From Kiloniella litopenaei (GTDB taxonomy: Bacteria > Pseudomonadota > Alphaproteobacteria > Kiloniellales > Kiloniellaceae), in assembly GCF_000982415.1 (NCBI RefSeq), contig NZ_LANI01000009.1, positions 7,501 to 71,500 on the forward strand: 64,000 nucleotides of DNA. Direction: 5' to 3'. Position 1 is the first letter of the stretch. The number at the start of each line of letters is the position of its first letter. Position numbers and translations under genes: made by a program. The notes beneath the pieces are model-generated. The model worked only from the letters and a program-made list of their open reading frames with translations. It searched no databases and had not been told where the DNA came from. Of the stretch, positions 1 to 64,000 are shown piece after piece.

Positions 1-184
1 AGTCCTGCTTTAAAGGCATTGAAAGCAGCGGTTGCGCCCCTGTTTTTTTGAATATTGCCCCAAGCAAGATAGGGTGCCAGTGAAGTGCTAAACTGTGCCG
101 TTCAGCAAGTTTATCAACATCCATTGCGGCGAAATAGGCATAGGGGCTGGAGAAATCAAAATAAAAATCCAGCACCCTGTTCAT
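1..184 (-). CDS. 2-hydroxychromene-2-carboxylate isomerase-like (DsbA/GST-kappa fold), 3' end outside window
   Basis: Only the first 61 or so codons are present; the gene runs off the left edge. The N-terminus reads MNRVLDFYFDFSSPYAYFAA and is followed later by a WHPILLGAIFKKTG segment. Both are typical of the thioredoxin-fold HCCA isomerase family, glutathione-dependent cis-trans isomerases of naphthalene-type catabolism that are often found as general paralogues beside acyl-CoA genes. The ATG (184-182) overlaps the TGA of the acyl-CoA dehydrogenase gene (183-181) in an ATGA arrangement, so translation is probably coupled. Too short to appear as a complete reading frame. The substrate cannot be inferred. 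Confidence 0.8.
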   Translation of the reverse strand, partial: MNRVLDFYFDFSSPYAYFAAMDVDKLAERHSLALHWHPILLGAIFKKTGAQPLLSMPLKQD

Positions 185-1332
185 GTGTCATCTTCCTGCA
201 GGATCTGTCGACTGATAACCAAACGCTGTATATCAGATGTTCCTTCGTAAATTTGGCAAACCCGGACATCCCGGTAGATCCGCTCGACCTCATAATCACG
301 AAGGTATCCATACCCACCGTGGATCTGGATTGCATCTGAACACACACGCTCTGCCATTTCAGAAGCAAAAAGCTTCGCCATGGAGGCCTCTTTCAAGCAA
401 GGTTCGCCATTGTCCCGCAATCGCGCTGCCTCTAACACCATCAACTCTGCTGCCTGCAAAGATGTCGCCATGTCTGCCAAACGAAAAGCGACGGCCTGAT
501 GCTTGGCAATTTCCTTACCAAAGGTTTTACGCTCTTTGGCATAATTTTTTGCTAATCTATAGGCACTGCGCGCCATACCAATAGACTGTGAGGCGATACC
601 AAGTCGGCCACCTTCTAGATTGGATAATGCAATCTTATATCCTTCACCTTCTGCGCCTAACAAATTATCTTTTGAGATTTTACAGTCTTCAAAAACCAGG
701 TGCGCCGTATCCGAAGCGTGCTGGCCGAGCTTGTCTTCGATATTTGCACAGGAAAAACCCGGTGTTTTTGTGGGCACGATAAAGGCAGAAATACCCTTTT
801 TGCCTGCGTCAGGATCAGTAACAGCAAAGACAACAGCAATGTCAGCATTTTTACCGGTCGAAATAAACTGCTTCGACCCGTTAAGGATATAGTGATCCCC
901 CTCTTTTTTCGCCTTCATCTCTAACGCAGAAGCATCAGAACCTGCACTTGGTTCTGTTAGACAGAAACACCCCAGTAATTCACCAGATGCGAGCGGTTTA
1001 AGATAGGTTTCTTTTTGATCAGCTGTCCCGTAGTTCATAATAGGGGAACAAACCAATGAGTTCTGCACCGACATGATCGTCGAACAGGAACCATCACCAG
1101 CGGCAATTTCAATCAATGCCAACACATAGGAAATGTGATCTGTACCTGCCCCGCCATATTCCGGCGGTACCAGCATTCCCATAAATCCGAGTTCCCCGAG
1201 TGCATCAATTGCATTTCGGGGAAAAGTTGCTTCCTTGTCCCACTCTGCCGCAAAGGGCGCAAGCTGCTCACGTGCAAAGGATTGAGCTGTCTCGCGAATT
1301 AAAGTTTGTTCTTCGCTAAAACGTGATGACAT
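181..1332 (-). CDS. Acyl-CoA dehydrogenase
   Basis: A 383-residue FAD-dependent acyl-CoA dehydrogenase that introduces an alpha,beta double bond into an acyl-CoA and passes electrons to ETF. The N-terminal helical domain is followed by the CFCLTEPSAGSD signature, the beta domain and the C-terminal helical domain. The catalytic base is Glu363 in the motif QIYEGTSDIQRL. This Glu position and the IHGGYGYLRDY motif are typical of short- and branched-chain acyl-CoA dehydrogenases (butyryl-, isobutyryl- or 2-methylbutyryl-CoA types). A GAGAGG ribosome site precedes the ATG. It lies between an SDR gene 12 bases upstream and the isomerase gene that overlaps it downstream, so the three form one minus-strand operon. 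The exact acyl substrate is not determined. Confidence 0.93.
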   Translation of the reverse strand: MSSRFSEEQTLIRETAQSFAREQLAPFAAEWDKEATFPRNAIDALGELGFMGMLVPPEYGGAGTDHISYVLALIEIAAGDGSCSTIMSVQNSLVCSPIMNYGTADQKETYLKPLASGELLGCFCLTEPSAGSDASALEMKAKKEGDHYILNGSKQFISTGKNADIAVVFAVTDPDAGKKGISAFIVPTKTPGFSCANIEDKLGQHASDTAHLVFEDCKISKDNLLGAEGEGYKIALSNLEGGRLGIASQSIGMARSAYRLAKNYAKERKTFGKEIAKHQAVAFRLADMATSLQAAELMVLEAARLRDNGEPCLKEASMAKLFASEMAERVCSDAIQIHGGYGYLRDYEVERIYRDVRVCQIYEGTSDIQRLVISRQILQEDDT

Positions 1333-1344
1333 AGAAGCACCTCT

Positions 1345-2025
1345 CTACCAGGGAATAATCGTCCCGTCATAATTAAAGAATTGTCCGGTTTGCTCGTGCG
1401 TTACCTTGCCGATGAGTTTCCGTAATCCGGATACTGACTTTGAAATTGTCAATGGAGCCTGTTCCCCCCCCATATCGGTTTGAACGTGACCGGGGTGAAC
1501 ACAAATCACTGTAACGCCCTGTTCCTTGAGATCAACGGCCAGACTTTTGGTTACAACGTTCAAAGCTGCTTTCGATGATCGATAAACATAGGCACCACCG
1601 CCTTCATTCTCGGCAACAGATCCCATTTTACTGGAAACGTTAACGATCAGCTTTCGTTCACTACCAGCGACATGTTCAATGAAATTTTCAACCATGCGCA
1701 AAGGTGCCATGGTGTTGACCTGAAAGGTATGCGCCCAGTCTTCATAATCAATTTCACCAAACCCAAGGCGAGGACCATAATATCCTGCATTGTTGATCAG
1801 GATATCAATCTTCTCATCAAGCATACCACGGGCAACACTTGCCACACGCAAACCGTCTGTTACGTCAAGCTTATGAATGCTGATATCACCTTCGATACCT
1901 TGCAGTCCCTTTGCTTTGTCCGGCTGACGACAGCAGGCATGAACCTTCCAACCATCAACGGCAAATGATTGCGCAAAAGCAAGTCCGATACCCTTGTTGG
2001 CACCTGTGATTAAGACACTTGGCAC
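1345..2025 (-). CDS. SDR-family NAD(P)-dependent oxidoreductase
   Basis: A 226-residue classical short-chain dehydrogenase/reductase. The N-terminal VLITGANKGIGLAFA motif binds the dinucleotide, LINNAGYYGP is the NNAG motif, and YVYRSSKAAL holds the catalytic Tyr and Lys (YxxxK) after the NVSSKMG serine. The start is GTG with a weak GGGTGG upstream. It is the first gene of the operon with acyl-CoA dehydrogenase and the edge isomerase, so it may act on a beta-hydroxy or keto intermediate of the same catabolic route; that is inference. Close relatives are annotated only as C-factor/SDR proteins. Confidence 0.88.
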   Translation of the reverse strand: MPSVLITGANKGIGLAFAQSFAVDGWKVHACCRQPDKAKGLQGIEGDISIHKLDVTDGLRVASVARGMLDEKIDILINNAGYYGPRLGFGEIDYEDWAHTFQVNTMAPLRMVENFIEHVAGSERKLIVNVSSKMGSVAENEGGGAYVYRSSKAALNVVTKSLAVDLKEQGVTVICVHPGHVQTDMGGEQAPLTISKSVSGLRKLIGKVTHEQTGQFFNYDGTIIPW

Positions 2026-2282
2026 GTGGCCACCCCATAGTCTGTTATCCCGATGGACATATTATGTCCTTCGCGCACCTTACGCCTTTCCCATTTCCAG
2101 TCAACATATCGAAGGCTGATCAAACTTGCGTAATTAACCCTGATTTTGGAATTATCTATCATAAGAAGAATTGAACAGTGGGATATATATGCGAGACATT
2201 TCCAGTTAACCACTTGTATTTAAAGAAAACAAAAAGTTATTTTTGACTTTGTATAATGATTGAAGAAACGGACCTGACAATA

Positions 2283-3674
2283 TTAGAGCAAGAATATTGC
2301 CGCCAAGCCCAAAAAGGCAAAAAACCCGATAACATCGGTAACTGTGGTCAAGAACACACTGGATGCCACAGCGGGATCAATATCAAATTTTTCCAAACCC
2401 AAAGGAATAAGCGTGCCACATAACCCCGCAACAACCATATTGATGATCATTGCCGCGCCAATAACCAAAGCCAAAGCGGCCTGATCAAACCACAGCCATG
2501 TAACAACCCCCGTAAGTAAGGCAAACAGAAATCCATTTATAACGCCAATGATAAGCTCTTTACCTATAAAGCGCGAAGCATTTGCTTCGGACAGATCCTT
2601 CATGGCGAGAGATCGCACCGCAACGGTCAATGTTTGCGTCCCCGCATTTCCGCCCATAGATGCCACAATGGGCATCAACACCGCCAGCGCAACAACCTTT
2701 TCAATCGTTGCATCAAACAAACTAATAACAATTGATGCCAAAACAGCGGTTAAAAGATTGACCCCAAGCCAGGTAAAGCGGGCTTTGGTTGTATCTGCCA
2801 CATCCTCATAAAGATCCGGCTCGCTCACGCCCCCCATTTTCATAAGGTCATCGCCAGCTTCTTCATCAATAACGTCCACCACGTCATCAACCGTAATGAC
2901 ACCAACCAGACGACCGCTTTCTTCAACAACAGGTGCCGAGATCAAGCCGTATTGACGGAACATGTGTGCAACGTCCTCCTGATCAAGCTCAAGAGGAATA
3001 ATACGCATATCATCGTCCATTACTTCGTCCAGGCGCACATGACGACGTGATCGCATAACCCGACTGGCCGGAACAAATCCGACAGGATGATGGCGGGGAT
3101 CAACGACAAAGATATCATAGAAGTCATCTGGCAGATTATCGCTGACACGCATGTAATCAATTGTCTCGCCAATGGTCCATACTGATGGCACAGCAACGAT
3201 TTCACGCTGCATCAGACGTCCGGCTGAATCTTCCGGATAGCTGAGGCTTTCTTCAATGACACGACGATATGCTTGGGGTAGAGCCGCCAGGATATGCATC
3301 CGGTGATCTTCATCAAGATCCTGAACCAGTTCGACAGCATCATCACTATCCAGTTCCTGAACCAGTTTAGCGATACCCTGTGGGCCGAGCCACTCTACAA
3401 TTTCTTCGCGGATTGTTTCATCCAGATAGGGAAGAATTTCAGGATCAAACCCAGCCCCGATTACCTCCATCAGGCGATAGCGTTCATCCCGTCCCAGAAT
3501 TTCAAGCAGGTCAGCGGTATCAGCCTCATGAAGACTTTCGACAAGGTCCTCAACATCTGAATCCCTGCTTTCTTCAAGCGCGTCCTCAACGGCGTGGATA
3601 AGGTCGGACGAAAGACCAAAATTTTCATCTTCTGCGAGATTTTGAAGATCATTATTATTTTTTGTATCTTCCAT
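2283..3674 (-). CDS. mgtE: Magnesium transporter MgtE
   Basis: A 463-residue inner-membrane Mg2+ channel. An acidic N-terminal superhelical MgtE_N domain (about residues 20-135, with repeated LLEILGRDERYRL and ELVQDLDEDHR type helices) is followed by two CBS domains (about 140-265). The C-terminal half has five hydrophobic segments, including the conserved MPIVASMGGNAGTQTL pore motif. In this family the N and CBS domains close the pore when cytoplasmic Mg2+ is high. A GGGAGA ribosome site precedes the ATG. The 152-base gap to maeB holds a nested stem-loop, annotated separately, that may be its leader. It could share a transcript with maeB upstream, or have its own promoter in the gap. Confidence 0.95.
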   Translation of the reverse strand: MEDTKNNNDLQNLAEDENFGLSSDLIHAVEDALEESRDSDVEDLVESLHEADTADLLEILGRDERYRLMEVIGAGFDPEILPYLDETIREEIVEWLGPQGIAKLVQELDSDDAVELVQDLDEDHRMHILAALPQAYRRVIEESLSYPEDSAGRLMQREIVAVPSVWTIGETIDYMRVSDNLPDDFYDIFVVDPRHHPVGFVPASRVMRSRRHVRLDEVMDDDMRIIPLELDQEDVAHMFRQYGLISAPVVEESGRLVGVITVDDVVDVIDEEAGDDLMKMGGVSEPDLYEDVADTTKARFTWLGVNLLTAVLASIVISLFDATIEKVVALAVLMPIVASMGGNAGTQTLTVAVRSLAMKDLSEANASRFIGKELIIGVINGFLFALLTGVVTWLWFDQAALALVIGAAMIINMVVAGLCGTLIPLGLEKFDIDPAVASSVFLTTVTDVIGFFAFLGLAAIFLL

Positions 3675-3722
3675 TATCTCTCCCTACTACCTGTATCCCT
3701 GATACTGCTTTAAATGACAATT

Positions 3723-3791
3723 GCCTGATTTTATGTACAGGAGGAACATTACCCTTTTATGCAATGTCCCTCCTTAAATACTTAATCAGGC
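3723..3791 (-). promoter_or_regulatory. Nested stem-loop in the mgtE leader / maeB 3' region
   Basis: Read on the minus strand, an outer stem GCCTGATT (3791-3784) pairs with AATCAGGC (3730-3723). It encloses an inner stem AGGAGGGACATT (3774-3763) that pairs with AATGTTCCTCCT (3750-3739). In minus-strand RNA the inner stem pairs at all twelve positions with one G-U wobble. On the plus strand that position would be an A-C mismatch, so the structure fits minus-strand RNA. It lies 36 bases after the maeB stop and 48 bases before the mgtE start. There is no T-run after it, so it is not a classical terminator. It could be a Mg2+-responsive leader or an mRNA-processing element; the role is inference. 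Confidence 0.55.
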
Positions 3792-3826
3792 TCAATAACT
3801 TTTCAGTGCTTAAACGTGTCAGGCGT

Positions 3827-6112
3827 TTATTTTTTTATTCGCCTTTCTCTATTCTGTGCATCAACTACCGCAACTGCGGTCATATTAACAACCCCTCTTC
3901 CTGTTACAGAAGGTGTTAAAATATGTGCTGGCTGCGCAGCACCAACCAGAATTGGCCCGACTGGCAAGCCATCTTCCACAGTTTTCATTAAATTAAAGGC
4001 AATATTTGCAGCATCGAGATTAGGGAAAATCAACAGGTTTGCAGGACCCGTTAAATTCGAGTTCGGGAATACTCTATGGCGAAGCTCAGGATCCAAAGCG
4101 GCATCCGCATGCATTTCTCCTTCGACCTCCAACTCTGGATCCATTTCCTCTATCAAAGAAAGAGCCTTGCGTACACGGCATGCTGATTCGCTATCCGAGC
4201 TACCAAAGTTAGAATGCGAAAGTAAAGCAACCCTTGGCTTAAGGCCAAAGCGACTGACATGCTTTGCAGCCAGAATTGTGGTTTCAGCCAACTGTTTAGA
4301 TGTTGGTTCCTGTGTAACGTAAGTATCCGCCATAAAGTAAGTTCCACTTGGCATCAACATCAGGTTAATTGATGAAAAGTCAGAAATACCATCCTGCAAC
4401 CCAAGAACCCCGCGAACGTGTTTAAGATGACGATGGTATCCCCCCGTCACACCACAGATCATGGCGTCGGCATCCCCACGATAAACAGCAAGCGCCGCAA
4501 TAACTGTGTTCCGGGTACGCACGATAACCTTCGCAGTTTCAGGCGAAATCCCCTTGCGTTCCATCAGGCTATGATAAGTTGTCCAGTAATCGTTGTAACG
4601 GGGATCATCCTGTGGGTTAATGATCTCAAAGTCTTTTCCAACCTTGAGCTTAATCCCCACCTTGTCCATGCGCATCTGCACAACATCCGGGCGACCGACA
4701 ACAACGGGTGTCGCAATTTTCTCATCCAAGGCAATCTGAACAGCCCGAAGAACGCGCTCGTCTTCCCCTTCGGCATAGATCACCCGCTTTGGATCTTTCT
4801 TAGCGCGCTCAAAGAGCGGCTTCATTACAAGACCAGAACGATAGACAAAACGTTTTAGCTTCTCGCAATAGGCTTCAAAATCTTCAATAGGACGACTGGC
4901 GACCCCTGTATCCATTGCAGCCTTGGCAACAGCCGGAGCAATAATAGAAATCAACCGTGGATCAAAGGGGCTGGGGATAATATATTCCGGGCCAAAGTTC
5001 TTGGCCTCACCGCCCATTGCCTTGATAACGATTTCATCCTGCTCTTCCATCGCAAGATCTGCAATGGCCTTCACACAGGCAACTTTCATCTCTTCGTTGA
5101 TGGCTGTTGCCCCGACATCCAAGGCCCCCCGGAAGATATAGGGGAAACACAAAACATTATTGACCTGATTAGGATAGTCAGATCGTCCGGTTGCCATAAT
5201 GGCATCATCACGAATTGCCTTGACTTCTTCGGGCATAATTTCCGGTGTCGGGTTTGCCAAGGCCATAATAACAGGATTTTTGGCCATGCGTTTCACATAG
5301 TCAGGCTTTAATACACCCGGTGCTGAAAGCCCAAGAAAAATATCAGCCCCGTCAATTACGTCCGACAAGGTCCGCGCGTCTGTTTTTTGGGCAAAAACTG
5401 ACTTCCAGCGATCCATGAGTTTTTCCCGGCCTTCATAGACGACACCTTCGATATCTGTAACCCAGATATTTTTGCGATCAATCCCCAAAGAAACCAAAAG
5501 ATTAAGACAGGCCAGTGCCGCGGCACCTGCACCAGAAGCAACCACTTTGACATCTTTTTTCTTTTTTTTCACAAGACGCAGGGCATTGTATATGGCCGCA
5601 GCAACAATAATGGCTGTACCGTGTTGATCATCATGAAAAACCGGAATGTTCATCTTTTCGCGCAACGCGTCTTCGACAATAAAACATTCTGGTGCTTTGA
5701 TATCTTCCAGATTAATACCACCAAAAGTGGGCTCTAGCGCTGAAATGACATTAATCAGCTTGTCTGGATCAGTCTCATCAATTTCGATGTCAAAAACATC
5801 AATACCCGCAAACTTTTTGAAAAGAACCGCTTTTCCTTCCATAACAGGTTTCGAGGCAAGTGGACCAATCGCCCCAAGTCCCAAAACAGCTGTGCCATTG
5901 GATATCACGCCGACAAGGTTACCGCGTGAGGTCACGGTAGAAGCTTCGGCGGGGTCATCGACAATGACCTCACAGGCCGCGGCTACTCCGGGGGAATAGG
6001 CCAAGGCCAGATCACGTTGGTTACCAAGAGGCTTGGTTGCGGAAATTTCAAGTTTTCCAGGTGTTGGGTAGCGGTGATAGAATAATGCAGCGTCGCGCAG
6101 GTCTTGCGTCAT
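3827..6112 (-). CDS. maeB: NADP-dependent malic enzyme with C-terminal phosphotransacetylase-like domain
   Basis: A 761-residue MaeB-type malic enzyme that oxidatively decarboxylates malate to pyruvate. The N-terminal half has the malic domain with the [11 protein letters not shown] and FHDDQHGTA motifs, then an NAD(P)-binding domain with [14 protein letters not shown]. The C-terminal 330 residues are the phosphotransacetylase-like domain ([15 protein letters not shown] onward), which acts in acetyl-CoA regulation in this family. The reading frame could extend to 6304, but the chosen ATG at 6112 has an AAGGAG site eleven bases upstream, starts the conserved N-terminus [13 protein letters not shown] and gives the usual family length of about 760 residues. 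The promoter region is shared with divergent lipB. Confidence 0.96.
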
Positions 6113-6261
6113 AAAGTTTATTGCTCCTTGGGGCAGTCGATGCCTTATATATAAATCGGGAACGGCTCGTTCCTGCCAATGACGGTCTTGACAGTGTGGC
6201 GCATAAAAGCGACACCCTGACGCGATTAAAACATAGCAATCCATGCGATGCCATAGATAGG

Positions 6262-7002
6262 ATGAGTAAAACCGTGAAAAATTTCCCAACGCTCCCAACG
6301 GCACACCCGAATGAGGGGCAAGAGGGTAAAGGTGACAATGAGAAAAAGGTCTCTTTGGACATGCCGGGAATCGAATGGCGCATTACGGAAAACCACGTCA
6401 CCTATCCTGATGCCCTTAGCTTTATGGAGGACCGCGTGGGAAAGATTTTCAAAAAAGAATCCCCGCAAACCGTTTGGCTGTTGGAACACCCGCCCCTCTA
6501 CACTGCGGGCACATCAGCTGATAAAGAAGACCTGATCGATCCTGATCGTTTTCCCGTCTATGATGCTGGCCGTGGGGGGCAATATACCTATCATGGACCG
6601 GGACAACGTGTTGCCTATGTGATGATCGACCTTAATCAATACGATAAAGATGTTCGCAAGTTTGTATATAATCTGGAAGAATGGATCATACGTACACTTG
6701 CAAAATTCAATGTCAAAGGTGAACGACGCGAAGGTCGTGTCGGAATCTGGATCGACCGCGGAAATGGCCGTGAAGACAAGATCGCGGCAATTGGTGTCCG
6801 TGTAAGAAAATGGATCACCTTTCACGGCATTGCCATTAATCTTGATCCTGATTTATCGCATTTCGAAGGTATTGTCCCCTGTGGGATCAATCAACATGGG
6901 GTGACATCACTGGTTGATCTTGGGCTTTGTGTATCCATGGAAGATCTTGATGTGGCGATGAAAGAAACCTTCTATGAGGTTTTTGACCCGGTTTCCTCGT
7001 AA
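6262..7002 (+). CDS. lipB: Octanoyl-[acyl-carrier-protein]:protein octanoyltransferase
   Basis: LipB moves octanoyl groups from ACP to lipoyl domains, the first step of lipoate synthesis. The protein has the [11 protein letters not shown] motif, the RVGIWIDRG segment, the catalytic Lys in [14 protein letters not shown] and the catalytic Cys in EGIVPCGI. Two starts are plausible. ATG at 6262 gives 246 residues; ATG at 6361 gives 213 residues, the usual family length, with an AAGG upstream. The first is listed because the frame is open and GATAGG lies just before it, but the internal start may be the real one. The gene is divergent from maeB and convergent with the acylphosphatase gene. Confidence 0.93.
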
Positions 7003-7037
7003 ATCCGGGTTCCGAGTAATGATTCCCGCGTTCAGAG

Positions 7038-7319
7038 CTATTTTATTTGGCGGAAATCATCAACATCATCAAGAGGGGAATTATCCTCGGTCACATCAAT
7101 GGACTCGACTGAAGCAAGTTGAGGGCCATCATGGCAGGCTTTGATCAAAGCATCGATGGAACTTTCATCACCCTGTGCTACGGCCTCAACCTGACCTGAC
7201 ATCAAGTTCCGGACCCAGCCTTTCAGCCCTAACTTAGTGGCGGTCTCTACTGTCCAGCCTCTATACCATACCCCCTGAACACGCCCTGTTATAAGCAGAC
7301 GTACCTGTTGATCAGCCAT
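7038..7319 (-). CDS. acyP: Acylphosphatase
   Basis: A 93-residue acylphosphatase that hydrolyses acyl-phosphates. The GRVQGVWYRGW motif holds the anion-binding Arg, and GWVRNLMSGQVE holds the catalytic Asn. The start at 7319 is preferred to the more distal ATG at 7373, because it gives the usual length and leaves 31 bases between it and the end of the upstream LysR gene. It lies downstream of the LysR gene on the same strand, possibly on the same transcript. Confidence 0.92.
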   Translation of the reverse strand: MADQQVRLLITGRVQGVWYRGWTVETATKLGLKGWVRNLMSGQVEAVAQGDESSIDALIKACHDGPQLASVESIDVTEDNSPLDDVDDFRQIK

Positions 7320-7350
7320 TGAACATATTCCCTGTATCTCCTCTGAAAGC

Positions 7351-8211
7351 TTAAAGCTTGTTATCTTTATCATAATTCACCAAAAAATCGACAAAGGCTC
7401 GAACCCTTCGAGGCAGATGCTTTTTAGCTGGTCGAACTAAATAAAGAGAAAGTTCCGGTAGCTCCCATTCAAATTCAAATGGAACGAGTTCTCCAGAATT
7501 AAGCGACATTTCACATACCGTCTTGGGTAAAAGCGCAATTCCCTCTCCTTTTATGGCGAGGCATTTAGACAGTTCAAAGTTTTTTGTCGAAATAAATGCT
7601 TCAACAGAAACAAAATCCAGCTCTTTTGCGAGACCTGTTGGATCGAGTAGAGGATTCACTTTTAGAACATCAGAGAGAGATCGGGCCTTAGACTTTGCAG
7701 CTATATCTGGGCTCGTGACAAAAACCATTTCTCCGGCAGATATCTTGCGTGCAACAAGACTGTCACTTCCAGGATTTTTTCCCCTAAAAGCCAAATCAAT
7801 ATTCTCTGAAACCATATCCAACGTATTGTCGGTTACAATAACATCAAAGACCACGTCGGGGTGAAGCGCGTTAAATTCACACAGCAAAGAAGCCAGATAT
7901 TCCTTTGGCAAATCTATGGGCACTGTCAGACGGATCAGTCCCTTTAAGACCTCCTTGTCCTGAAATTCTTCTTCAATAGATTTAAGTGTATCCATTGCTT
8001 CGAAACAACGATCGTAATAACGCTGGCCCTCATGGGTGAGGGATACCTTACGGGTTGTGCGTGTTAGGAGCGCAACATTCAAGCTTTCTTCCAGGGCTTG
8101 AATACGGGCGCTTACTGTCGAACGAGGGACCATCAGAAGCTTACTGGCTTTTGTAAAGCTCTCAGTCTTGGCCACTTCAAGGAAAGTTTGAATTTGAATA
8201 AATGATACCAT
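7351..8211 (-). CDS. LysR-family transcriptional regulator
   Basis: A 286-residue LysR regulator. The N-terminal winged helix-turn-helix is seen in IQTFLEVAKTESFTKASKLL and VPRSTVSARIQALEESL, followed by a periplasmic-binding-like effector domain of the CrgA subgroup. It is divergent from the Tat-exported metallo-hydrolase gene at 8319, with a 107-base AT-rich gap. Divergent LysR genes commonly regulate their neighbour, so that hydrolase is the likely target. No effector can be inferred. Confidence 0.92.
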   Translation of the reverse strand: MVSFIQIQTFLEVAKTESFTKASKLLMVPRSTVSARIQALEESLNVALLTRTTRKVSLTHEGQRYYDRCFEAMDTLKSIEEEFQDKEVLKGLIRLTVPIDLPKEYLASLLCEFNALHPDVVFDVIVTDNTLDMVSENIDLAFRGKNPGSDSLVARKISAGEMVFVTSPDIAAKSKARSLSDVLKVNPLLDPTGLAKELDFVSVEAFISTKNFELSKCLAIKGEGIALLPKTVCEMSLNSGELVPFEFEWELPELSLYLVRPAKKHLPRRVRAFVDFLVNYDKDNKL

Positions 8212-8318
8212 TGTACAATTTTATTAAATAATTAATTCAAAACTATCCGACTATTTTAACCAGATTTCATTTTGTAAAGTCAATCCGTAACCAATCAAAT
8301 TTTCTATCAGGTAAAGCT

Positions 8319-9242
8319 ATGGATCGTCGTAATTTTTTGAGAGTTAGCCTCTTTGCAGCAGGGGCAGCCCCTCTCCCTATTTCGCAAGCAACAGCAAAGG
8401 GTGAAGTGTCCCCTTTGCACACACAATCGGATCTGAAGATTTCCTGGCTGGGCAGCGCAACACTTTTGATACAATTCAACGGATTTAACATTCTGACAGA
8501 TCCCTGTTTCGGCGGTGGAGATCAGGCCTTTGAGATGGGTAACCCCAACGAAAAGTTTGATCTAGCAAAAGGCCCGAACATCATCCATCACAAACGCCTA
8601 AGTAAAACACCAGACGTTCAGGACCTTCGTATCAACCAAATCATTCTAAGTCATGGACACGAAGATCACTTCGATCAAAAAGCACAGGAAAATTTAGAAA
8701 AATCTATTCCCTTTATCTCTCCCCCTCATGATCTTAACAGAGTAAAAGAAGCAGGCTTCACACAAGTGGCTCCTCTTGACTGGGGTGAGAGCAGGACAAT
8801 CAAGCTGGCTAATAGTGCAATTAAAATTACTGCTATTCCAGCCTACCATTCGGAAAACCCCGAAATCGCAAAGATCCTTGGCAAGGGCAACGGGTATTAT
8901 TTTGAGTTTGATCATGGGGACTGGCAGCGCACAGTCTATTGGACGGGAGATACTTTTGGTACAAAGGCTGTAGTGGAAGCCCTTGAGGCCTTTAAACAGC
9001 CGGATCTTATGATTCCTCATATGGGGGGCGTAGGTACAACCGGCCCCTTGGGAAAAATCAGTATGGAAGCAGAGGATCTTTTGCCCTTTGTGGAAAAGGT
9101 TAAGCCCATGAAAGTTCTTCCAATCCATCATTCAACCTACGAGCTTTATCTGGAAAAGATCAGTAAATTGGCACTGAAAAACGATGACAACCTATTTGAT
9201 ATGGATTTGATTTCCGAAGGAAGTACGCTTTCTATATCCTAA
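8319..9242 (+). CDS. Tat-exported metallo-beta-lactamase-fold hydrolase (UlaG/NAPE-PLD-like)
   Basis: A 307-residue protein with an N-terminal twin-arginine signal (MDRRNFLRVSLFAAG, cleavage around residue 25). The mature part is a metallo-beta-lactamase fold with the zinc motif LSHGHEDHFD, a further His in IPAYHSEN, the bridging Asp in YWTGDTFG and a last His in LPIHHSTYE. The pattern with a glycine-rich HMGGVGTTGP loop is closest to the UlaG lactonase and NAPE-phospholipase-D-like branches. The substrate is unknown. Export of this fold through Tat suggests metal loading in the cytoplasm and action in the periplasm. Likely controlled by the divergent LysR gene. Confidence 0.88.
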   Translation: MDRRNFLRVSLFAAGAAPLPISQATAKGEVSPLHTQSDLKISWLGSATLLIQFNGFNILTDPCFGGGDQAFEMGNPNEKFDLAKGPNIIHHKRLSKTPDVQDLRINQIILSHGHEDHFDQKAQENLEKSIPFISPPHDLNRVKEAGFTQVAPLDWGESRTIKLANSAIKITAIPAYHSENPEIAKILGKGNGYYFEFDHGDWQRTVYWTGDTFGTKAVVEALEAFKQPDLMIPHMGGVGTTGPLGKISMEAEDLLPFVEKVKPMKVLPIHHSTYELYLEKISKLALKNDDNLFDMDLISEGSTLSIS

Positions 9243-9393
9243 CGTGATAACCGTTATTTTACTTATAAAACAATCCACTAAGCAACACATTTGAAAACCA
9301 GAAATAGTAGTAACAACAAACAAAAATGGGGGGTAAACATTGTAGTTTGCCTCCCGCTTCCCTATCTCTATTGACAGCTTGGGGAGGCTCTTA

Positions 9394-10215
9394 ATGTTAG
9401 ATACTGGTTTAGTTGAAAAATTGACAACACTCGACCCTATGTCAAATTCTTGGCGTACGGGCACCATTGAGGTTGGGGAAACCCATCCCGGTGATTGCGT
9501 ATTTTCGACCACACAACTGACGCTAAACTTTATGCTCTCCCCGGTTAAGAAGCGTCATGATTCCGGTAATCTAGCTGAATATGATATTGGTCAAGGCTGG
9601 ATGGTTCCGGCAGGCATTAACCTTCGCTGTGGTTACGAGACCTCCTCACGTAGTTTGCGTCTAACCCTCCCCCTGACCACTTTACGGGACGTGCTGCCCG
9701 AAGGACAAGCCATTCCCGACCTTCCGATCACATGTCTGGAAGATCCCAGCTTCTTGCATATGGTCTTAAACCTTTATCATGCCAGTCAAGAAGACGACGC
9801 CTATTCAGCACTCTATCGGGATACCATGACCATGGCGCTTGCGGCGCATCTTTATCGTGCTTACGGGCGCGTGGAAGAAAGCGTTACACACAACAGTGAC
9901 CCACGTATAAAAAGGGTGCTGGAATATATAGAGGATAACCTCGATCAAGCGATGACACTGGATGAATTGTCAGCTGTGGCAGCAATGAGCAAATATCACT
10001 TTGCCAAAATGTTTAAGGATCTGACCAGCCTTCCACCCCATCGCTATGTAGCTGAACGTCGGGTTGAACGCGCGAAAAACCTTTTGATGACTTCCAAGGT
10101 TTCTACCGCAGAGATTGCCTATCAAGTTGGTTATAACAGTCAAAGTAACTTTACCCAGATTTTTAGACGTTTAACTGGCGTTACACCGGCAAAGTTCAGG
10201 GAAGTACGGGTTTAA
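9394..10215 (+). CDS. AraC-family transcriptional regulator
   Basis: A 273-residue regulator with a poorly conserved N-terminal sensing domain and a C-terminal double helix-turn-helix of the AraC/XylS family (about residues 175-273: YIEDNLDQAMTLDELSAVAA, then STAEIAYQVGYNSQSNFTQI). The ATG at 9394 follows a strong GGGAGG at good spacing, which is why it is preferred to the TTG at 9379. It lies 132 bases upstream of the molybdenum hydroxylase genes on the same strand and is a likely regulator of them. The effector is unknown. Confidence 0.9.
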   Translation: MLDTGLVEKLTTLDPMSNSWRTGTIEVGETHPGDCVFSTTQLTLNFMLSPVKKRHDSGNLAEYDIGQGWMVPAGINLRCGYETSSRSLRLTLPLTTLRDVLPEGQAIPDLPITCLEDPSFLHMVLNLYHASQEDDAYSALYRDTMTMALAAHLYRAYGRVEESVTHNSDPRIKRVLEYIEDNLDQAMTLDELSAVAAMSKYHFAKMFKDLTSLPPHRYVAERRVERAKNLLMTSKVSTAEIAYQVGYNSQSNFTQIFRRLTGVTPAKFREVRV

Positions 10216-10347
10216 TAACCCTTTCCCAAGAATTTGATAAACAATCCCAAGAACCGATCTATCAAGATTACCTGACGTTTCCTAATTTAAATACCTAGCC
10301 TCCCACAAGAGCGAGGCCTTAATGCAGAAATTGTCAGGATACCAACC

Positions 10348-10806
10348 ATGATTACTTTCACACTCAACAACGAAACGCGCTCGGTTGATGCCGATCCCGA
10401 TACCCCCTTATTATGGGTTATCAGGGACGAAATAGGCCTAACAGGAACGAAATTCGGATGTGGTGCCGGTCTATGCGGTGCCTGTACAGTTCATCTTGAT
10501 GGCGAACCAGTACGATCATGCCAGACACTTATTAGTGACATTGAAAATCAAAATATTACGACGATTGAAGGTATTGACGGGAAAGCCGCCAAGGCCGTTC
10601 AAACGGCTTGGGAAGACATCCAGGTTCCTCAATGTGGATACTGCCAGTCTGGACAGATTATGTCAGCCACCTCTTTGCTATCACAAAATCCCAAACCAAG
10701 TGACGAACAGATTGATGAAGCCATGAATGGCAATGTCTGTCGTTGTGCCACCTATGTACGTATCCGAAAAGCCATTCATCATGCTTCTGATCTGATGGAG
10801 GCCTAA
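10348..10806 (+). CDS. iorA: (2Fe-2S) subunit of an aldehyde/isoquinoline-oxidoreductase-type molybdenum hydroxylase
   Basis: A 152-residue iron-sulfur subunit. The N-terminal plant-ferredoxin-like domain has the [15 protein letters not shown] cluster motif and a fourth Cys in PVRSC. The C-terminal helical domain has the second cluster motif, [12 protein letters not shown] plus NVCRCATY. This two-cluster design passes electrons from a molybdopterin subunit. It is three bases upstream of the large subunit gene. IorA is the closest well-characterised family (isoquinoline 1-oxidoreductase alpha subunit); many relatives act on aldehydes or N-heterocycles. No FAD subunit is encoded nearby, as expected for the Ior type, where a cytochrome accepts the electrons. 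Confidence 0.9.
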
Positions 10807-10809
10807 AAA

Positions 10810-12984
10810 ATGACAAAAGAACAATTAATAAATTCCAGCCGTCGTACATTCCTCAAATCTGCAGTTGTAACCACCGGGTTACTTGTTGGTTTTCATATTA
10901 CGGGAAAGAGTGTTGTTGCCGCCCCCAAAAGCCAGACATTTTCACCAAATGCCTTTGTGCGCATTGGCACCGATAACCTGGTTACTGTGATCGCAAAACA
11001 TATAGAGTTTGGACAGGGAAGTCATACCGGACTTGCCACAATCCTTGCCGAAGAACTGGATGCCAGTTGGGATCAGATCCGTATTGAATCAGCCCCGGCA
11101 GATGCAAACAAATACAATAATCTGCTATGGGGGTCCTTTCAGGGAACAGGTGGGTCAACAGCCATCGCAAATTCATGGATGCAGCTTCGTGAAGCTGGTG
11201 CAAAAGCCCGTGCATTACTGGTACAGGCCGCCAGTAGCGAATGGAATGTTCCTGTATCAGAAATTACTGTTTCCGATGGCATCGTAAAACATGAAAAATC
11301 AGAGAGACAGCAAGCCTTTGGCGCACTTGCTGAAAAAGCAGCCCAACAACCAGCCCCGGAACAAATTACACTAAAAACACCCGATCAATTCAAACTGATC
11401 GGACATAAAGTCAATCGTAAAGATATCGGCCCAAAAACCAATGGCACAGCAATCTTTACCCTTGATATAAGCCGGCCTGGAATGGTTGTAGCCGTTGTAA
11501 AACGCCCCCCACGGTTTGGCGGGCAGGTTAAATCATTTGATGATACTGACGCCAAAGACATCAAAGGTTATGTCGGATCAGTTACAATCCCCCGTGGTGT
11601 TGCCGTTATGGCAAAAAACACATGGGCGGCGATAAAAGCACGCGAAGCAATTACAGTTGACTGGGACGACAGCCAGGCTGAAATGCGTGGCACAGAACAG
11701 ATAATGGCTGAATATCGTCAACTGGCCGAAACACCGGGCTTGCCAGCACGCACCGACGGAGATGCCCTGGCGGCTATTGCAGAGGCAAACCAGATACTTG
11801 AAGTCAGTTATGATTTTCCATTTCTTGCCCACGCACCAATGGAAACACTGGATTGTGTGATAGAGCAGACAGATCAAGGTGTCGAGGTCTGGACCGGATC
11901 GCAAATCCCAACGGGTGATCAACATACTGTCGCAACCATCCTTGGACTAAAACCTGAGCAAGTTACAATTCATTCCCAACTTGCGGGCGGAAGCTTTGGG
12001 CGCCGTGCAACCTCTGATTCAGATATGGTTTCAGAAGCGGCTATGATCCTCAAAGCGACCAAGGGTAACGTCCCTGTAAAGGTCGTGTGGACCCGGGAAG
12101 ATGATATCCAAGGCGGCAGATACCGCCCGGCATATCATCACAAACTCAAAGCCGGGCTTGATGATCAGGGAAATATAACGGGATGGCAGCATTCAATCGT
12201 TGGACAATCCATTGTGTCCGGAACAGCATTTGAAGCTTTTCTCATTAAAGAAGGTATTGATGCTACGTCTGTAGAAGGGGCAACCAACCTTCCGTACACC
12301 ATCCCGAATATATCTGTTGACCTGACAACAACCGATTCAAAGATACCTGTTCTCTGGTGGCGGTCCGTCGGCTCGACACACACAGCCTATTCCACAGAAA
12401 CCTTTATTGATCAGCTGGCAAACAAAGCAGGCAAAGATCCCCTTGAATTTCGACGTGCCATGTTGAAAAATCACCCCCGTCATCTTGCCGCGCTTAATCT
12501 GGTTGCTGAAAAAGCAGCATGGGGAAGCCCGATTGCCGAGGGGCGTTATCGGGGTGTTGCCGTTCATGAAAGCTTCAGTTCAGTGGTTGCCCAGATCGCA
12601 GAAATCAGCTTTGATAATGACGGATTGCTAAAAGTCGAAAAGGTTTGGTGTGCCGTAGATTGCGGGGTCGTTGTTAATCCTGATATTGTCAAGGCACAGA
12701 TGGAAGGTGGAATTGGCTTTGGTCTAGGGGCCGTTCTGCGTAATTCTGTCACTCTGGATGAAGGTATCGTTGATCAATCCAACTTCCATGATTACGAACC
12801 TCTTCGTATAGAAGATATGCCAGAGGTCGCCGTTTATATTGTTCCAAGCGAGGCAGCACCTACTGGTGTCGGCGAACCCGGTGTGCCGCCAATTGGCCCC
12901 GCCGTAGCAAACGCGATTTTTGCAGCAAAAGGTCAAATGGTTACCAAGCTGCCCTTTAGCGAAGGCATGCCTGATTTGGTATAA
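10810..12984 (+). CDS. iorB: Molybdopterin-binding large subunit, isoquinoline-oxidoreductase beta-type
   Basis: A 724-residue xanthine-dehydrogenase-family molybdenum subunit, periplasmic by its N-terminal Tat signal ([15 protein letters not shown]). The family motifs seen are [46 protein letters not shown] and the C-terminal [17 protein letters not shown] with the catalytic Glu. The Tat signal sits on this subunit, so the small subunit is probably carried with it. It lies three bases after the iron-sulfur gene and ends at a strong terminator. It hydroxylates an unknown N-heterocycle or oxidises an aldehyde; the isoquinoline substrate is only the name of the reference enzyme. Confidence 0.9.
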
Positions 12985-13007
12985 CTTTTAAGCAAGACCA
13001 TAGAACC

Positions 13008-13049
13008 AAACAAGCCGGGACAAAGAACATTGCCCCGGCTTGTTTTTAT
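13008..13049 (+). terminator. Rho-independent terminator after the molybdenum hydroxylase genes
   Basis: An inverted repeat with 16-base arms and one mismatch (AAACAAGCCGGGACAA and TTGCCCCGGCTTGTTT), a 6-base loop, and a following TTTTTATTT tract. It lies 24 bases after the iorB-like stop, between convergent genes, and may work on both strands. Confidence 0.85.
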
Positions 13050-13101
13050 TTGGATAGAATGACCTGAACCAAGAGTAAATCAATATCCAGTCTTGTGTAC
13101 C

Positions 13102-15489
13102 TTATGACGCAATTTCATAGGGTGTTTGCAGTGCGTTATTTGCCGATCTGGCAATTGATTCTGAATCCAGACCAAAATGACGATACAAATCGCCAATGGT
13201 GCCTGTTTGACCAAAGTGCTCTACACCCAGAGGAATTGTGCGATGTCCGCCAACAGCGCCGAGCCATGACAGAGTTGCCGGATGACCATCAATCACCGTC
13301 AGCACGACACAGTGCTTTGGCAAACGGGAAAAGAGCTGTTCAACATGGCTGGTGGCCTGACGGTTGCCGCGACTGCGATCCCGTTGCGCTGCGGTCCAGC
13401 CCGCATTCAACCGATCAGCTGATGTGACGGCAAGAACACCGACATCACGATTATGCTGCGATAGCTTGCCCGCGGCATCAATGGCTTCATTGGCAACGGC
13501 CCCCTGATACACAATGACCAGTTCACAGTTTGGTCCCGGTTTGCGCATCCAATAGGCACCATCAATAACGCCCTGTTCAAAATCCGCGTTTGACCTTTGG
13601 CCTGGCTGTTCCAGTGGATTTGTCGTCAAGCGAAGATAAACGGATCCACCCGTTTCATCCCGAAGCCAGGTTCGCTCATCCGGCTCACCTTCGCCATCAC
13701 GCTGCATATAGTCAAAAGCCCATTGCATGATGATTGCCAACTCATCCACAAAAGCAGGTTCAAAGGCTGCCAAACCATCCTGAGACATACCAATCAAAGG
13801 AGATCCGATGGACTGGTGCGCGCCCCCTTCCGGTGCCAGTGTGATACCGGATGGCGTACCGACGATCATGAAACGTGCATCCTGATAACAGGCATAGTTC
13901 AGGGCATCCAAGCCCCTGGCAACGAAGGGGTCATAAACGGTGCCGATTGGTAACAGGCGCTTCCCATAAAGCGAGTGCGACAAACCCGCAGCCCCCAGAA
14001 GCAGAAAAAGGTTCATTTCTGCAATACCAAGTTCAATATGCTGGCCTTCGGGGGTAAATTCCCATTTTGCGGTGGACGGAATTTTCTCGTTAATGAAGGT
14101 GTCGCTCTGCTCACTGCGGGCAAAGAGCTTACGACGATTAACCCAGGGACCAAGGTTTGTTGTTCCCGTCACATCAGGTGAGGTGGTTACAATACGCTGT
14201 GCAAGCTCGGAATTCCCTTTGGATAGGTCATCCAGGATTTTACCAAACCCCATCTGGGTCGATATCTCGCGATCACTTGCCAACTCAATTTTTGGAACCT
14301 CGACAGGCGTATCGGAATAGCGACGCATCCCCTTGGCAAAGAAAGGCGTTTTATCCAGAAACTCCTGTAGTCCTCTAACATCTGCAACAGCGGCGAACTT
14401 CTCCCACTCCTGTCCTTCCGGCACGCCCATATGCGCTTGCCACTCTGTCATTTGGGGCTTGTTCATCAGCCCACCGTGATTGTCCTTGTGCCCGGCAATA
14501 GGTGTCCCCCACCCCTTGATGGTGTAGGCCAGGAAGCAAACGGGTCTGTCATGATCAATGGCATCAAAAGTTTCCGCCATGGTCTGAACGCAGTTGCCGC
14601 CCAGATTTTCCATCAATTCGGCCAGTTCGTCATCGCTGCGTTTGTTGATCAGGGCCGTAACATCCCCTTGGTCGCCCAAAGCATCCATCAGGCGTTCGCG
14701 CCAAACTTTGCCCCCCATGTATGTCAGGGCTGAATAAAGCTGGTTCGGGCAATTATCAATCCAGTCTTTGAGCTTCTCGCCGCCCGGTTCTTCAAAAGCA
14801 GCTCGTTGCAGGTGACCATACTTGACCCGAACAACATCCCAGCCAAAGGCATCAAAAATCTGCTCTATGCGCTGGAATAAACCTTCGCGCACAATACCAT
14901 CAAGGGATTGACGGTTGTAATCAATAATCCACCAGGTATTGCGCAAATCATTTTTCCACCCTTCCTGCAGGGTTTCATAAATATTGCCTTCATCCAGTTC
15001 CGCATCACCAACAAGCGCAACCATGCGTCCAAGTGGAAGGTCTTGGCCCCATGACTTTGCCTGAATGTAATCCTGCACCAGAGACGCAAAAGAGGTTATC
15101 GCAACCCCCAAACCAACAGAACCTGTAGAAAAATCAACATCATCAATGTCTTTTGTTCTAGAAGGATAGGACTGAACGCCTTTGTATCCTCTGAAATTTT
15201 GCATCTTTTCGAGGGTCTGATTTCCCATCAGATATTGCATCGCGTGGAAAATAGGTGATGCATGAGGTTTCACAGCCACACGGTCTTCGGGTTTCAGGGC
15301 AGAGAAATAAAGCGCCGTCATGATCGAGACCATAGAGGCCGAAGATGCCTGATGCCCGCCGACCTTGATACCATCTTCCTTGGGTCGCAGATGATTGGCG
15401 TTATGGATCATCCAATGCGAAAGCCACAGCAATCGTTGCTCGATCGTTTTCAGATGATTAATTTTTATCTGGCTCGCCTTATCAGACAC
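13102..15489 (-). CDS. TPP-dependent transketolase / 2-oxoacid dehydrogenase E1 (AceE-MdeB-like)
   Basis: A 795-residue thiamine-diphosphate enzyme of the homodimeric E1/transketolase superfamily. The TPP motif is GDAELDEGNIYETLQEGWKN followed by DYNRQSLDG. Motifs such as KGWGTPIAGHKDNHGG and GITLAPEGGAHQSIG mark the AceE-like branch. The start is GTG at 15489 with a GGAGG site six bases away; the longer frame to 15540 lacks one. It is divergent from an Lrp-type gene. The pairing recalls Pseudomonas putida mdeB (2-oxobutyrate dehydrogenase E1) with mdeR, but no methionine-lyase gene is here, so amino-acid-derived 2-oxoacid oxidation is inference. Alphaproteobacterial relatives are usually called simply transketolase. 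Confidence 0.82.
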   Translation of the reverse strand: MSDKASQIKINHLKTIEQRLLWLSHWMIHNANHLRPKEDGIKVGGHQASSASMVSIMTALYFSALKPEDRVAVKPHASPIFHAMQYLMGNQTLEKMQNFRGYKGVQSYPSRTKDIDDVDFSTGSVGLGVAITSFASLVQDYIQAKSWGQDLPLGRMVALVGDAELDEGNIYETLQEGWKNDLRNTWWIIDYNRQSLDGIVREGLFQRIEQIFDAFGWDVVRVKYGHLQRAAFEEPGGEKLKDWIDNCPNQLYSALTYMGGKVWRERLMDALGDQGDVTALINKRSDDELAELMENLGGNCVQTMAETFDAIDHDRPVCFLAYTIKGWGTPIAGHKDNHGGLMNKPQMTEWQAHMGVPEGQEWEKFAAVADVRGLQEFLDKTPFFAKGMRRYSDTPVEVPKIELASDREISTQMGFGKILDDLSKGNSELAQRIVTTSPDVTGTTNLGPWVNRRKLFARSEQSDTFINEKIPSTAKWEFTPEGQHIELGIAEMNLFLLLGAAGLSHSLYGKRLLPIGTVYDPFVARGLDALNYACYQDARFMIVGTPSGITLAPEGGAHQSIGSPLIGMSQDGLAAFEPAFVDELAIIMQWAFDYMQRDGEGEPDERTWLRDETGGSVYLRLTTNPLEQPGQRSNADFEQGVIDGAYWMRKPGPNCELVIVYQGAVANEAIDAAGKLSQHNRDVGVLAVTSADRLNAGWTAAQRDRSRGNRQATSHVEQLFSRLPKHCVVLTVIDGHPATLSWLGAVGGHRTIPLGVEHFGQTGTIGDLYRHFGLDSESIARSANNALQTPYEIAS

Positions 15490-15715
15490 GATGCCCTCCT
15501 CCCAATGCGTAAAAGTCAGGAAACAATAAAACAGCTCCAAATAATATTACTCACAGCAAACAGCTTAAGAAAAAAAGTTACCAAAATTAACATTATTTGG
15601 GGCAAAAATATTGTTCGATTAGAAAACGTACCATCTAAACAAAAGCGATATCTTGCTATTTACACCTTATTTGATTTATGAATTGGATGAATCTAACATT
15701 TTTTAGGATTTTTTA

Positions 15716-16183
15716 GTGGCTTCACCTAATCTAGATGACATTGACATTCGAATCTTACGCGAACTTAGAAAAGATGGGCGGATCACGGCTGCCGAACTCA
15801 GCCAGCGGGTTGGCCTGAGTGTAACCCCTGTTATCAGGCGGCTTAAACACCTTGAGAACACGGGGATTATTACAGGATATGTTGCGCTAATTGACGAAGT
15901 TGCCCTTGGCTATGAAATGTCCGTCTTTGTGTCTGTCAAACTGGACAAACAAATAGATGCAGCCATCGAAAATTTCGAAACAGAAATGCTAAAATTTCCA
16001 GAGGTCGTCGATTGCTGGCTGATGACAGGACACAGAGACTATCTGTTACGTATCGCCATAACAGGTTTAAAAGAGTTTGAAGCCCTGATGATTGAAAGGC
16101 TTGTCAAAATCAACGGCGTTGCATCCATCGAATCATCTATTCCGATACGGCGGGTAAAATCCGGTATTTCCAGAACGCCGTAA
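15716..16183 (+). CDS. Lrp/AsnC-family transcriptional regulator
   Basis: A 155-residue Lrp-type regulator. The N-terminal helix-turn-helix is in LDDIDIRILRELRKDGRITA and AAELSQRVGLSVTPVIRRL, and the C-terminal RAM ligand domain includes VDCWLMTGHRDYLLRI. The start is GTG with TAGGA upstream. The 226-base AT-rich gap to the divergent E1/transketolase gene is the likely control region. Lrp-family proteins usually sense amino acids, which supports an amino-acid-derived substrate for the neighbour. Confidence 0.92.
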   Translation: MASPNLDDIDIRILRELRKDGRITAAELSQRVGLSVTPVIRRLKHLENTGIITGYVALIDEVALGYEMSVFVSVKLDKQIDAAIENFETEMLKFPEVVDCWLMTGHRDYLLRIAITGLKEFEALMIERLVKINGVASIESSIPIRRVKSGISRTP

Positions 16184-16230
16184 CCCATTCCAGTCTGCAA
16201 ACCCAGCCAGTCTGTAAACCCAGATAGTAT

Positions 16231-16261
16231 AAAGGCTGATATCCAGAACATATCAGCCTTT
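16231..16261 (+). terminator. Hairpin between Lrp gene and the convergent minus-strand genes
   Basis: A perfect 12-base inverted repeat (AAAGGCTGATAT and ATATCAGCCTTT) around a 7-base loop. Only three T follow, so it may be a weak or bidirectional terminator in the convergent gap. Confidence 0.6.
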
Positions 16262-16278
16262 ATTCCTGCCAATATTAA

Positions 16279-16485
16279 TTAGCGTTTTTGATCATAGATT
16301 TTTGCCAGTTTCAGTTCCTGTTCGATAGAAGCAAAAGAACTCGCAACTGACAGGTCACCTTTGTTATCAAAGCGATAGGAAGCTTTCCTCAAAAAACGCC
16401 CCTTTCGATTGCGTGAAATGATCGGTTTCCGAGCAGAGTCCTGTTCCGCCCACAAGACTCTGCTTCGTGGATTTAAAGTCTGCAT
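16279..16485 (-). CDS. Small basic hypothetical protein downstream of the SHMT paralogue
   Basis: A 68-residue reading frame, rich in Arg and Lys, starting MQTLNPRSRVLWAEQDSARK. The frame stays open to 16548 upstream, overlapping the SHMT gene, but ATG at 16485 begins 25 bases after the SHMT stop. No clear ribosome site is seen. I recognise no domain. It may be the last gene of the minus-strand unit, or a chance frame. Confidence 0.35.
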   Translation of the reverse strand: MQTLNPRSRVLWAEQDSARKPIISRNRKGRFLRKASYRFDNKGDLSVASSFASIEQELKLAKIYDQKR

Positions 16486-16510
16486 TTCAAAATCCAGTAT
16501 CAATCTTCTA

Positions 16511-17773
16511 TCAGGAATAAATAGGGAAACGATTACAGAGGCTTGCAACCTGTTCCTTAGATTTTTGGATAGTCGTTTCTTCTTTCTCGGTACCCGCGGC
16601 CAAAATCATTTCACTGATCAACTGCCCCAGTTCGAAAAATTCAGTTTCCTTCATGCCCCGTGTTGTTGCCGCACTCACACCAAGACGCAATCCAACCCAG
16701 TCAGCCGGGCGTTTGCTATCAAAGGGGATCGGGTTTTTGTTTGACGTAATATCAGCGCGCTCCAAAAGCCTTTCAATCGCTTGTCCGGTCTTTTTCTGTG
16801 CGTTGAGATCAAGCAGAACAATATGCGTGTCGGTGCCGCCAGAGACAAGATTGATCCCCTTGCCCAAAAGCGTCTCAGCCAGCGTATGGGCATTATTCTT
16901 TATTTGTCGCGCATAGGATTTGTACTCGGGCTGTAAAGCTTCGCCCAGACAAACTGCTTTTGCTGCCAGAACCTGCGTATGGATAGATCCTTGGACACCT
17001 GGGAAAACCGCAGCCTGAAGTTTCTTTTCATAGTCTGTGGATTTAGAGAGAATAATCCCCCCGCGTGGTCCACGCAGTGTTTTGGTGGTTGTACAGGTGA
17101 CAAGATCGGCATGGGGGATCGGACTTGGGTGAACACCGCCAGCAACCAAACCGGCAAAGTGCGCCATATCCACATGGAAAAGGGCCTCTACTTTTTTGGC
17201 AATAGCCGCCATACGCTCAAAATCAATCTCTCTGGGATAGGCAGATCCCCCTGTGATTAACAGTTGGGGACGAATTTCCAGCGCTAGAGCTTCCAGCTTG
17301 TCATAGTCAATCTGTCCTGTTTCTCGCTCTACACCATAGTGATGTGCTTCAAACCACCGACCAGACAGATTAGCCCCCAGGCCATGGCTTAAATGACCAC
17401 CCGCGGCAAGATCGAGGCTCAAAACCTTGTCACCGGGTTTGAGTAGGGTAAAGAAAACAGCCAGATTGGCCTGACTGCCGGAATGAGGCTGAACATTTGC
17501 ATAGGCACAGTTAAATAGCTCTTTAGCCCGATCAATTGCGGCCTGTTCGACAACATCGACATAACGACCACCGCCATGGAAACGCGCGCCCGGGTAACCT
17601 TCTAGCGTTTTGTTCGTCATCTCATGCCCCAGGGCATCAAGAACCGCACGACTGACAATATTCTCAGATGCAATCAATTCAATCTGGTCTTGTTGACGGG
17701 CTTTTTCATTTTGCAAAGCCTCGGCAATTAACGGGTCAGTCGCTGAAACGGGGGCGTCAAAATACACTGACAT
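16511..17773 (-). CDS. Serine-hydroxymethyltransferase paralogue with altered active site
   Basis: A 420-residue PLP enzyme clearly of the GlyA family: LIASENIVSRAV, the PLP contacts VDMAHFAGLVAGG, and the Schiff-base Lys231 in TKTLRGPRGG. Several residues nearly invariant in true SHMT are replaced. NKYAEGYP is NKTLEGYP (Tyr to Thr56), RYYGG is RFHGG, LAHGGH is LAAGGH, and the His before the PLP lysine is Thr230. Such changes suggest another reaction, for example alpha-methylserine hydroxymethyltransfer or a threonine-aldolase-like step; this is inference. It is divergent from a GcvA-like LysR gene, and its 5' region carries a 9-base stem. A housekeeping glyA is presumably elsewhere. Confidence 0.88.
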   Translation of the reverse strand: MSVYFDAPVSATDPLIAEALQNEKARQQDQIELIASENIVSRAVLDALGHEMTNKTLEGYPGARFHGGGRYVDVVEQAAIDRAKELFNCAYANVQPHSGSQANLAVFFTLLKPGDKVLSLDLAAGGHLSHGLGANLSGRWFEAHHYGVERETGQIDYDKLEALALEIRPQLLITGGSAYPREIDFERMAAIAKKVEALFHVDMAHFAGLVAGGVHPSPIPHADLVTCTTTKTLRGPRGGIILSKSTDYEKKLQAAVFPGVQGSIHTQVLAAKAVCLGEALQPEYKSYARQIKNNAHTLAETLLGKGINLVSGGTDTHIVLLDLNAQKKTGQAIERLLERADITSNKNPIPFDSKRPADWVGLRLGVSAATTRGMKETEFFELGQLISEMILAAGTEKEETTIQKSKEQVASLCNRFPIYS

Positions 17774-17796
17774 CTGAAATATTCCCTATAAAAGTA

Positions 17797-17883
17797 TGCG
17801 CCAGCCCAAACCAACAGGCTTGATTACAATAGAGAAGTTCAAACAAAACCTCTGTTCAAATTCGCTTTCCCGAAGCTGGCGCA
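17797..17883 (-). promoter_or_regulatory. Long-range stem in the leader of the SHMT paralogue
   Basis: TGCGCCAGC (17797-17805) and GCTGGCGCA (17875-17883) are perfect 9-base complements. They enclose 69 bases and end 23 bases before the SHMT-paralogue start. Between them are a small GCTT-CGGGA-AAGC hairpin and two TTTGAAC copies (minus strand). It may be a structured RNA leader or a LysR operator region. I recognise no known riboswitch class here. Confidence 0.4.
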
Positions 17884-17991
17884 GTTAAGTTACTGTCTCT
17901 TGAGGACCCCTTGATGATTGCGCGAATTCAATAGACGCCGCAAATCAGTTTTGCTATATCTTAGGCCTAGAAAAACTGAGTCTTAAATATT

Positions 17992-18888
17992 ATGGCTGTT
18001 GCCCCACCCCGTCCGCAAATTCCTCCCCTGAACTCTCTCCGTGCCTTTGAAGCAGCGGCCCGACTTGGTGGTTTTTCGCTGGCTGCAGACGAGCTTTGTG
18101 TGACACCCGGTGCTGTGGCGCAGCACGTAAAATCACTGGAAGCATGGGTCGGCGCTGACCTTTTCATCCGCAGATCGCAAGGAGTTGAGCTGACCGAGCT
18201 GGGGCAAAACGTCCTTTCAGAGTTCAGTGCCGCTTTTGATCAATTGGGCCTCGCGGTTCAAACACTGCGATCACAGGCAACCCCCAAACACATCCGAATT
18301 GCCGCTTTACCCAGCATTGCTCAGCTGTGGCTCTCTCCCAAATTGCCTTCTGTTCGGGAAGCTGCTTCCGATCTCACCATCTCGGTCACTGCAATGGAAA
18401 AGGAACCCAATCTTCAGCGTGAACCTTTTGATTTAAGTATTTTCTATCAAGATAATCTGAACAGCCCAAAAGACACTTTTTCCACCACATACGAAGTTTG
18501 CAAGGATATCATTTTTCCCGTCTGCTCGCCGCAAGTTGCAAAACGGCTGAAGGTTCCTGAAGATCTGGAAAAAGAGCTTTGCCTGCACGACGCCTCTTGG
18601 GCAGAAGACTGGACAAAATGGGTTGCCTGTGCCCTCCCCCATACGCCGTTAAACACAGACGGATCTGTTTTCTCGCTCTATGGTCTTGCGATTGAAGAAG
18701 CCCGTAATGGTGCAGGCATTATGATGGGGCATCAGGCACTGGTTGAGCATCATCTGGAAAACGGCAGTCTAGTCGCACCTTTTGACACATCACTTACACT
18801 GGACCGTGCACTGGTCATCGCGACGGCGCAATCAGCCAGGAATAACCCCTATCTGGAATTAATTATCACAACACTTCTGGGTAAATAG
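17992..18888 (+). CDS. LysR-family regulator, GcvA-like
   Basis: A 298-residue LysR regulator of the GcvA subgroup. The N-terminal helix-turn-helix is in LNSLRAFEAAARLGGFSLAA and ELCVTPGAVAQHVKSLEAWV, followed by the effector domain (about 95-298). It is divergent from the SHMT paralogue with a 218-base gap. GcvA controls glycine cleavage genes in enteric bacteria, so the pairing with a GlyA-family enzyme is coherent. The ligand may be a glycine- or serine-like amino acid; that is inference. Confidence 0.9.
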   Translation: MAVAPPRPQIPPLNSLRAFEAAARLGGFSLAADELCVTPGAVAQHVKSLEAWVGADLFIRRSQGVELTELGQNVLSEFSAAFDQLGLAVQTLRSQATPKHIRIAALPSIAQLWLSPKLPSVREAASDLTISVTAMEKEPNLQREPFDLSIFYQDNLNSPKDTFSTTYEVCKDIIFPVCSPQVAKRLKVPEDLEKELCLHDASWAEDWTKWVACALPHTPLNTDGSVFSLYGLAIEEARNGAGIMMGHQALVEHHLENGSLVAPFDTSLTLDRALVIATAQSARNNPYLELIITTLLGK

Positions 18889-19067
18889 GTCGAACAACAA
18901 AGCCCCTCTGGATGGTAACAAAGCGGCTTGGCTCTGTGTCTACCGGGTTTGTTTTTAAAGGTTCCAGAAAGTGTCATATTTATGCAATGGCCAGTAAGTA
19001 ATCGTAAGGCATTCAACAATGATAAAGCCGACACTGATCAAGGCTGTCGTGCGTTCAGGAGTGCAAC

Positions 19068-20963
19068 ATGATTGAAAATAAAAACGAAGACCTTTCTTTT
19101 GATGAATTTGATGAAATCACAAATCCCGGCCCTGATGTAACCGGATTTGAACAGGTTGTAGAAAAGGCCATGTCTCGCCGTAATTTTCTTGGCGGTGGCT
19201 TGGCCATCGGGGCATCTGCCTTTGTTTTGGGATCAACTGCCTTGACACCTTTTAATGCAAAGGCGGCAAGCAGTTTTGATTTTGAACCTATTCCCGCAAA
19301 CTCTTTGGACACTGTCACAGTGCCAAAAGGCTATTCATGGCAGGTTGTAACCCAATGGGGGGACGAGCTTTGGTCCAAATCTATCCCTTTTGATCACAAA
19401 ACACGCGGCACAGGTGAAAGCCAGGAACTCGCCATTGGTGATAACAACGATGGCATGTCACTCTTTACCATTGATGGACACCATCTGCTGGTTTCCAACA
19501 ATGAATACACAAACCGCAGCATTATGTATGACAACCGCGAGAGCAAGTTGCCGGAAACAGCAGATGATATCCGCAAAGGCAAAGCCGCTCATGGCGTTAC
19601 AGTCGTAGAAATCAAACAAGACGGCAAAAAATGGAACATCGTAAAGGATTCCAAATATAACCGCCGCATTACCGCGGACTCCCCTATGGAAATTTCGGGT
19701 CCGGCACGCGGTCATGATTTGCTGAAGACATCAGCCGATCCATCCGGTACACAGTCACTCGGGACATGGAACAACTGTGGAAATGGTCGTACACCCTGGG
19801 GCACCTATCTCGCATGTGAAGAAAACTTCAACGGTTATTTTTCCAGCAGCGATGAAAACTATGCGCCAAGTGATGAACTGAAACGCTATGGCGTCAAGAA
19901 TGAAGACTGGGGCTACGCCTGGGCCAAAGAAGATGAACGTTTTGACATCAGCAAGAACCCGAATGAACCAAACAGAGCGGGCTATGTTGTTGAAATAGAT
20001 CCAAGTGATCCGACATCAACACCGAAAAAGCGCACTGCTCTGGGGCGTTTCAAGCACGAAAATGCAGAAGTCGTTGTTAATAAAGACGGCCATGTTGTGG
20101 TTTATATGGGGGACGATGAGCGTGGAGAGTTTATCTATCGCTTTGTCTCTAAAGGAAAGTTTGCAGAAGGCGGCGACAATACCGATCTTCTGGATGAAGG
20201 CCAGCTCTACGTTGCAAAGTTCAACGATGACCAAAGTGGCGAATGGCTGGAACTTTCCCCTGCAACAACGGGCATGAAGTCTCAGGCTGAAGTTTGTATT
20301 CACGCACGGATTGCGGCCTCAAAGGTTGGTGCAACCACAATGGATCGCCCGGAATGGGTCGCATCGCACCCCAAGAAGGCAGAGATCTACTGTGCTTTAA
20401 CCAACAACAAAAATCGCGGCAAGAAACCAAATGCCGGTGGTGACGAAACACCTGTCACAGGTCCGAACCCCCGCGCTGCGAACCTCTATGGTCAAATCGT
20501 TCGCTGGAGACCCCAGGACGAAAATCATACGTCGAATGCTTTTTCCTGGGATCTATTTGTGATGGCGGGCAACCCCACTGTTCACAATGATGCTTACGCG
20601 GGTTCAAAAAATATTGACGCCCACAATATGTTCAACTCACCTGATGGTATTTCGTTCGATAACAACGGAAAACTCTGGATCCAGACAGACGGCAAGTATT
20701 CCAACAAAGATGACTTCGCCGGTATGGGGAATAACCAGATGTTGATCGGGGATACCGAAACCGGGGAAATTCAACGTTTCCTTGTGGGTCCAAAAGAATG
20801 CGAAGTGACAGGCATTACCTGGAGCGAAGACCGCAAAACAGTCTTTGTTGGCATTCAACACCCGGGCGAAAAAGGGGACAGTACCTTCCCCGGTGGTGAA
20901 GGAACAGCACCACGTTCCGTTATCGTTGCAGTCACCAAAGATGATGGGACCGTTATTGGTTAG
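19068..20963 (+). CDS. phoX: PhoX-family alkaline phosphatase (Tat-exported, DUF839)
   Basis: A 631-residue PhoX-type phosphatase, a Ca/Fe enzyme that releases phosphate from esters in the periplasm or outside the cell. A 35-residue leader precedes the twin-arginine motif MSRRNFLGGGLAIGASAF, as is normal for PhoX. The mature part has PRGHDLLKTSADPSG, TPWGTYLACEENFNGYF, GRFKHENAEVVV, MGDDERGEFIYRF and the late FNSPDGISFDNNG motif with metal-ligand acids. An AGGAG site precedes the ATG. It is a single gene closed by a strong terminator. PhoX is usually PhoB-regulated, but I could not find a convincing Pho box in the 179-base upstream gap. Confidence 0.93.
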   Translation: MIENKNEDLSFDEFDEITNPGPDVTGFEQVVEKAMSRRNFLGGGLAIGASAFVLGSTALTPFNAKAASSFDFEPIPANSLDTVTVPKGYSWQVVTQWGDELWSKSIPFDHKTRGTGESQELAIGDNNDGMSLFTIDGHHLLVSNNEYTNRSIMYDNRESKLPETADDIRKGKAAHGVTVVEIKQDGKKWNIVKDSKYNRRITADSPMEISGPARGHDLLKTSADPSGTQSLGTWNNCGNGRTPWGTYLACEENFNGYFSSSDENYAPSDELKRYGVKNEDWGYAWAKEDERFDISKNPNEPNRAGYVVEIDPSDPTSTPKKRTALGRFKHENAEVVVNKDGHVVVYMGDDERGEFIYRFVSKGKFAEGGDNTDLLDEGQLYVAKFNDDQSGEWLELSPATTGMKSQAEVCIHARIAASKVGATTMDRPEWVASHPKKAEIYCALTNNKNRGKKPNAGGDETPVTGPNPRAANLYGQIVRWRPQDENHTSNAFSWDLFVMAGNPTVHNDAYAGSKNIDAHNMFNSPDGISFDNNGKLWIQTDGKYSNKDDFAGMGNNQMLIGDTETGEIQRFLVGPKECEVTGITWSEDRKTVFVGIQHPGEKGDSTFPGGEGTAPRSVIVAVTKDDGTVIG

Positions 20964-21001
20964 ATTCTATTGATTGTATTCAATCATTAAAAGTTTATCT
21001 G

Positions 21002-21040
21002 AAATTAACGGGAAGATTTTTCTTCCCGTTAATTTGTTTT
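21002..21040 (+). terminator. Rho-independent terminator after phoX
   Basis: A perfect 15-base inverted repeat (AAATTAACGGGAAGA and TCTTCCCGTTAATTT) with a TTTT loop, followed by GTTTT. It lies 38 bases after the phoX stop and separates phoX from the signalling genes. Confidence 0.85.
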
Positions 21041-21120
21041 ACAACAGAACAAAACACCACTTTAGGTTTTGTAAACACTTTAAAGCTATCCTTGAACGTG
21101 ATTAATCAGGAATAAAGGCT

Positions 21121-21825
21121 ATGAAGTTTTACATCAAATTATTCTCATTAATTTTTGCAGCCGTCATTTCGGCCGAAGCACATACAGCCAGTAAAACGAT
21201 TCAAACACTTGGCTTGGTTAACTTGCCTAAATCAGATGACTTGGCAGCCAAAGTCATAAATGAAATAATTCAAACAAAAATCAAACCTATCTCTCAACAA
21301 GAAAGTATTATTACTGCCATTAAGCAACAAAACATCGAGTTTACGGATATTCATGAGATAAAAATAATCGCTATGGATAAGAAATGGCGATTGGAAACTG
21401 AGAAATTAGGCTCCTCCCCAATTAATCACCCATTAATAAAAAAACTACTCGATAGAACTGCGTCAAAAAAACTTCGTTCAATTAAAGAGAAACAAAGAGG
21501 TCTTTTCACCGAAATCATTGTAACAGACAACAAAGGTCTAAACGTTGCAATTAGCGATATTACTTCTGATTACTGGCAGGGTGATGAAGACAAATGGCAA
21601 AAAACCTTCAAAGTAGGTCCAGAAGCCATCTTTATTGATGAGCCAGATTTAGACGAATCAACGCAAGCCTTTCAATTACAGGTCAGTATTACAATCAACG
21701 ACCCCCATAATAATCAGAGCATTGGAAGTCTTACTGTTGGGCTAGACTTAGATCTGCTCGAACTTCTTCTCGAAGATGAAGTTGAGGTATCCAGTTTCAA
21801 CAACAGGAACTTACTTAATGAATGA
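21121..21825 (+). CDS. Secreted single-Cache (PDC-like) sensor protein
   Basis: A 234-residue protein with a signal peptide (MKFYIKLFSLIFAAVISAEA, cleavage about residue 22) and no later membrane segment, so it should be free in the periplasm. The part from about residue 120 has the layout of a Cache/PDC sensor: EIIVTDNKGLNVAISDITSD, YWQGDEDKWQKTFK, then VSITINDPHNNQSIGSLTVG. Such domains normally sit inside a membrane receptor. Its TGA (21823-21825) overlaps the start of the histidine kinase (ATG 21818), so the two are translationally coupled. It probably binds a small ligand and signals through that kinase; this is inference from layout. AAAGG lies before the ATG. Confidence 0.7.
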   Translation: MKFYIKLFSLIFAAVISAEAHTASKTIQTLGLVNLPKSDDLAAKVINEIIQTKIKPISQQESIITAIKQQNIEFTDIHEIKIIAMDKKWRLETEKLGSSPINHPLIKKLLDRTASKKLRSIKEKQRGLFTEIIVTDNKGLNVAISDITSDYWQGDEDKWQKTFKVGPEAIFIDEPDLDESTQAFQLQVSITINDPHNNQSIGSLTVGLDLDLLELLLEDEVEVSSFNNRNLLNE

Positions 21826-23404
21826 GCAAAAAATTAATCGTTCAAAATTTTTTTGGAACGTTAGTCGTAAAGTATGTTTTTTAGCTATAACTGGTACAAC
21901 ACTTTGCTTTGCATTGCTTACATATATCAACTGGCAAGTCGAAAAAGAAAGAATTTACCAGATCGTGATTGATAATGCCGTAATCAAAACAGAGTTATTG
22001 GCATCGCAAATTGTCGGCGGAGTACGATGGAAAAAACCTGAAGCAATATGGCGCCCCTTTAATAGTCTAAAGGCAAACAACTCAATATCAAATTTTAACA
22101 TTCATGTATTTGATAATAGCGGCAATCAGCTAATTGAGCATGAAGAACTAAAACAACACAATAATGCGTGGGATATTAGCGTTTTTTTATCGCAGGACGA
22201 AGTTAAAACCGAATATATTAAAAACCACGATAATACTTTAACAGTTATCACACCGATAAAAAACACCCGAGATACAATTTTTGGCACTCTTGTGATGGGC
22301 TGGAGTCTTGAACAAGCAGAAAATTATCAACAGCAGAGTTTACTGGAAGAACTGTATGTCTTTCTCGCCTTCACAATCATCTCTGTATCTTTTTTATTTC
22401 TTATTATTAACAAGAAAGTTGGTAAGGTTCTAAAACAACTCAGCCATGAAATGGTTTTGGTTACTGAAAATAAGCATAAACCTGGTAGCGATCTTTTATC
22501 GCGAAAGGATGAGTTTGGCTTAATGGCCAATGCTTTGGAAGTGTTTAAAAAAAACACGGACAACCTGAAAAAAATCGAAGAAAAGCTTATTGAAAAAACT
22601 CTTCAGCTAGAAAGCACGTTACAAAAAGAACTTAAGCAAAATGCACTTCAACGTGACTTCATATCCATGACTTCCCACGAATTTCGCACCCCCCTCGCCA
22701 TCATTGACAGTAGTGTCCAAAGAATTGAACGGCGGATGGATAAACTTGACAAAGAACAACTGCAAAGACGAATTCATAAGATCAAAGTAGCCACTCAGCG
22801 TATGCTCACCTTAATTGACAGTACGCTAAGTGCATCTAGGATTGAAGCTGGTGAAGTAGAAATCGAACTCGGTCCCGTTGATCTTGCGGGTTTGGTTGCA
22901 CAACTTTGTATTAGTCACGACGATATCGCAGACAAACACACAATTACCTATAACGTAGAACAACTGCCCAGAAACATGATCGCTGACTTTTCAAAGCTAT
23001 CACAGGTTTTCACTAATCTCTTATCTAACGCCATAAAATATTCACCGGATGCTTCCGAAGTTATTGTTAATGGTTTTCTCGAAAACAATCGGGCAACCAT
23101 CACCATACAAGATTTTGGGATTGGTATTTCGCAAGAAGATTGGGACAACATCTTTGAGCGTTATTATCGGTCAAGTAATACAACAGGTATTTCAGGAACA
23201 GGTATTGGTCTTTGTCTAGTCCAAACCCTTTTGGAATTACAAGGCGGTGTCATCTCGGTAGAGAGTGAAGTTAACCAAGGATCTACCTTTAAGGTCCAGA
23301 TGCCAGTTAATCCACCAGGAGATAAAACGGCAGAAATAATTGAGGTCCCCCTTAGCTCTCAAAAAAACAAACCGTCACTTGATGACATTATGGATGCACT
23401 CTGA
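21818..23404 (+). CDS. Membrane sensor histidine kinase
   Basis: A 528-residue kinase starting at ATG 21818, inside the end of the previous gene. There are two membrane segments (about 20-38 and 179-197) around a periplasmic domain of about 140 residues, then a HAMP-like linker and coiled coil (200-280). The HisKA box is FISMTSHEFRTPLAII with phospho-acceptor His287. The ATPase domain has NLLSNAIKYSP, IQDFGIGISQEDW, FERYYRS and GTGIGLCLV. The longer frame from 21776 lacks a reason to be used. It lies between the Cache protein gene and the response regulator gene and is very likely their partner. The ligand is unknown. Confidence 0.92.
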   Translation: MNEQKINRSKFFWNVSRKVCFLAITGTTLCFALLTYINWQVEKERIYQIVIDNAVIKTELLASQIVGGVRWKKPEAIWRPFNSLKANNSISNFNIHVFDNSGNQLIEHEELKQHNNAWDISVFLSQDEVKTEYIKNHDNTLTVITPIKNTRDTIFGTLVMGWSLEQAENYQQQSLLEELYVFLAFTIISVSFLFLIINKKVGKVLKQLSHEMVLVTENKHKPGSDLLSRKDEFGLMANALEVFKKNTDNLKKIEEKLIEKTLQLESTLQKELKQNALQRDFISMTSHEFRTPLAIIDSSVQRIERRMDKLDKEQLQRRIHKIKVATQRMLTLIDSTLSASRIEAGEVEIELGPVDLAGLVAQLCISHDDIADKHTITYNVEQLPRNMIADFSKLSQVFTNLLSNAIKYSPDASEVIVNGFLENNRATITIQDFGIGISQEDWDNIFERYYRSSNTTGISGTGIGLCLVQTLLELQGGVISVESEVNQGSTFKVQMPVNPPGDKTAEIIEVPLSSQKNKPSLDDIMDAL

Positions 23405-23442
23405 TTACGCGCTGATCATATTTAGATTATTAGGGAATAAAA

Positions 23443-25089
23443 ATGGCAACAATTCTATGTGTAGAAGATGAAGACGCCCTTCGTGAAGATTTAGTAGAAG
23501 AACTTGAAGACGAAGGCTACACTGTTCTATCAGCCAAAAATGGCGAAGAAGGTTTCAAAATTATTTCGGAGAATAAAAACCTTGATTTGGTTTTAAGTGA
23601 TATTTCAATGCCAATAATGAATGGCTTTGAGCTTTTGAAACAGGTCAGAGAAAATGATGCAGCCTTTTCTGATATTCCTTTTGTTTTTTTGAGTGCTTTG
23701 TCAGACAGAGATCAAATTCTCGAAGGCAAAAAACTTGGCGTTGATGATTATGTTATAAAGCCTGTTGATTTTGATTTGTTATTTGCAACGCTCGCTACCC
23801 GTGTTCGACAAATTACAAAGATAAAACAAAAGCAGGAAAAGGAAATGGTTGCCCTTTATAAGGCATTATCTCCTGAAGAGAAAAACGCGTCTGAAGCAGC
23901 TCAAAACACGGTTCCTAACGTCACTCAAGTTCCTGAACAAAATAACACTACGCAGGAACCAACACCACAAACGACATCTTCGCCTCCCAAGCTACCTGAA
24001 ACTGGAAAGTTGGTAACCGGGCGTTTTCAGTTGCTTGGCTTGGATAAATTAAAAGAAAAGCTGAAAGACAAAACCGATAAATATATGGCAACGCTTCAAA
24101 CCGTTATTCAAAATGTTGTTTCAAAAAACCTGTCTCCTGAAGATGTATGTAAAATCGGTGCTGACCATGAAATGATGATTTGTTTTGCCAAGTTATCAGA
24201 AGAAGAAGCAGCCTATAAAATTGAATCCATTAAACGGGAAATCTGGATAAAAGTACTTGGAGAAGAAGATTATCAGGAAGAATTAAGTATAAATTCGCAA
24301 GTCTATGAAATCGAAGTTGAAGAAGAGGAATATGCTAGCGCCAAAAGTCCCTGGGATTTAATCCAGGATAGAATAAATAAAGCCGCCGCAGCAGCCGAAG
24401 AACGCGTTGATATCTTTATTGGCGAAATACTAGAACGTGCTGAAGTACGATTTACAAAGCTGTACAATACTGATGGAAAACCATTACCAATATCTGTCGC
24501 AAAATTTGATGGTTTTGGACAAAATAAACTGAACTGCATTAATCAAGTAATCAAACCCGATGACCCGCGCTGCCTTATCGTAGAGGGAAGCTATATTGGC
24601 CAAACCATTGCGTATATGATTTCTAATCTATCAGATATGGCCGCGGGTGTTGTTTTAAAAATTAGCTATCAGCTCTGTATCAACAAAAAAGAGTTTGAAA
24701 ACGCGCTGGGATTACTTGAGAAACTTCCAAAAGTTGCCAGAGATCGAATGATCATAGCAATTACCAATATTCCGCCAAAACTGCATCTTTCACAACTCAG
24801 TGACTTGATGATGCGAATAAGGCCCTTTTGCAAAATGGGAATGACAGAGTTCCAACTGGAGATGCCATCAGATCAAAACTTTGAATTGGTTGGTGCCTCG
24901 ATACTTATGCTGGATTTTCACGAAGCAAAAGCCTTGATCAGATATTCAAAGCCAGCCTTTGTACAGGCCATAAAAACATTACGGCTAAAAAAGAAAAAAT
25001 TGCTCATCACGAATGTGCCTGAAAAACAAATCGAAACTTGCAAAAAACTTGGAGCTAATTTTGTAGATATCAGAAACGAAGCTGCTTAG
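23443..25089 (+). CDS. Response regulator with a degenerate GGDEF-EAL-like output region
   Basis: A 548-residue protein. Residues 1-125 are a receiver domain with phospho-acceptor Asp53, acidic pocket VEDED and Lys106 in YVIKPVD. A helical linker (125-150) leads into a Pro/Thr/Gln-rich stretch (150-187). Residues 190-290 have the outline of a GGDEF domain, but the signature position reads KIGADHEMM. The C-terminus (about 370-548) resembles an EAL fold in outline, ending in LLITNVPEKQIETCKKLGANF, but lacks the EAL and DDFG motifs. If correct, it neither makes nor cuts cyclic-di-GMP and may bind a nucleotide or partner. The assignment of the output region is inference. Confidence 0.72.
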   Translation: MATILCVEDEDALREDLVEELEDEGYTVLSAKNGEEGFKIISENKNLDLVLSDISMPIMNGFELLKQVRENDAAFSDIPFVFLSALSDRDQILEGKKLGVDDYVIKPVDFDLLFATLATRVRQITKIKQKQEKEMVALYKALSPEEKNASEAAQNTVPNVTQVPEQNNTTQEPTPQTTSSPPKLPETGKLVTGRFQLLGLDKLKEKLKDKTDKYMATLQTVIQNVVSKNLSPEDVCKIGADHEMMICFAKLSEEEAAYKIESIKREIWIKVLGEEDYQEELSINSQVYEIEVEEEEYASAKSPWDLIQDRINKAAAAAEERVDIFIGEILERAEVRFTKLYNTDGKPLPISVAKFDGFGQNKLNCINQVIKPDDPRCLIVEGSYIGQTIAYMISNLSDMAAGVVLKISYQLCINKKEFENALGLLEKLPKVARDRMIIAITNIPPKLHLSQLSDLMMRIRPFCKMGMTEFQLEMPSDQNFELVGASILMLDFHEAKALIRYSKPAFVQAIKTLRLKKKKLLITNVPEKQIETCKKLGANFVDIRNEAA

Positions 25090-25213
25090 TTAACATGAGC
25101 ATCTGTACTATCCGTTTTGAAGACACCAAATATACGATGCCCCCCAGGTGTAAAAAAACGTGTAAAAAACTATACGGGCTTTAATAACAGCTGTTTTTAA
25201 TAACCATAAGACA

Positions 25214-25714
25214 ATGCTTCAAAATTCTCTCGCAACATGGGACACGAAATCTGCCGAAGATATTCGTAAAATCTATGCGCAGTATGTGAACGCTCCCAAC
25301 TTCGAACAAGATCTTGTTGCCTCTTTACAAATCAAAGATTTGCAACAAGGTGCCACGTGGCTATTAAAACACCATCTTTGTCAAAAAGGTCTCGCCACTT
25401 CGATCTATTCGGACACCTTGTTTAATAATCTGGATTTATTTGATGAATGGGAAAGCTGGCTACACATTTTACAGTCATTTGAGCATCTTATAATAGATAT
25501 TTCACACAAAAAATCCGTCGAACAGTTTGTTCGCAACAGCCTCAAAAGCGATAATAAGCTAATCCGCGCTTGGGGATATCACGGGTTTTATTATCTCAGT
25601 CAACAGTTCCCGGAATATCAAACGGAAGTCAAATCACTCATGCAAAAGGCCCTTTTGAGCGAAGCCGCATCGGTAAAGGCACGGATAAGAAATTTACCAA
25701 AAGTGACTGATTAA
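25214..25714 (+). CDS. Helical-repeat (HEAT-like) hypothetical protein
   Basis: A 166-residue cytoplasmic protein, predicted nearly all helical. The stretch around residues 105-160 (NKLIRAWGYHGFYYLSQQFP, then VKSLMQKALLSEAASVKARI) has the look of HEAT-type repeats, which usually act as protein-binding surfaces. I do not recognise a named family. It lies 124 bases after the response regulator on the same strand, and its last four bases overlap the end of the convergent tctE-like gene. It may be a partner of the signalling system; this is weak inference. Confidence 0.6.
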   Translation: MLQNSLATWDTKSAEDIRKIYAQYVNAPNFEQDLVASLQIKDLQQGATWLLKHHLCQKGLATSIYSDTLFNNLDLFDEWESWLHILQSFEHLIIDISHKKSVEQFVRNSLKSDNKLIRAWGYHGFYYLSQQFPEYQTEVKSLMQKALLSEAASVKARIRNLPKVTD

Positions 25715-27096
25715 CTTTTGGGGAAAACCAAGATAAAACAGGCTCCGGAACCTGGTCGCATATCCCTATATTCAATTGATCCGCCGTGGCGTTCCATGAT
25801 TTCCTTTATAATTGGCAAGCCAAGGCCACATCCCTCATCATCGCGTGTTTCAGAACGATAGAAACGTTCAAAAACCTTATTTTGCTCACCTTTTGAAATT
25901 CCCGGGCCGTTGTCTTCTACCAATAGAACAACGTGCTGAGTATTTTGTTTTAATCGAACCGTCACAGTTGACCCCTTGGGACAATAGTTCAAGGCATTTT
26001 CAATTAAATTCTTTAACGCTTCTTTGATCAGCTCTTCATTACCAAAAATAGATGAAACCGGGTTTTCGGGCTCAAAGCCCAAATCAATTTCCTGTGCAAC
26101 GGCCATCGGGACATATGCACGGGTTACATCCTCACTTAGTCTTTTAAGATCAATGGCCCCGGTTTGGAAGCTCTCGTCCTCTTGATGGGTTCGGGCCAGG
26201 CTAAGCAGCTGATTAATAAGCCGTGATGTTTGTTTGGTGCTTCGGTTCAAATGCTCTAACCGCTTCGAAATTTCCTCTGGATCTTTTGTCTTACGGGCTA
26301 ATTCTGCCTGTGTCTGGATCGCAGCAAGCGGTGTTCTTAACTGGTGCGCAGCATTCGCTGTAAATCGTTGCATGGCTTCTATAGACGCGCCCAGCCTTTT
26401 CATCAGATCATTAATCGCATCAATCAGGTGTCGGACCTCTTGTGGGACTTCGTGTTCTATGGGGCGAAGGTCAGAGGGTGTTCTGCGATTAAGGGCTGCT
26501 TCCAATCGCACAAGAGGTTTTAAGCCCCACCCGATACCTATCCACAAAACAATTCCAGCCACCACTATAAACACCAATTGACGGACAATCGCGGCTGTCA
26601 TCATTTCATTAATCAGATTGTTACGCCCCTCGACGGTCTCGGCTACCATCACAGTAAAACGAGCAGATAAACGCCCCCCGGAAATATGACGGGAAATCAC
26701 GCCGACCCTTATGGCATCACCACGGTAATCAGCATCAAAGAAAAGCGGTGCACCATTTTTGGGAATATCTTTATTATCTACCACCGGTAAATCATCATAA
26801 CCTGTGATAAAGCTATTTCCCGGGCCAACAACCTGATAAAAAACGCGATCCTGAGCCGCCGATGTCAACATTTCAAGTGCCACATAAGGCACATCAACTT
26901 CCAGCTGTTCGCCCACGACAACAACGCGTTCGGCAATCGCCAGTGCAGACCCCAATAACACCCGGTCGTATGCTTCGTTAGCTGCTTTACTTGCGCTGGA
27001 CCTTACCTCGAACAGCATCAGCACAGAAATAATAGCAAGTACACCAAGCAACCACAGCAACAAACGCCTACGGAGAGATTTGCGCTGCCAGCTCAT
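25711..27096 (-). CDS. tctE: TctE-like sensor histidine kinase
   Basis: A 461-residue kinase with membrane segments at about 11-29 and 169-189. The periplasmic N-terminal domain (AYDRVLLGSALAIAERV through FYQVVGPGNSFITGYDDLP) is the 2CSK_N sensor domain of TctE. A HAMP segment is followed by HisKA with His251 (FTANAAHQLRTPLAAI) and an ATPase domain (NLIENALNYCP, VEDNGPGIS, GCGLGLPI). It overlaps the upstream response regulator gene by one base. TctE-type kinases control tricarboxylate uptake, and a tctCBA operon follows 2.2 kb away. Confidence 0.9.
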   Translation of the reverse strand: MSWQRKSLRRRLLLWLLGVLAIISVLMLFEVRSSASKAANEAYDRVLLGSALAIAERVVVVGEQLEVDVPYVALEMLTSAAQDRVFYQVVGPGNSFITGYDDLPVVDNKDIPKNGAPLFFDADYRGDAIRVGVISRHISGGRLSARFTVMVAETVEGRNNLINEMMTAAIVRQLVFIVVAGIVLWIGIGWGLKPLVRLEAALNRRTPSDLRPIEHEVPQEVRHLIDAINDLMKRLGASIEAMQRFTANAAHQLRTPLAAIQTQAELARKTKDPEEISKRLEHLNRSTKQTSRLINQLLSLARTHQEDESFQTGAIDLKRLSEDVTRAYVPMAVAQEIDLGFEPENPVSSIFGNEELIKEALKNLIENALNYCPKGSTVTVRLKQNTQHVVLLVEDNGPGISKGEQNKVFERFYRSETRDDEGCGLGLPIIKEIMERHGGSIEYRDMRPGSGACFILVFPKS

Positions 27097-27758
27097 TATT
27101 TTTCCATCAAATAGCCAAGACCCCGGACAGTCTTGATACTTATATTTGCCGTCGTCAATCTCTTCCTCAAACGACTGACATAAAGCTCGACAGCATTTGG
27201 ACTGATGTCTTGATCAAAATTGGCAAGGCTGTCGGCGATCTGTTCTTTACTGACAACATGCCCTGCCCTGCTGATCAGTAGTTCCAGTAAACAAAACTCT
27301 CGACGTGGCAGGTCAAGTGGCTCCCCCAAAAGGGTGACCCGACGTGCCACACTGTCAAAGATCAACTCACCAATTGTAATTTCCGGTGATTTCAACCCAC
27401 TTTGTCGGCGTAAAAGCGCCCGTACCCGCGCTTCGAGTTCGACAAGATCAAACGGCTTTGTTAGATAGTCATCTGCCCCAAGATCCAAGCCTTTAACTCT
27501 GTCGTTCAGCGTATCCCTTGCTGTCAGAATCAGAACCTGGGCTTTACCACCATTTTGACGATAGCGTTTTAAAATCTCAAGCCCGTCATAGCCCGGTAAA
27601 TTCAGATCCATCACGACCAGATTAAATTCCTGAGTACGTAAAATATTGTCTGCTTCTGTACCGTCACCAACAACATCAACGGCCATTTCCATGCGGGTAA
27701 GAGCACTGGAAATTCCGTCTGCCAAAGCAGCATTATCTTCTACGACTAGTATTCTCAT
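27096..27758 (-). CDS. tctD: TctD-like response regulator (OmpR family)
   Basis: A 220-residue response regulator: an N-terminal receiver with Asp51 (VVMDLNLPGYDG) and Lys in YLTKPFD, then a winged-helix DNA-binding domain (SPEITIGELIFDSVARRVTL to the end). The ATG at 27758 is preferred to a TTG six bases upstream. The gene precedes tctE on the minus strand. It is divergent from an orphan binding-protein gene, with a gap of about 70 bases, so both may be controlled together. Likely target: the tctCBA genes at 29338-32392, as in the reference Tct system. Confidence 0.9.
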   Translation of the reverse strand: MRILVVEDNAALADGISSALTRMEMAVDVVGDGTEADNILRTQEFNLVVMDLNLPGYDGLEILKRYRQNGGKAQVLILTARDTLNDRVKGLDLGADDYLTKPFDLVELEARVRALLRRQSGLKSPEITIGELIFDSVARRVTLLGEPLDLPRREFCLLELLISRAGHVVSKEQIADSLANFDQDISPNAVELYVSRLRKRLTTANISIKTVRGLGYLMEK

Positions 27759-27829
27759 GCGCAAAAGATTAACTTTGTTCCAGGTTGTTTGAAAAGCCCG
27801 GGAACGAAAGAAAATCTAATTTCCTTTCG

Positions 27830-29047
27830 ATGACAGGTTCCCGACAGCTTTCAACCCTACGCTTAAAGGAAAACAGAAACCATAAATTGGTCAGTACTAA
27901 ATCAGGGGCTCGGATCATCAAAACATTATTACTTAATCGTGCACTTTGTATACGCGCGTTTTACAAATCACTACTATTCATTTTTGGCTTATTTGGCGTC
28001 ATACTGGCTAGCCACTTGGGCACGGGTACATCCTATGCAAAGGCATATGATTTTCCCGCCATATCAGGAAAAGAAAATAATGTCATAACGATTTATAGCG
28101 TAACCGATGTTGATATTTTCCAAGACATCATAGCCGATTTCCAACAGATATTTCCCGATATTTCTATCATCTATCACGATCTGCAATCTCTTGAGCTTTA
28201 TGAACGTATTCAAGAGGAGACGTTGAAAGACAATGTCACTGCCGACATCGCCATCAGCTCGGCTATGGACCTTCAGATGAAACTTGCCAACGACGGATTT
28301 GCGCAGCCCGTCGAAATATCGACGGCACAGGAAATGCCGTCATGGTCACAATGGCGGAACGAAGTCTTTGGCTTTACATCAGAACCAGCAGTTACGATTT
28401 ACAGTAAAAAGTACTTTGAAAACCATGCGCTGCCCAAAACGCGCCTGGAACTTCAACGCTTTCTGGCGGAAAGGCACGCAGATTTATTTGGGCGAATTGC
28501 GACTTATGATATAGAACGCAGCGGTGTTGGTTTTCTTTTTATGGGGGTCGATTCTGAACGATACAAAGGCATTTGGAATCTAGTTAAATCATTTGGGGCA
28601 AACGGTGTAAAACTGTCCACAAACTCTTCGGCCATTATCAACAATGTCAACAGTGGGAAGTATGTAATTGGCTATAATGTCCTGGGATCTTATGCACTCG
28701 CACGACTGGAAAGTTCACCCAATCTTGGTATATTATACCCCGAAGACTATACAACCGTTCTCTCTCGCCTCGCCCTGATTCCCAAAGCTGCAAAATCGAA
28801 AGAGACAGGAAAACTCTTTTTAGAATACCTTCTTTCTGAACGGGGACAGAAACTACTAACCAACAGTGCCAAACTAAGTGCAGTGCACCCGGCCGTAAAA
28901 GCGAGCGGCCCAAAGGAAATTCTGGCCGCCCAAGCCCGCAGTAATCTTCAACCGATCAAGGTCGGGCCGGGATTACTGGTATACCTTGATCAAGTAAAAA
29001 GACGAAAAACCATCAACCAGTGGAACAAATCCTTACGTGGCGAATAA
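27830..29047 (+). CDS. Orphan extracellular solute-binding protein (AfuA/PgtC-like)
   Basis: A binding protein of the iron/phosphosugar type-2 family. After an N-terminal extension of about 40 residues comes a hydrophobic segment SLLFIFGLFGVILAS, then the mature domain with VITIYSVTDVDIFQDIIADF and a late LFLEYLLSERGQKLL. No ABC permease or ATPase gene is next to it. Family members beside TctDE- or PgtAB-type systems act as accessory sensors for the kinase (PgtC is the named example), so that role is likely here; inference. The start is uncertain: ATG 27830 is listed, TTG 27785 or 27887 is possible, and a start nearer the signal segment would suit better. Confidence 0.75.
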   Translation: MTGSRQLSTLRLKENRNHKLVSTKSGARIIKTLLLNRALCIRAFYKSLLFIFGLFGVILASHLGTGTSYAKAYDFPAISGKENNVITIYSVTDVDIFQDIIADFQQIFPDISIIYHDLQSLELYERIQEETLKDNVTADIAISSAMDLQMKLANDGFAQPVEISTAQEMPSWSQWRNEVFGFTSEPAVTIYSKKYFENHALPKTRLELQRFLAERHADLFGRIATYDIERSGVGFLFMGVDSERYKGIWNLVKSFGANGVKLSTNSSAIINNVNSGKYVIGYNVLGSYALARLESSPNLGILYPEDYTTVLSRLALIPKAAKSKETGKLFLEYLLSERGQKLLTNSAKLSAVHPAVKASGPKEILAAQARSNLQPIKVGPGLLVYLDQVKRRKTINQWNKSLRGE

Positions 29048-29337
29048 AGGATAAGACACATTAAAAAAGCAACATAAGCACCTATTATTAAACAGTATTT
29101 AATTTTATTTAAAATAATTCATTCAACGACAGGATAGTGACAGCTTTATAGATTAGCTTACTGATATTGAATGGTGGGCCGCAGCATAAAAATAAAAAAA
29201 GCGGTTGGGGAGACAGTAATATAAACGGCTCGGACAATGCTCTGAACCGATTTTCCTACATTAAGGCTTCCCCTTACCCGACTTGGCTCGGCGGTTTGTT
29301 ATTCATCGAATTAACAATCATACTCGGAGGCCAATTC

Positions 29338-30336
29338 ATGTTTGGCAAAACAACAAAACTATCACGTCGTCTTGTACTTTCTATGGCAGCAGCGACAGTT
29401 TCCCTCGGTCTGGCAATGCCGCTTTCTTCTGCCTCGGCTGCTGATCTGGAAAAAATACACTTTCTTATCCCTGGTGGTGCTGGTGGTGGCTGGGATGGCA
29501 CCGCACGTGGCACTGGTGAAGCCTTGACCAAATCGGGTTTGCTTGGTTCTGCCTCTTTTGAAAACATGTCCGGTGGTGGCGGTGGTAAAGCCATTGCCCA
29601 CCTGATCGAAACGGCAGAACGTCAGGGTGATACCCTGATGGTCAACTCTACGCCAATCGTTATCCGTTCACTAACAAAAGTTTTCCCACAATCCTTCCGC
29701 GATCTGGTTCCTGTAGCTGGTATTATCGGTGATTACGCAGCTTTTGTTGTGCCAGCTGATTCCAAATACAAATCTTTCTCCGAAGTTGTGGCTGATTTCA
29801 AAGCTGATCCTAAATCCGTGAAAATAGCGGGCGGTTCCGCACGTGGCAGCATGGATCATCTTGTTGCAGCACAAGCTTTCAAGGCTGCTGGCGGCGACCC
29901 CAAAGCTGTAAAGTACATCCCTTATGATGCTGGTGGCAAGGCAATGGCCGGACTTCTATCCGGTGAAACTGCCCTGCTTTCAACAGGCCTATCCGAGGCA
30001 CTGGAACTGGAACGCAGTGGTCAGGTTCGTATTCTTGCCATGACTGGCGCCAACCGTATTGACGATGCTCCTGAAATTCCAACCCTTACAGAACAGGGAA
30101 TTGACGCCACATTCGTAAACTGGCGCGGTTTCTTTGCAGCGCCAGGTACATCAAAAGAAAAAGTTGCGGCCTATAACGCCACTTTGGAAAAAATGTACGA
30201 CACACCCGAATGGGAAACCGTTCGTTCACGTAATGGATGGGTCGAAGTCTTCCAGCCTGCTGATATTTTCTACACCTTCCTGGAAGAGCAAGAGGGCATT
30301 ATTGGTAACCTGATGAAAGAGCTTGGCTTCTTATAA
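29338..30336 (+). CDS. tctC: TctC-type periplasmic tricarboxylate-binding protein
   Basis: A 332-residue binding protein of the tripartite tricarboxylate transporter. A signal peptide (SRRLVLSMAAATVSLGLAMP, ending SSASA-A) is followed by the TctC motif IPGGAGGGWDGTARG and the conserved MDHLVAAQAF and YIPYDAGGKA. The ATG at 29338 has CGGAGG seven bases before it; the open frame to 29167 is not needed. The 290-base gap upstream is AT-rich and holds no gene I can support. It is the first gene of tctCBA and likely the target of the TctDE-like pair. The ligand may be citrate or another carboxylate. Confidence 0.93.
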   Translation: MFGKTTKLSRRLVLSMAAATVSLGLAMPLSSASAADLEKIHFLIPGGAGGGWDGTARGTGEALTKSGLLGSASFENMSGGGGGKAIAHLIETAERQGDTLMVNSTPIVIRSLTKVFPQSFRDLVPVAGIIGDYAAFVVPADSKYKSFSEVVADFKADPKSVKIAGGSARGSMDHLVAAQAFKAAGGDPKAVKYIPYDAGGKAMAGLLSGETALLSTGLSEALELERSGQVRILAMTGANRIDDAPEIPTLTEQGIDATFVNWRGFFAAPGTSKEKVAAYNATLEKMYDTPEWETVRSRNGWVEVFQPADIFYTFLEEQEGIIGNLMKELGFL

Positions 30337-30377
30337 GTCGAATATCTGTCAGTAAATTTAAAGAAGGAATGGAGACA

Positions 30378-30857
30378 ATGACCCTCAGCAAGGAAAAAGC
30401 GGGAGCCTTGTGTTTTCTGGTTCTCGCAATCGCTTATGGTATGGAAGCAAGGCAAATTCCCTTGTTTCCGGGTGATGAACTGGAACCTTTTACCGCCCGG
30501 ACTATGCCAATCGCCCTTTCCTGGCTTACGGGCATTGTCTCCTTTCTTCTTCTTGTCCTGCCGCAAAGAGAAGAAACAGACGATATCTTATCCGTCTTTC
30601 GTGGACTGAATTGGGGCAGAACTTCTATCCTGATCGGCCTAATGGTCTTTTACGGATTTACATTGAGCCCACTTGGGTTCCTGTTATCTACCGTCTTGTT
30701 CCTGATTGGTGGTATCTATGCACTGGGTGAAAGACGATGGTCCGTCATTCTTCTTTCTTCAGTTCCTGCCACCGTTGGTTTCTGGTTCATTCTCGACAAG
30801 CTCCTGGGGATCTATCTCGCACCCGGTGAGATCTTTACTATGCTCGGAGCAAATTAA
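30378..30857 (+). CDS. tctB: TctB-type small membrane subunit
   Basis: A 159-residue membrane protein with four hydrophobic segments (for example ALSWLTGIVSFLLLVLP and FLLSTVLFLIGGIYALG), the normal plan of TctB. Start at ATG 30378 gives an AAGGA nine bases upstream; the ATG at 30369 has no spacing. Its TAA overlaps the tctA ATG (TAATG at 30855-30859), so the two are coupled. Confidence 0.9.
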   Translation: MTLSKEKAGALCFLVLAIAYGMEARQIPLFPGDELEPFTARTMPIALSWLTGIVSFLLLVLPQREETDDILSVFRGLNWGRTSILIGLMVFYGFTLSPLGFLLSTVLFLIGGIYALGERRWSVILLSSVPATVGFWFILDKLLGIYLAPGEIFTMLGAN

Positions 30858-32392
30858 TGCTTGATGGTATTCTTCAAGGGTTAAGCACGGCTGCTTCCCC
30901 CGTTAATCTTTTAATGGTTTTTGTTGGCTGTTTCGCAGGAACCTTTATCGGCATGTTACCGGGTCTTGGCCCTATTTCAGCCATTGCTCTCATGATCCCT
31001 ATTACCTACGGCTTTGACCCTGCAACGGGCATGATCCTGATGGCTGGTGTGTATTATGGTGCTATTTTTGGTGGGTCAACATCCGCAATTCTGATCAATG
31101 CACCGGGTGTTGCTGGTACCGTTGCCACATCATTTGACGGCTACCCTCTTGCTAAGCAAGGCCATGCTGGTAAAGCCTTGGCAATTGCAGCCTATAGCTC
31201 CTTCAGTGGCGGTACCATTGCCGCGATATTCCTTCTTTTTGCAGCACCTGCATTGGCATCGGTCTCCCTCAGCTTTCAATCTGCTGACTATTTCGCCCTT
31301 ATGGTTCTTGGCTTAACAGCCGTCTCCGCCTTTGCCGGAAAGGGAAAATTTCTGATTGCGGTTCTGATGACACTCTTTGGCTTGATGCTCTCGACCATCG
31401 GGACCGACCAGACAGCAGGGCTACAACGATTTACATTTGGCTCTCTGGATCTGATAGATGGCATCAGCTTCCTGTTGCTTGCAATGGCGACCTTTGCCCT
31501 GTCAGAAGCATTGATGGTCGTTCTAAAGCCAGAAAAAGTATCTCAGGAAGCTGAAGAAGCGACCAAAGGGAAGCTCGGCAGCATGAAGGTGAGTAAAGAG
31601 GAAGTCAAAGACCTTGCGCCTGTTGTCGGACGTAGTTCTGTCCTCGGTTTCTTTATCGGTGTCCTACCCGGGGCTGGGGCAACGATTGCCTCTTTCCTTG
31701 CCTATGGGATGGAACGCAGCTTCGCCAGTGCGAAGGAAAAACTTAAATTTGGCAAAGGCTCCATACGGGGCTTGGCTGCGCCGGAAACAGCAAACAATGC
31801 TGCTTGCTCTGGATCATTTGTGCCACTTCTCACGCTTGGTATTCCGGGGTCGGGTACAACAGCGGTTATGCTGGGCGCACTTATCTCCTATGGCGTTCAA
31901 CCCGGACCACGACTATTTGTGGAACAGCCAGCGGTATTCTGGTCCGTGATTATTTCCATGTATATCGGGAATATCATCCTGCTTGTTCTAAACTTGCCCT
32001 TAATTCCTTACATTGCCCGTTTACTGGCGTTGCCCAAGCAAATCCTGACACCCTTGATCCTGTTTTTCTCGTTGATCGGTGTTTACCTTGTCTCCTTTAA
32101 TACCTTTGATATTCATATCATGGTTATCGTGGCAATTATTGCGATCGTCTTCCGATTGATTAACTTCCCGCTTGCCCCGATGTTACTGGGCTTCATTCTG
32201 GGCGGAATGATGGAAGACAACCTTCGCCGGGCCTTGGCAATCAGTGATGGAGAGTTGTCCTTTTTGTGGGAGCGTCCAATTACCGCAAGCATTCTGGCGA
32301 TTACCGTCATTGTTTTACTTGCGCCGCTCGTTCAAAACATCATTGATATTCGCCGAAAAAAAGCCCTCAAAGTAAATGATGGCGAAGGATAG
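30857..32392 (+). CDS. tctA: TctA-type large membrane subunit
   Basis: A 511-residue multi-spanning transporter protein of the TctA family. The conserved motifs GTFIGMLPGLGPISAIALMI, YYGAIFGGSTSAILINAPG and FIGVLPGAGATIASFLAYG (internal repeat of the first), and the later LTLGIPGSGTTAVMLGALI, are all present. It couples carboxylate uptake to the ion gradient, with TctC as binding protein. Complete, with usual length and 11 to 12 membrane segments. Confidence 0.95.
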   Translation: MLDGILQGLSTAASPVNLLMVFVGCFAGTFIGMLPGLGPISAIALMIPITYGFDPATGMILMAGVYYGAIFGGSTSAILINAPGVAGTVATSFDGYPLAKQGHAGKALAIAAYSSFSGGTIAAIFLLFAAPALASVSLSFQSADYFALMVLGLTAVSAFAGKGKFLIAVLMTLFGLMLSTIGTDQTAGLQRFTFGSLDLIDGISFLLLAMATFALSEALMVVLKPEKVSQEAEEATKGKLGSMKVSKEEVKDLAPVVGRSSVLGFFIGVLPGAGATIASFLAYGMERSFASAKEKLKFGKGSIRGLAAPETANNAACSGSFVPLLTLGIPGSGTTAVMLGALISYGVQPGPRLFVEQPAVFWSVIISMYIGNIILLVLNLPLIPYIARLLALPKQILTPLILFFSLIGVYLVSFNTFDIHIMVIVAIIAIVFRLINFPLAPMLLGFILGGMMEDNLRRALAISDGELSFLWERPITASILAITVIVLLAPLVQNIIDIRRKKALKVNDGEG

Positions 32393-32395
32393 AAT

Positions 32396-33442
32396 GTGTC
32401 TTCCCCACAAACAGCACTTAAGCTGGTTCTGACTTTTCTATCCGGTTTGATGGGAGGCTTCGTGTTTTGGACACTGGGCCTCCCGCTTCCCTGGATGTTA
32501 GGTTGCCTGACCGGTAGCCTTGTTGCCTCGTTATCAAACGTCCCGGTTGGTGTCACAAAGCCTGTGCGACTGATCATTATGGTTATTCTCGGTGTGATGT
32601 TGGGTGGGACCTTTTCTCCCGAAGTTCTCGCCCGTGCCAGCGAGTGGGTCCCAACGCTTATTGCAGCAGTCCTGTACTTGGCCGTACTCACCTTTGTTGC
32701 ACAGTTCTACTGTCGAAAATTTATGAAGATGGATCGCCTGACCGCAATCTTTGCCGGGTTTCCTGGCGGTCTGTCAGAAATGACAATCTTAGGGGAGGAA
32801 GCCGGGGCTGACGTTCCAGCCCTAACCCTTGCACATGCATGCCGTGTTGCAACCATTCTCCTCGCAATACCATTATTTCTAACCTACTGGTCAGGACTAG
32901 AAATGATAGAAAAAGAGACCACGTCCCCGTTATGGTCTCTGGTTGATATTCTTATTCTACTCGTGCTTGCTTTTGGCGGGTTATTCCTGGGTAAAATTGC
33001 CAAGTTTCCCGCTTACCAATTAACGGGGCCTCTTTTATTAAGTGCTATCGTTCACACCAGCGGGCTGGTTCAAGGCGAGCCCCCGGAAATAGTCACCATT
33101 CTATTACAATTAACTCTTGGTTCTGCACTTGGCGCGCGCTTCGCAGGTTACTCGCTAAGTCAGGTTGGGAAATTAATGGTGCTATCCGTCATCATGGCCT
33201 TTTTAATGCTCGCAGTTACCTTGATTGTATCCGGGGCATTATCATACGCTTTTGATCTCGAGTTCGAAGCATTGATTCTCGCCCTGTCCCCCGGTGGATT
33301 TGCAGAAATGACATTGGCAGCACTATCCATGGGGATTGACCCGGCCTTTGTGACCACTCATCACGCTCTGCGGCTTTTGGTAATCGTCTTTATTGTCCCC
33401 GTCTTTCTTACTCGAATTATTAAGCGCAAGAATGAACGCTGA
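32396..33442 (+). CDS. AbrB-family (PF05145-type) membrane protein
   Basis: A 348-residue protein with about 9-10 membrane segments and a clear internal duplication: GFPGGLSEMTILGEEAGADV in the first half and LSPGGFAEMTLAALSMGIDP in the second. This is the AbrB transport-like family, sometimes misannotated as ammonia monooxygenase or as a transcriptional regulator. It starts at GTG three bases after the tctA stop, so it belongs to the tct operon. It is often found beside TctABC genes; a role in export or import of the same carboxylate is plausible but unproven. Confidence 0.85.
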   Translation: MSSPQTALKLVLTFLSGLMGGFVFWTLGLPLPWMLGCLTGSLVASLSNVPVGVTKPVRLIIMVILGVMLGGTFSPEVLARASEWVPTLIAAVLYLAVLTFVAQFYCRKFMKMDRLTAIFAGFPGGLSEMTILGEEAGADVPALTLAHACRVATILLAIPLFLTYWSGLEMIEKETTSPLWSLVDILILLVLAFGGLFLGKIAKFPAYQLTGPLLLSAIVHTSGLVQGEPPEIVTILLQLTLGSALGARFAGYSLSQVGKLMVLSVIMAFLMLAVTLIVSGALSYAFDLEFEALILALSPGGFAEMTLAALSMGIDPAFVTTHHALRLLVIVFIVPVFLTRIIKRKNER

Positions 33443-33455
33443 CATAATGAGCATC

Positions 33456-33495
33456 TATCGACGTCAAGCAAATCTAGACATGGTTGACGTCGATA
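33456..33495. repeat. Perfect inverted repeat at the end of convergent genes
   Basis: TATCGACGTCAA (33456-33467) and TTGACGTCGATA (33484-33495) are perfect 12-base complements with a 16-base loop. One arm lies inside the 3' end of the ABC permease gene. No T-run follows in either direction. It could stop or stabilise transcripts from both convergent units. Confidence 0.6.
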
Positions 33496-34439
33496 CCTTT
33501 GCCATACTTCTTTTCAATCCTGGATTGAACAATTTCAAATCCTACAGACAGGATCCAGTAAATAAGAGCCGCTGAAATCAACATCTCCATATACTTGAAC
33601 TCTGCACGACCATGGGTTCGGGACATATACATTAATTCCCAAGCCCCCAGAACAGAGACCAGCGAGCTATCTTTAAGCATCGCAATGAACTGGTTACCAG
33701 TCGGTGGAATAATCAACCGGATGGCTTGGGGTAAAATGACAAGCCGCATAATCTGGCTGCCTCTCAGCCCCAAAGCTCTTGCTGCTTCAGACTGTCCGGC
33801 AGGAATAGCCTGAATACCCGCCCGGAAAATTTCTGCCATATAGGCCCCATAACAAAGGGATAATGCAATAATGGCTGCCGGGATAGGATCAAGAACAACG
33901 CCTATTTGTGGTAGCCCCAGATAAACCAAAAGGATTTGCAAAAGCAGGGGTGTCCCCCTGAAAAAAGATATGTAAAAAGTGGAGATCCCCAACGCCATAC
34001 CATTTCGCGACAAACGCGCAAGAGCCGCCACCAGAGCCAGAATGGTTGAAGCAAAGATCGACACGGCACAGATAAAAACCGTAAGTGCCGCGCCCATAAG
34101 GAACCCACTTTTCAATCCCAATCCCAACAGGTGAGGTAACCGGGACAGAATAAATTCGTAGGAAAGATCAAAGCTGTAGAAAAAGAAAAGAAACAGCGCG
34201 AACAGTTGTCCCCACGTCACAAAAAGCTGTGTCGTTGTGGGCAACTTACTTACAAGGAAAAAATTAGATAAAATTCCCAATGCAAAGATACCACGAACAA
34301 TTTCTATATTTATTGAAACCCCGGAAATTTCTGTGAAACCAGAGAGATCAAAACTCAGAAAGATAAGGTAAATAACAATGAAATAGAGCGACCATCGTGC
34401 TAATGGCCGCTCTACAAAATTAAAAGACTTACTATTCAC
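33474..34439 (-). CDS. Polar amino acid ABC transporter permease with N-terminal extension
   Basis: A 321-residue inner-membrane permease of the His/Arg/Lys family. The typical permease domain starts at about residue 105 (GAALTVFICAVSIFASTILA) and has the EAA loop AGQSEAARALGLRGSQIMRL. The first 100 residues add three to four extra membrane segments, unusual for single-subunit HisM/HisQ relatives, which are about 220 residues. It follows the binding-protein gene by 10 bases. No ATP-binding subunit gene is next to it, so that subunit must come from elsewhere. Given its neighbours, arginine is a likely substrate. Confidence 0.88.
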   Translation of the reverse strand: MNSKSFNFVERPLARWSLYFIVIYLIFLSFDLSGFTEISGVSINIEIVRGIFALGILSNFFLVSKLPTTTQLFVTWGQLFALFLFFFYSFDLSYEFILSRLPHLLGLGLKSGFLMGAALTVFICAVSIFASTILALVAALARLSRNGMALGISTFYISFFRGTPLLLQILLVYLGLPQIGVVLDPIPAAIIALSLCYGAYMAEIFRAGIQAIPAGQSEAARALGLRGSQIMRLVILPQAIRLIIPPTGNQFIAMLKDSSLVSVLGAWELMYMSRTHGRAEFKYMEMLISAALIYWILSVGFEIVQSRIEKKYGKGIDVNHV

Positions 34440-34449
34440 AAGATTATAC

Positions 34450-35301
34450 TCACTGTGTCAGATCACCGCCATACCACTTTTCAGATAAGCGAGAGAGAGT
34501 CCCATCTTCACGCAACGCCGAGACAGCTTCTTTGATCTTCGCATTAAGCTCTGCGTCTCCCTTGTCAGTAGCAATCGCCAAAGGCTCCATAAACAATGCT
34601 TCCGGACCAACAATTTTAATGGGATAGCCTTTCTTTTTAGCTTCCAGAACCGTTGGCAGTGCTGTGAATGCCGCATCCAGACGTACCCCGTCGCCTAGGC
34701 GCAAATCATCCAGAGCCAATAAATCTGTATCATAAGTACGAATATCAGCATCATTGATAATATAAGAGAATTCGGGAACATTTTCCGCATCGATAACCAG
34801 GTTTTTCTTGAGGTAACTTTCATAGGTCGTCGAAACGCCAACCCCAACCTTATGACCCGAAGCATCTTTTGTACTTAGGATCGATGTATTTTTTTCGTGA
34901 ACAACCAATGCTGCAGGTGTAAAATAATAAATAGCAGGGAAATCCAGAACTTCCGCACGCTTTTTAGTTGGCGTCATAGACCCCACGGACATATCCCACC
35001 GTCCCGACCAATGGCCAGCCGTTATAACATCCCAACCGGGGGTTACAAATTCGGCCTCTACCCCAAGGTATTTGGCAATAGCCCGGCCAACATCAATATC
35101 AAAACCAACAAATTCGTTATCTGCATTTAAGGAAGATTGCGGGGGATATTCGGCATCAGTCGAAATTACCAGCGTCTTCTTGTCCATAATTCGATCAAGA
35201 GTTTCACCGGCAAAAGAACTGCCCGTCGCAGCAATTACAATTGCTGTAATCCCCGCAATCCTTGCGAGCCCCGTCATCATCGTTTGTCTGAAAATTTTCA
35301 T
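34450..35301 (-). CDS. Polar amino acid (probably arginine) ABC transporter binding protein
   Basis: A 283-residue binding protein of the bacterial SBP family 3. A signal peptide (MTGLARIAGITAIVIAATGSS) is followed by the family motif LVISTDAEYPPQSSLNADNE and FVGFDIDVGRAIAKYLG, and later MSVGSMTPTKKRAEV. ATG 35301 has GGGAGA upstream; the frame to 35427 is probably not used. Promoter side: a TTGAAC-ACAT-GTTCAA palindrome at 35412-35427 matches a motif near aruH. With the permease downstream and the arginine catabolic genes behind the divergent regulator, arginine is the likely ligand. Confidence 0.88.
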   Translation of the reverse strand: MKIFRQTMMTGLARIAGITAIVIAATGSSFAGETLDRIMDKKTLVISTDAEYPPQSSLNADNEFVGFDIDVGRAIAKYLGVEAEFVTPGWDVITAGHWSGRWDMSVGSMTPTKKRAEVLDFPAIYYFTPAALVVHEKNTSILSTKDASGHKVGVGVSTTYESYLKKNLVIDAENVPEFSYIINDADIRTYDTDLLALDDLRLGDGVRLDAAFTALPTVLEAKKKGYPIKIVGPEALFMEPLAIATDKGDAELNAKIKEAVSALREDGTLSRLSEKWYGGDLTQ

Positions 35302-35411
35302 TACTTTCTCCCTGTTAGGAACGAGGGCTTGAACAAGTTTTCCTGTTTCTTTGGCCCTAATACTCAGTTTTTTTTTGAAAACCGCTTTCAGTGAAATAAA
35401 CGATAACACAA

Positions 35412-35427
35412 TTGAACACATGTTCAA
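35412..35427. promoter_or_regulatory. Putative BetI-like operator before the arginine transport genes
   Basis: A perfect palindrome TTGAAC-ACAT-GTTCAA with 6-base arms, 111 bases upstream of the chosen binding-protein ATG. A matching site, TTGAAC-GTTT-GTTCA, is found at 36275-36289 before aruH. The TetR gene lies between them. I infer it is the binding site of that TetR regulator. Confidence 0.6.
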
Positions 35428-35496
35428 CTAGAAATTTTACATACGAAGATCCCCTCTCCTCTGAAGGTGTATTTCCTTAATGTTCTCAGTTAGAGT

Positions 35497-35537
35497 GTGA
35501 AATTTTCTGCGGTGAAATTTTCTGCGGTGAAATTTTA
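35497..35537. repeat. Tandem 15-base repeat at the TetR gene 3' end
   Basis: GTGAAATTTTCTGCG occurs twice in tandem (35497-35511 and 35512-35526), and a third copy starts at 35527 (GTGAAATTTTA) and runs into the TetR stop codon at 35535-35537. It may come from replication slippage; no function is seen. Confidence 0.75.
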
Positions 35538-36158
35538 CAGCTTAAAGGCACCGGCCATAAGACCATCCACCCAGCCTTCGCATAACTTTAATCCCTCTTC
35601 GGGAGAGAAAACATCAGGATTGAGGCACCATTCAAGCCAAAGACCATCCAACATTCCGCTGAGGCCAATGGCCGCAAGTCGATAATTAAATTCAGGTGTT
35701 TCAGAAGACTTGACCAGATCCCTGAGCATAAGTTCAATTTGATGCCGAAACCCAGCATTTGTCTTGTCATGTGACAGTCGCACCTGTTCGGACTTGTCCG
35801 ACATATGCCAGAATACAATCCAGATCCTTAGAAATTTTTGGTCCAAAACGATTGATGAAAAATAGGCCTTAAAAAAAGCACTCATTTTTTCACGGGGCGA
35901 CCCGTCTGTTTCAGCAACAATATCGACAACATTTTGCAAAATGTCTGTCGCAAGCTTTTCATAGGCATCTGCAATCAAATCATCTTTACTGGGATAATGG
36001 TGGTTTATAAGGCCGACAGAAATCCCGGCTTCCGAACTTATACTTCGCACCGACAGTCCATCGCTACCCTTTTTTTCAAGGCAGCGAATGGTCGCTTCAA
36101 CCAAATCTTTTTTCCGTGCATCTGGTGCCTGACGCCGAAATTTTGGAGTTTCTGTCAT
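35535..36158 (-). CDS. TetR-family regulator, BetI-like
   Basis: A 207-residue regulator. The N-terminal TetR helix-turn-helix is SVRSISSEAGISVGLINHHY with the BetI-type SVGLINHHYPSKDDLI. The C-terminal domain carries the BetI-like signature LSGMLDGLWLEWCLNPDVFS. Despite the resemblance, no choline genes are near; its neighbours are arginine transport and arginine transamination genes, so arginine or a derived 2-oxo acid is a possible effector. Palindromes at 35412 and 36275 flank the gene and may be its sites. Divergent from aruH. Confidence 0.9.
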   Translation of the reverse strand: MTETPKFRRQAPDARKKDLVEATIRCLEKKGSDGLSVRSISSEAGISVGLINHHYPSKDDLIADAYEKLATDILQNVVDIVAETDGSPREKMSAFFKAYFSSIVLDQKFLRIWIVFWHMSDKSEQVRLSHDKTNAGFRHQIELMLRDLVKSSETPEFNYRLAAIGLSGMLDGLWLEWCLNPDVFSPEEGLKLCEGWVDGLMAGAFKL

Positions 36159-36274
36159 ATTGTTCTCTGAAAATTAAACCTAAAAAAACCACCACTTATC
36201 TAGATTTACCCCGTATATATCGCCCTGACAACACATGCATTCAGGCCATTAAAATGAGTCTTTCATTTTTCTTG

Positions 36275-36290
36275 TTGAACGTTTGTTCAG
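36275..36290. promoter_or_regulatory. Putative BetI-like operator before aruHI
   Basis: TTGAAC-GTTT-GTTCAG, palindromic over five to six base arms, lies in the 212-base gap between the divergent TetR and aruH genes, 80 bases before the aruH ATG. Same motif and spacing as at 35412. Inferred operator of the BetI-like regulator. Confidence 0.6.
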
Positions 36291-36370
36291 TTTTATATAT
36301 TGTCCAGATATACCAACTGTATTCTTTAACAGGCGCGGTGAGCTTACAACCATTACAAGTCAGGTGATTT

Positions 36371-37561
36371 ATGCAACTTTCCCCCCTTACAAAACGCGTA
36401 ACTGGTGCTGGTGCATCCGCATGGGATTTACATAGTAAGGCTTTGCAAGAAAAGTCCGAGGGTAAAGATGTCATCGTTATGAGCGTCGGCGACCCAGACT
36501 TTTCAACGCCGGAAAAAATTACCGCTGCCGCCAAAGATGCGTTGGATGCTGGTGATACCCATTACACAGAATTAACAGGTAGATACGAATTAAGAGACAT
36601 TCTGGCCAAAAGACATAGCAGGCTTACAAAACAACCGGTAACTGCCGATAATGTCATCGTTTTAGCTGGTGCTCAGTGCGCCCTTTTTACGTCATCTCTG
36701 TGCATCGCGACCCAAGGCGATGAAATTATCGCGCTGGAACCAATGTATATCACTTATGAGGCCAGTATTTGTGTAACGGGCGCGACGATCGTCCCTGTAT
36801 CTCAATTAGCAGAAACAGGTTTCAGACCTGATATCAAGGCAATAGAAGATGCGATCACCCCCAAAACCAAGGCTATTTTCCTAACAACCCCAAATAATCC
36901 AACGGGCGTTGTTATGACACAGACAGAACTTGAAAAAATCGCCCAACTTGCACAAGCGCATAACTTATGGGTAATCGCAGACGAAGTATATTCTGATCTG
37001 ATTTTTGCTGGCGAGCATGTCTCTATCGGCTCGTTACCCGGCATGGCAGAGCGCACAGTTACCATCAGTAGTTTATCCAAATCACACGCAATGACCGGGT
37101 GGCGACTGGGATGGGCAATTGGCCCCCGCCATCTAATTCAAGCGATGGAAAAAATTGCGCTTTGTATGTTGTATGGTTTGCCCGGCTTTTCGCAAGAAGC
37201 TGCCAAGGTCGCTCTAACCGATCTGGCCAATGAACCAAAAAGAATGAAAGAGATCTATCACAAGCGTCGTGATCTGACTTTAAAATCACTGAAACCAGCC
37301 ACAACCCTGTTACCCCACTGCCCGCAGGCGGGAATGTTCTTATTGGTCGATATTCGGTCAACAGGCCTGACCAGCCGAGAATTTGCAGAAAACCTCTATT
37401 CACAAACAGGTGTCTGTGTCTTGGATGCCGAACCTTTCGGCCACAGCGCAAAAGGACACATTCGATTGTCTTTTACCCTGTCAGAAGAACAAATCGTCGA
37501 AGGCTGTCGCCGAATTTGTGAATTTTGCGACAGCCTAAGTCAGCAAAAGACATTCGCATAA
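36371..37561 (+). CDS. aruH: Arginine:pyruvate transaminase
   Basis: A 396-residue fold-type-I PLP aminotransferase. The PLP lysine is in SSLSKSHAMTGWRLGW, the substrate carboxylate Arg in GHIRLSF, and the family Asn in PNNPTG. Stretches such as VLAGAQCALF, EPMYITYEASI, IALCMLYGLPGF and GMFLLVDIRSTGL match what I recall of Pseudomonas AruH. It converts arginine and pyruvate to 2-ketoarginine and alanine. It is followed 31 bases later by aruI, an order that matches the arginine transaminase pathway. Regulated probably by the divergent BetI-like gene. Confidence 0.88.
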   Translation: MQLSPLTKRVTGAGASAWDLHSKALQEKSEGKDVIVMSVGDPDFSTPEKITAAAKDALDAGDTHYTELTGRYELRDILAKRHSRLTKQPVTADNVIVLAGAQCALFTSSLCIATQGDEIIALEPMYITYEASICVTGATIVPVSQLAETGFRPDIKAIEDAITPKTKAIFLTTPNNPTGVVMTQTELEKIAQLAQAHNLWVIADEVYSDLIFAGEHVSIGSLPGMAERTVTISSLSKSHAMTGWRLGWAIGPRHLIQAMEKIALCMLYGLPGFSQEAAKVALTDLANEPKRMKEIYHKRRDLTLKSLKPATTLLPHCPQAGMFLLVDIRSTGLTSREFAENLYSQTGVCVLDAEPFGHSAKGHIRLSFTLSEEQIVEGCRRICEFCDSLSQQKTFA

Positions 37562-37592
37562 TCTTCTCTTGTTTATATAAAGCGAAACCAGC

Positions 37593-39209
37593 ATGATTAC
37601 ACTTGGTGAATATCTCATAAAACTGCTTGAACACTATGAAGTAGATCGGGTTTTTGGCATCCCCGGCGTTCATACAATCGAACTTTATCGTGGCTTGGCA
37701 AACTCTTCAATTACCCATTATACACCGCGCCACGAACAAGGTGCAGGCTTTATGGCAGATGGCTATGCACGAATAAGCGGAAAACCGGGGGTCTGTTTTG
37801 TCATCACAGGTCCAGGACTAACCAACATCTCAACGGCAATGGCACAGGCCTATGCAGATTCAATTCCTATGCTGGTCATTTCAGGTGTTAATAAGACCAA
37901 ACATCTTGGACACGGAAATGGGAACCTGCATGAATTACCCAACCAAAGCGCATTTGCAGAACAGGTTGCATCCTTTAGTTATTCCGTCAGTCACCCAGAT
38001 GATTTGCCACAGGTAATGGCACGGGCATTTTCTGTCTTTTCCAGCGCGCGCCCAAGACCTGTTCATATTGAAATTCCAATCGACCTGATGTCTGCGCCAG
38101 CGGATCATCTTATGCCGATCCCTCCCCTGTCATTTCCACAGGCCCCGGTTCCTGACAAAAACAGCATAAATCAGATCACAAAACTCTGCTTAGCTGCAAA
38201 ATCGCCCCTTCTGATCATTGGCGGAGGCGTTAAGGGAGAAAATAAATCTGCGCAAGAACTTGCCGAAGTTCTGGATTGCCCTGTTGTTATGACCGTCAAT
38301 GCCCGGGGACTAATACCAGATAGTCACCCCCTTGCGATACCAGCCAGCCCATCTCTGGAGGCCACGAGGGCATTAATTAAAAATTCGGATCTGGTGTTGG
38401 CAATAGGTACAGAATTAGGACCAACTGACTTTGACATGTATGAAAATCAAAGTTTTACAATTCCCAACACCTTAATTCGTGTTGATATAGACCCCCTTCA
38501 ATTACATCGAAACGTGCTACCAACCATGGGTATCATTGGTGATGCGGATCGTACCATGAAACAACTTGTTGTTTCTCTGCAAAAAAATGAACAATCAAAT
38601 GTGAATAGAAATGGGGCTGACCGTGCTTTAACAACGAAACAGACTGCATTTAACGAGCTGTCGCAACCGATGCAGGAGCAGGTCAAATTTATTGAAACAA
38701 TTAAATCAGCATTGCCCGGGGTCATTATTGTGGGCGACTCAACACAACCCGTTTATGCAGGGAACCTCTATTATTCACCGGACACCCACAAAGGATGGAT
38801 AAACTCGGCAACAGGTTTCGGCACACTGGGTTATGCTCTTCCCGCATCTATTGGGGCACAACTTGCTGCAACGAAACAACCAGTTGTATGCCTTACCGGG
38901 GACGGCGGCATCCAATTTACACTGGCTGAACTTGGAACGGCTTTGGATGCCAATGCAAACGTCATTATCATTGTCTGGAATAATGATGGATATCAGGAAA
39001 TTAAAAATTTCATGCTGGAAGATGATATTACGCCAGAGGGTGTCACCCCCAGCTCCCCGGACTTCCCTGCAATTGCAAGAGCATACGGTCTTTATGCTGA
39101 ACACCTAGCATCCAAAGAAGAATTGCCGACTGCACTTAAAAGAGCACATTCAGAAAACCGACCGGCGCTTATCCAAATAGAAGAGAATCTATTCACGCCT
39201 GTGGTCTAA
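37593..39209 (+). CDS. aruI: 2-ketoarginine (5-guanidino-2-oxopentanoate) decarboxylase
   Basis: A 538-residue thiamine-diphosphate enzyme of the acetolactate-synthase-like family. The N-terminal domain has the catalytic Glu in TPRHEQGAGFMADGYA. The C-terminal TPP site is LTGDGGIQFTLAELGTALDA followed by WNNDGYQEI. The gene directly follows aruH, so the substrate is very likely 2-ketoarginine, which it would turn into 4-guanidinobutyraldehyde. Alternative family roles (acetolactate synthase, indolepyruvate decarboxylase) are less likely given context. A terminator follows 60 bases downstream. Confidence 0.85.
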   Translation: MITLGEYLIKLLEHYEVDRVFGIPGVHTIELYRGLANSSITHYTPRHEQGAGFMADGYARISGKPGVCFVITGPGLTNISTAMAQAYADSIPMLVISGVNKTKHLGHGNGNLHELPNQSAFAEQVASFSYSVSHPDDLPQVMARAFSVFSSARPRPVHIEIPIDLMSAPADHLMPIPPLSFPQAPVPDKNSINQITKLCLAAKSPLLIIGGGVKGENKSAQELAEVLDCPVVMTVNARGLIPDSHPLAIPASPSLEATRALIKNSDLVLAIGTELGPTDFDMYENQSFTIPNTLIRVDIDPLQLHRNVLPTMGIIGDADRTMKQLVVSLQKNEQSNVNRNGADRALTTKQTAFNELSQPMQEQVKFIETIKSALPGVIIVGDSTQPVYAGNLYYSPDTHKGWINSATGFGTLGYALPASIGAQLAATKQPVVCLTGDGGIQFTLAELGTALDANANVIIIVWNNDGYQEIKNFMLEDDITPEGVTPSSPDFPAIARAYGLYAEHLASKEELPTALKRAHSENRPALIQIEENLFTPVV

Positions 39210-39268
39210 TTTCTTTTCCTGACCCCAGCCACACCGTCCCTGAAGAACGCTAGTAAATTAGAAATAGA

Positions 39269-39294
39269 GGCCTGAATTCAGGTCTTTATTTTTT
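39269..39294 (+). terminator. Rho-independent terminator after aruHI
   Basis: GGCCTG-AATT-CAGGTC hairpin (one G-U pair) followed by TTTATTTTTT. It closes the aruHI transcript and separates it from nosR. Confidence 0.75.
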
Positions 39295-39341
39295 CACCCC
39301 AACGATTGGAACGCTAAAGGAATAATTTTTTTATATCTTTA

Positions 39342-39355
39342 TTGACTTACATCAA
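39342..39355. promoter_or_regulatory. FNR/DNR/NNR-type binding site before nosR
   Basis: TTGAC-TTAC-ATCAA matches the FNR-family consensus TTGAT-N4-ATCAA in nine of ten positions. It lies 75 bases before the chosen nosR ATG, at a spacing suited to activation. This would place the nos genes under low-oxygen and possibly nitric-oxide control by a Crp/FNR-family regulator, none of which is encoded in the window. Confidence 0.75.
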
Positions 39356-39430
39356 AGGCAATTTCGGTAAATGAGCAGATGTTTGTTTCCGTTAGGATTT
39401 TGTCAGTATGTAAGTGAAAGGAGATGCTTC

Positions 39431-41824
39431 ATGCCGAACCAAAAGGCATGGGCAAAAAATGCAACGGAAAAAAGCATCAAAATAACAAAGGCGATTGCTG
39501 CCTGTCATGATGTCTCTGCTGTCTTTATACAAAAGCTCATCTTTATACCGCTTCTAATCGGGCTTTATTTTCTCTTCGCTTTGGCCTCGGCCAATGCTGC
39601 GTCAAACAACTTTGAAAAATACCTTTCCAAGGTTACGCCAAACGAAATATTAGAAGGCGCGACAGAGTTTCGTCTTGTTCCCGGCACGCCGTCTTACGCA
39701 GAAATATTAAAGGGAAGCGAAAAGGTCGGCTACGCCTATCTGAACACTGACTTTGTCAATGCCACCGGTTATTCAGGCAAACCCATTCACGTTATGGTGG
39801 GCCTGACACCAGAAGGTGTGGTCAGCGGCACCAAACTCGTAAAACACAGCGAACCCATCGTTCTTATCGGAATTCCAGAAGAAAAAATTACAAACTTCAT
39901 GTCTGGTTACACCGGGATCGATGCCGTCAGTCGCACAGGGCAAAGCCGAGATACAGGTGAAGTTGACATGATCAGTGGTGCGACTGTCACCATCATGGTT
40001 ATCGAAGATTCAATTTTCCGATCAGCCATTAAATTTGCACGATATCTTGGTATTGCTGGTGTAGAACAAGATCAAGCCTCCGGGCCAACAGAAATAAGAC
40101 ACGTCAACAAAGACATCACAGACGTTACCGATTGGCAAACACTGCTTGGTAATGGTGCCGTCCGTCACCGCGTTATTACACTTGCAGAAATCAATGAAGC
40201 TTTTGAAAATTCCGGCAACAAAAAAGCAGCTGCCCGCCCTGAAAAAGGCGCACCGGATGAAATCTATATAGATCTTTATGTTGCCCCGGTTAGTGTTCCT
40301 GCCATCGGTAGAACGCTTTTGGGTGATGCAGAATACGAACATTTACAGAAACAGTTGGAACCCAACCAGGAAGCGATACTCATTTTCGCCAATGGCCGCT
40401 ATTCATTCAAAGGTTCCGGCTATGTACGTGGCGGCATCTTTGATCGTTTCCAACTCATCCAAGGTGAAAGTTCTGTTCGGTTTAGAGACAAATTTCACAA
40501 ACGTATCGGCGACCTTGGCGCTGAAGGCGCCCCCTATTTCAAGGAAATAGCTCTCTTTCGCATCCCAACAGATGTAGAATTTAATCCAGCAGATAATTTC
40601 CGTATTGAGCTACTTGCCAACCGGGAAATTGCGGCCATTAAAAAGATATTCCTGGCCTTTGAGCTTAATTATGACCTGCCCAATAAATACGTCACAATAG
40701 AAAAAATAGCTCCAACACCCGCTGCAACAAAAAAAGCGCCAGAACAATCCATTGGCCAAGAAGCGTCAGAAGATAGTCATCGCGTTGAGTTATGGAAACG
40801 CATGTGGGATCTGAAAAGACCGGACATCGCAGTTCTAAGTATTGCGATTGCTATACTTACAGTTATTTTCTTTTTCCAGGACTGGCTCGTCAAACGCCCA
40901 AGACTTTTGACATGGACCAGAAATCTATTCCTTGTTTTTACCGTTCTCTTTATCGGGTTTTACGCTCAGGCACAGCTTTCTGTGGTCAACGTCCTCACCT
41001 TCGTGAATGCGCTTTTGACAGATTTCAGCTGGAACTACTTCCTTATGGAACCCATGATCTTCCTGTTGTGGTTGTCAGTTGCTGGCGCCCTGCTCTTTTG
41101 GGGCCGAGGGGCCTATTGTGGCTGGTTATGTCCCTTTGGTGCCTTGCAAGAACTACTCAATCAGGCCGCCAAGTTCTGTAAAGTACCGCAACTAGAGCTG
41201 CCATGGGGGTTACATGAACGCTTGTGGCCATTGAAGTACATCATCTTTCTCGGTCTATTCGGCCTATCCCTCTATTCTTTGCAGGACGCAGAACATTGGG
41301 CAGAAGTTGAGCCTTTTAAAACCTCTATCATTCTGAAGTTTGTGCGTGATTGGCCTTGGGTACTTTATGCCGTCGCTCTATTGGCCGCAGGGCTATTTGT
41401 CGAACGTTTTTATTGTCGTTACATCTGCCCCTTAGGTGCAGCACTCGCCATTCCCGGACGTATGCGTATGTTTGAATGGCTCAAACGTCACCCCAACGAC
41501 TGTGGCAGTCCCTGTCAGACCTGTGCCAAGGAATGTATGGTTCAAGCGATCCATCCCACAGGTGAAATCAATCCAAACGAATGTCTCTACTGTCTGCATT
41601 GCCAGGTTGTTTACCACGATGAGCATCGTTGTCCACCCATGGTACAAAAACGCAAGCGCAGGGAACGCCTTCAGGACCTTCAAAGCAAAAGCGCTGCTGT
41701 TGTTAAAGCAAGCTGCTCTGCGACGGAAATTCCAGATTTCATCGGTGAAGATAAAAACAATCCCGGACCTTCTGCAAAAGTCAGAGGGAAAGGCGCTAGC
41801 CCGGGGAAAGTCACTCCGAGCTAG
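39431..41824 (+). CDS. nosR: NosR, electron-donating regulatory membrane flavoprotein
   Basis: A 797-residue protein needed for transcription and for electron delivery to nitrous oxide reductase. A signal segment (LIFIPLLIGLYFLFALASA) precedes the periplasmic FMN-binding domain with the flavinylation Ser/Thr motif MISGATVT. Several membrane segments follow, with CGWLCPFGALQEL and CRYICPLGAALAI polyferredoxin-like motifs. The C-terminal ferredoxin-like part has CGSPCQTCAKECM and NECLYCLHCQVVY. ATG 39431 has AAGGAG seven bases upstream. Flavinylation by NosX (ApbE) is expected. First gene of nosRZDFYLX. Confidence 0.95.
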   Translation: MPNQKAWAKNATEKSIKITKAIAACHDVSAVFIQKLIFIPLLIGLYFLFALASANAASNNFEKYLSKVTPNEILEGATEFRLVPGTPSYAEILKGSEKVGYAYLNTDFVNATGYSGKPIHVMVGLTPEGVVSGTKLVKHSEPIVLIGIPEEKITNFMSGYTGIDAVSRTGQSRDTGEVDMISGATVTIMVIEDSIFRSAIKFARYLGIAGVEQDQASGPTEIRHVNKDITDVTDWQTLLGNGAVRHRVITLAEINEAFENSGNKKAAARPEKGAPDEIYIDLYVAPVSVPAIGRTLLGDAEYEHLQKQLEPNQEAILIFANGRYSFKGSGYVRGGIFDRFQLIQGESSVRFRDKFHKRIGDLGAEGAPYFKEIALFRIPTDVEFNPADNFRIELLANREIAAIKKIFLAFELNYDLPNKYVTIEKIAPTPAATKKAPEQSIGQEASEDSHRVELWKRMWDLKRPDIAVLSIAIAILTVIFFFQDWLVKRPRLLTWTRNLFLVFTVLFIGFYAQAQLSVVNVLTFVNALLTDFSWNYFLMEPMIFLLWLSVAGALLFWGRGAYCGWLCPFGALQELLNQAAKFCKVPQLELPWGLHERLWPLKYIIFLGLFGLSLYSLQDAEHWAEVEPFKTSIILKFVRDWPWVLYAVALLAAGLFVERFYCRYICPLGAALAIPGRMRMFEWLKRHPNDCGSPCQTCAKECMVQAIHPTGEINPNECLYCLHCQVVYHDEHRCPPMVQKRKRRERLQDLQSKSAAVVKASCSATEIPDFIGEDKNNPGPSAKVRGKGASPGKVTPS

Positions 41825-41831
41825 CAAAACC

Positions 41832-41893
41832 GTCGCCCTAAGGGCGACAGCACGCCCAGCCTGTTGAATGGTGAGACAAGCGACAGGTTGGGC
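41832..41893 (+). promoter_or_regulatory. Two hairpins in the nosR-nosZ intergenic region
   Basis: Hairpin 1 is GTCGCCCT-A-AGGGCGAC (41832-41848). Hairpin 2 pairs GCCCAGCCTGT (41854-41864) with ACAGGTTGGGC (41883-41893), 11 pairs with one G-U. They fill the 89-base gap just before the nosZ ribosome site AGAGGAG. They may protect the 5' end of nosZ mRNA or weaken read-through; no T-run follows. The role is inference. Confidence 0.6.
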
Positions 41894-41913
41894 ACTTAAA
41901 GAGGAGCATATAA

Positions 41914-43815
41914 ATGTCAAAAGATAAAGGTCTGTCCAGACGTGATCTGCTTGGGGGTTCAGCTAAACTAGCGACTATCGCTGGTGTGGGTGCTGCCTCT
42001 GGTATTGCTGGATTAGGGGGTGTTTCAACAGCATCTGCCGCTGGTGCAAATAATCCTGCTACTGTTGAGCCGGGTCAGTTGGACGAATATTACGGTTTCT
42101 GGTCATCAGGACAAGCGGGTGAATTGCGTATTCTTGGTTTGCCTTCTATGCGCGAGCTTATGCGCGTCCCTGTTTTTAACAGATGTTCCGCGACTGGTTG
42201 GGGGCAAACCAACGAAAGTAAGAAAATTCTTACCGAAAACCTGTTGCCACAAACCAAGAAGTTTCTTGAAACACGTGGTGGCGACTATATGAACGGTGAT
42301 TTGCATCACCCCCATATGTCCTTTACCGAAGGTGCCTATGATGGGCGCTATCTCTTCATGAATGACAAGGCAAACACCCGTGTTGCCCGTGTTCGCTGTG
42401 ACATCATGAAAGTTGATAAAATTATCGAAATTCCGAATGCATCCGACATTCACGGTCTGCGTCCACAAAGATACCCACGTACTGGCTATATCTTTGCCAA
42501 TGGCGAACACCGCGTTCCTTTGCCAAACGATGGTTCTGTTCTGGATGATCCAAGTAAATACTTTGCCGTGTTTTCTGCCATTGACGGCGATACCATGGAA
42601 GTTAAGTGGCAGGTTAAAGTCAGTGGTAACCTGGATAACGTCGATGCAGATTATCAGGGTAAATATGCGATATCTTCTTCCTACAACTCTGAAGAAGGTG
42701 TCAATCTGGCTGAGATGACATCATCAGAACAGGATCATGTCGTTGTTTTCAATATCAAGCGTATTGAAGAAGCCGTTGCCAAGGGTGAATACGAAGTATT
42801 TGATGGCGGTGTTCCCGTTGTTGATGGAACCAAAGGTTCTCCATTAACGACATATATTCCAATTTCCAACAGCCCACACGGCGTGAATGCTGCACCGGAT
42901 AAACGCCATATTGTTGTGAACGGTAAACTATCACCAACAGCATCTGTTATTGATGTTGAACGTTTGGATGATGTGTTTGACGGCAAGATCAAACCTCGTG
43001 ATGCAATTGTTGCTGAACCTCAGCTTGGCCTTGGCCCTCTTCACACTGCCTTTGATGGTCGTGGCAACGCCTATACCACCCTCTTCCTGGATAGCCAGGT
43101 TGTTAAGTGGGATATTGAAAAAGCTATTCGCGCCTACAAAGGTGAAGATATCGATCCGATTATTCAAAAGATTGATGTTCATTACCAGCCTGGGCACAAC
43201 CATACGTCTATGGGGGAAAGCTCTGGAGCCGACGGTAAGTGGCTGATATCTATGAATAAATTCTCCAAAGATCGCTATATCAATGTTGGACCACTTAAAC
43301 CAGAGAACGAACAGCTGATTGATATTTCTGGCGATGAGATGAAAATTGTCCATGATGGTCCGACCTTTGCCGAACCACATGACTGTATCATCGTTCACAG
43401 ATCAGTTGTTAATCCGGTTCATGTTTATGATCGCAACGACCCGACTTTTGCCGATACCATTGCAATGGCAAAAGCAGACGGCATCGATCTGGAAGACTGT
43501 CAGGATGTTATCAGAGACGGTAATAAAGTTCGGGTTTACATGAATTCTGTTGCACCAGAATTCAGTCTGGAAAAATTCACTGTCAAACAAGGTGACGAAG
43601 TCACCGTCGTGATTACAAACCTTGATGATGTTGAAGATCTGACCCACGGATTTACCTTGGCGAACTATGGTGTTTGTTTCGAAGTAAGCCCTCAACAAAC
43701 GGCTTCCGTAACCTTCATTGCAGATCGTCCTGGTGTTCACTGGTTCTACTGTCAGTGGTTCTGTCACGCGCTTCATATGGAAATGCGTGGCCGCATGCTG
43801 GTTGAACCAGCTTAA
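41914..43815 (+). CDS. nosZ: Nitrous-oxide reductase, clade I
   Basis: A 633-residue periplasmic copper enzyme that reduces N2O to N2. The Tat signal is [18 protein letters not shown], marking clade I. The seven-bladed propeller holds CuZ ligands, including His131, His132 and His134 in [10 protein letters not shown]. The C-terminal cupredoxin domain has the CuA motif [14 protein letters not shown], with Cys613, Cys617, His621 and Met624, and an upstream His in DLTHGFTL. A good AGAGGAG site precedes the ATG. The full set of ligand residues suggests an active enzyme. Copper supply is by the downstream nosDFYL genes. Confidence 0.97.
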
Positions 43816-43833
43816 GAGAAGTTGAGTAGATCG

Positions 43834-45168
43834 ATGGCTTGGTTTTCCAATAAACTGACAATAAAACAGTATGTTTTGACGTTCCTTTTAAACACCATCG
43901 TCTTAATGACGATGTTTGAAAGCCAAGCCGTCGTTTTACAGGTAACACCTGAAACGCTAACAAACTCTCTTGCCAAGGCACAGGATGGTGATGTTCTGTT
44001 ATTGAACAAGGGTACCTACACTGGTCCAATAGTGATCGAAAAATCACTGACACTTAAAGGTCAGAAAGGTGCCGTCATTGATGGTAGAGGCATCGGCAAC
44101 ACCATTGAAATTTTGGCACCTGATAGTGGTGTAGCAGGTTTAAAGATCATCAACTCCGGACAGGATCTTTCAAAACAGAACAGTGGCGTTTTTGTTAATA
44201 AAACAGCCCATAACACAGTTGTCGAAAACAACATTATACAAAATAACCTGATCGGGGTTTATCTGTGGGGTCCCAAGAATGCCGTCGTCAGGAACAATCG
44301 TATTGACGGCTTGCAAGTACTTCAGGTCAATGACCGTGGAAATGGCGTTCAACTGTGGAATACTCCCGGATCAATTGTCGAAGGCAATACCATTCGTTTT
44401 GGCCGGGATGGTATCTTTACCACAACCAGTAAAAAAAATATTTTCCGAAACAATGTTTTTGAAAAGACACGTTTTGCCATCCACTACATGTATACAAACA
44501 ACAGTGAAGTCAGTGGCAATGTTTCCCACGGGAATGATGTCGGTTATGCCCTGATGTTTTCCAAAAAGCTAAAGATAACCAACAACCAATCGATCAATGA
44601 TAAAGAACACGGCTTTGCGCTTAACTATGCGAACTCGTCTCTTTTCAAAGGAAATCTGGTCGAGAATGGCGGCGTCAAATGCGTGTTCATATATAACTCT
44701 AACAAAAACCGTTTTGTGCGGAACCACTTTGAAGGATGTCAAATTGGTATCCACTTCACCGCAGGATCAGAAAAAAATACCGTAAGCGAAAATGCCTTTA
44801 TCGGTAATCAGCATCAAGTCAAATACGTTGGCACTCGTCATCTGGACTGGTCCGAGAACAATCGTGGTAATTATTGGAGCGATAACCCCGCTTTTGATCT
44901 GAACGGTGATAATATTGCTGATAGCGTTTACCGCCCGAATGATATTCTGGATCAAGTCATCTGGGCCTACCCCGCAGCCAAGCTGCTGATTAACTCACCA
45001 GCCATGGAAATTCTGCGTTGGTCACAATCCCAGTTTCCTTCACTACAGCCCGGCGGTGTGTTCGATAGCGCCCCCCTGATGACCCCGCCACAAATCGACC
45101 GTCTTTCATTGATTTCAGATATATCTAGTTCTGATACAACAAACCCAGACATGGTGATAAATCCATGA
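43834..45168 (+). CDS. nosD: NosD, periplasmic copper-insertion protein
   Basis: A 444-residue right-handed beta-helix protein, exported by an N-terminal signal (YVLTFLLNTIVLMTMFESQA). Repeats of the type NTVVENNIIQNNLIGVYLWG and VEGNTIRFGRDGIF are the CASH/NosD beta-helix units. With NosF and NosY it makes the copper-delivery complex for the CuZ site. ATG 43834 preferred over the TTG at 43822. Its stop overlaps the nosF start (ATGA at 45165-45168). Confidence 0.93.
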   Translation: MAWFSNKLTIKQYVLTFLLNTIVLMTMFESQAVVLQVTPETLTNSLAKAQDGDVLLLNKGTYTGPIVIEKSLTLKGQKGAVIDGRGIGNTIEILAPDSGVAGLKIINSGQDLSKQNSGVFVNKTAHNTVVENNIIQNNLIGVYLWGPKNAVVRNNRIDGLQVLQVNDRGNGVQLWNTPGSIVEGNTIRFGRDGIFTTTSKKNIFRNNVFEKTRFAIHYMYTNNSEVSGNVSHGNDVGYALMFSKKLKITNNQSINDKEHGFALNYANSSLFKGNLVENGGVKCVFIYNSNKNRFVRNHFEGCQIGIHFTAGSEKNTVSENAFIGNQHQVKYVGTRHLDWSENNRGNYWSDNPAFDLNGDNIADSVYRPNDILDQVIWAYPAAKLLINSPAMEILRWSQSQFPSLQPGGVFDSAPLMTPPQIDRLSLISDISSSDTTNPDMVINP

Positions 45169-46088
45169 TTAAAAATAGCATTATTTTAAAAAATGTCAGT
45201 AAACACTACCCATCCCACCCAGCCGTAACAGATGTTAACTTCACGGTCCCCGAGGGCTGTCTTATGGCTCTGGTTGGTCATAATGGCGCGGGTAAAACCA
45301 CATTGATGAAATTAATCCTGGGTTTGATTCAACCTACCACAGGATCACTCTCTATTCTTGGTCACGACCCAAAAGATAAAAGTTCTTTTCACTACCGCAA
45401 TGCCATTGGTTTTTTACCCGAAAACGTTGCCTTTGATGCCAATATGACAGGCAAGGAACTGATTACATTTTACGCAAACCTGAAAAGAGAAACCAAATCG
45501 AGAAGCCTAGAGCTAATGGATATGGTTGGTTTATCAGCAGCCCTTGATCGACGCTATAAAACCTATTCCAAGGGTATGAAACAACGCTTGGGACTAGCGC
45601 AGGCACTATTAGGAAAACCACGTTTGCTTTTGCTTGACGAGCCGACATCCGGGCTTGATCCAGCAGCCAGACAGCACTTTTACGATATAATCCGCGATCT
45701 AAGAAAAGACGGTGTCACGATCCTGCTCTGCTCTCATGTTTTGACCGAGCTAGAAGCTCAGACAGACGCTGTAACCGTTATGAACTCTGGCAGAGTTGTC
45801 GCCTCTGGATCATTGGATGACCTTCGTAGCCAAGCCGGATTGCCCCTTAGCCTTCGGATAACAGTTCAAGAAGGCATGACCGAAAAAATTGCCCAGCCAC
45901 TTCAAAATCAGAACGCAACGATAACCCATATGAACGGTAAATATCTGGAAATTGAATGCGCCCCAAGCTCAAAGATGACTATGCTTCGCCATCTGGGGGA
46001 ACTCGGGTCTATTGTCGAAGACATCGAACTTCAAAACACGTCCCTTGACCAGCTCTATGCAGTCTTCAGTGATCAGAGAGGGCAATGA
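45165..46088 (+). CDS. nosF: NosF, ATPase of the copper-assembly ABC complex
   Basis: A 307-residue ABC ATPase. Walker A is VGHNGAGKTTLMKLI, the signature is YSKGMKQRLGLAQAL and Walker B is LLLLDEPTSGLDP, with the switch His in LCSHVLTE. It powers the NosDFY complex. Coupled to nosD by ATGA overlap and followed by nosY after one base. Confidence 0.95.
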   Translation: MIKNSIILKNVSKHYPSHPAVTDVNFTVPEGCLMALVGHNGAGKTTLMKLILGLIQPTTGSLSILGHDPKDKSSFHYRNAIGFLPENVAFDANMTGKELITFYANLKRETKSRSLELMDMVGLSAALDRRYKTYSKGMKQRLGLAQALLGKPRLLLLDEPTSGLDPAARQHFYDIIRDLRKDGVTILLCSHVLTELEAQTDAVTVMNSGRVVASGSLDDLRSQAGLPLSLRITVQEGMTEKIAQPLQNQNATITHMNGKYLEIECAPSSKMTMLRHLGELGSIVEDIELQNTSLDQLYAVFSDQRGQ

Positions 46089-46089
46089 C

Positions 46090-46920
46090 ATGAAAACAAT
46101 CTCGATTATCGCCCTGAAAGAACTAAAAGATGCACTCCGAAACCGATGGATCATTGCTGCTTCCTGTTTATTAGCGATCCTTGCCCTTAGCTTGGCTTTT
46201 GTCGGAACAGCACCTGTCGGCGGAGCTAATATCAGCACAATGCAAGTAACCGTCGTCAGCCTGTCCAGTCTGTCCGTTTTTCTTGTGCCGTTGATATCAC
46301 TGATGCTTTCCTATGACAGTATTGTCGGCGAAGTTGAACGCGGCTCTATGCTCTTGCTACTCACCTATCCGATTAATAGATGGCAGATCATCTTTGGAAA
46401 ATTCCTCGGTCATACGCTCATTCTGTCCATCGCAACGCTTCTTGGTTATGGTGCCGCAGGCTTCCTGATTGGTTTTAGCACAAATAGCGCTGGCTTTCAT
46501 GACTGGCTTGTATTTGGCAGCTTGATTGCTTCTACCGTGTTATTGGGCAGTGCCTTTCTGTCCATAGGCTATCTGCTCAGTGTATCTGTCAAAGAACGAG
46601 CTACGGCAATGGGCTTGGCCGTCGCCGTCTGGCTATTGTTTGTATTGCTTTTCGACATGGCCGTTTTAGGGGCCTTGGTGGTCGATCAGGGAGAGAATAT
46701 TAAATCAGACTTTGTTAATTTCTTGCTCCTCTTTAATCCCGCAGATTCCTTTAGGTTATTAAACCTGACAGGCTTTGATAGCACAGCATCACTTTCCGGT
46801 ATGTCATCCATTGCCGGACGAGCAGTGCTTCCTGTCCAATATGCCATCATCGCATTAATCAGCTGGATTACCCTTCCGCTATTACTTTCCGGATACCTTT
46901 TTTCAAGGAGAGAGATATGA
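46090..46920 (+). CDS. nosY: NosY, membrane subunit of the copper-assembly ABC complex
   Basis: A 276-residue protein with six hydrophobic segments (ABC-2 type). The motif EVERGSMLLLLTYPINRWQI marks the family. ATG 46090 directly follows the nosF TGA. The frame starting at 46012 overlaps nosF and is not used. Its TGA overlaps the nosL ATG in ATGA. Confidence 0.94.
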   Translation: MKTISIIALKELKDALRNRWIIAASCLLAILALSLAFVGTAPVGGANISTMQVTVVSLSSLSVFLVPLISLMLSYDSIVGEVERGSMLLLLTYPINRWQIIFGKFLGHTLILSIATLLGYGAAGFLIGFSTNSAGFHDWLVFGSLIASTVLLGSAFLSIGYLLSVSVKERATAMGLAVAVWLLFVLLFDMAVLGALVVDQGENIKSDFVNFLLLFNPADSFRLLNLTGFDSTASLSGMSSIAGRAVLPVQYAIIALISWITLPLLLSGYLFSRREI

Positions 46921-47450
46921 ACAAATTCACTTCATTATTGTTTATATCAAGCGGCTTACTTCTGGCTGGCTGCTTTGGCTCTGAAGATATCAAAAAACCA
47001 GATCCGGCAACGCTTACCTCTGAAGATCAAAGTTACTTCTGCGGCATGACGGCTGCGGGACATCCCGGACCCAAAGCACAGATCCATATTCTGGGGCAAT
47101 CTGTGCCCATCTGGTTTGCAGCAACCAGAGATGCTGTTGGCTATATGAAGCTGCCCGATGAAAATAACGAAATCACAGCTGTTTATGTCACGGACATGGG
47201 CAAAGCAAACTGGCAATCACCAGAATCTGGCCCCTGGATTGATATAAAAAAAGCAACATTGGTAATCGAAAGCAAGCGTCGTGGTGGTATGGGTGCCCCT
47301 GCCGTTGTTCCTTTTGCAGAACAAGCCGCAGCCGAAAGTTTTATTTCTGATTATGGTGGAAAAGTTGTTTCCCTGGATGATATCCCCATCGATTATGTAC
47401 TGGGAATGGTAGAAATTCCGGATAACCCTGCCTTATCTACAGTCCAATAA
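46917..47450 (+). CDS. nosL: NosL, copper-chaperone lipoprotein
   Basis: A 177-residue lipoprotein. The lipobox is LLLAGC with Cys19. The copper site motif is YFCGMTAAGHPGPKAQI with Cys and Met ligands. It delivers Cu(I) to the NosDFY complex for CuZ assembly. It is translationally coupled to nosY. Confidence 0.94.
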   Translation: MNKFTSLLFISSGLLLAGCFGSEDIKKPDPATLTSEDQSYFCGMTAAGHPGPKAQIHILGQSVPIWFAATRDAVGYMKLPDENNEITAVYVTDMGKANWQSPESGPWIDIKKATLVIESKRRGGMGAPAVVPFAEQAAAESFISDYGGKVVSLDDIPIDYVLGMVEIPDNPALSTVQ

Positions 47451-47467
47451 AGAACGGTAATTTAGTC

Positions 47468-48454
47468 ATGCACACACATAATACCAGACGACGCTTTCTA
47501 CAAATTATCGGGACAGCCTCTCTTTTAAGCTCAACATCATTAAGGCAATCTTTTGCACAGGGTGATCCGCAAAATGCCGCTCTACATAGATGGCAGGGTA
47601 TTGCGCTTGGCAGTCATGCAGAAATTCTTTTACCCAAAAACAATGGATCTGCAGAACTGGCACGTAAAATACGGCAGGATATAAAGCGTTTAGAAAATAT
47701 ATTTAGCCTATATGTACCAACTTCGGAGATTAATCGCCTCAATGCTCAGGGGGAACTCCAGAACCCATCACCTGAACTTTACCAGGTGATCTCAAAGGCA
47801 CATGAAGTCTCATCCCTCACCCAAGGTGCATTTGACATTACTGTACAACCCCTCTGGCTACTCCATAGCGAAATGCCGAACCTGAACGACCTCAACCGAA
47901 CCAAGATAATGCAATCAGTCAAAGAACTGATTGACTACAAAAACATTGATGTATCGCCGAACAAGATCTCGTTTAAAAAGCGGGGTATGGCGATTACACT
48001 AAATGGCATAGCCCAGGGATTTATTACGGATCGTATTTACCAGCTATTGCAAGGTCATGGCCTGACAAATAGCCTGGTAAATGTTGGTGAAATCAAAGCC
48101 TTGGGCAACCATCCGTCAGGGCGAGAATGGGCCGTCTCAATCGATGGTCAAGAACAACAACTTCCTGAAAACTCAATACATTTGGCACCGGGAAAGGCAA
48201 TTGCCACATCATCCCCGACAGGAACAATCTTGCGTGACGGTCACTCACACTTGTTGCAAGCAAGTAGTATTGAAACCAAACCCCTGTACAAATCAATGAC
48301 GGTTATTGCTAATAATGCGGCAACGGCTGACGCACTATCAACCGGACTGTCATTTATACCGCCAGAGAAACTGGGCAGCATAATATCAACGGAAAGCGAT
48401 ATAGAAGTCATTGCCCTTACAGTTAATGGCGAGACAATCAGGCTGCAAACGTAG
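47468..48454 (+). CDS. nosX: NosX, ApbE-family FAD:protein FMN transferase
   Basis: A 328-residue ApbE-family protein with a Tat signal (TRRRFLQIIGTASLLSS). ApbE motifs include RLENIFSLYVPTSEINRLN, TLNGIAQGFITDR, LVNVGEIKALG (ApbE proteins usually have GG or GD at this position) and ATADALSTGL. It attaches FMN to the NosR flavin domain in the periplasm. Last gene of the nos cluster. Confidence 0.93.
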   Translation: MHTHNTRRRFLQIIGTASLLSSTSLRQSFAQGDPQNAALHRWQGIALGSHAEILLPKNNGSAELARKIRQDIKRLENIFSLYVPTSEINRLNAQGELQNPSPELYQVISKAHEVSSLTQGAFDITVQPLWLLHSEMPNLNDLNRTKIMQSVKELIDYKNIDVSPNKISFKKRGMAITLNGIAQGFITDRIYQLLQGHGLTNSLVNVGEIKALGNHPSGREWAVSIDGQEQQLPENSIHLAPGKAIATSSPTGTILRDGHSHLLQASSIETKPLYKSMTVIANNAATADALSTGLSFIPPEKLGSIISTESDIEVIALTVNGETIRLQT

Positions 48455-48520
48455 AATTAATTCAACCTGCTTGTCTCATTTACATTAAGCTGAGGCAGAT
48501 AGCTCAGAGGCTTTTATCCC

Positions 48521-49336
48521 TTAAGCCTCGGCCATCCGCTCATCTTCCTTGCGTTGCGCCTCTGCCCGTTTTGTCAAAATGGATGCTGTGATTACTCCCA
48601 TCGTGACGATCATAATCAGTATGGTCGAAAGTGCATTAATCTTGGGCGTAACCCCAAGTCTTACCTGACTATAGATTTTCATTGGCAGGGTTGTTGCCCC
48701 CGGCCCTGATGTAAAGGATGCGATCACCAGATCATCCAGAGACAGGGTAAATGACAAAAGCCATGCAGAAATAATCGCCGGGGCCATAATAGGTAATGTA
48801 ACCTTGATAAAGGCCTGAAACGGCGTACAGCCCAGATCTGTTGCTGCCTCTTCCAATGAACTGTCAAAGGTAACCATCCGTGAAGAAACCACAACAGCAG
48901 CATAACACATGGAAAAGGTGATATGAGCCATCGTGATAGTCCAGAAACCGCGATCAATGCCCATGGCCACAAAAAGTAACAGCAAGGAAAGCCCGGTTAT
49001 GACCTCTGGCATCACCAACGGTGCATAAATCATTCCTGAAAAAAGGGTTCGCCCGCGAAAACGTCCGGCGCGCACCATAACAACGGCGGCCAAAGTGCCA
49101 AGGATGGTTGCCATCGTCGCTGACAACAATGCGACCCGCAGCGTTACCAGCGCCGCATCCAGAAAGGCTTCGTCTTTAAAAAGCTCCGCATACCATTTTG
49201 TTGAAAAACCTCCCCAAACAGTTACAAGTCTGGACTCGTTAAAACTGAAGAAAACCAGAATAAGAATGGGCAAGTAGAGAAAGACAAACCCCAAAGTCAG
49301 GGATGTAGTATTAAACCAGGTAAATCGACTACTCAC
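48521..49336 (-). CDS. spuH: Polyamine ABC transporter permease (PotI/SpuH)
   Basis: A 271-residue permease of the spermidine/putrescine family with six membrane segments and the EAA loop SSLEEAATDLGCTPFQAFIK. The start is GTG 49336 with AGGAGG upstream; it overlaps the stop of the previous gene (GTGA). The longer frame to 49438 overlaps that gene and is not used. Last gene of the spu operon. Confidence 0.93.
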   Translation of the reverse strand: MSSRFTWFNTTSLTLGFVFLYLPILILVFFSFNESRLVTVWGGFSTKWYAELFKDEAFLDAALVTLRVALLSATMATILGTLAAVVMVRAGRFRGRTLFSGMIYAPLVMPEVITGLSLLLLFVAMGIDRGFWTITMAHITFSMCYAAVVVSSRMVTFDSSLEEAATDLGCTPFQAFIKVTLPIMAPAIISAWLLSFTLSLDDLVIASFTSGPGATTLPMKIYSQVRLGVTPKINALSTILIMIVTMGVITASILTKRAEAQRKEDERMAEA

Positions 49337-50235
49337 TGTTCTGCCTCCTGTGCACGCTCTTGCTGTTTTTGGAACAGAACAATCGGGACAATCAACAATA
49401 ACAGAAGTATTACAGCGACAGCCGAGGCAACGGGCCAATCTCTGTTGCTAAAAAATTCAACCCAAAGGGTTTTACCAATCATTTTGGTATCAGATCCCCC
49501 AAGCAAATCAGGGATAACAAATTCCCCAATCGCCGGAATAAAAACCAGAAATGATCCCGCAATAATACCTGGTATAGAAAGCGGTAATGTCACCTTCCAA
49601 AAGGCTGAAATCGCCGTACAGCCAAGATCCTGTGCCGCTTCTAAAAGTGACCCGTCCATCTTTTCAAGTGTGGAATAAAGCGGAAGCACCATAAAGGGCA
49701 AGTATGAATAAACAATACCGATATAAACGGCTGTATCCGTATTTAGTATTTGTAATGGGTCATCAATGATTCCAATGAACATCAAAAACTGATTGAGCAA
49801 TCCCTCCGTCTTCAGAATACCAATCCAGGCATAAACCCGGATAAGAAAGCTGGTCCAAAAGGGTAAAATAATAAGCATTAATAGCGTTGGTCGCCATTCA
49901 GAGGGTGCCTTTGCCATAGAATACGCCAAAGGATACCCAATCAGTAGAGACAGAACCGTCGACACAAACGCAATTTTTAAACTGGATAGATAACTAGACC
50001 AATAAAGATCATCTTCGGTAAGCCAGATATAATTCTCTAAATCTAAACTCCCCACTAAAGCCTTAATCCCTTCCCACCCACTTTCAAGGTCAAAGGTTGG
50101 CGTGTAAGGCGGAATTGCGACCGCAACATCGGAAAGAGAGATCTTAAGCACAATCCCGAAAGGAACGAGAAAAAGCAGGAATAACCAAAAGTAAGGTATC
50201 CCGATAAGTAAAAAACGTCCGAATTTTTTATCCAT
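49333..50235 (-). CDS. spuG: Polyamine ABC transporter permease (PotH/SpuG)
   Basis: A 300-residue permease with six membrane segments and the EAA loop GSLLEAAQDLGCTAISAFWK. ATG 50235 lies 11 bases after the spuF stop. Partner of SpuH in the inner membrane. Confidence 0.93.
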   Translation of the reverse strand: MDKKFGRFLLIGIPYFWLFLLFLVPFGIVLKISLSDVAVAIPPYTPTFDLESGWEGIKALVGSLDLENYIWLTEDDLYWSSYLSSLKIAFVSTVLSLLIGYPLAYSMAKAPSEWRPTLLMLIILPFWTSFLIRVYAWIGILKTEGLLNQFLMFIGIIDDPLQILNTDTAVYIGIVYSYLPFMVLPLYSTLEKMDGSLLEAAQDLGCTAISAFWKVTLPLSIPGIIAGSFLVFIPAIGEFVIPDLLGGSDTKMIGKTLWVEFFSNRDWPVASAVAVILLLLLIVPIVLFQKQQERAQEAEQ

Positions 50236-50246
50236 GATTCCCGCCC

Positions 50247-51392
50247 TTAATCCAAGAGGACGCCAGCGGTACTTCGCCAGGATAGCCAAACGTGATCTTC
50301 CCAAGTAAACTCACGATTAGCCAAACGGCGTATATTTGATTCCTGAGCTTTGAAAATCGTGCCGTTGCTAAGCTTTACATGATATGTGGATAGATTACCG
50401 ACATAGGCAATATCATCAATCTGACCTCTGATTTTATTGTCTGCATCTTTAGGTTCATCCCGTGTGACATGAACTTTTTCAGGGCGAATAGCTAAACAGG
50501 CATTTTCATTTTCAGATCGGTTTACATTATTGGCAATTGATATTTCCGGCTCACCCTCGGCCCAGGATAGTTTTATCCCCTCTGCTGTTTTATTAACAAG
50601 CCGACCTTCGATAATGTTCACATCGCCAATAAAATCAGCCACATAACGACTATTGGGATATTCATAAATCACTTCGGGTGTTGCCACCTGCATGATTTTA
50701 CCATCATCCATAACCGCAATACGGCTAGCCACAGTCATAGCTTCTTCCTGATCATGGGTCACAATAACAAAAGTCATGCCCAGCTTTTCCTGAATATCCA
50801 TCAGCTCAAACTGGGTTTGTTCGCGTAACTTTTTATCTAGTGCCCCAAGCGGTTCATCCAGCAAAAGCAACTTCGGCTTTTTGGCTAACGAGCGGGCAAG
50901 GGCAACCCTTTGGCGCTGCCCGCCGGAAAGTTGATGCGGTTTACGCCTGGCAAATTTGCGTAACTGAACCAGCGCCAACATCTCTTCAACACGTTCGGCA
51001 ATAAGGTCCTTGGGCCATTTATCCTGTTTCAGGCCAAAGGCAATATTGGCCTCAACCGTCATATGCGGGAAAAGCGCATAGGACTGGAACATCATATTCA
51101 CAGGGCGCTTATACGGGGGAACCTTACCGATATCATCATTACCAAGAGAAATAATCCCTTCGCTGGGCGTCTCAAACCCGGCCAGCATTCGCATCATTGT
51201 TGTCTTGCCACACCCAGAGGGGCCGAGTAAGGCAAAGAATTCGCGCTCATAAATATCAAGACTGATATCATCAATGGCGGTAAATGATCCAAAACGCTTG
51301 GTCACATTCTTAAATCGGACCAATGGTTTTTCATCGGGATTATCCCACGGCGCAAAGCGCGCCGATGGTTTCTTGGCTGATGAGATATTCAT
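50247..51392 (-). CDS. spuF: Polyamine ABC transporter ATP-binding subunit (PotG/SpuF)
   Basis: A 381-residue ATPase. Walker A is LGPSGCGKTTMMRMLAG, the signature is HQLSGGQRQRVALARSLAK and Walker B is LLLLDEPLGALDKKL; the C-terminal TOBE domain follows (RPEKVHVTRDEP). GAGGG lies before ATG 51392. The gene is separated from the binding-protein gene by a terminator-like hairpin. Confidence 0.94.
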   Translation of the reverse strand: MNISSAKKPSARFAPWDNPDEKPLVRFKNVTKRFGSFTAIDDISLDIYEREFFALLGPSGCGKTTMMRMLAGFETPSEGIISLGNDDIGKVPPYKRPVNMMFQSYALFPHMTVEANIAFGLKQDKWPKDLIAERVEEMLALVQLRKFARRKPHQLSGGQRQRVALARSLAKKPKLLLLDEPLGALDKKLREQTQFELMDIQEKLGMTFVIVTHDQEEAMTVASRIAVMDDGKIMQVATPEVIYEYPNSRYVADFIGDVNIIEGRLVNKTAEGIKLSWAEGEPEISIANNVNRSENENACLAIRPEKVHVTRDEPKDADNKIRGQIDDIAYVGNLSTYHVKLSNGTIFKAQESNIRRLANREFTWEDHVWLSWRSTAGVLLD

Positions 51393-51417
51393 AGCACCCT
51401 CAAATAATACTCTACAC

Positions 51418-51453
51418 AAAAAAGCATCGCCTCTGAATTGAGACGATGCTTTT
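51418..51453 (-). terminator. Intra-operon terminator between binding-protein and ATPase genes
   Basis: On the minus strand, AAAAGCATCGTCTC pairs with GAGGCGATGCTTTT (one U-G wobble) around a 6-base loop and is followed by TTTTTT. It lies 8 bases after the binding-protein stop. It likely reduces read-through, giving more binding protein than ATPase and permeases. Confidence 0.8.
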
Positions 51454-51461
51454 ATCTGGAT

Positions 51462-52559
51462 TTAACTGCCGCTTTTGACCTTGGTCCACAAGCGAGTTAT
51501 CACACGCTGTGTTTTCGGATCATAAGGCATAATTGTGTAAAGCCTCTCCATCGTTCCTGAGTCAGGATAGATAGCCGGATCGCCAATGACATCTTCTGCC
51601 AATAGCTTTTGAGATGCAAGATTACCATTCGCATAATAAACGTAATTGGAAGCCTTAGCCATCACGTCATCACGCATAATGTAATTGATAAATTTATGTG
51701 CATTATCAGCGTTCGCTGCGTCGGCAGGTACGGCCATCTGGTCGAACCACATCAGAGCGCCTTCTTTCGGGATAGCATAGTCAACGGTAACCCCGTTATC
51801 TGCATCCGCAGCACGATCCCGTGACTGCAAAATATCACCCGACCAACCAACAGTCAGACAGATATCACCATTAGCAAGTGATGATATATATTCAGAAGAA
51901 TGGAATTTTCGTACAAATGGACGAATAGACAATAATAGATCTTCTGCTGCCTGCAAGTCATCTTTGTCACGACTATCCGGGTTTTTGCCCAGATAATTCA
52001 AAGCCGCTGGTATCAATTCTGTCGGCGCATCCAATAAATACACACCACAATCTTTTAGTTTAGCCAACTTTTCAGGGTCAAAAACAACATCCCAGCTATC
52101 AATACGCTCGATGCCAAGTCGTTCTTTAATCATATCGACATTGTAGCCGATACCTGTGGTACCCCACATATAGTTCACAGAGTAAGCATTACCCGGATCG
52201 TATTTATCAACCCGTTCACTCACAACATCCCAAAGGTTGCCTTTATTCGTTAATTTAGACTGATCAAGTTTCTGGAAAACGCCTGCTTGAATTTGACGCG
52301 CCAAAAAAGTACCGGTTGGAACGACCACATCGTAACCGGAGCTACCGGCAAGAAGTTTTGTTTCCAGCACTTCATTAGAATCGAAAACATCATAGACAAC
52401 TTTGATACCTGTTTCGGCTTCAAATTCGGCCAGGATTTCTTCGTCTATATAGTCGGACCAGTTAAAAACATTAACCACTTCTTCCGCACTGGCTTGGGTA
52501 CTTACTGCAAAACCTAGTGCCAGAACACTGGTCAGCAAACTATTTCTAATTTTATTCAC
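51462..52559 (-). CDS. spuE: Periplasmic polyamine-binding protein (PotF/SpuD/SpuE)
   Basis: A 365-residue binding protein with a signal peptide (LLTSVLALGFAVSTQASA-EE). The family motifs VVNVFNWSDYIDEEILAEFE and YDVVVPTGTFLARQI are present, along with WGTTGIGYNVDMI. PotF and SpuD bind putrescine, and SpuE binds spermidine; the exact ligand is not settled by eye. Only one binding-protein gene is present, whereas Pseudomonas spu has two. Confidence 0.93.
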   Translation of the reverse strand: MNKIRNSLLTSVLALGFAVSTQASAEEVVNVFNWSDYIDEEILAEFEAETGIKVVYDVFDSNEVLETKLLAGSSGYDVVVPTGTFLARQIQAGVFQKLDQSKLTNKGNLWDVVSERVDKYDPGNAYSVNYMWGTTGIGYNVDMIKERLGIERIDSWDVVFDPEKLAKLKDCGVYLLDAPTELIPAALNYLGKNPDSRDKDDLQAAEDLLLSIRPFVRKFHSSEYISSLANGDICLTVGWSGDILQSRDRAADADNGVTVDYAIPKEGALMWFDQMAVPADAANADNAHKFINYIMRDDVMAKASNYVYYANGNLASQKLLAEDVIGDPAIYPDSGTMERLYTIMPYDPKTQRVITRLWTKVKSGS

Positions 52560-52648
52560 GATGTAGCCTCCGTTAAATATATGTACCCGGTAAAGTTATG
52601 TGGATATCGACCTCATTTTACAGATGAGTTATCAATATCCACTCCCAG

Positions 52649-54022
52649 TTATAACTTTCCAAGATCTTTAGCTGTCAAATCAAGACAATATTTTACTTTT
52701 TCCAACAACTCGTCAATTTCCGCCTTTTTCATGACCAATGGCGGCGAAAGAACCATCCGGTCTCCACAAGCCCGCATAATCAGGCCGTTGTTAAAACAGT
52801 GATCACGGCAAATGTTGCCAACTTCAGAGCCATTTTCAAAAAGCTCACGAGTCTTTTTGTCCTTCACCATCACCATACCGGCAACCATGCCGTATCCGAC
52901 AACTTCACCAATCAGGGGGTGATCCTCTAGTTCCCGCAAGCGCTTTTGGAAATAAGGGCCTGTTTCATCCCGAACCCTGTCAACAATACCTTCATCGCGC
53001 ATCAGGCGAATATTTTCAATCGCCACCGCACAGGCCGCAGGGTGCCCGGAATAGGTAAACCCGTGGTAAAACTCTCCACTTTTTTCAATCAGGCTTTCTG
53101 CCACACGATCCCCGACCATCACGGCTGAAATCGGCAAGTAACCAGACGACATTCCCTTTGCCATGGACATAAGATCAGGCTTAATGCCAAAAGTTTCACT
53201 GCCGAACCAGTTTCCTGTACGACCGAAACCACAAATCACTTCGTCAGCGACCAGAAGAATATCGTATTTTTCGCAGATCCGCTGAATTTCAGGCCAATAG
53301 CTTTCCGGCGGAACAATTACGCCTCCGGCCCCTTGAATAGGCTCACCAATAAATGCAGCAACCTTTTCCGGCCCAACCTCTAGAATACGTTCTTCCAATG
53401 CCCGGGCCGCCTTTAACCCGAATTCATCAGGCGACAGATCGCCACCATCCTTGTACCAATAGGGCTGCATAATATGCTCGATCCCCGGCATCATAAGACC
53501 GCTTTGCTCGTGCATCGGGTCCATACCGCCAAGGGACGCCCCGGCGACTGTACTGCCATGATAAGCATTGTTGCGGCTAATGATTACATTTCTGTCGGGT
53601 TGGCCTTCTGCCTGCCAATAGCGACGGACAAGGCGAATGACCGTATCAACCGCTTCTGATCCTGAATTGGCAAAAAATACTCTGTTCAGACCTTCTGGCG
53701 TAATTTCCGCCAAAAGCTGTGACAGCTCTGTTGCCGGGGCATTGGTCGTCTGAAAGAAGGTATTGTAGTAAGGCAGTTCCAGCATCTGGCGCTGAGCAGC
53801 ATCAACCAGTTCTTTCCGGCCATAACCGATATTCACACACCACAATCCAGCCATCCCGTCCAGTACGCGATTACCGTCGGAATCCCAAAGGTAAATTCCA
53901 TCAGCCTTGGTAATGACGCGGGTGCCTTTTTCATTCAGGCTCTTGGTATCTGTAAAGGGGTGCAAATGATGCGCCCGATCCAGTTCCTGCCAATATTCGG
54001 TACTTTTATTTATATGGTTCAT
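52649..54022 (-). CDS. spuC: Polyamine:pyruvate aminotransferase
   Basis: A 457-residue class-III aminotransferase. The motifs are NAYHGSTVAGASLGG, VADEVICGFGRTGNWFG and the PLP lysine in MSMAKGMSSGYLPISAVMV. Length and context (between binding-protein and gamma-glutamylation genes) match SpuC, putrescine/cadaverine:pyruvate aminotransferase. It gives 4-aminobutanal from putrescine, an alternative to gamma-glutamylation. Confidence 0.9.
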   Translation of the reverse strand: MNHINKSTEYWQELDRAHHLHPFTDTKSLNEKGTRVITKADGIYLWDSDGNRVLDGMAGLWCVNIGYGRKELVDAAQRQMLELPYYNTFFQTTNAPATELSQLLAEITPEGLNRVFFANSGSEAVDTVIRLVRRYWQAEGQPDRNVIISRNNAYHGSTVAGASLGGMDPMHEQSGLMMPGIEHIMQPYWYKDGGDLSPDEFGLKAARALEERILEVGPEKVAAFIGEPIQGAGGVIVPPESYWPEIQRICEKYDILLVADEVICGFGRTGNWFGSETFGIKPDLMSMAKGMSSGYLPISAVMVGDRVAESLIEKSGEFYHGFTYSGHPAACAVAIENIRLMRDEGIVDRVRDETGPYFQKRLRELEDHPLIGEVVGYGMVAGMVMVKDKKTRELFENGSEVGNICRDHCFNNGLIMRACGDRMVLSPPLVMKKAEIDELLEKVKYCLDLTAKDLGKL

Positions 54023-54065
54023 AACACCCTCTTAACTCCCAATCTCACATACAAGATCATGGGCA

Positions 54066-55412
54066 CTAAACATTAAGCAACAGATGCTCGCGTTCCCACG
54101 AGCTGATAACCTGATGGTAATTGTTATATTCAACTTCTTTGGTTGCGCAGTGTGCCTCGACAAAACGATCACCCAACACGTCTTTTATCGGCTTGCAGTC
54201 CATCAAGGCCGTAATAGCATCGGATAGATACAATGGTACGCCCCGTGGCAAGATATAGGCATTATCTTCGACTTTAGGTTCTGCTTTCAGCCCCTCGACC
54301 ATGCCCAGATAACCACAAAGTAAACTTCCCGCAATCGCCAGATAGGGATTCACATCTGAACCGCACAAACGGTTTTCAACACGACGGCTCTGTGGGCCTG
54401 AATTGGGAACCCTGAACCCGCAACTACGATTATCAATGCCCCAATGAATATTTATCGGAGATTCATCATAGCCAAAACGTCGATAGGAATTCACATTCGG
54501 TGCAAAGAAAGGCATTGCCGCGCTAGAATAACGCTGTAACCCTGCGATGAAATTCCCAAATAGTTCGGTCACATTGCCGTCTTCATCACTAAAGATATTC
54601 TTGCCTGTTTTGGCATCGACGACGGAATGATGAATATGCATAGAGCTACCGGGTTCATCCTTCATTGGCTTGGCCATAAAGGTTGCATATATATCATGGG
54701 ATAGTGCCGTTTGCCTGACCGTGCGCTTAAAGAGGAAAACCTGATCAGCAAGGGACAAGGGGTCACCATGCAGGAAATTGATTTCAATTTGCGCGGCCCC
54801 TGCTTCGTGGTTGAGGGTATCAATATCCAGCCCCATTGCATCGCAATAGTCGTACACGTCCTCAAATACAGGATCAAATTCATTCACAGCATCAATGCCA
54901 TAACATTGACGTGCCGTTTCAGGTCGACCATTTTTACCAATCGGAGGTACCAGAGGCAGATCAGGATCAGTATTTTTTTGCACCAGATAAAATTCAAGCT
55001 CGGGCGCAATAACTGGTTCCCACCCCTTTTTCTCGTAAAGCCCCAAGACAGTACGCAGGATTTGACGCGCGTATAGGTCAACGGGTTTTCCATCGGGATA
55101 AATACAATCACAAATAACCTGTGCCGTAGGCTCTTTGTACCAGGGAACAGGACGTATTGTACTTGTATCAACCTGGAGGATCACATCATGGTCAGCGATA
55201 TCAACCCAGGTATCTTCCTCTGGCCACTCACCTGTAATCGTTTGTGTAAAAATACTCTCGGGAAGACGATGCCCGTTACTTCCAATTCCACGCAAGAATT
55301 TTTCAGTAGGCAAGATCTTGCCGCGTGGCACACCTGAAATATCGGGTATCATACACTCGACTTCGGTAATCTTTCGTTCTTTACACCACTGTTCTAATTC
55401 TTCAAAGGTCAT
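54066..55412 (-). CDS. spuB: Glutamate-putrescine ligase-like (glutamine-synthetase family)
   Basis: A 448-residue glutamine-synthetase-fold enzyme. Motifs include ELEFYLVQK, NHEAGAAQIEINF (metal Glu), GSSMHIHHSV and RVENRLCGSDVNPYLA. Position and fold match SpuB/PuuA, which attaches glutamate to polyamines. A second copy (461 residues) is on the other strand at 56518; the two probably differ in the polyamine or condition they serve. Confidence 0.9.
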   Translation of the reverse strand: MTFEELEQWCKERKITEVECMIPDISGVPRGKILPTEKFLRGIGSNGHRLPESIFTQTITGEWPEEDTWVDIADHDVILQVDTSTIRPVPWYKEPTAQVICDCIYPDGKPVDLYARQILRTVLGLYEKKGWEPVIAPELEFYLVQKNTDPDLPLVPPIGKNGRPETARQCYGIDAVNEFDPVFEDVYDYCDAMGLDIDTLNHEAGAAQIEINFLHGDPLSLADQVFLFKRTVRQTALSHDIYATFMAKPMKDEPGSSMHIHHSVVDAKTGKNIFSDEDGNVTELFGNFIAGLQRYSSAAMPFFAPNVNSYRRFGYDESPINIHWGIDNRSCGFRVPNSGPQSRRVENRLCGSDVNPYLAIAGSLLCGYLGMVEGLKAEPKVEDNAYILPRGVPLYLSDAITALMDCKPIKDVLGDRFVEAHCATKEVEYNNYHQVISSWEREHLLLNV

Positions 55413-55476
55413 AAATCACCTGTTTTATAGGGTATCAGCTTCTAATACCGCCGTTATTTTACTTACCGCCACTTGA

Positions 55477-56232
55477 TTACCGTCTGTCGGCGCGTTCCCG
55501 GCAAGCATTCCCAAAAGCTTTAAAAATCTTGTTAGAGAACTCATTATCACTGGCGTTCCATTCCGGGTGCCACTGCACTGCCAGTGCAAATGCAGAAGCC
55601 CCGGAAACACTGACGGCTTCGACCAATCCGTCTGGGGCATGAGCTTCAACAACCAACCCTTCCCCCAATCTATCAATACCTTGTGCATGGACTGAATTAA
55701 CTTTGACTCTAGAGCCATTATTCAATCCTGCCAAAATACCACCAGATACCAGTTCAATATCATGAGCCAACGCAAAGCGATCTTCTATGGCGCCGGTCAT
55801 ATCAGCCCTGTGATCCATTTTCCCGGGCTGGTCCTGTACCTTTTGAAAAAGAGTACCGCCAAAAACGACATTCAATTCCTGATACCCACGGCAAATGGCC
55901 AACATGGGAATACCGCGTTCCAAAACCTTCTTTATCAATGGCAAGGTCGTGGCATCCCTTGCCGGATCGTGCAATGTCCCCTCATCACTGGGTTCTCCGG
56001 CATAATGTCTGGGTTCAACATTCGATGGGCTGCCTGTAAAAACGACGCCATCCAGATGATCCAAAAGAGCGTCACCGTCCAGCTGCGCCCCTAAAGCCGG
56101 TATTCCCAAAGGAATTGCCCCGGCAACATTTGCAACCGCCTCTGAATAATATCGGCTTACGCTGTCGTATTCATTTCCGTTCTTCGGCATACGACAGGTG
56201 GAAACACCCACAATGGCCTTACCACTACTCAT
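55477..56232 (-). CDS. spuA: Gamma-glutamyl-GABA hydrolase-like class I glutamine amidotransferase
   Basis: A 251-residue peptidase C26-type protein. The nucleophile is Cys in PMLAICRGYQELNVVFGG, and the catalytic His and Glu lie in VQWHPEWNASDNE. Its family (PuuD/SpuA) frees GABA from gamma-glutamyl-GABA. First gene of the spu operon. The 285-base gap to the divergent puuA copy holds operators and a promoter. Confidence 0.92.
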   Translation of the reverse strand: MSSGKAIVGVSTCRMPKNGNEYDSVSRYYSEAVANVAGAIPLGIPALGAQLDGDALLDHLDGVVFTGSPSNVEPRHYAGEPSDEGTLHDPARDATTLPLIKKVLERGIPMLAICRGYQELNVVFGGTLFQKVQDQPGKMDHRADMTGAIEDRFALAHDIELVSGGILAGLNNGSRVKVNSVHAQGIDRLGEGLVVEAHAPDGLVEAVSVSGASAFALAVQWHPEWNASDNEFSNKIFKAFGNACRERADRR

Positions 56233-56257
56233 TTTGATCTACCTTGACGCAACTACT

Positions 56258-56291
56258 GATCGTTATTCTGAACAGAATGATAGATATCATT
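56258..56291. promoter_or_regulatory. Twin palindromes before spuA; possible PuuR-like operator
   Basis: ATTCTG-AA-CAGAAT (56265-56278) overlaps AATGATA-GA-TATCATT (56276-56291). The sequence GATCGTTATTCTGAACAG (56258-56275) recurs with one mismatch at 56533-56550. TGAACA is also part of the enteric PuuR site. Likely operator; inference. Confidence 0.5.
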
Positions 56292-56452
56292 TTTAGAAAT
56301 GCATACAAAAAAATTTGTCTTTATCATTTTTTCTCTCAGAGAAATAAATATTATCCATTAATTACAAATAATTACAGATGATCAATATAACGAACACAAA
56401 ACAAAATGAATCCTGACTCCAGAAGAAAAGAGTTCTTTTTATTGGACATCTC

Positions 56453-56483
56453 TTGACAAATATAAGCCTCAGGTGCGCATAAT
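56453..56483 (+). promoter_or_regulatory. Candidate sigma-70 promoter for puuA copy 2
   Basis: TTGACA at 56453-56458 and CATAAT at 56478-56483, with a 19-base spacer, 34 bases before the puuA start. The -35 matches fully; the spacer is long. Confidence 0.45.
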
Positions 56484-56517
56484 CCCCTAAATTGCGTTAG
56501 AACAGGCGACAAATAAA

Positions 56518-57903
56518 ATGAACAGCACCCCCGATCATTATTCTGAACAGGCCGAGTTTTTAAAGGCACATCCTGAAATTGACCTGATTGAACTTCTTAT
56601 CGCTGACGGTAATGGTGTTTTACGCGGGAAACGCATCACACGGGATAAGCTGGCGTCTGTTTATAAAGACGGCATCCTTTTACCCGGTTCTATCTTTTGC
56701 CTTGATACATCAGGCGCAAATGTAGAAGGGGCCGGACTGGTTTGGGCCAATGGCGATGCAGATCGGGTTTGTCACGTTGTGCCCGGAACCCTCAAACCAG
56801 CACCGTGGCACAGAAAAGGATTGGCCCAGGTTCTGTTGACAATGCACGAAGAAGATGGCTCTCCCTTCTTTGCAGACCCTCGCCACGTCCTAAAGGGTAT
56901 CATCGATCGCTTCACAAAAATGGGATTAAAACCAGTCACAGCTGTCGAACTGGAATTCTACCTGATTGACAAAGATAGAACGATGGCTGGATATCCCCAG
57001 CCACCAGTATCGCCAATCTCGGGATTGCGTCATGCGCAACCAGCTGTTTATGGCATTGATGAACTCTATGATTTTGATGATTTTCTGGACGAAGTTGCCG
57101 CGACAGCAAAAGCACAAGGTATCCCCGCAGATACCATGGTCGCTGAATATGCCCCCGGACAGTACGAAGTCAACCTGCACCATGTGGATGACCCGCTTCT
57201 GGCCTGTGATCAGGCTGTGTTGCTCAAGCGGTTGATTAAACATGTTGCCCAACGCCATGGCATGGAAGCGACTTTCATGGCCAAACCCTATACACAAGAA
57301 TCTGGAAACGGCACCCATATTCACGTCAGCTTGCTGGATCAAGATGGAAAGAACATATTTCAAGGCAAGGGAACGGATGACGAAGAACGCCTGAGCGATG
57401 AAATAAAATGGGCGATGGGTGGCCTGTGTGAATCCATGGCTGAATCAATGGCCCTGGTTGCCCCGAATGCAAATTCATATCGTCGCTTTCAATTGGGATC
57501 CTATGCACCTCATACCCCTTGTTGGGGAATTAACAACAGAACCGTTGCCCTGCGCATTCCAGCGGGACACCCAGCAGCAACACGCATCGAACATAGGTTG
57601 GCCGGCGCAGATGCCAGTCCTCATCTCGTGATGTCTGCCGTTTTGGCCGGCATGCTCCACGGTCTGGAAAACAAGATAGATCCCGGACCCCGGATCACAG
57701 GCAACGCCTATGAAGAAAAAGAAGCCACCCTACCCAACATCTGGCCCGATGCAATCGATGCTTTTGAAAAAGCAGAAATCTTACCGAAATACATGGGCAA
57801 AGAATTCTGTAACGTGTTCACCATTTGCCGGAAAACCGAACGAGAACGTTTCAACAGCCATATATCCACTGTCGAATTTGATTGGTACCTGAGGAGCGTT
57901 TAA
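56518..57903 (+). CDS. puuA: Glutamate-putrescine ligase (second copy)
   Basis: A 461-residue glutamine-synthetase-family enzyme. Motifs: IADGNGVLRGKRI, AVELEFYLID, EYAPGQYEVNLHH, GNGTHIHVSLL, PNANSYRRFQ and RIEHRLAGADASP. It is adjacent to puuB (stop TAA immediately followed by the next ATG), so the pair makes and oxidises gamma-glutamylputrescine. Residues 6-12 are encoded by a copy of the upstream operator-like sequence (56533-56550). Confidence 0.92.
   Translation: MNSTPDHYSEQAEFLKAHPEIDLIELLIADGNGVLRGKRITRDKLASVYKDGILLPGSIFCLDTSGANVEGAGLVWANGDADRVCHVVPGTLKPAPWHRKGLAQVLLTMHEEDGSPFFADPRHVLKGIIDRFTKMGLKPVTAVELEFYLIDKDRTMAGYPQPPVSPISGLRHAQPAVYGIDELYDFDDFLDEVAATAKAQGIPADTMVAEYAPGQYEVNLHHVDDPLLACDQAVLLKRLIKHVAQRHGMEATFMAKPYTQESGNGTHIHVSLLDQDGKNIFQGKGTDDEERLSDEIKWAMGGLCESMAESMALVAPNANSYRRFQLGSYAPHTPCWGINNRTVALRIPAGHPAATRIEHRLAGADASPHLVMSAVLAGMLHGLENKIDPGPRITGNAYEEKEATLPNIWPDAIDAFEKAEILPKYMGKEFCNVFTICRKTERERFNSHISTVEFDWYLRSV
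56533..56550. promoter_or_regulatory. Second copy of the spu/puu operator-like sequence, inside the puuA start
   Basis: GATCATTATTCTGAACAG matches 56258-56275 in 17 of 18 bases, 275 bases apart. It lies within codons 6-11 of puuA. A DNA loop by a dimeric repressor between the two copies is possible; inference. Confidence 0.4.
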
Positions 57904-59181
57904 ATGAACGATCAGGACTATACAAATTCCTATTATACGGCGAGTATGAACCCAAGCCGTGACCGCCCTGCTATTAACGGGGAACACAGTTGTGATGTTT
58001 GTGTCGTTGGCGGTGGTATGACGGGTACATCAGCAGCACTCCACCTTGCCGAACGCGGCTATAAAGTTATCTTGCTTGAGGCCAGTAAAATTTCATGGGG
58101 CGCATCCGGGCGTAGCGGCGGCCAGATGATTATTGGCTATAACCAATCTTACCAAGACATCCAAAAGATGGTCGGTAAGGATGACGCTAATAAGCTCTGG
58201 AAAATGGGCGAAGAAGCTATGTCACTCGCCAAAAGCCAAATTAAAAAACACGATATCTCTTGCGATCTGGCATCTGGCCATTATCACGTTAGCACCAAAC
58301 AAAGACACGTTGGCGAACTGGAAGAATATCTCGAAGATTTAGAATCAGCAGGCTACAAAAACTGCAAGCTTTTGGATCAAGACGAAATTCGTCAAAAGAT
58401 TGGCTGCGACAAATACTTGTCTGGTATGTACGACCCAAATGGGGGGCACTTACATCCCCTGAATTACACCCTGGGGCTGGCTGATGCCGCCGAGAAATCT
58501 GGCGCAGCACTCTATGAACACAGCCGCGTCACCAAAATCGATCACGGCAGATCCCCCAAAGTCCATACTGACAAGGCGACCATCAACTGTAAACACGTTG
58601 CACTTTGTACCAATGCCTATCTCGACGGTCTCGATAAAAAACTAGATAAAAAAATCATGCCCGTCGGCACCTATATCCTTGCGACAGAACCTTTGGCTGA
58701 TGACGAAGCAAGCCAGCTTATCAAGGATAACGCGGCTGTTGCCGATATCCTCTTTGTCCTCAACTATTACCGATTATCCGGTGATCGACGCATGCTCTTT
58801 GGTGGCGAGGTAAACTATTCAGGCAAAGACCCATCAGATATTGGTAAAATCATGCAAAAGACCATGCTTGAATACTTCCCCCAACTTGCACCAAAGAAGA
58901 TTGATTATGCATGGGGTGGAAATGTTGCCATCACCGTCAACCGTCTTCCCCATTTTGGCAAACTGGCCGAAAGTACTTACTTTGCACATGGCTTTTCAGG
59001 GCACGGCGTGGTCCTGACCGGTCTGGCAGGAAAACTAATTGCCGAAGCCATTGCCGGGTCAGAAGAACGATTTGATGTGTTCAGCCGCATTCCACATCAA
59101 TCATTCCCGGGCGGGCGTCTGTTACGTACCCCGGCCCTGGTTTTGGCCATGGCTTATTACCGTTTACGAGACATGCTGTAG
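57904..59181 (+). CDS. puuB: Gamma-glutamylputrescine oxidase (FAD-dependent, DAO family)
   Basis: A 425-residue FAD oxidoreductase. The N-terminal dinucleotide site is VCVVGGGMTGTSAALHLAER, then the DAO motif SKISWGASGRSGGQMI and the late GFSGHGVVLTGLAGKLIAEA. Length and partner puuA indicate PuuB. It oxidises gamma-glutamylputrescine to its aldehyde with release of ammonia and H2O2. A matching aldehyde dehydrogenase (PuuC) is not in the window. Confidence 0.93.
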   Translation: MNDQDYTNSYYTASMNPSRDRPAINGEHSCDVCVVGGGMTGTSAALHLAERGYKVILLEASKISWGASGRSGGQMIIGYNQSYQDIQKMVGKDDANKLWKMGEEAMSLAKSQIKKHDISCDLASGHYHVSTKQRHVGELEEYLEDLESAGYKNCKLLDQDEIRQKIGCDKYLSGMYDPNGGHLHPLNYTLGLADAAEKSGAALYEHSRVTKIDHGRSPKVHTDKATINCKHVALCTNAYLDGLDKKLDKKIMPVGTYILATEPLADDEASQLIKDNAAVADILFVLNYYRLSGDRRMLFGGEVNYSGKDPSDIGKIMQKTMLEYFPQLAPKKIDYAWGGNVAITVNRLPHFGKLAESTYFAHGFSGHGVVLTGLAGKLIAEAIAGSEERFDVFSRIPHQSFPGGRLLRTPALVLAMAYYRLRDML

Positions 59182-59230
59182 AGAAAATCCATTGAACGAG
59201 ATCATAACTGAACGAGGTGAAACAGAACAG

Positions 59231-59779
59231 ATGTCAGCCAGTGTTGGAAAACGCCTAAAAGCCCTACGTGCCATGCACGGCCTTTCACAGCGAGAACTCG
59301 CCCGACGAGCAGGTGTTACCAACAGCGCAATATCAATGATTGAACAGGATCGGGTTAGCCCCTCCATTGACTCACTTACCAAGGTTTTGGCTGGATTTCC
59401 CGTGACCATGATCGATTTTTTTTCGATGGAACCAGAACAGGAAGAAAAAATCTTCTATGCCAAGGACGAACTTGTCGAAATGTCGGATGGCACCATGTCA
59501 GTCCGTTTGGTTGGCGCCGCCAAAAAAGATCGAAAGATGCGTGTTCTGCATGAAAAATACCCCGCTCAGGGTGATACCGGTGACAAAATGATTGTTCAAG
59601 AAGGTGAAGAAGCTGGCGTCATTATCCGTGGCCAGCTTGAAATCACCGTCGGCAATGAAGTCAAGGTTCTCAACGCAGGGGAAGCCTATTATTTTAACGC
59701 AGAAATCCCACACCGCTTTCGCAATCCGGGGGACGAAGAATGCGAAGTTGTTAGCGCCGCGACCCCGCCATCTTTCTAA
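59231..59779 (+). CDS. puuR: PuuR-like XRE-cupin repressor
   Basis: A 182-residue protein: an N-terminal helix-turn-helix (GLSQRELARRAGVTNSAISM) and a C-terminal cupin domain (EGEEAGVIIRGQLEITVGN, HRFRNPGDEECEVV). PuuR/PauR has about 185 residues. The ATG at 59231 is preferred to the longer frame from 59039, which overlaps puuB. Probable control gene for the spu and puu units through the TTCTGAACAG sites. The ligand is likely putrescine or a gamma-glutamyl derivative. Confidence 0.9.
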   Translation: MSASVGKRLKALRAMHGLSQRELARRAGVTNSAISMIEQDRVSPSIDSLTKVLAGFPVTMIDFFSMEPEQEEKIFYAKDELVEMSDGTMSVRLVGAAKKDRKMRVLHEKYPAQGDTGDKMIVQEGEEAGVIIRGQLEITVGNEVKVLNAGEAYYFNAEIPHRFRNPGDEECEVVSAATPPSF

Positions 59780-59835
59780 GAACAAACACCCCAATAAACT
59801 TACACCAAGGTCCAAGATCGTTCTGGAGACATAAC

Positions 59836-60807
59836 ATGGCCGATATATCCGGTATCAATTCCGAAGGCGATAACGCCTTTATGGCAAAAAGCCTTTTGGG
59901 TACAGATGTTGAACCTATGTATTCCGGTGCAAATTCCTTTATGCGCCGTAAGTACACCCGTGATCTTCGCGATGCAGATGTCGCGATTTCCGGCATACCT
60001 TATGATTGCGCAACCACGGGCAGATCGGGCACTCGACTTGGCCCACAGGCTGTCCGAAAAGCATCCGCCAACCTTGCATGGGCACCACATTTTCCTTCCG
60101 GGCTGGACGTTTTTGAAACCTTGGCTGTCGCGGATTATGGCGATCTGGTTTTTGATCCCGGCGAACCAATGACCATCCCCGATGCCATCGAATCCCATGC
60201 AAAAACAATTCTGGACACAAACACAGCCATGGTGACTTTGGGCGGAGATCACTTTGTCACCTACCCCATTCTAAAAGCCCATGCCGAGAAACATGGTCAG
60301 CTTGCCTTGATCCAGATTGACGCCCATTCAGATACCTGGGAAGAAGATCAGCAACGCATTGATCACGGCACCATGTTTTATCACGCCGCCAAACAAGGGA
60401 TTATTGATCCCGCGTCTTCTGCTCAGGTTGGCATCCGTACTCACAACGACAAAACCCATGGCTTTAATATCATCCACGCGCCTTGGGTTCATGAAAAAGG
60501 CCCAGAAGCAGTTGTTACCGAAATCAAACGGATTGTTGGTGACAGAAAAGCTTATCTCACATTTGATATTGATAGCCTCGATCCAGCTTTTGCCCCCGGC
60601 ACAGGCACACCTGTTACAGGGGGCCTAACCCCGCATCAAGCCCTGACAATTCTTCGTGGTTTAGAGGGAATAAACATTGTCGGAGCAGATGTCGTAGAGG
60701 TATCTCCCGCCTATGATGTCAGCGACATCACCGCACTTGCCGGTGCGACTATGGCATTTGAAATGCTCTATCTGATGGCACTTCAAAAAAAGAAAAAAGA
60801 AGCATAA
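59836..60807 (+). CDS. speB: Agmatinase
   Basis: A 323-residue ureohydrolase. The manganese ligands are in GGDHFV, IDAHSDT and DIDSLDPAFAPGTGTP. Close to enteric SpeB in GTMFYHAAKQGIIDP and QVGIRT. It turns agmatine to putrescine and urea, feeding the puu genes; 4-guanidinobutyrate from the AruHI route is a possible alternative substrate. Confidence 0.93.
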   Translation: MADISGINSEGDNAFMAKSLLGTDVEPMYSGANSFMRRKYTRDLRDADVAISGIPYDCATTGRSGTRLGPQAVRKASANLAWAPHFPSGLDVFETLAVADYGDLVFDPGEPMTIPDAIESHAKTILDTNTAMVTLGGDHFVTYPILKAHAEKHGQLALIQIDAHSDTWEEDQQRIDHGTMFYHAAKQGIIDPASSAQVGIRTHNDKTHGFNIIHAPWVHEKGPEAVVTEIKRIVGDRKAYLTFDIDSLDPAFAPGTGTPVTGGLTPHQALTILRGLEGINIVGADVVEVSPAYDVSDITALAGATMAFEMLYLMALQKKKKEA

Positions 60808-60811
60808 CTTT

Positions 60812-60854
60812 CTAAAAAATCTCCATAGGGGCACTCATCTCAAAGTGCCCCTAT
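60812..60854 (-). terminator. Terminator between speB and the GNAT gene
   Basis: An 11-base perfect inverted repeat (ATAGGGGCACT and AGTGCCCCTAT) with an 8-base loop. On the minus strand a TTTTTT run follows, so it serves the GNAT gene, ending at 60864; it may also stop speB transcripts. Confidence 0.75.
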
Positions 60855-60863
60855 TACGTCAGG

Positions 60864-61292
60864 TCACCCTTTGGCCAAGGCAAGTATTAGAGAAACTTCG
60901 CCTGACGGTTCATGATAATAACGGTCAACCTCGACAAAGCCGTAGAGATCGTAAAACCGACGCCCCACCGCGTTCTTTTCAAAGACTTCGACATTCAAAG
61001 CCCCCTTTAACTTCACTGCATGGTCGACAAGTGCCCGACCAATCCCCTTGCCATGAAATGCCGGGTCAAGAAACAACGCCCCGATTTTATCTTCAAGAAG
61101 AGAAATGAAACCAACAGGATTTTGATCAATGATCCAAACCCAGGTTTCAGCATTAGGCAGGTAAATATCCGGCATATCTTTGGCCACTTGAGTGACAAAT
61201 TCATCACTCAGGAATGGATGACCAACCTTGTTTGCCTCGAACCAGATTTTAATTAATTCTGCCGTATCGGCAATTTCGTACTTTCTAATCAT
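60864..61292 (-). CDS. GNAT-family N-acetyltransferase (YjaB-like)
   Basis: A 142-residue acetyltransferase. The acetyl-CoA loop is LDPAFHGKGIGRALVDHA, and the C-terminus has KNAVGRRFYDLYGFVEVDRY. The closest named shape is YjaB. It lies 44 bases downstream of a YjhX-family gene on the same strand; in enteric bacteria the YjhX (TopAI) toxin is paired with YjhQ, also a GNAT protein. Whether this is a YjhQ counterpart or an unrelated GNAT is not settled. Confidence 0.88.
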   Translation of the reverse strand: MIRKYEIADTAELIKIWFEANKVGHPFLSDEFVTQVAKDMPDIYLPNAETWVWIIDQNPVGFISLLEDKIGALFLDPAFHGKGIGRALVDHAVKLKGALNVEVFEKNAVGRRFYDLYGFVEVDRYYHEPSGEVSLILALAKG

Positions 61293-61336
61293 AACAATAT
61301 TCTTCTTTCCTGATACTTATTTTTGGCTTTACTGAT

Positions 61337-61594
61337 TTATCTGTTATCCAGTTGCGATCGCACGGATCGAATACCCAAACGGGTAATTCGATAGGGTTTA
61401 CCCCGTTGGGACTTCACAAATGATCGCCGCTTTAAACGTTCAAAAACTCTATAGTTACAATCAGCCAGCACATGGCCATCTCGTGTATAGCAGATTACCT
61501 TTGTAATCTTGCCATTCTCACCGCGCTCATAGTGGATAGCCCCACCCTGAGCGAGAACGTGTAAAACACGCTGTTCATACTTTGAAATGTTCAA
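61337..61594 (-). CDS. yjhX: YjhX/TopAI-family small protein
   Basis: An 85-residue protein, exactly the family length. The conserved pattern is seen in KYEQRVLHVLAQGGAI, VICYTRDGHVLADCNYRVFE and GKPYRITRLGI, and in the C-terminal DNR. E. coli YjhX inhibits topoisomerase I. The start is TTG, with no strong ribosome site. The neighbour is a GNAT protein. Many alphaproteobacteria have lone copies of unknown role. Confidence 0.88.
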   Translation of the reverse strand: MNISKYEQRVLHVLAQGGAIHYERGENGKITKVICYTRDGHVLADCNYRVFERLKRRSFVKSQRGKPYRITRLGIRSVRSQLDNR

Positions 61595-61669
61595 TGGATT
61601 TTCATCTTATGTGAGCATAGAAAAAGGTATCGCCCAGCGCACAGCTTGGACGTTACGACAGTTTCAAAT

Positions 61670-61688
61670 GTTCCTGAGGTTCAGGAAC
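61670..61688. repeat. Perfect small inverted repeat upstream of yjhX
   Basis: GTTCCTGA-GGT-TCAGGAAC, 8-base arms and a 3-base loop, in the 233-base gap between the NsrR-like and YjhX genes. It could be an operator or hairpin; no T-run follows. A second, imperfect pair CTTGGGC and GCCCAAG is around 61730-61756. Confidence 0.4.
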
Positions 61689-61827
61689 TAGCGGATTACC
61701 GCAATCTCTAACATAAAATCTCCGTAGGACTTGGGCGGATCAAAATAGTGCCCAAGCAAGGTCACAAGTAATTGAGATGGATTAGTTTTACAAGGAAAAT
61801 TTTCTACAGACCATTGGCGTGACAAGA

Positions 61828-62268
61828 TTAGATAAATGAAATGCTTAACGCCTTTTGAAGTCCCTGTCTATTCGACATCAAATCTTCCAGAGTATAACGG
61901 GACAAAACATCAAAAAAGGCAATGACAGCTTCGCCTAAAATACCCTGTAATCGACAATAACCATCAATCTGACAACAGCCTTTTTTCTTGTCGAAGCATT
62001 CAACGATATCAAGATTATCTTCCATATCACGGACCACATCACCCAGATTTATTTCTGCAGCAGAGCGCGCCAGCAACATACCACCTTTTTTACCGCGGAT
62101 AGTTTTGAGATATCCATCTTGAGAAAGCTGATTAACGACTTTCATCAAATGGTTACGGGAAATATCATAGCGTTCAGAAATTTCCGTAATCGTTGTTAAC
62201 TCATCACCCTTTAGGCCGACAAAAATCAGGACACGTAGCGAATAGTCAGTATAGGTTGTCAGTCTCAT
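61828..62268 (-). CDS. nsrR: Rrf2-family regulator, NsrR-like
   Basis: A 146-residue Rrf2 regulator. The winged helix is in ITEISERYDISRNHLMKVVN and TIRGKKGGMLLARS. Cys91, Cys98, Cys99 and Cys105 sit where NsrR binds its iron-sulfur cluster (C91, C96, C102 in E. coli). It is a nitric-oxide-sensing repressor in the reference family. Its presence in the same region as nos genes is coherent. Other Rrf2 types such as IscR have different Cys spacing and are less likely. Confidence 0.85.
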   Translation of the reverse strand: MRLTTYTDYSLRVLIFVGLKGDELTTITEISERYDISRNHLMKVVNQLSQDGYLKTIRGKKGGMLLARSAAEINLGDVVRDMEDNLDIVECFDKKKGCCQIDGYCRLQGILGEAVIAFFDVLSRYTLEDLMSNRQGLQKALSISFI

Positions 62269-62395
62269 CTCTGGTCTAATATCTCAAGGTATTTCATTAA
62301 TTGTCCACGCAATATAAACACAAATTAGGACCAGAACATACGGAAAACAATAGGACAGGATGACGCTATTACAAACAGAACCAGTCTTTTATTGT

Positions 62396-63184
62396 TCACG
62401 AAAAGATATTTCGTGCCGTCTCAAGCCACCCAAGGCCAGACTTTGTATCTGCCTTTGGGGTATATTCACATCCAATCCAACCATCGTATTTGACCTTTGC
62501 CAGTTCCGAGAAAATCCAGCCATAATTGATTTCACCATCAGACGGTTCGTGTCGATCTGGTACACCGGCGATTTGAATATGTCCGACATAATCCATTTGA
62601 TGACGGATCAATACCGATAAATCGCCCTCCATAATCTGGGCGTGATACAGATCCATTTGTAACTTTATGTTTGGCATGGCGATATGATCGATAATTTTTC
62701 GCGCCTGAGCTTGATGAGACAAAAGATATCCGGGAAAAGCCCGTGTATTCAACGGCTCAATCAAAACAGTAACATTTGCCGATTGCGCCTGTTCACAAGC
62801 ATATGCCAAGTTGGCCAGATAAACTTCGAAGCAAGCTTCCAGTGCTTCACCTTCGGGACAGATCCCCGCCATGACATGCAGTTTGCGACAATTCAGATGC
62901 TCGGCATAATCCAATGCCAACTCAACACTCAACTGAAACTCACTTTCCCGCCCTGGCAAAGCTGCAATCCCGCGTTCACCCTTTTCCCAGTTACCGGCAG
63001 GAAGATTGAACAGCACCTGTTCCAGACCCGTACTATCCAACCGGGCCTTTAGGTCCTGTTTAGAAAACTCGTAAGGGAAAAGAAACTCAACTCCTTCAAA
63101 GCCGGCATCCTGCGCAGCCTTAAAACGATCGAGAAAAGGATCTTCGGTAAAAAGCATGCTGAGGTTAGCGGCGAAACGATACAT
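62396..63184 (-). CDS. hyi: Hydroxypyruvate isomerase
   Basis: A 262-residue TIM-barrel sugar-phosphate isomerase family protein. The N-terminus is MYRFAANLSMLFTEDPFLDR; metal and catalytic residues lie in VLIEPLNTRAFPGYLL (Glu), LQMDLYHAQIMEG and IGCEYTP (Glu). It interconverts hydroxypyruvate and tartronate semialdehyde. ATG 63184 has AAAGG upstream and lies 4 bases after the glxR stop. Confidence 0.9.
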   Translation of the reverse strand: MYRFAANLSMLFTEDPFLDRFKAAQDAGFEGVEFLFPYEFSKQDLKARLDSTGLEQVLFNLPAGNWEKGERGIAALPGRESEFQLSVELALDYAEHLNCRKLHVMAGICPEGEALEACFEVYLANLAYACEQAQSANVTVLIEPLNTRAFPGYLLSHQAQARKIIDHIAMPNIKLQMDLYHAQIMEGDLSVLIRHQMDYVGHIQIAGVPDRHEPSDGEINYGWIFSELAKVKYDGWIGCEYTPKADTKSGLGWLETARNIFS

Positions 63185-63188
63185 ACTA

Positions 63189-64000
63189 TCAGCCTTTAGT
63201 TTGATTGTTATTATCGATTGTTTTTTCGACAGCGTTAATAAAGCCAGCTTGATCAAGATCCCCAAGCCCGTCATCAACCATTTTTTGCCACAAGGTCAAA
63301 GCGGTTTCCAATCCAGTGAGCTTGAGGTCATAATGTTTTGCCAGCTCTGAAGCTTGCTTTACATCCTTTAGCTGAACGGTTGCTCTTGCTCCTGGTTCAA
63401 AGTTGCGCTCTATCATACGCTGACCATGCAGTTCCAGTATCCGGCTATCTGCAAAGCCCCCTAACAGGGCGTTACGTACTTTGGCAGGATCGGCACCTGC
63501 CCTTGATGCCAGGGTCAAAGCCTCAGCAACAGCATCAATTGTCATCGCGACAATCATCTGATTTGCCGTCTTGGCAATCTGACCAGCCCCCAGAGAGCCA
63601 ACATGATTAATATTCTCACCCAGAACATTGAAAAGCGGCAAAGCTCGGCGAAAATCAGTCTCTGAGCCACCAACCATAATCGAAAGTGTTCCATTCTCGG
63701 CCCCAACAGCGCCACCGCTTACGGGGGCATCCAAATACCCCGCCCCGACATGATCAACCCTTCCGGCGAGAACGCGCGTGTTCATAACCTGGGTCGTGCC
63801 CATATCGATCACAAGCGTATCCGGGTTCATAGACAGTAACAGCCCTTGATCCCCGCAAATTACCTGCTCTACAGCCACTGTATCTGTAACGCAGATAACG
63901 ATAAATCCACTCTTGATTTTTCGGGCAAGGTCCTGCGGCGTTTTACAGTATATCAGGCCCAGTGCCTCCAGATCCGTAGCCTTGCCACGGGATCGGGAAT
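63189..64000 (-). CDS. glxR: Tartronate semialdehyde reductase / 3-hydroxyisobutyrate dehydrogenase family, 5' end outside window
   Basis: The open frame continues without a stop to the right edge, so at least 269 codons are present. The Rossmann region is truncated, but the FIVICVTDTVAVEQVI, YLDAPVSGGAVGAENGTLSI and GAGQIAKTANQMIVAMTIDA (catalytic Lys in AKTANQ) motifs of beta-hydroxyacid dehydrogenases are seen. With hydroxypyruvate isomerase 4 bases downstream, the tartronate semialdehyde reductase of the glyoxylate route is likely. The frame starting at 63878 with GTG is an internal one. Confidence 0.9.
   Translation of the reverse strand, partial: SRSRGKATDLEALGLIYCKTPQDLARKIKSGFIVICVTDTVAVEQVICGDQGLLLSMNPDTLVIDMGTTQVMNTRVLAGRVDHVGAGYLDAPVSGGAVGAENGTLSIMVGGSETDFRRALPLFNVLGENINHVGSLGAGQIAKTANQMIVAMTIDAVAEALTLASRAGADPAKVRNALLGGFADSRILELHGQRMIERNFEPGARATVQLKDVKQASELAKHYDLKLTGLETALTLWQKMVDDGLGDLDQAGFINAVEKTIDNNNQTKG

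Follow-up and report, generated by a model that had tools for sequence, protein, structure and literature searches.

A stretch of 64,000 nucleotides from Kiloniella litopenaei (hereafter the window) contains four consecutive plus-strand open reading frames: the gene for a free-standing Cache (PDC) protein, a histidine kinase gene, a response regulator gene, and an orphan fourth gene (Table 1). On balance, we favor reading the first three as a two-part receptor, made up of the Cache protein and a kinase with a sensor of its own, whose signal would pass to a regulator with a FimX-like output. The sensor of the kinase is called S1 here, our label for the domain common to the window kinase and to many chemoreceptors (MCPs) encoded next to Cache genes. 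In the scheme we infer, the Cache protein would be exported and form the soluble, ligand-binding half, which would dock in the periplasm on the S1 domain of the kinase encoded by the overlapping gene. Once docked, it would set kinase activity (the presumed direction of control); the kinase would phosphorylate D53 of the neighboring receiver, and this would alter how a degenerate GGDEF-EAL pair, presumably no enzyme, binds its putative partner. The folds and homologies behind this scheme come from structure prediction and profile comparison.

Results

Layout of the Locus

The kinase start codon (ATG 21818) overlaps the stop codon of the Cache gene (TGA 21823-21825), while another in-frame ATG, at 21776, would begin the longest kinase open reading frame. 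The ORF map thereby bears out the coordinates of the first-pass annotation, both for the four plus-strand genes and for the overlap.

Table 1. Features of the locus, with positions in the window
Feature	Position	Strand	Details
Perfect inverted repeat	21002..21035	no strand	15-nt arms, 4-nt loop; between phoX and Cache gene
Free-standing single-Cache (PDC) protein gene	21121..21825	+	234 aa; signal-like N terminus
Sensor histidine kinase gene	21818..23404	+	TM - periplasmic S1 domain - TM - HisKA - HATPase_c
S1 sensor region of kinase, including two hydrophobic segments	21857..22477	+	Homologous to N terminus of Cache-adjacent chemoreceptors
Regulator gene, receiver plus degenerate GGDEF-EAL output	23443..25089	+	548 aa
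Receiver domain	23443..23793	+	Pfam Response_reg 3.3e-24, residues 4-117
Degenerate GGDEF-EAL output region, EAL half FimX-like	24004..25086	+	By profile comparison
Fourth gene, orphan	25214..25714	+	166 aa

A Free-Standing Protein with a Predicted Cache Fold

The AlphaFold model of the first product, together with structure comparison, points to a Cache fold with long N-terminal helices and a PAS-like sheet. Foldseek returned at least 50 matches to the model; by their titles, the matches listed are extracytoplasmic Cache/PDC sensors or constructs of them. TM-scores normalized by query were low, at 0.29–0.42 among the 50 matches listed, because the disordered ends of the model were included. 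A Cache/PDC-like fold had been proposed for this protein from its sequence, and model and comparison agree with that proposal even though Pfam gives the protein no family at E <= 1. NCBIfam likewise gives none, and the profile of the Cache family matched no PDB sequence at E <= 5. Three of 20 family members match dCache_1 at E <= 0.1 (best 1e-5, with 25.6 bits against a cut-off of 45), and the other 17 do not; "PDC sensor domain-containing protein" is the annotation of nine of 17 plasmid-borne relatives. A core motif, GLNV..SD.TSDYWQGDE.KWQKT, is strongly conserved across the family. The protein may be exported, to judge from an N terminus that is signal-like by eye, with a best 19-residue hydropathy mean of 1.44 and none above 1.6.

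The Cache Gene Is Paired with Receptor Genes

How often does a Cache gene of this family sit beside a receptor gene? A profile search of 98 relative genomes yielded 61 matches in 39 of them, and 61 Cache-family ORFs, the window's included, were recovered from the fetched surroundings. The gene is adjacent to, and inherited together with, receptors: in 48 of the 61 cases a receptor gene lies <=300 bp downstream on the same strand. These receptors comprise 26 S1-MCPs, 17 CHASE3-like MCPs (Pfam identified CHASE3 in the two examples scanned), one CHASE3-like MCP in two ORFs, and four S1-kinases, one of which is the window's. The remaining 13 Cache genes lack a receptor directly downstream. Four of them stand in tandem arrays upstream of a Cache-receptor pair, one has a kinase 1.7 kb off, and for eight no receptor was found downstream. 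Two of the eight are larger fusion proteins encoded immediately after an MCP gene, and another has an MCP gene 220 bp away in the opposite orientation. MCP genes are scarce, with between 0 and 37 matches in each of 21 genomes, so chance adjacency of Cache and MCP genes would probably be rare.

The same pairing is seen from the receptor side. The S1 profile matched 41 of the 98 genomes. Of 46 S1 receptors at E <= 1e-13, 30 are encoded directly downstream of a Cache gene—a count that is biased upwards, because the S1 alignment includes Cache-adjacent rows, and that was made after 11 of 57 matches (E >1e-13) had been dropped. Such an S1 receptor is carried by 31 of the 39 genomes with a Cache gene vs. 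2 of the 59 others (Fisher p 8e-16). Other kinds of receptor may be missed, because the receptor profiles come from Cache-adjacent MCPs and from the family of the window kinase.

The type of partner agrees with the Cache tree. A single clade of this tree (100/100) takes in all 18 partners of the CHASE3 type, and the partner labels together require 9 changes vs. a mean of 27.1 in shuffles, with a value as low in 0/200, a clustering that near-copies inflate. The copy in the window clusters with those from two other Kiloniella genomes (100/100), and the exact place of their clade is unsure because of its long branch and unusual composition. Cache distances also covary with S1 distances beyond the signaling domain (partial r 0.44 over 26 S1-MCP pairs, equalled in 2/2000 permutations); this offers mild support, because the partial correlation of Cache distances with the signaling domain, 0.34, is not much lower.

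Across 398 Pseudomonadota genomes, the Cache family was found at E <= 1e-10 in 35, with 43 matches, 37 of which were used as a second set; the six in genomes of the first set were left uncounted. Twenty-eight of the 37 are free-standing (<=240 aa) and nine lie within longer proteins. For 17 of the free-standing copies an MCP gene lies <=400 bp away on the same strand (15 downstream, two upstream), and for 11 none was found. The sensors of these 17 MCPs are S1 in nine (two weak, at 2e-8 and 1e-7), CHASE3-like in six, and of other kinds in two. Two of the nine longer proteins, L220 and L221, are histidine kinases with a Cache domain of this family built in. Named examples of the pair include Ruegeria sp. 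TM1040, where the Cache protein is WP_011536813 and the MCP, with an S1 sensor at 3e-11, is WP_011536814, and Rhizobium sp. TCK, Agrobacterium sp. MA01, and Paroceanicella profunda, whose paired MCPs have a CHASE3-like sensor. No annotated MCP stands beside the Cache copies inspected in Azospirillum (two records) or Pseudoalteromonas. Seven of the 17 plasmid records were inspected, from an incomplete gene table: an MCP is directly downstream in four and not in three.

The presence of this Cache protein beside chemoreceptors in many related bacteria suggests a little-noticed kind of two-part receptor. Because Cache plus MCP is commoner than Cache plus kinase among the relatives examined, the Kiloniella locus would be that module wired to a phosphorelay. 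A broader proposition, to which we give an even chance, is that free Cache proteins are a class of their own—periplasmic ligand-binding co-receptors that dock on at least two kinds of sensor, S1 and CHASE3-like—and that one and the same Cache-S1 pair has been exchanged between chemoreceptors and a kinase whose phosphorelay controls a regulator with a FimX-like output. If so, some receptors presumed to detect signals with a domain of their own would rely on a partner that annotation has overlooked, the small soluble protein would offer a direct route to the ligands of such receptors, and the pairing of one sensor with either an MCP or a kinase output would amount to a natural domain-swap experiment.

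The Kinase Keeps a Sensor of Its Own

Pfam found HisKA and HATPase_c in the window kinase and a receiver domain in the regulator, in line with the histidine kinase and response regulator of the first-pass annotation. Residues H287, N400, N404, D432, G434, and G436 of the kinase are invariant in 11 aligned rows, and its His, N, and G boxes are conserved. A putative periplasmic domain of ~135 residues is flanked by two hydrophobic windows, which begin near residues 19 and 174. An N-terminal profile of the kinase family (built without L098, whose sensor differs) matches the N termini of Cache-adjacent S1-MCPs at E 3e-16 to 8e-43, and the alignment of the kinase with these MCPs extends across the periplasmic part. 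S1 has no clear Pfam family, with weak hits to dCache_1 in 5 of 17 rows (best 0.0038) and to CHASE8 in 1 of 17 (0.0069), and its profile had no match among PDB sequences at E <= 10. Kinship between the Cache protein and S1 themselves was also considered and is unsupported, as profile comparison gives only 1.1% (E 0.05).

The locus had been described as a receptor with its ligand domain split off. Part of that description holds, in that the Cache protein is free and putatively exported and its gene overlaps that of the kinase. The protein is not, however, a half that the kinase lacks, since the latter retains its own sensor, homologous to that of Cache-adjacent chemoreceptors.

Could the kinase then sense through S1 alone, with the Cache protein a co-transcribed modulator (a scavenger, a chaperone, or an inhibitor of S1) rather than the ligand-binding half? 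S1-kinases lacking an adjoining Cache gene occur in Kiloniella laminariae (genomes G002 and G003) and in G009, G012, and G030, and G003 and G012 have S1 with no Cache-family match at all, which implies that S1 can work without the Cache protein; the faint likeness of S1 to Cache and CHASE8 domains likewise leaves room for S1 to bind ligands itself. Against this, the strongly conserved core motif of the Cache family points to a binding or contact role for the Cache protein itself, and one Cache family partners two types of sensor. We regard sensing through S1 alone as rather unlikely, albeit the strongest rival to a two-part receptor. The tree of S1 domains, from which rows with E >1e-6 or <150 residues were omitted, bears on the history of the kinases without a Cache gene. 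It is compatible with a single origin of the ten S1-kinases, which is not rejected (p-AU 0.411), and the ancestral form may have been either an MCP or a kinase. The K. laminariae kinases (a tandem pair in G003 and one in G002), which have no Cache gene, nest with modest support among the Cache-bearing Kiloniella kinases, suggesting that the Cache gene was lost there.

The Cache protein might instead serve chemoreceptors in trans, its place beside a kinase gene reflecting cross-talk between chemotaxis and phosphorelay. The window's genome does contain another copy of the Cache gene, paired with a CHASE3-type MCP, and has 28 MCP matches in all. Its only S1 match, however, is the window kinase, no S1-type MCP was found there, and the agreement of partner type with the Cache tree is a further point against; action in trans is accordingly improbable in our estimation.

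The Regulator and Its Degenerate Output

The receiver of the regulator contains the acidic pair E8/D9, D53, S84, and K106, which we take to be the functional receiver positions. What is the output that follows it? A GGDEF-EAL-like C terminus that had lost its motifs was part of the first-pass annotation, and profile comparison through distant relatives supports it. Compared directly with true GGDEF-EAL regions of related genomes, a 13-row alignment of the output family scored weakly (6.4%, E 0.0057), so the support comes by way of more distant relatives: the window family matches these at 99.8% (E 1e-30), and these in turn match GGDEF-EAL at 95% (E 3.5e-8). A pooled family of 17 rows matched GGDEF-EAL at 95.5% (hhalign; E 1.6e-8, 367 columns), while controls against the kinase alignment gave 0.5% and 0.2%. 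Pfam hits of single relatives were weak, with GGDEF in 1 of 13 (0.0084) and in 2 of 6 (best 0.0019) and EAL in 1 of 13 (0.079). Sixteen of the 98 relative genomes have matches to the output family, several of which are both partial and weak, and an IMG/VR scan with the family found none.

The pooled profile had nine matches under E 0.01 among PDB sequences, six of which are FimX (best 5.9e-5); the other three are one uncharacterized protein, aligned in the region that FimX matches, and a pair of designed TIM barrels, for which the match spans ~42 residues. FimX is described, in the portion of the literature covered here, as a degenerate GGDEF-EAL protein in type IV pilus control. Among PDB sequences it matches the pooled family best, in the EAL half, to which all FimX matches are confined, and the likeness in the GGDEF half comes from profile comparison. 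The window regulator differs from FimX in that Pfam lists no PAS domain for it.

In the window's own row, ADHEM is aligned with the GGDEF position, a gap takes the place of the E and A of EAL, and the signature motifs of an active diguanylate cyclase or phosphodiesterase are absent. As far as profiles can tell, the C-terminal 361 residues of the regulator are supported as a GGDEF-EAL pair without its signature motifs, probably a nonenzymatic adaptor. Binding of c-di-GMP by this output is doubtful, because the EAL motif is missing from the alignment.

Co-occurrence of the Parts

Which of the parts are kept together? Of nine Kiloniella genomes, five have the regulator, and in three of the five it stands together with the Cache gene and the kinase; all three genes are also present in another genome, G046. 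At nine loci (the window, L054-L057, L058/L097, L059, L061, and L066/L100) the regulator is preceded by an S1-kinase, with a small receiver gene between them at three of the nine. The Cache gene is found at four of these loci and is absent from the other five; the Cache gene is thus less widely conserved than the pair of S1-kinase and regulator.

The fourth gene behaves differently. It has matches in 17 of 41 genomes. In Kiloniella majae it is 6.5 kb past the regulator and next to a different two-component system; in L094, an uncultured relative, it stands upstream of the Cache gene; and G004 carries it while lacking matches to the Cache protein, to S1, and to the output region. Its product, taken for HEAT-like in the first-pass annotation, has no family in Pfam or NCBIfam at E <= 1. 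Being displaced in two genomes and alone in a third, the gene is not a stable part of the locus and probably does not belong to the system. Measured by the co-occurrence that the first-pass annotation required, the Cache-kinase-regulator trio stands together in part of the genomes with the regulator, and the fourth gene is not inherited with it. A single receptor split into Cache protein and kinase, with the helical fourth gene completing a four-gene system, would fit the gene order and overlap in the window but is very improbable, given that the kinase has its own sensor and that the fourth gene wanders in K. majae and persists in G004 without the other parts.

Discussion

How does the proposed Cache-kinase pair relate to known receptors? 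Several sensor kinases are reported to use a periplasmic binding protein: LuxP-LuxQ, TorT-TorS, HptA-HptS, and BctC-BctE (PMC8534201, PMC9602780). Like these, the locus combines a soluble, here putatively periplasmic, protein with a sensor kinase that is set in the membrane and carries a periplasmic domain as well. Binding has been reported for the four known pairs; in Kiloniella it is a proposed feature. The soluble partners in the known pairs have solute-binding-protein folds; that of the window has a predicted Cache fold instead. The locus most likely works like LuxP-LuxQ or TorT-TorS, although, because its soluble partner is a Cache domain, it falls outside that class as usually defined.

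The fold itself is that of the Cache/PDC domains of DcuS, CitA, DctB, and WalK. In those proteins the domain is part of the membrane receptor, unlike the separate Cache protein of the window. No pairing of a free Cache protein with either an MCP or a kinase was found in the literature covered on Cache/PDC proteins and their partners (including PMC4822843, PMC9602780, and PMC8534201), a coverage that is partial and takes in few subscription journals. In gene arrangement, the locus resembles DbfQ-DbfRS of Vibrio cholerae, where a small periplasmic protein encoded beside a two-component system reportedly acts on it directly (PMC12714742).

The gene upstream of the Cache gene is phoX (Pfam PhoX, 4.8e-177). 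The inverted repeat between them is terminator-like in sequence, which suggests that the Cache gene may begin its own transcription unit; the repeat was not among the output of a consensus scan of the window. PhoX was considered as a partner of the Cache protein and set aside, since this strong repeat separates the two genes in the window and no further link was seen. The two genes also adjoin in K. majae (L093).

Other Settings of the Cache Family

The family of the window's free-standing Cache protein also serves as a built-in sensor, as found in two histidine kinases from Pseudomonadota outside the first set of relatives (L220, E 4e-13; L221, E 5e-11). In K. litopenaei itself (locus L053), a second Cache gene is followed by genes for a CHASE3-type chemoreceptor (MCP) and a 431-aa protein, the C terminus of which belongs to the same family. 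Pfam assigned this protein dCache_1 and DUF3482 only; its N terminus, judged by eye, resembles an amino-acid binding protein. A 382-aa Pseudoalteromonas protein (L180) is similar in appearance.

Tandem Cache arrays each precede one chemoreceptor bearing S1, the window kinase's periplasmic sensor, at two loci (L081 and L082). At one K. laminariae locus (L056), where two tandem S1-kinases precede the regulator, there is no Cache gene, nor has that genome (G003) any Cache-family match. Cache-family genes also lie on viral-collection contigs (L105 and L106), which are perhaps prophage borders, and on an Agrobacterium sp. MA01 plasmid typed as conjugative (L182).

Further downstream in the window, a convergent kinase-regulator pair and adjoining genes that by eye resemble a tripartite tricarboxylate transporter form an arrangement that may be likened to the BctE-BctCBA citrate system.

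Coordinates of the loci discussed
Locus	Coordinates	Content
Window	25711-32392	Kinase-regulator pair, then transporter-like genes
L053 (G000:C1)	6655-10401	Cache, MCP, 431-aa protein
L081	7849-10562	Three Cache genes, MCP
L082	7653-11331	Three Cache genes, MCP
L056	4392-7875	Two tandem S1-kinases, regulator
L182	4842-9496	Cache, MCP, EAL-domain gene (consecutive)
L220	4824-7637	Cache-kinase
L221	4927-7383	Cache-kinase
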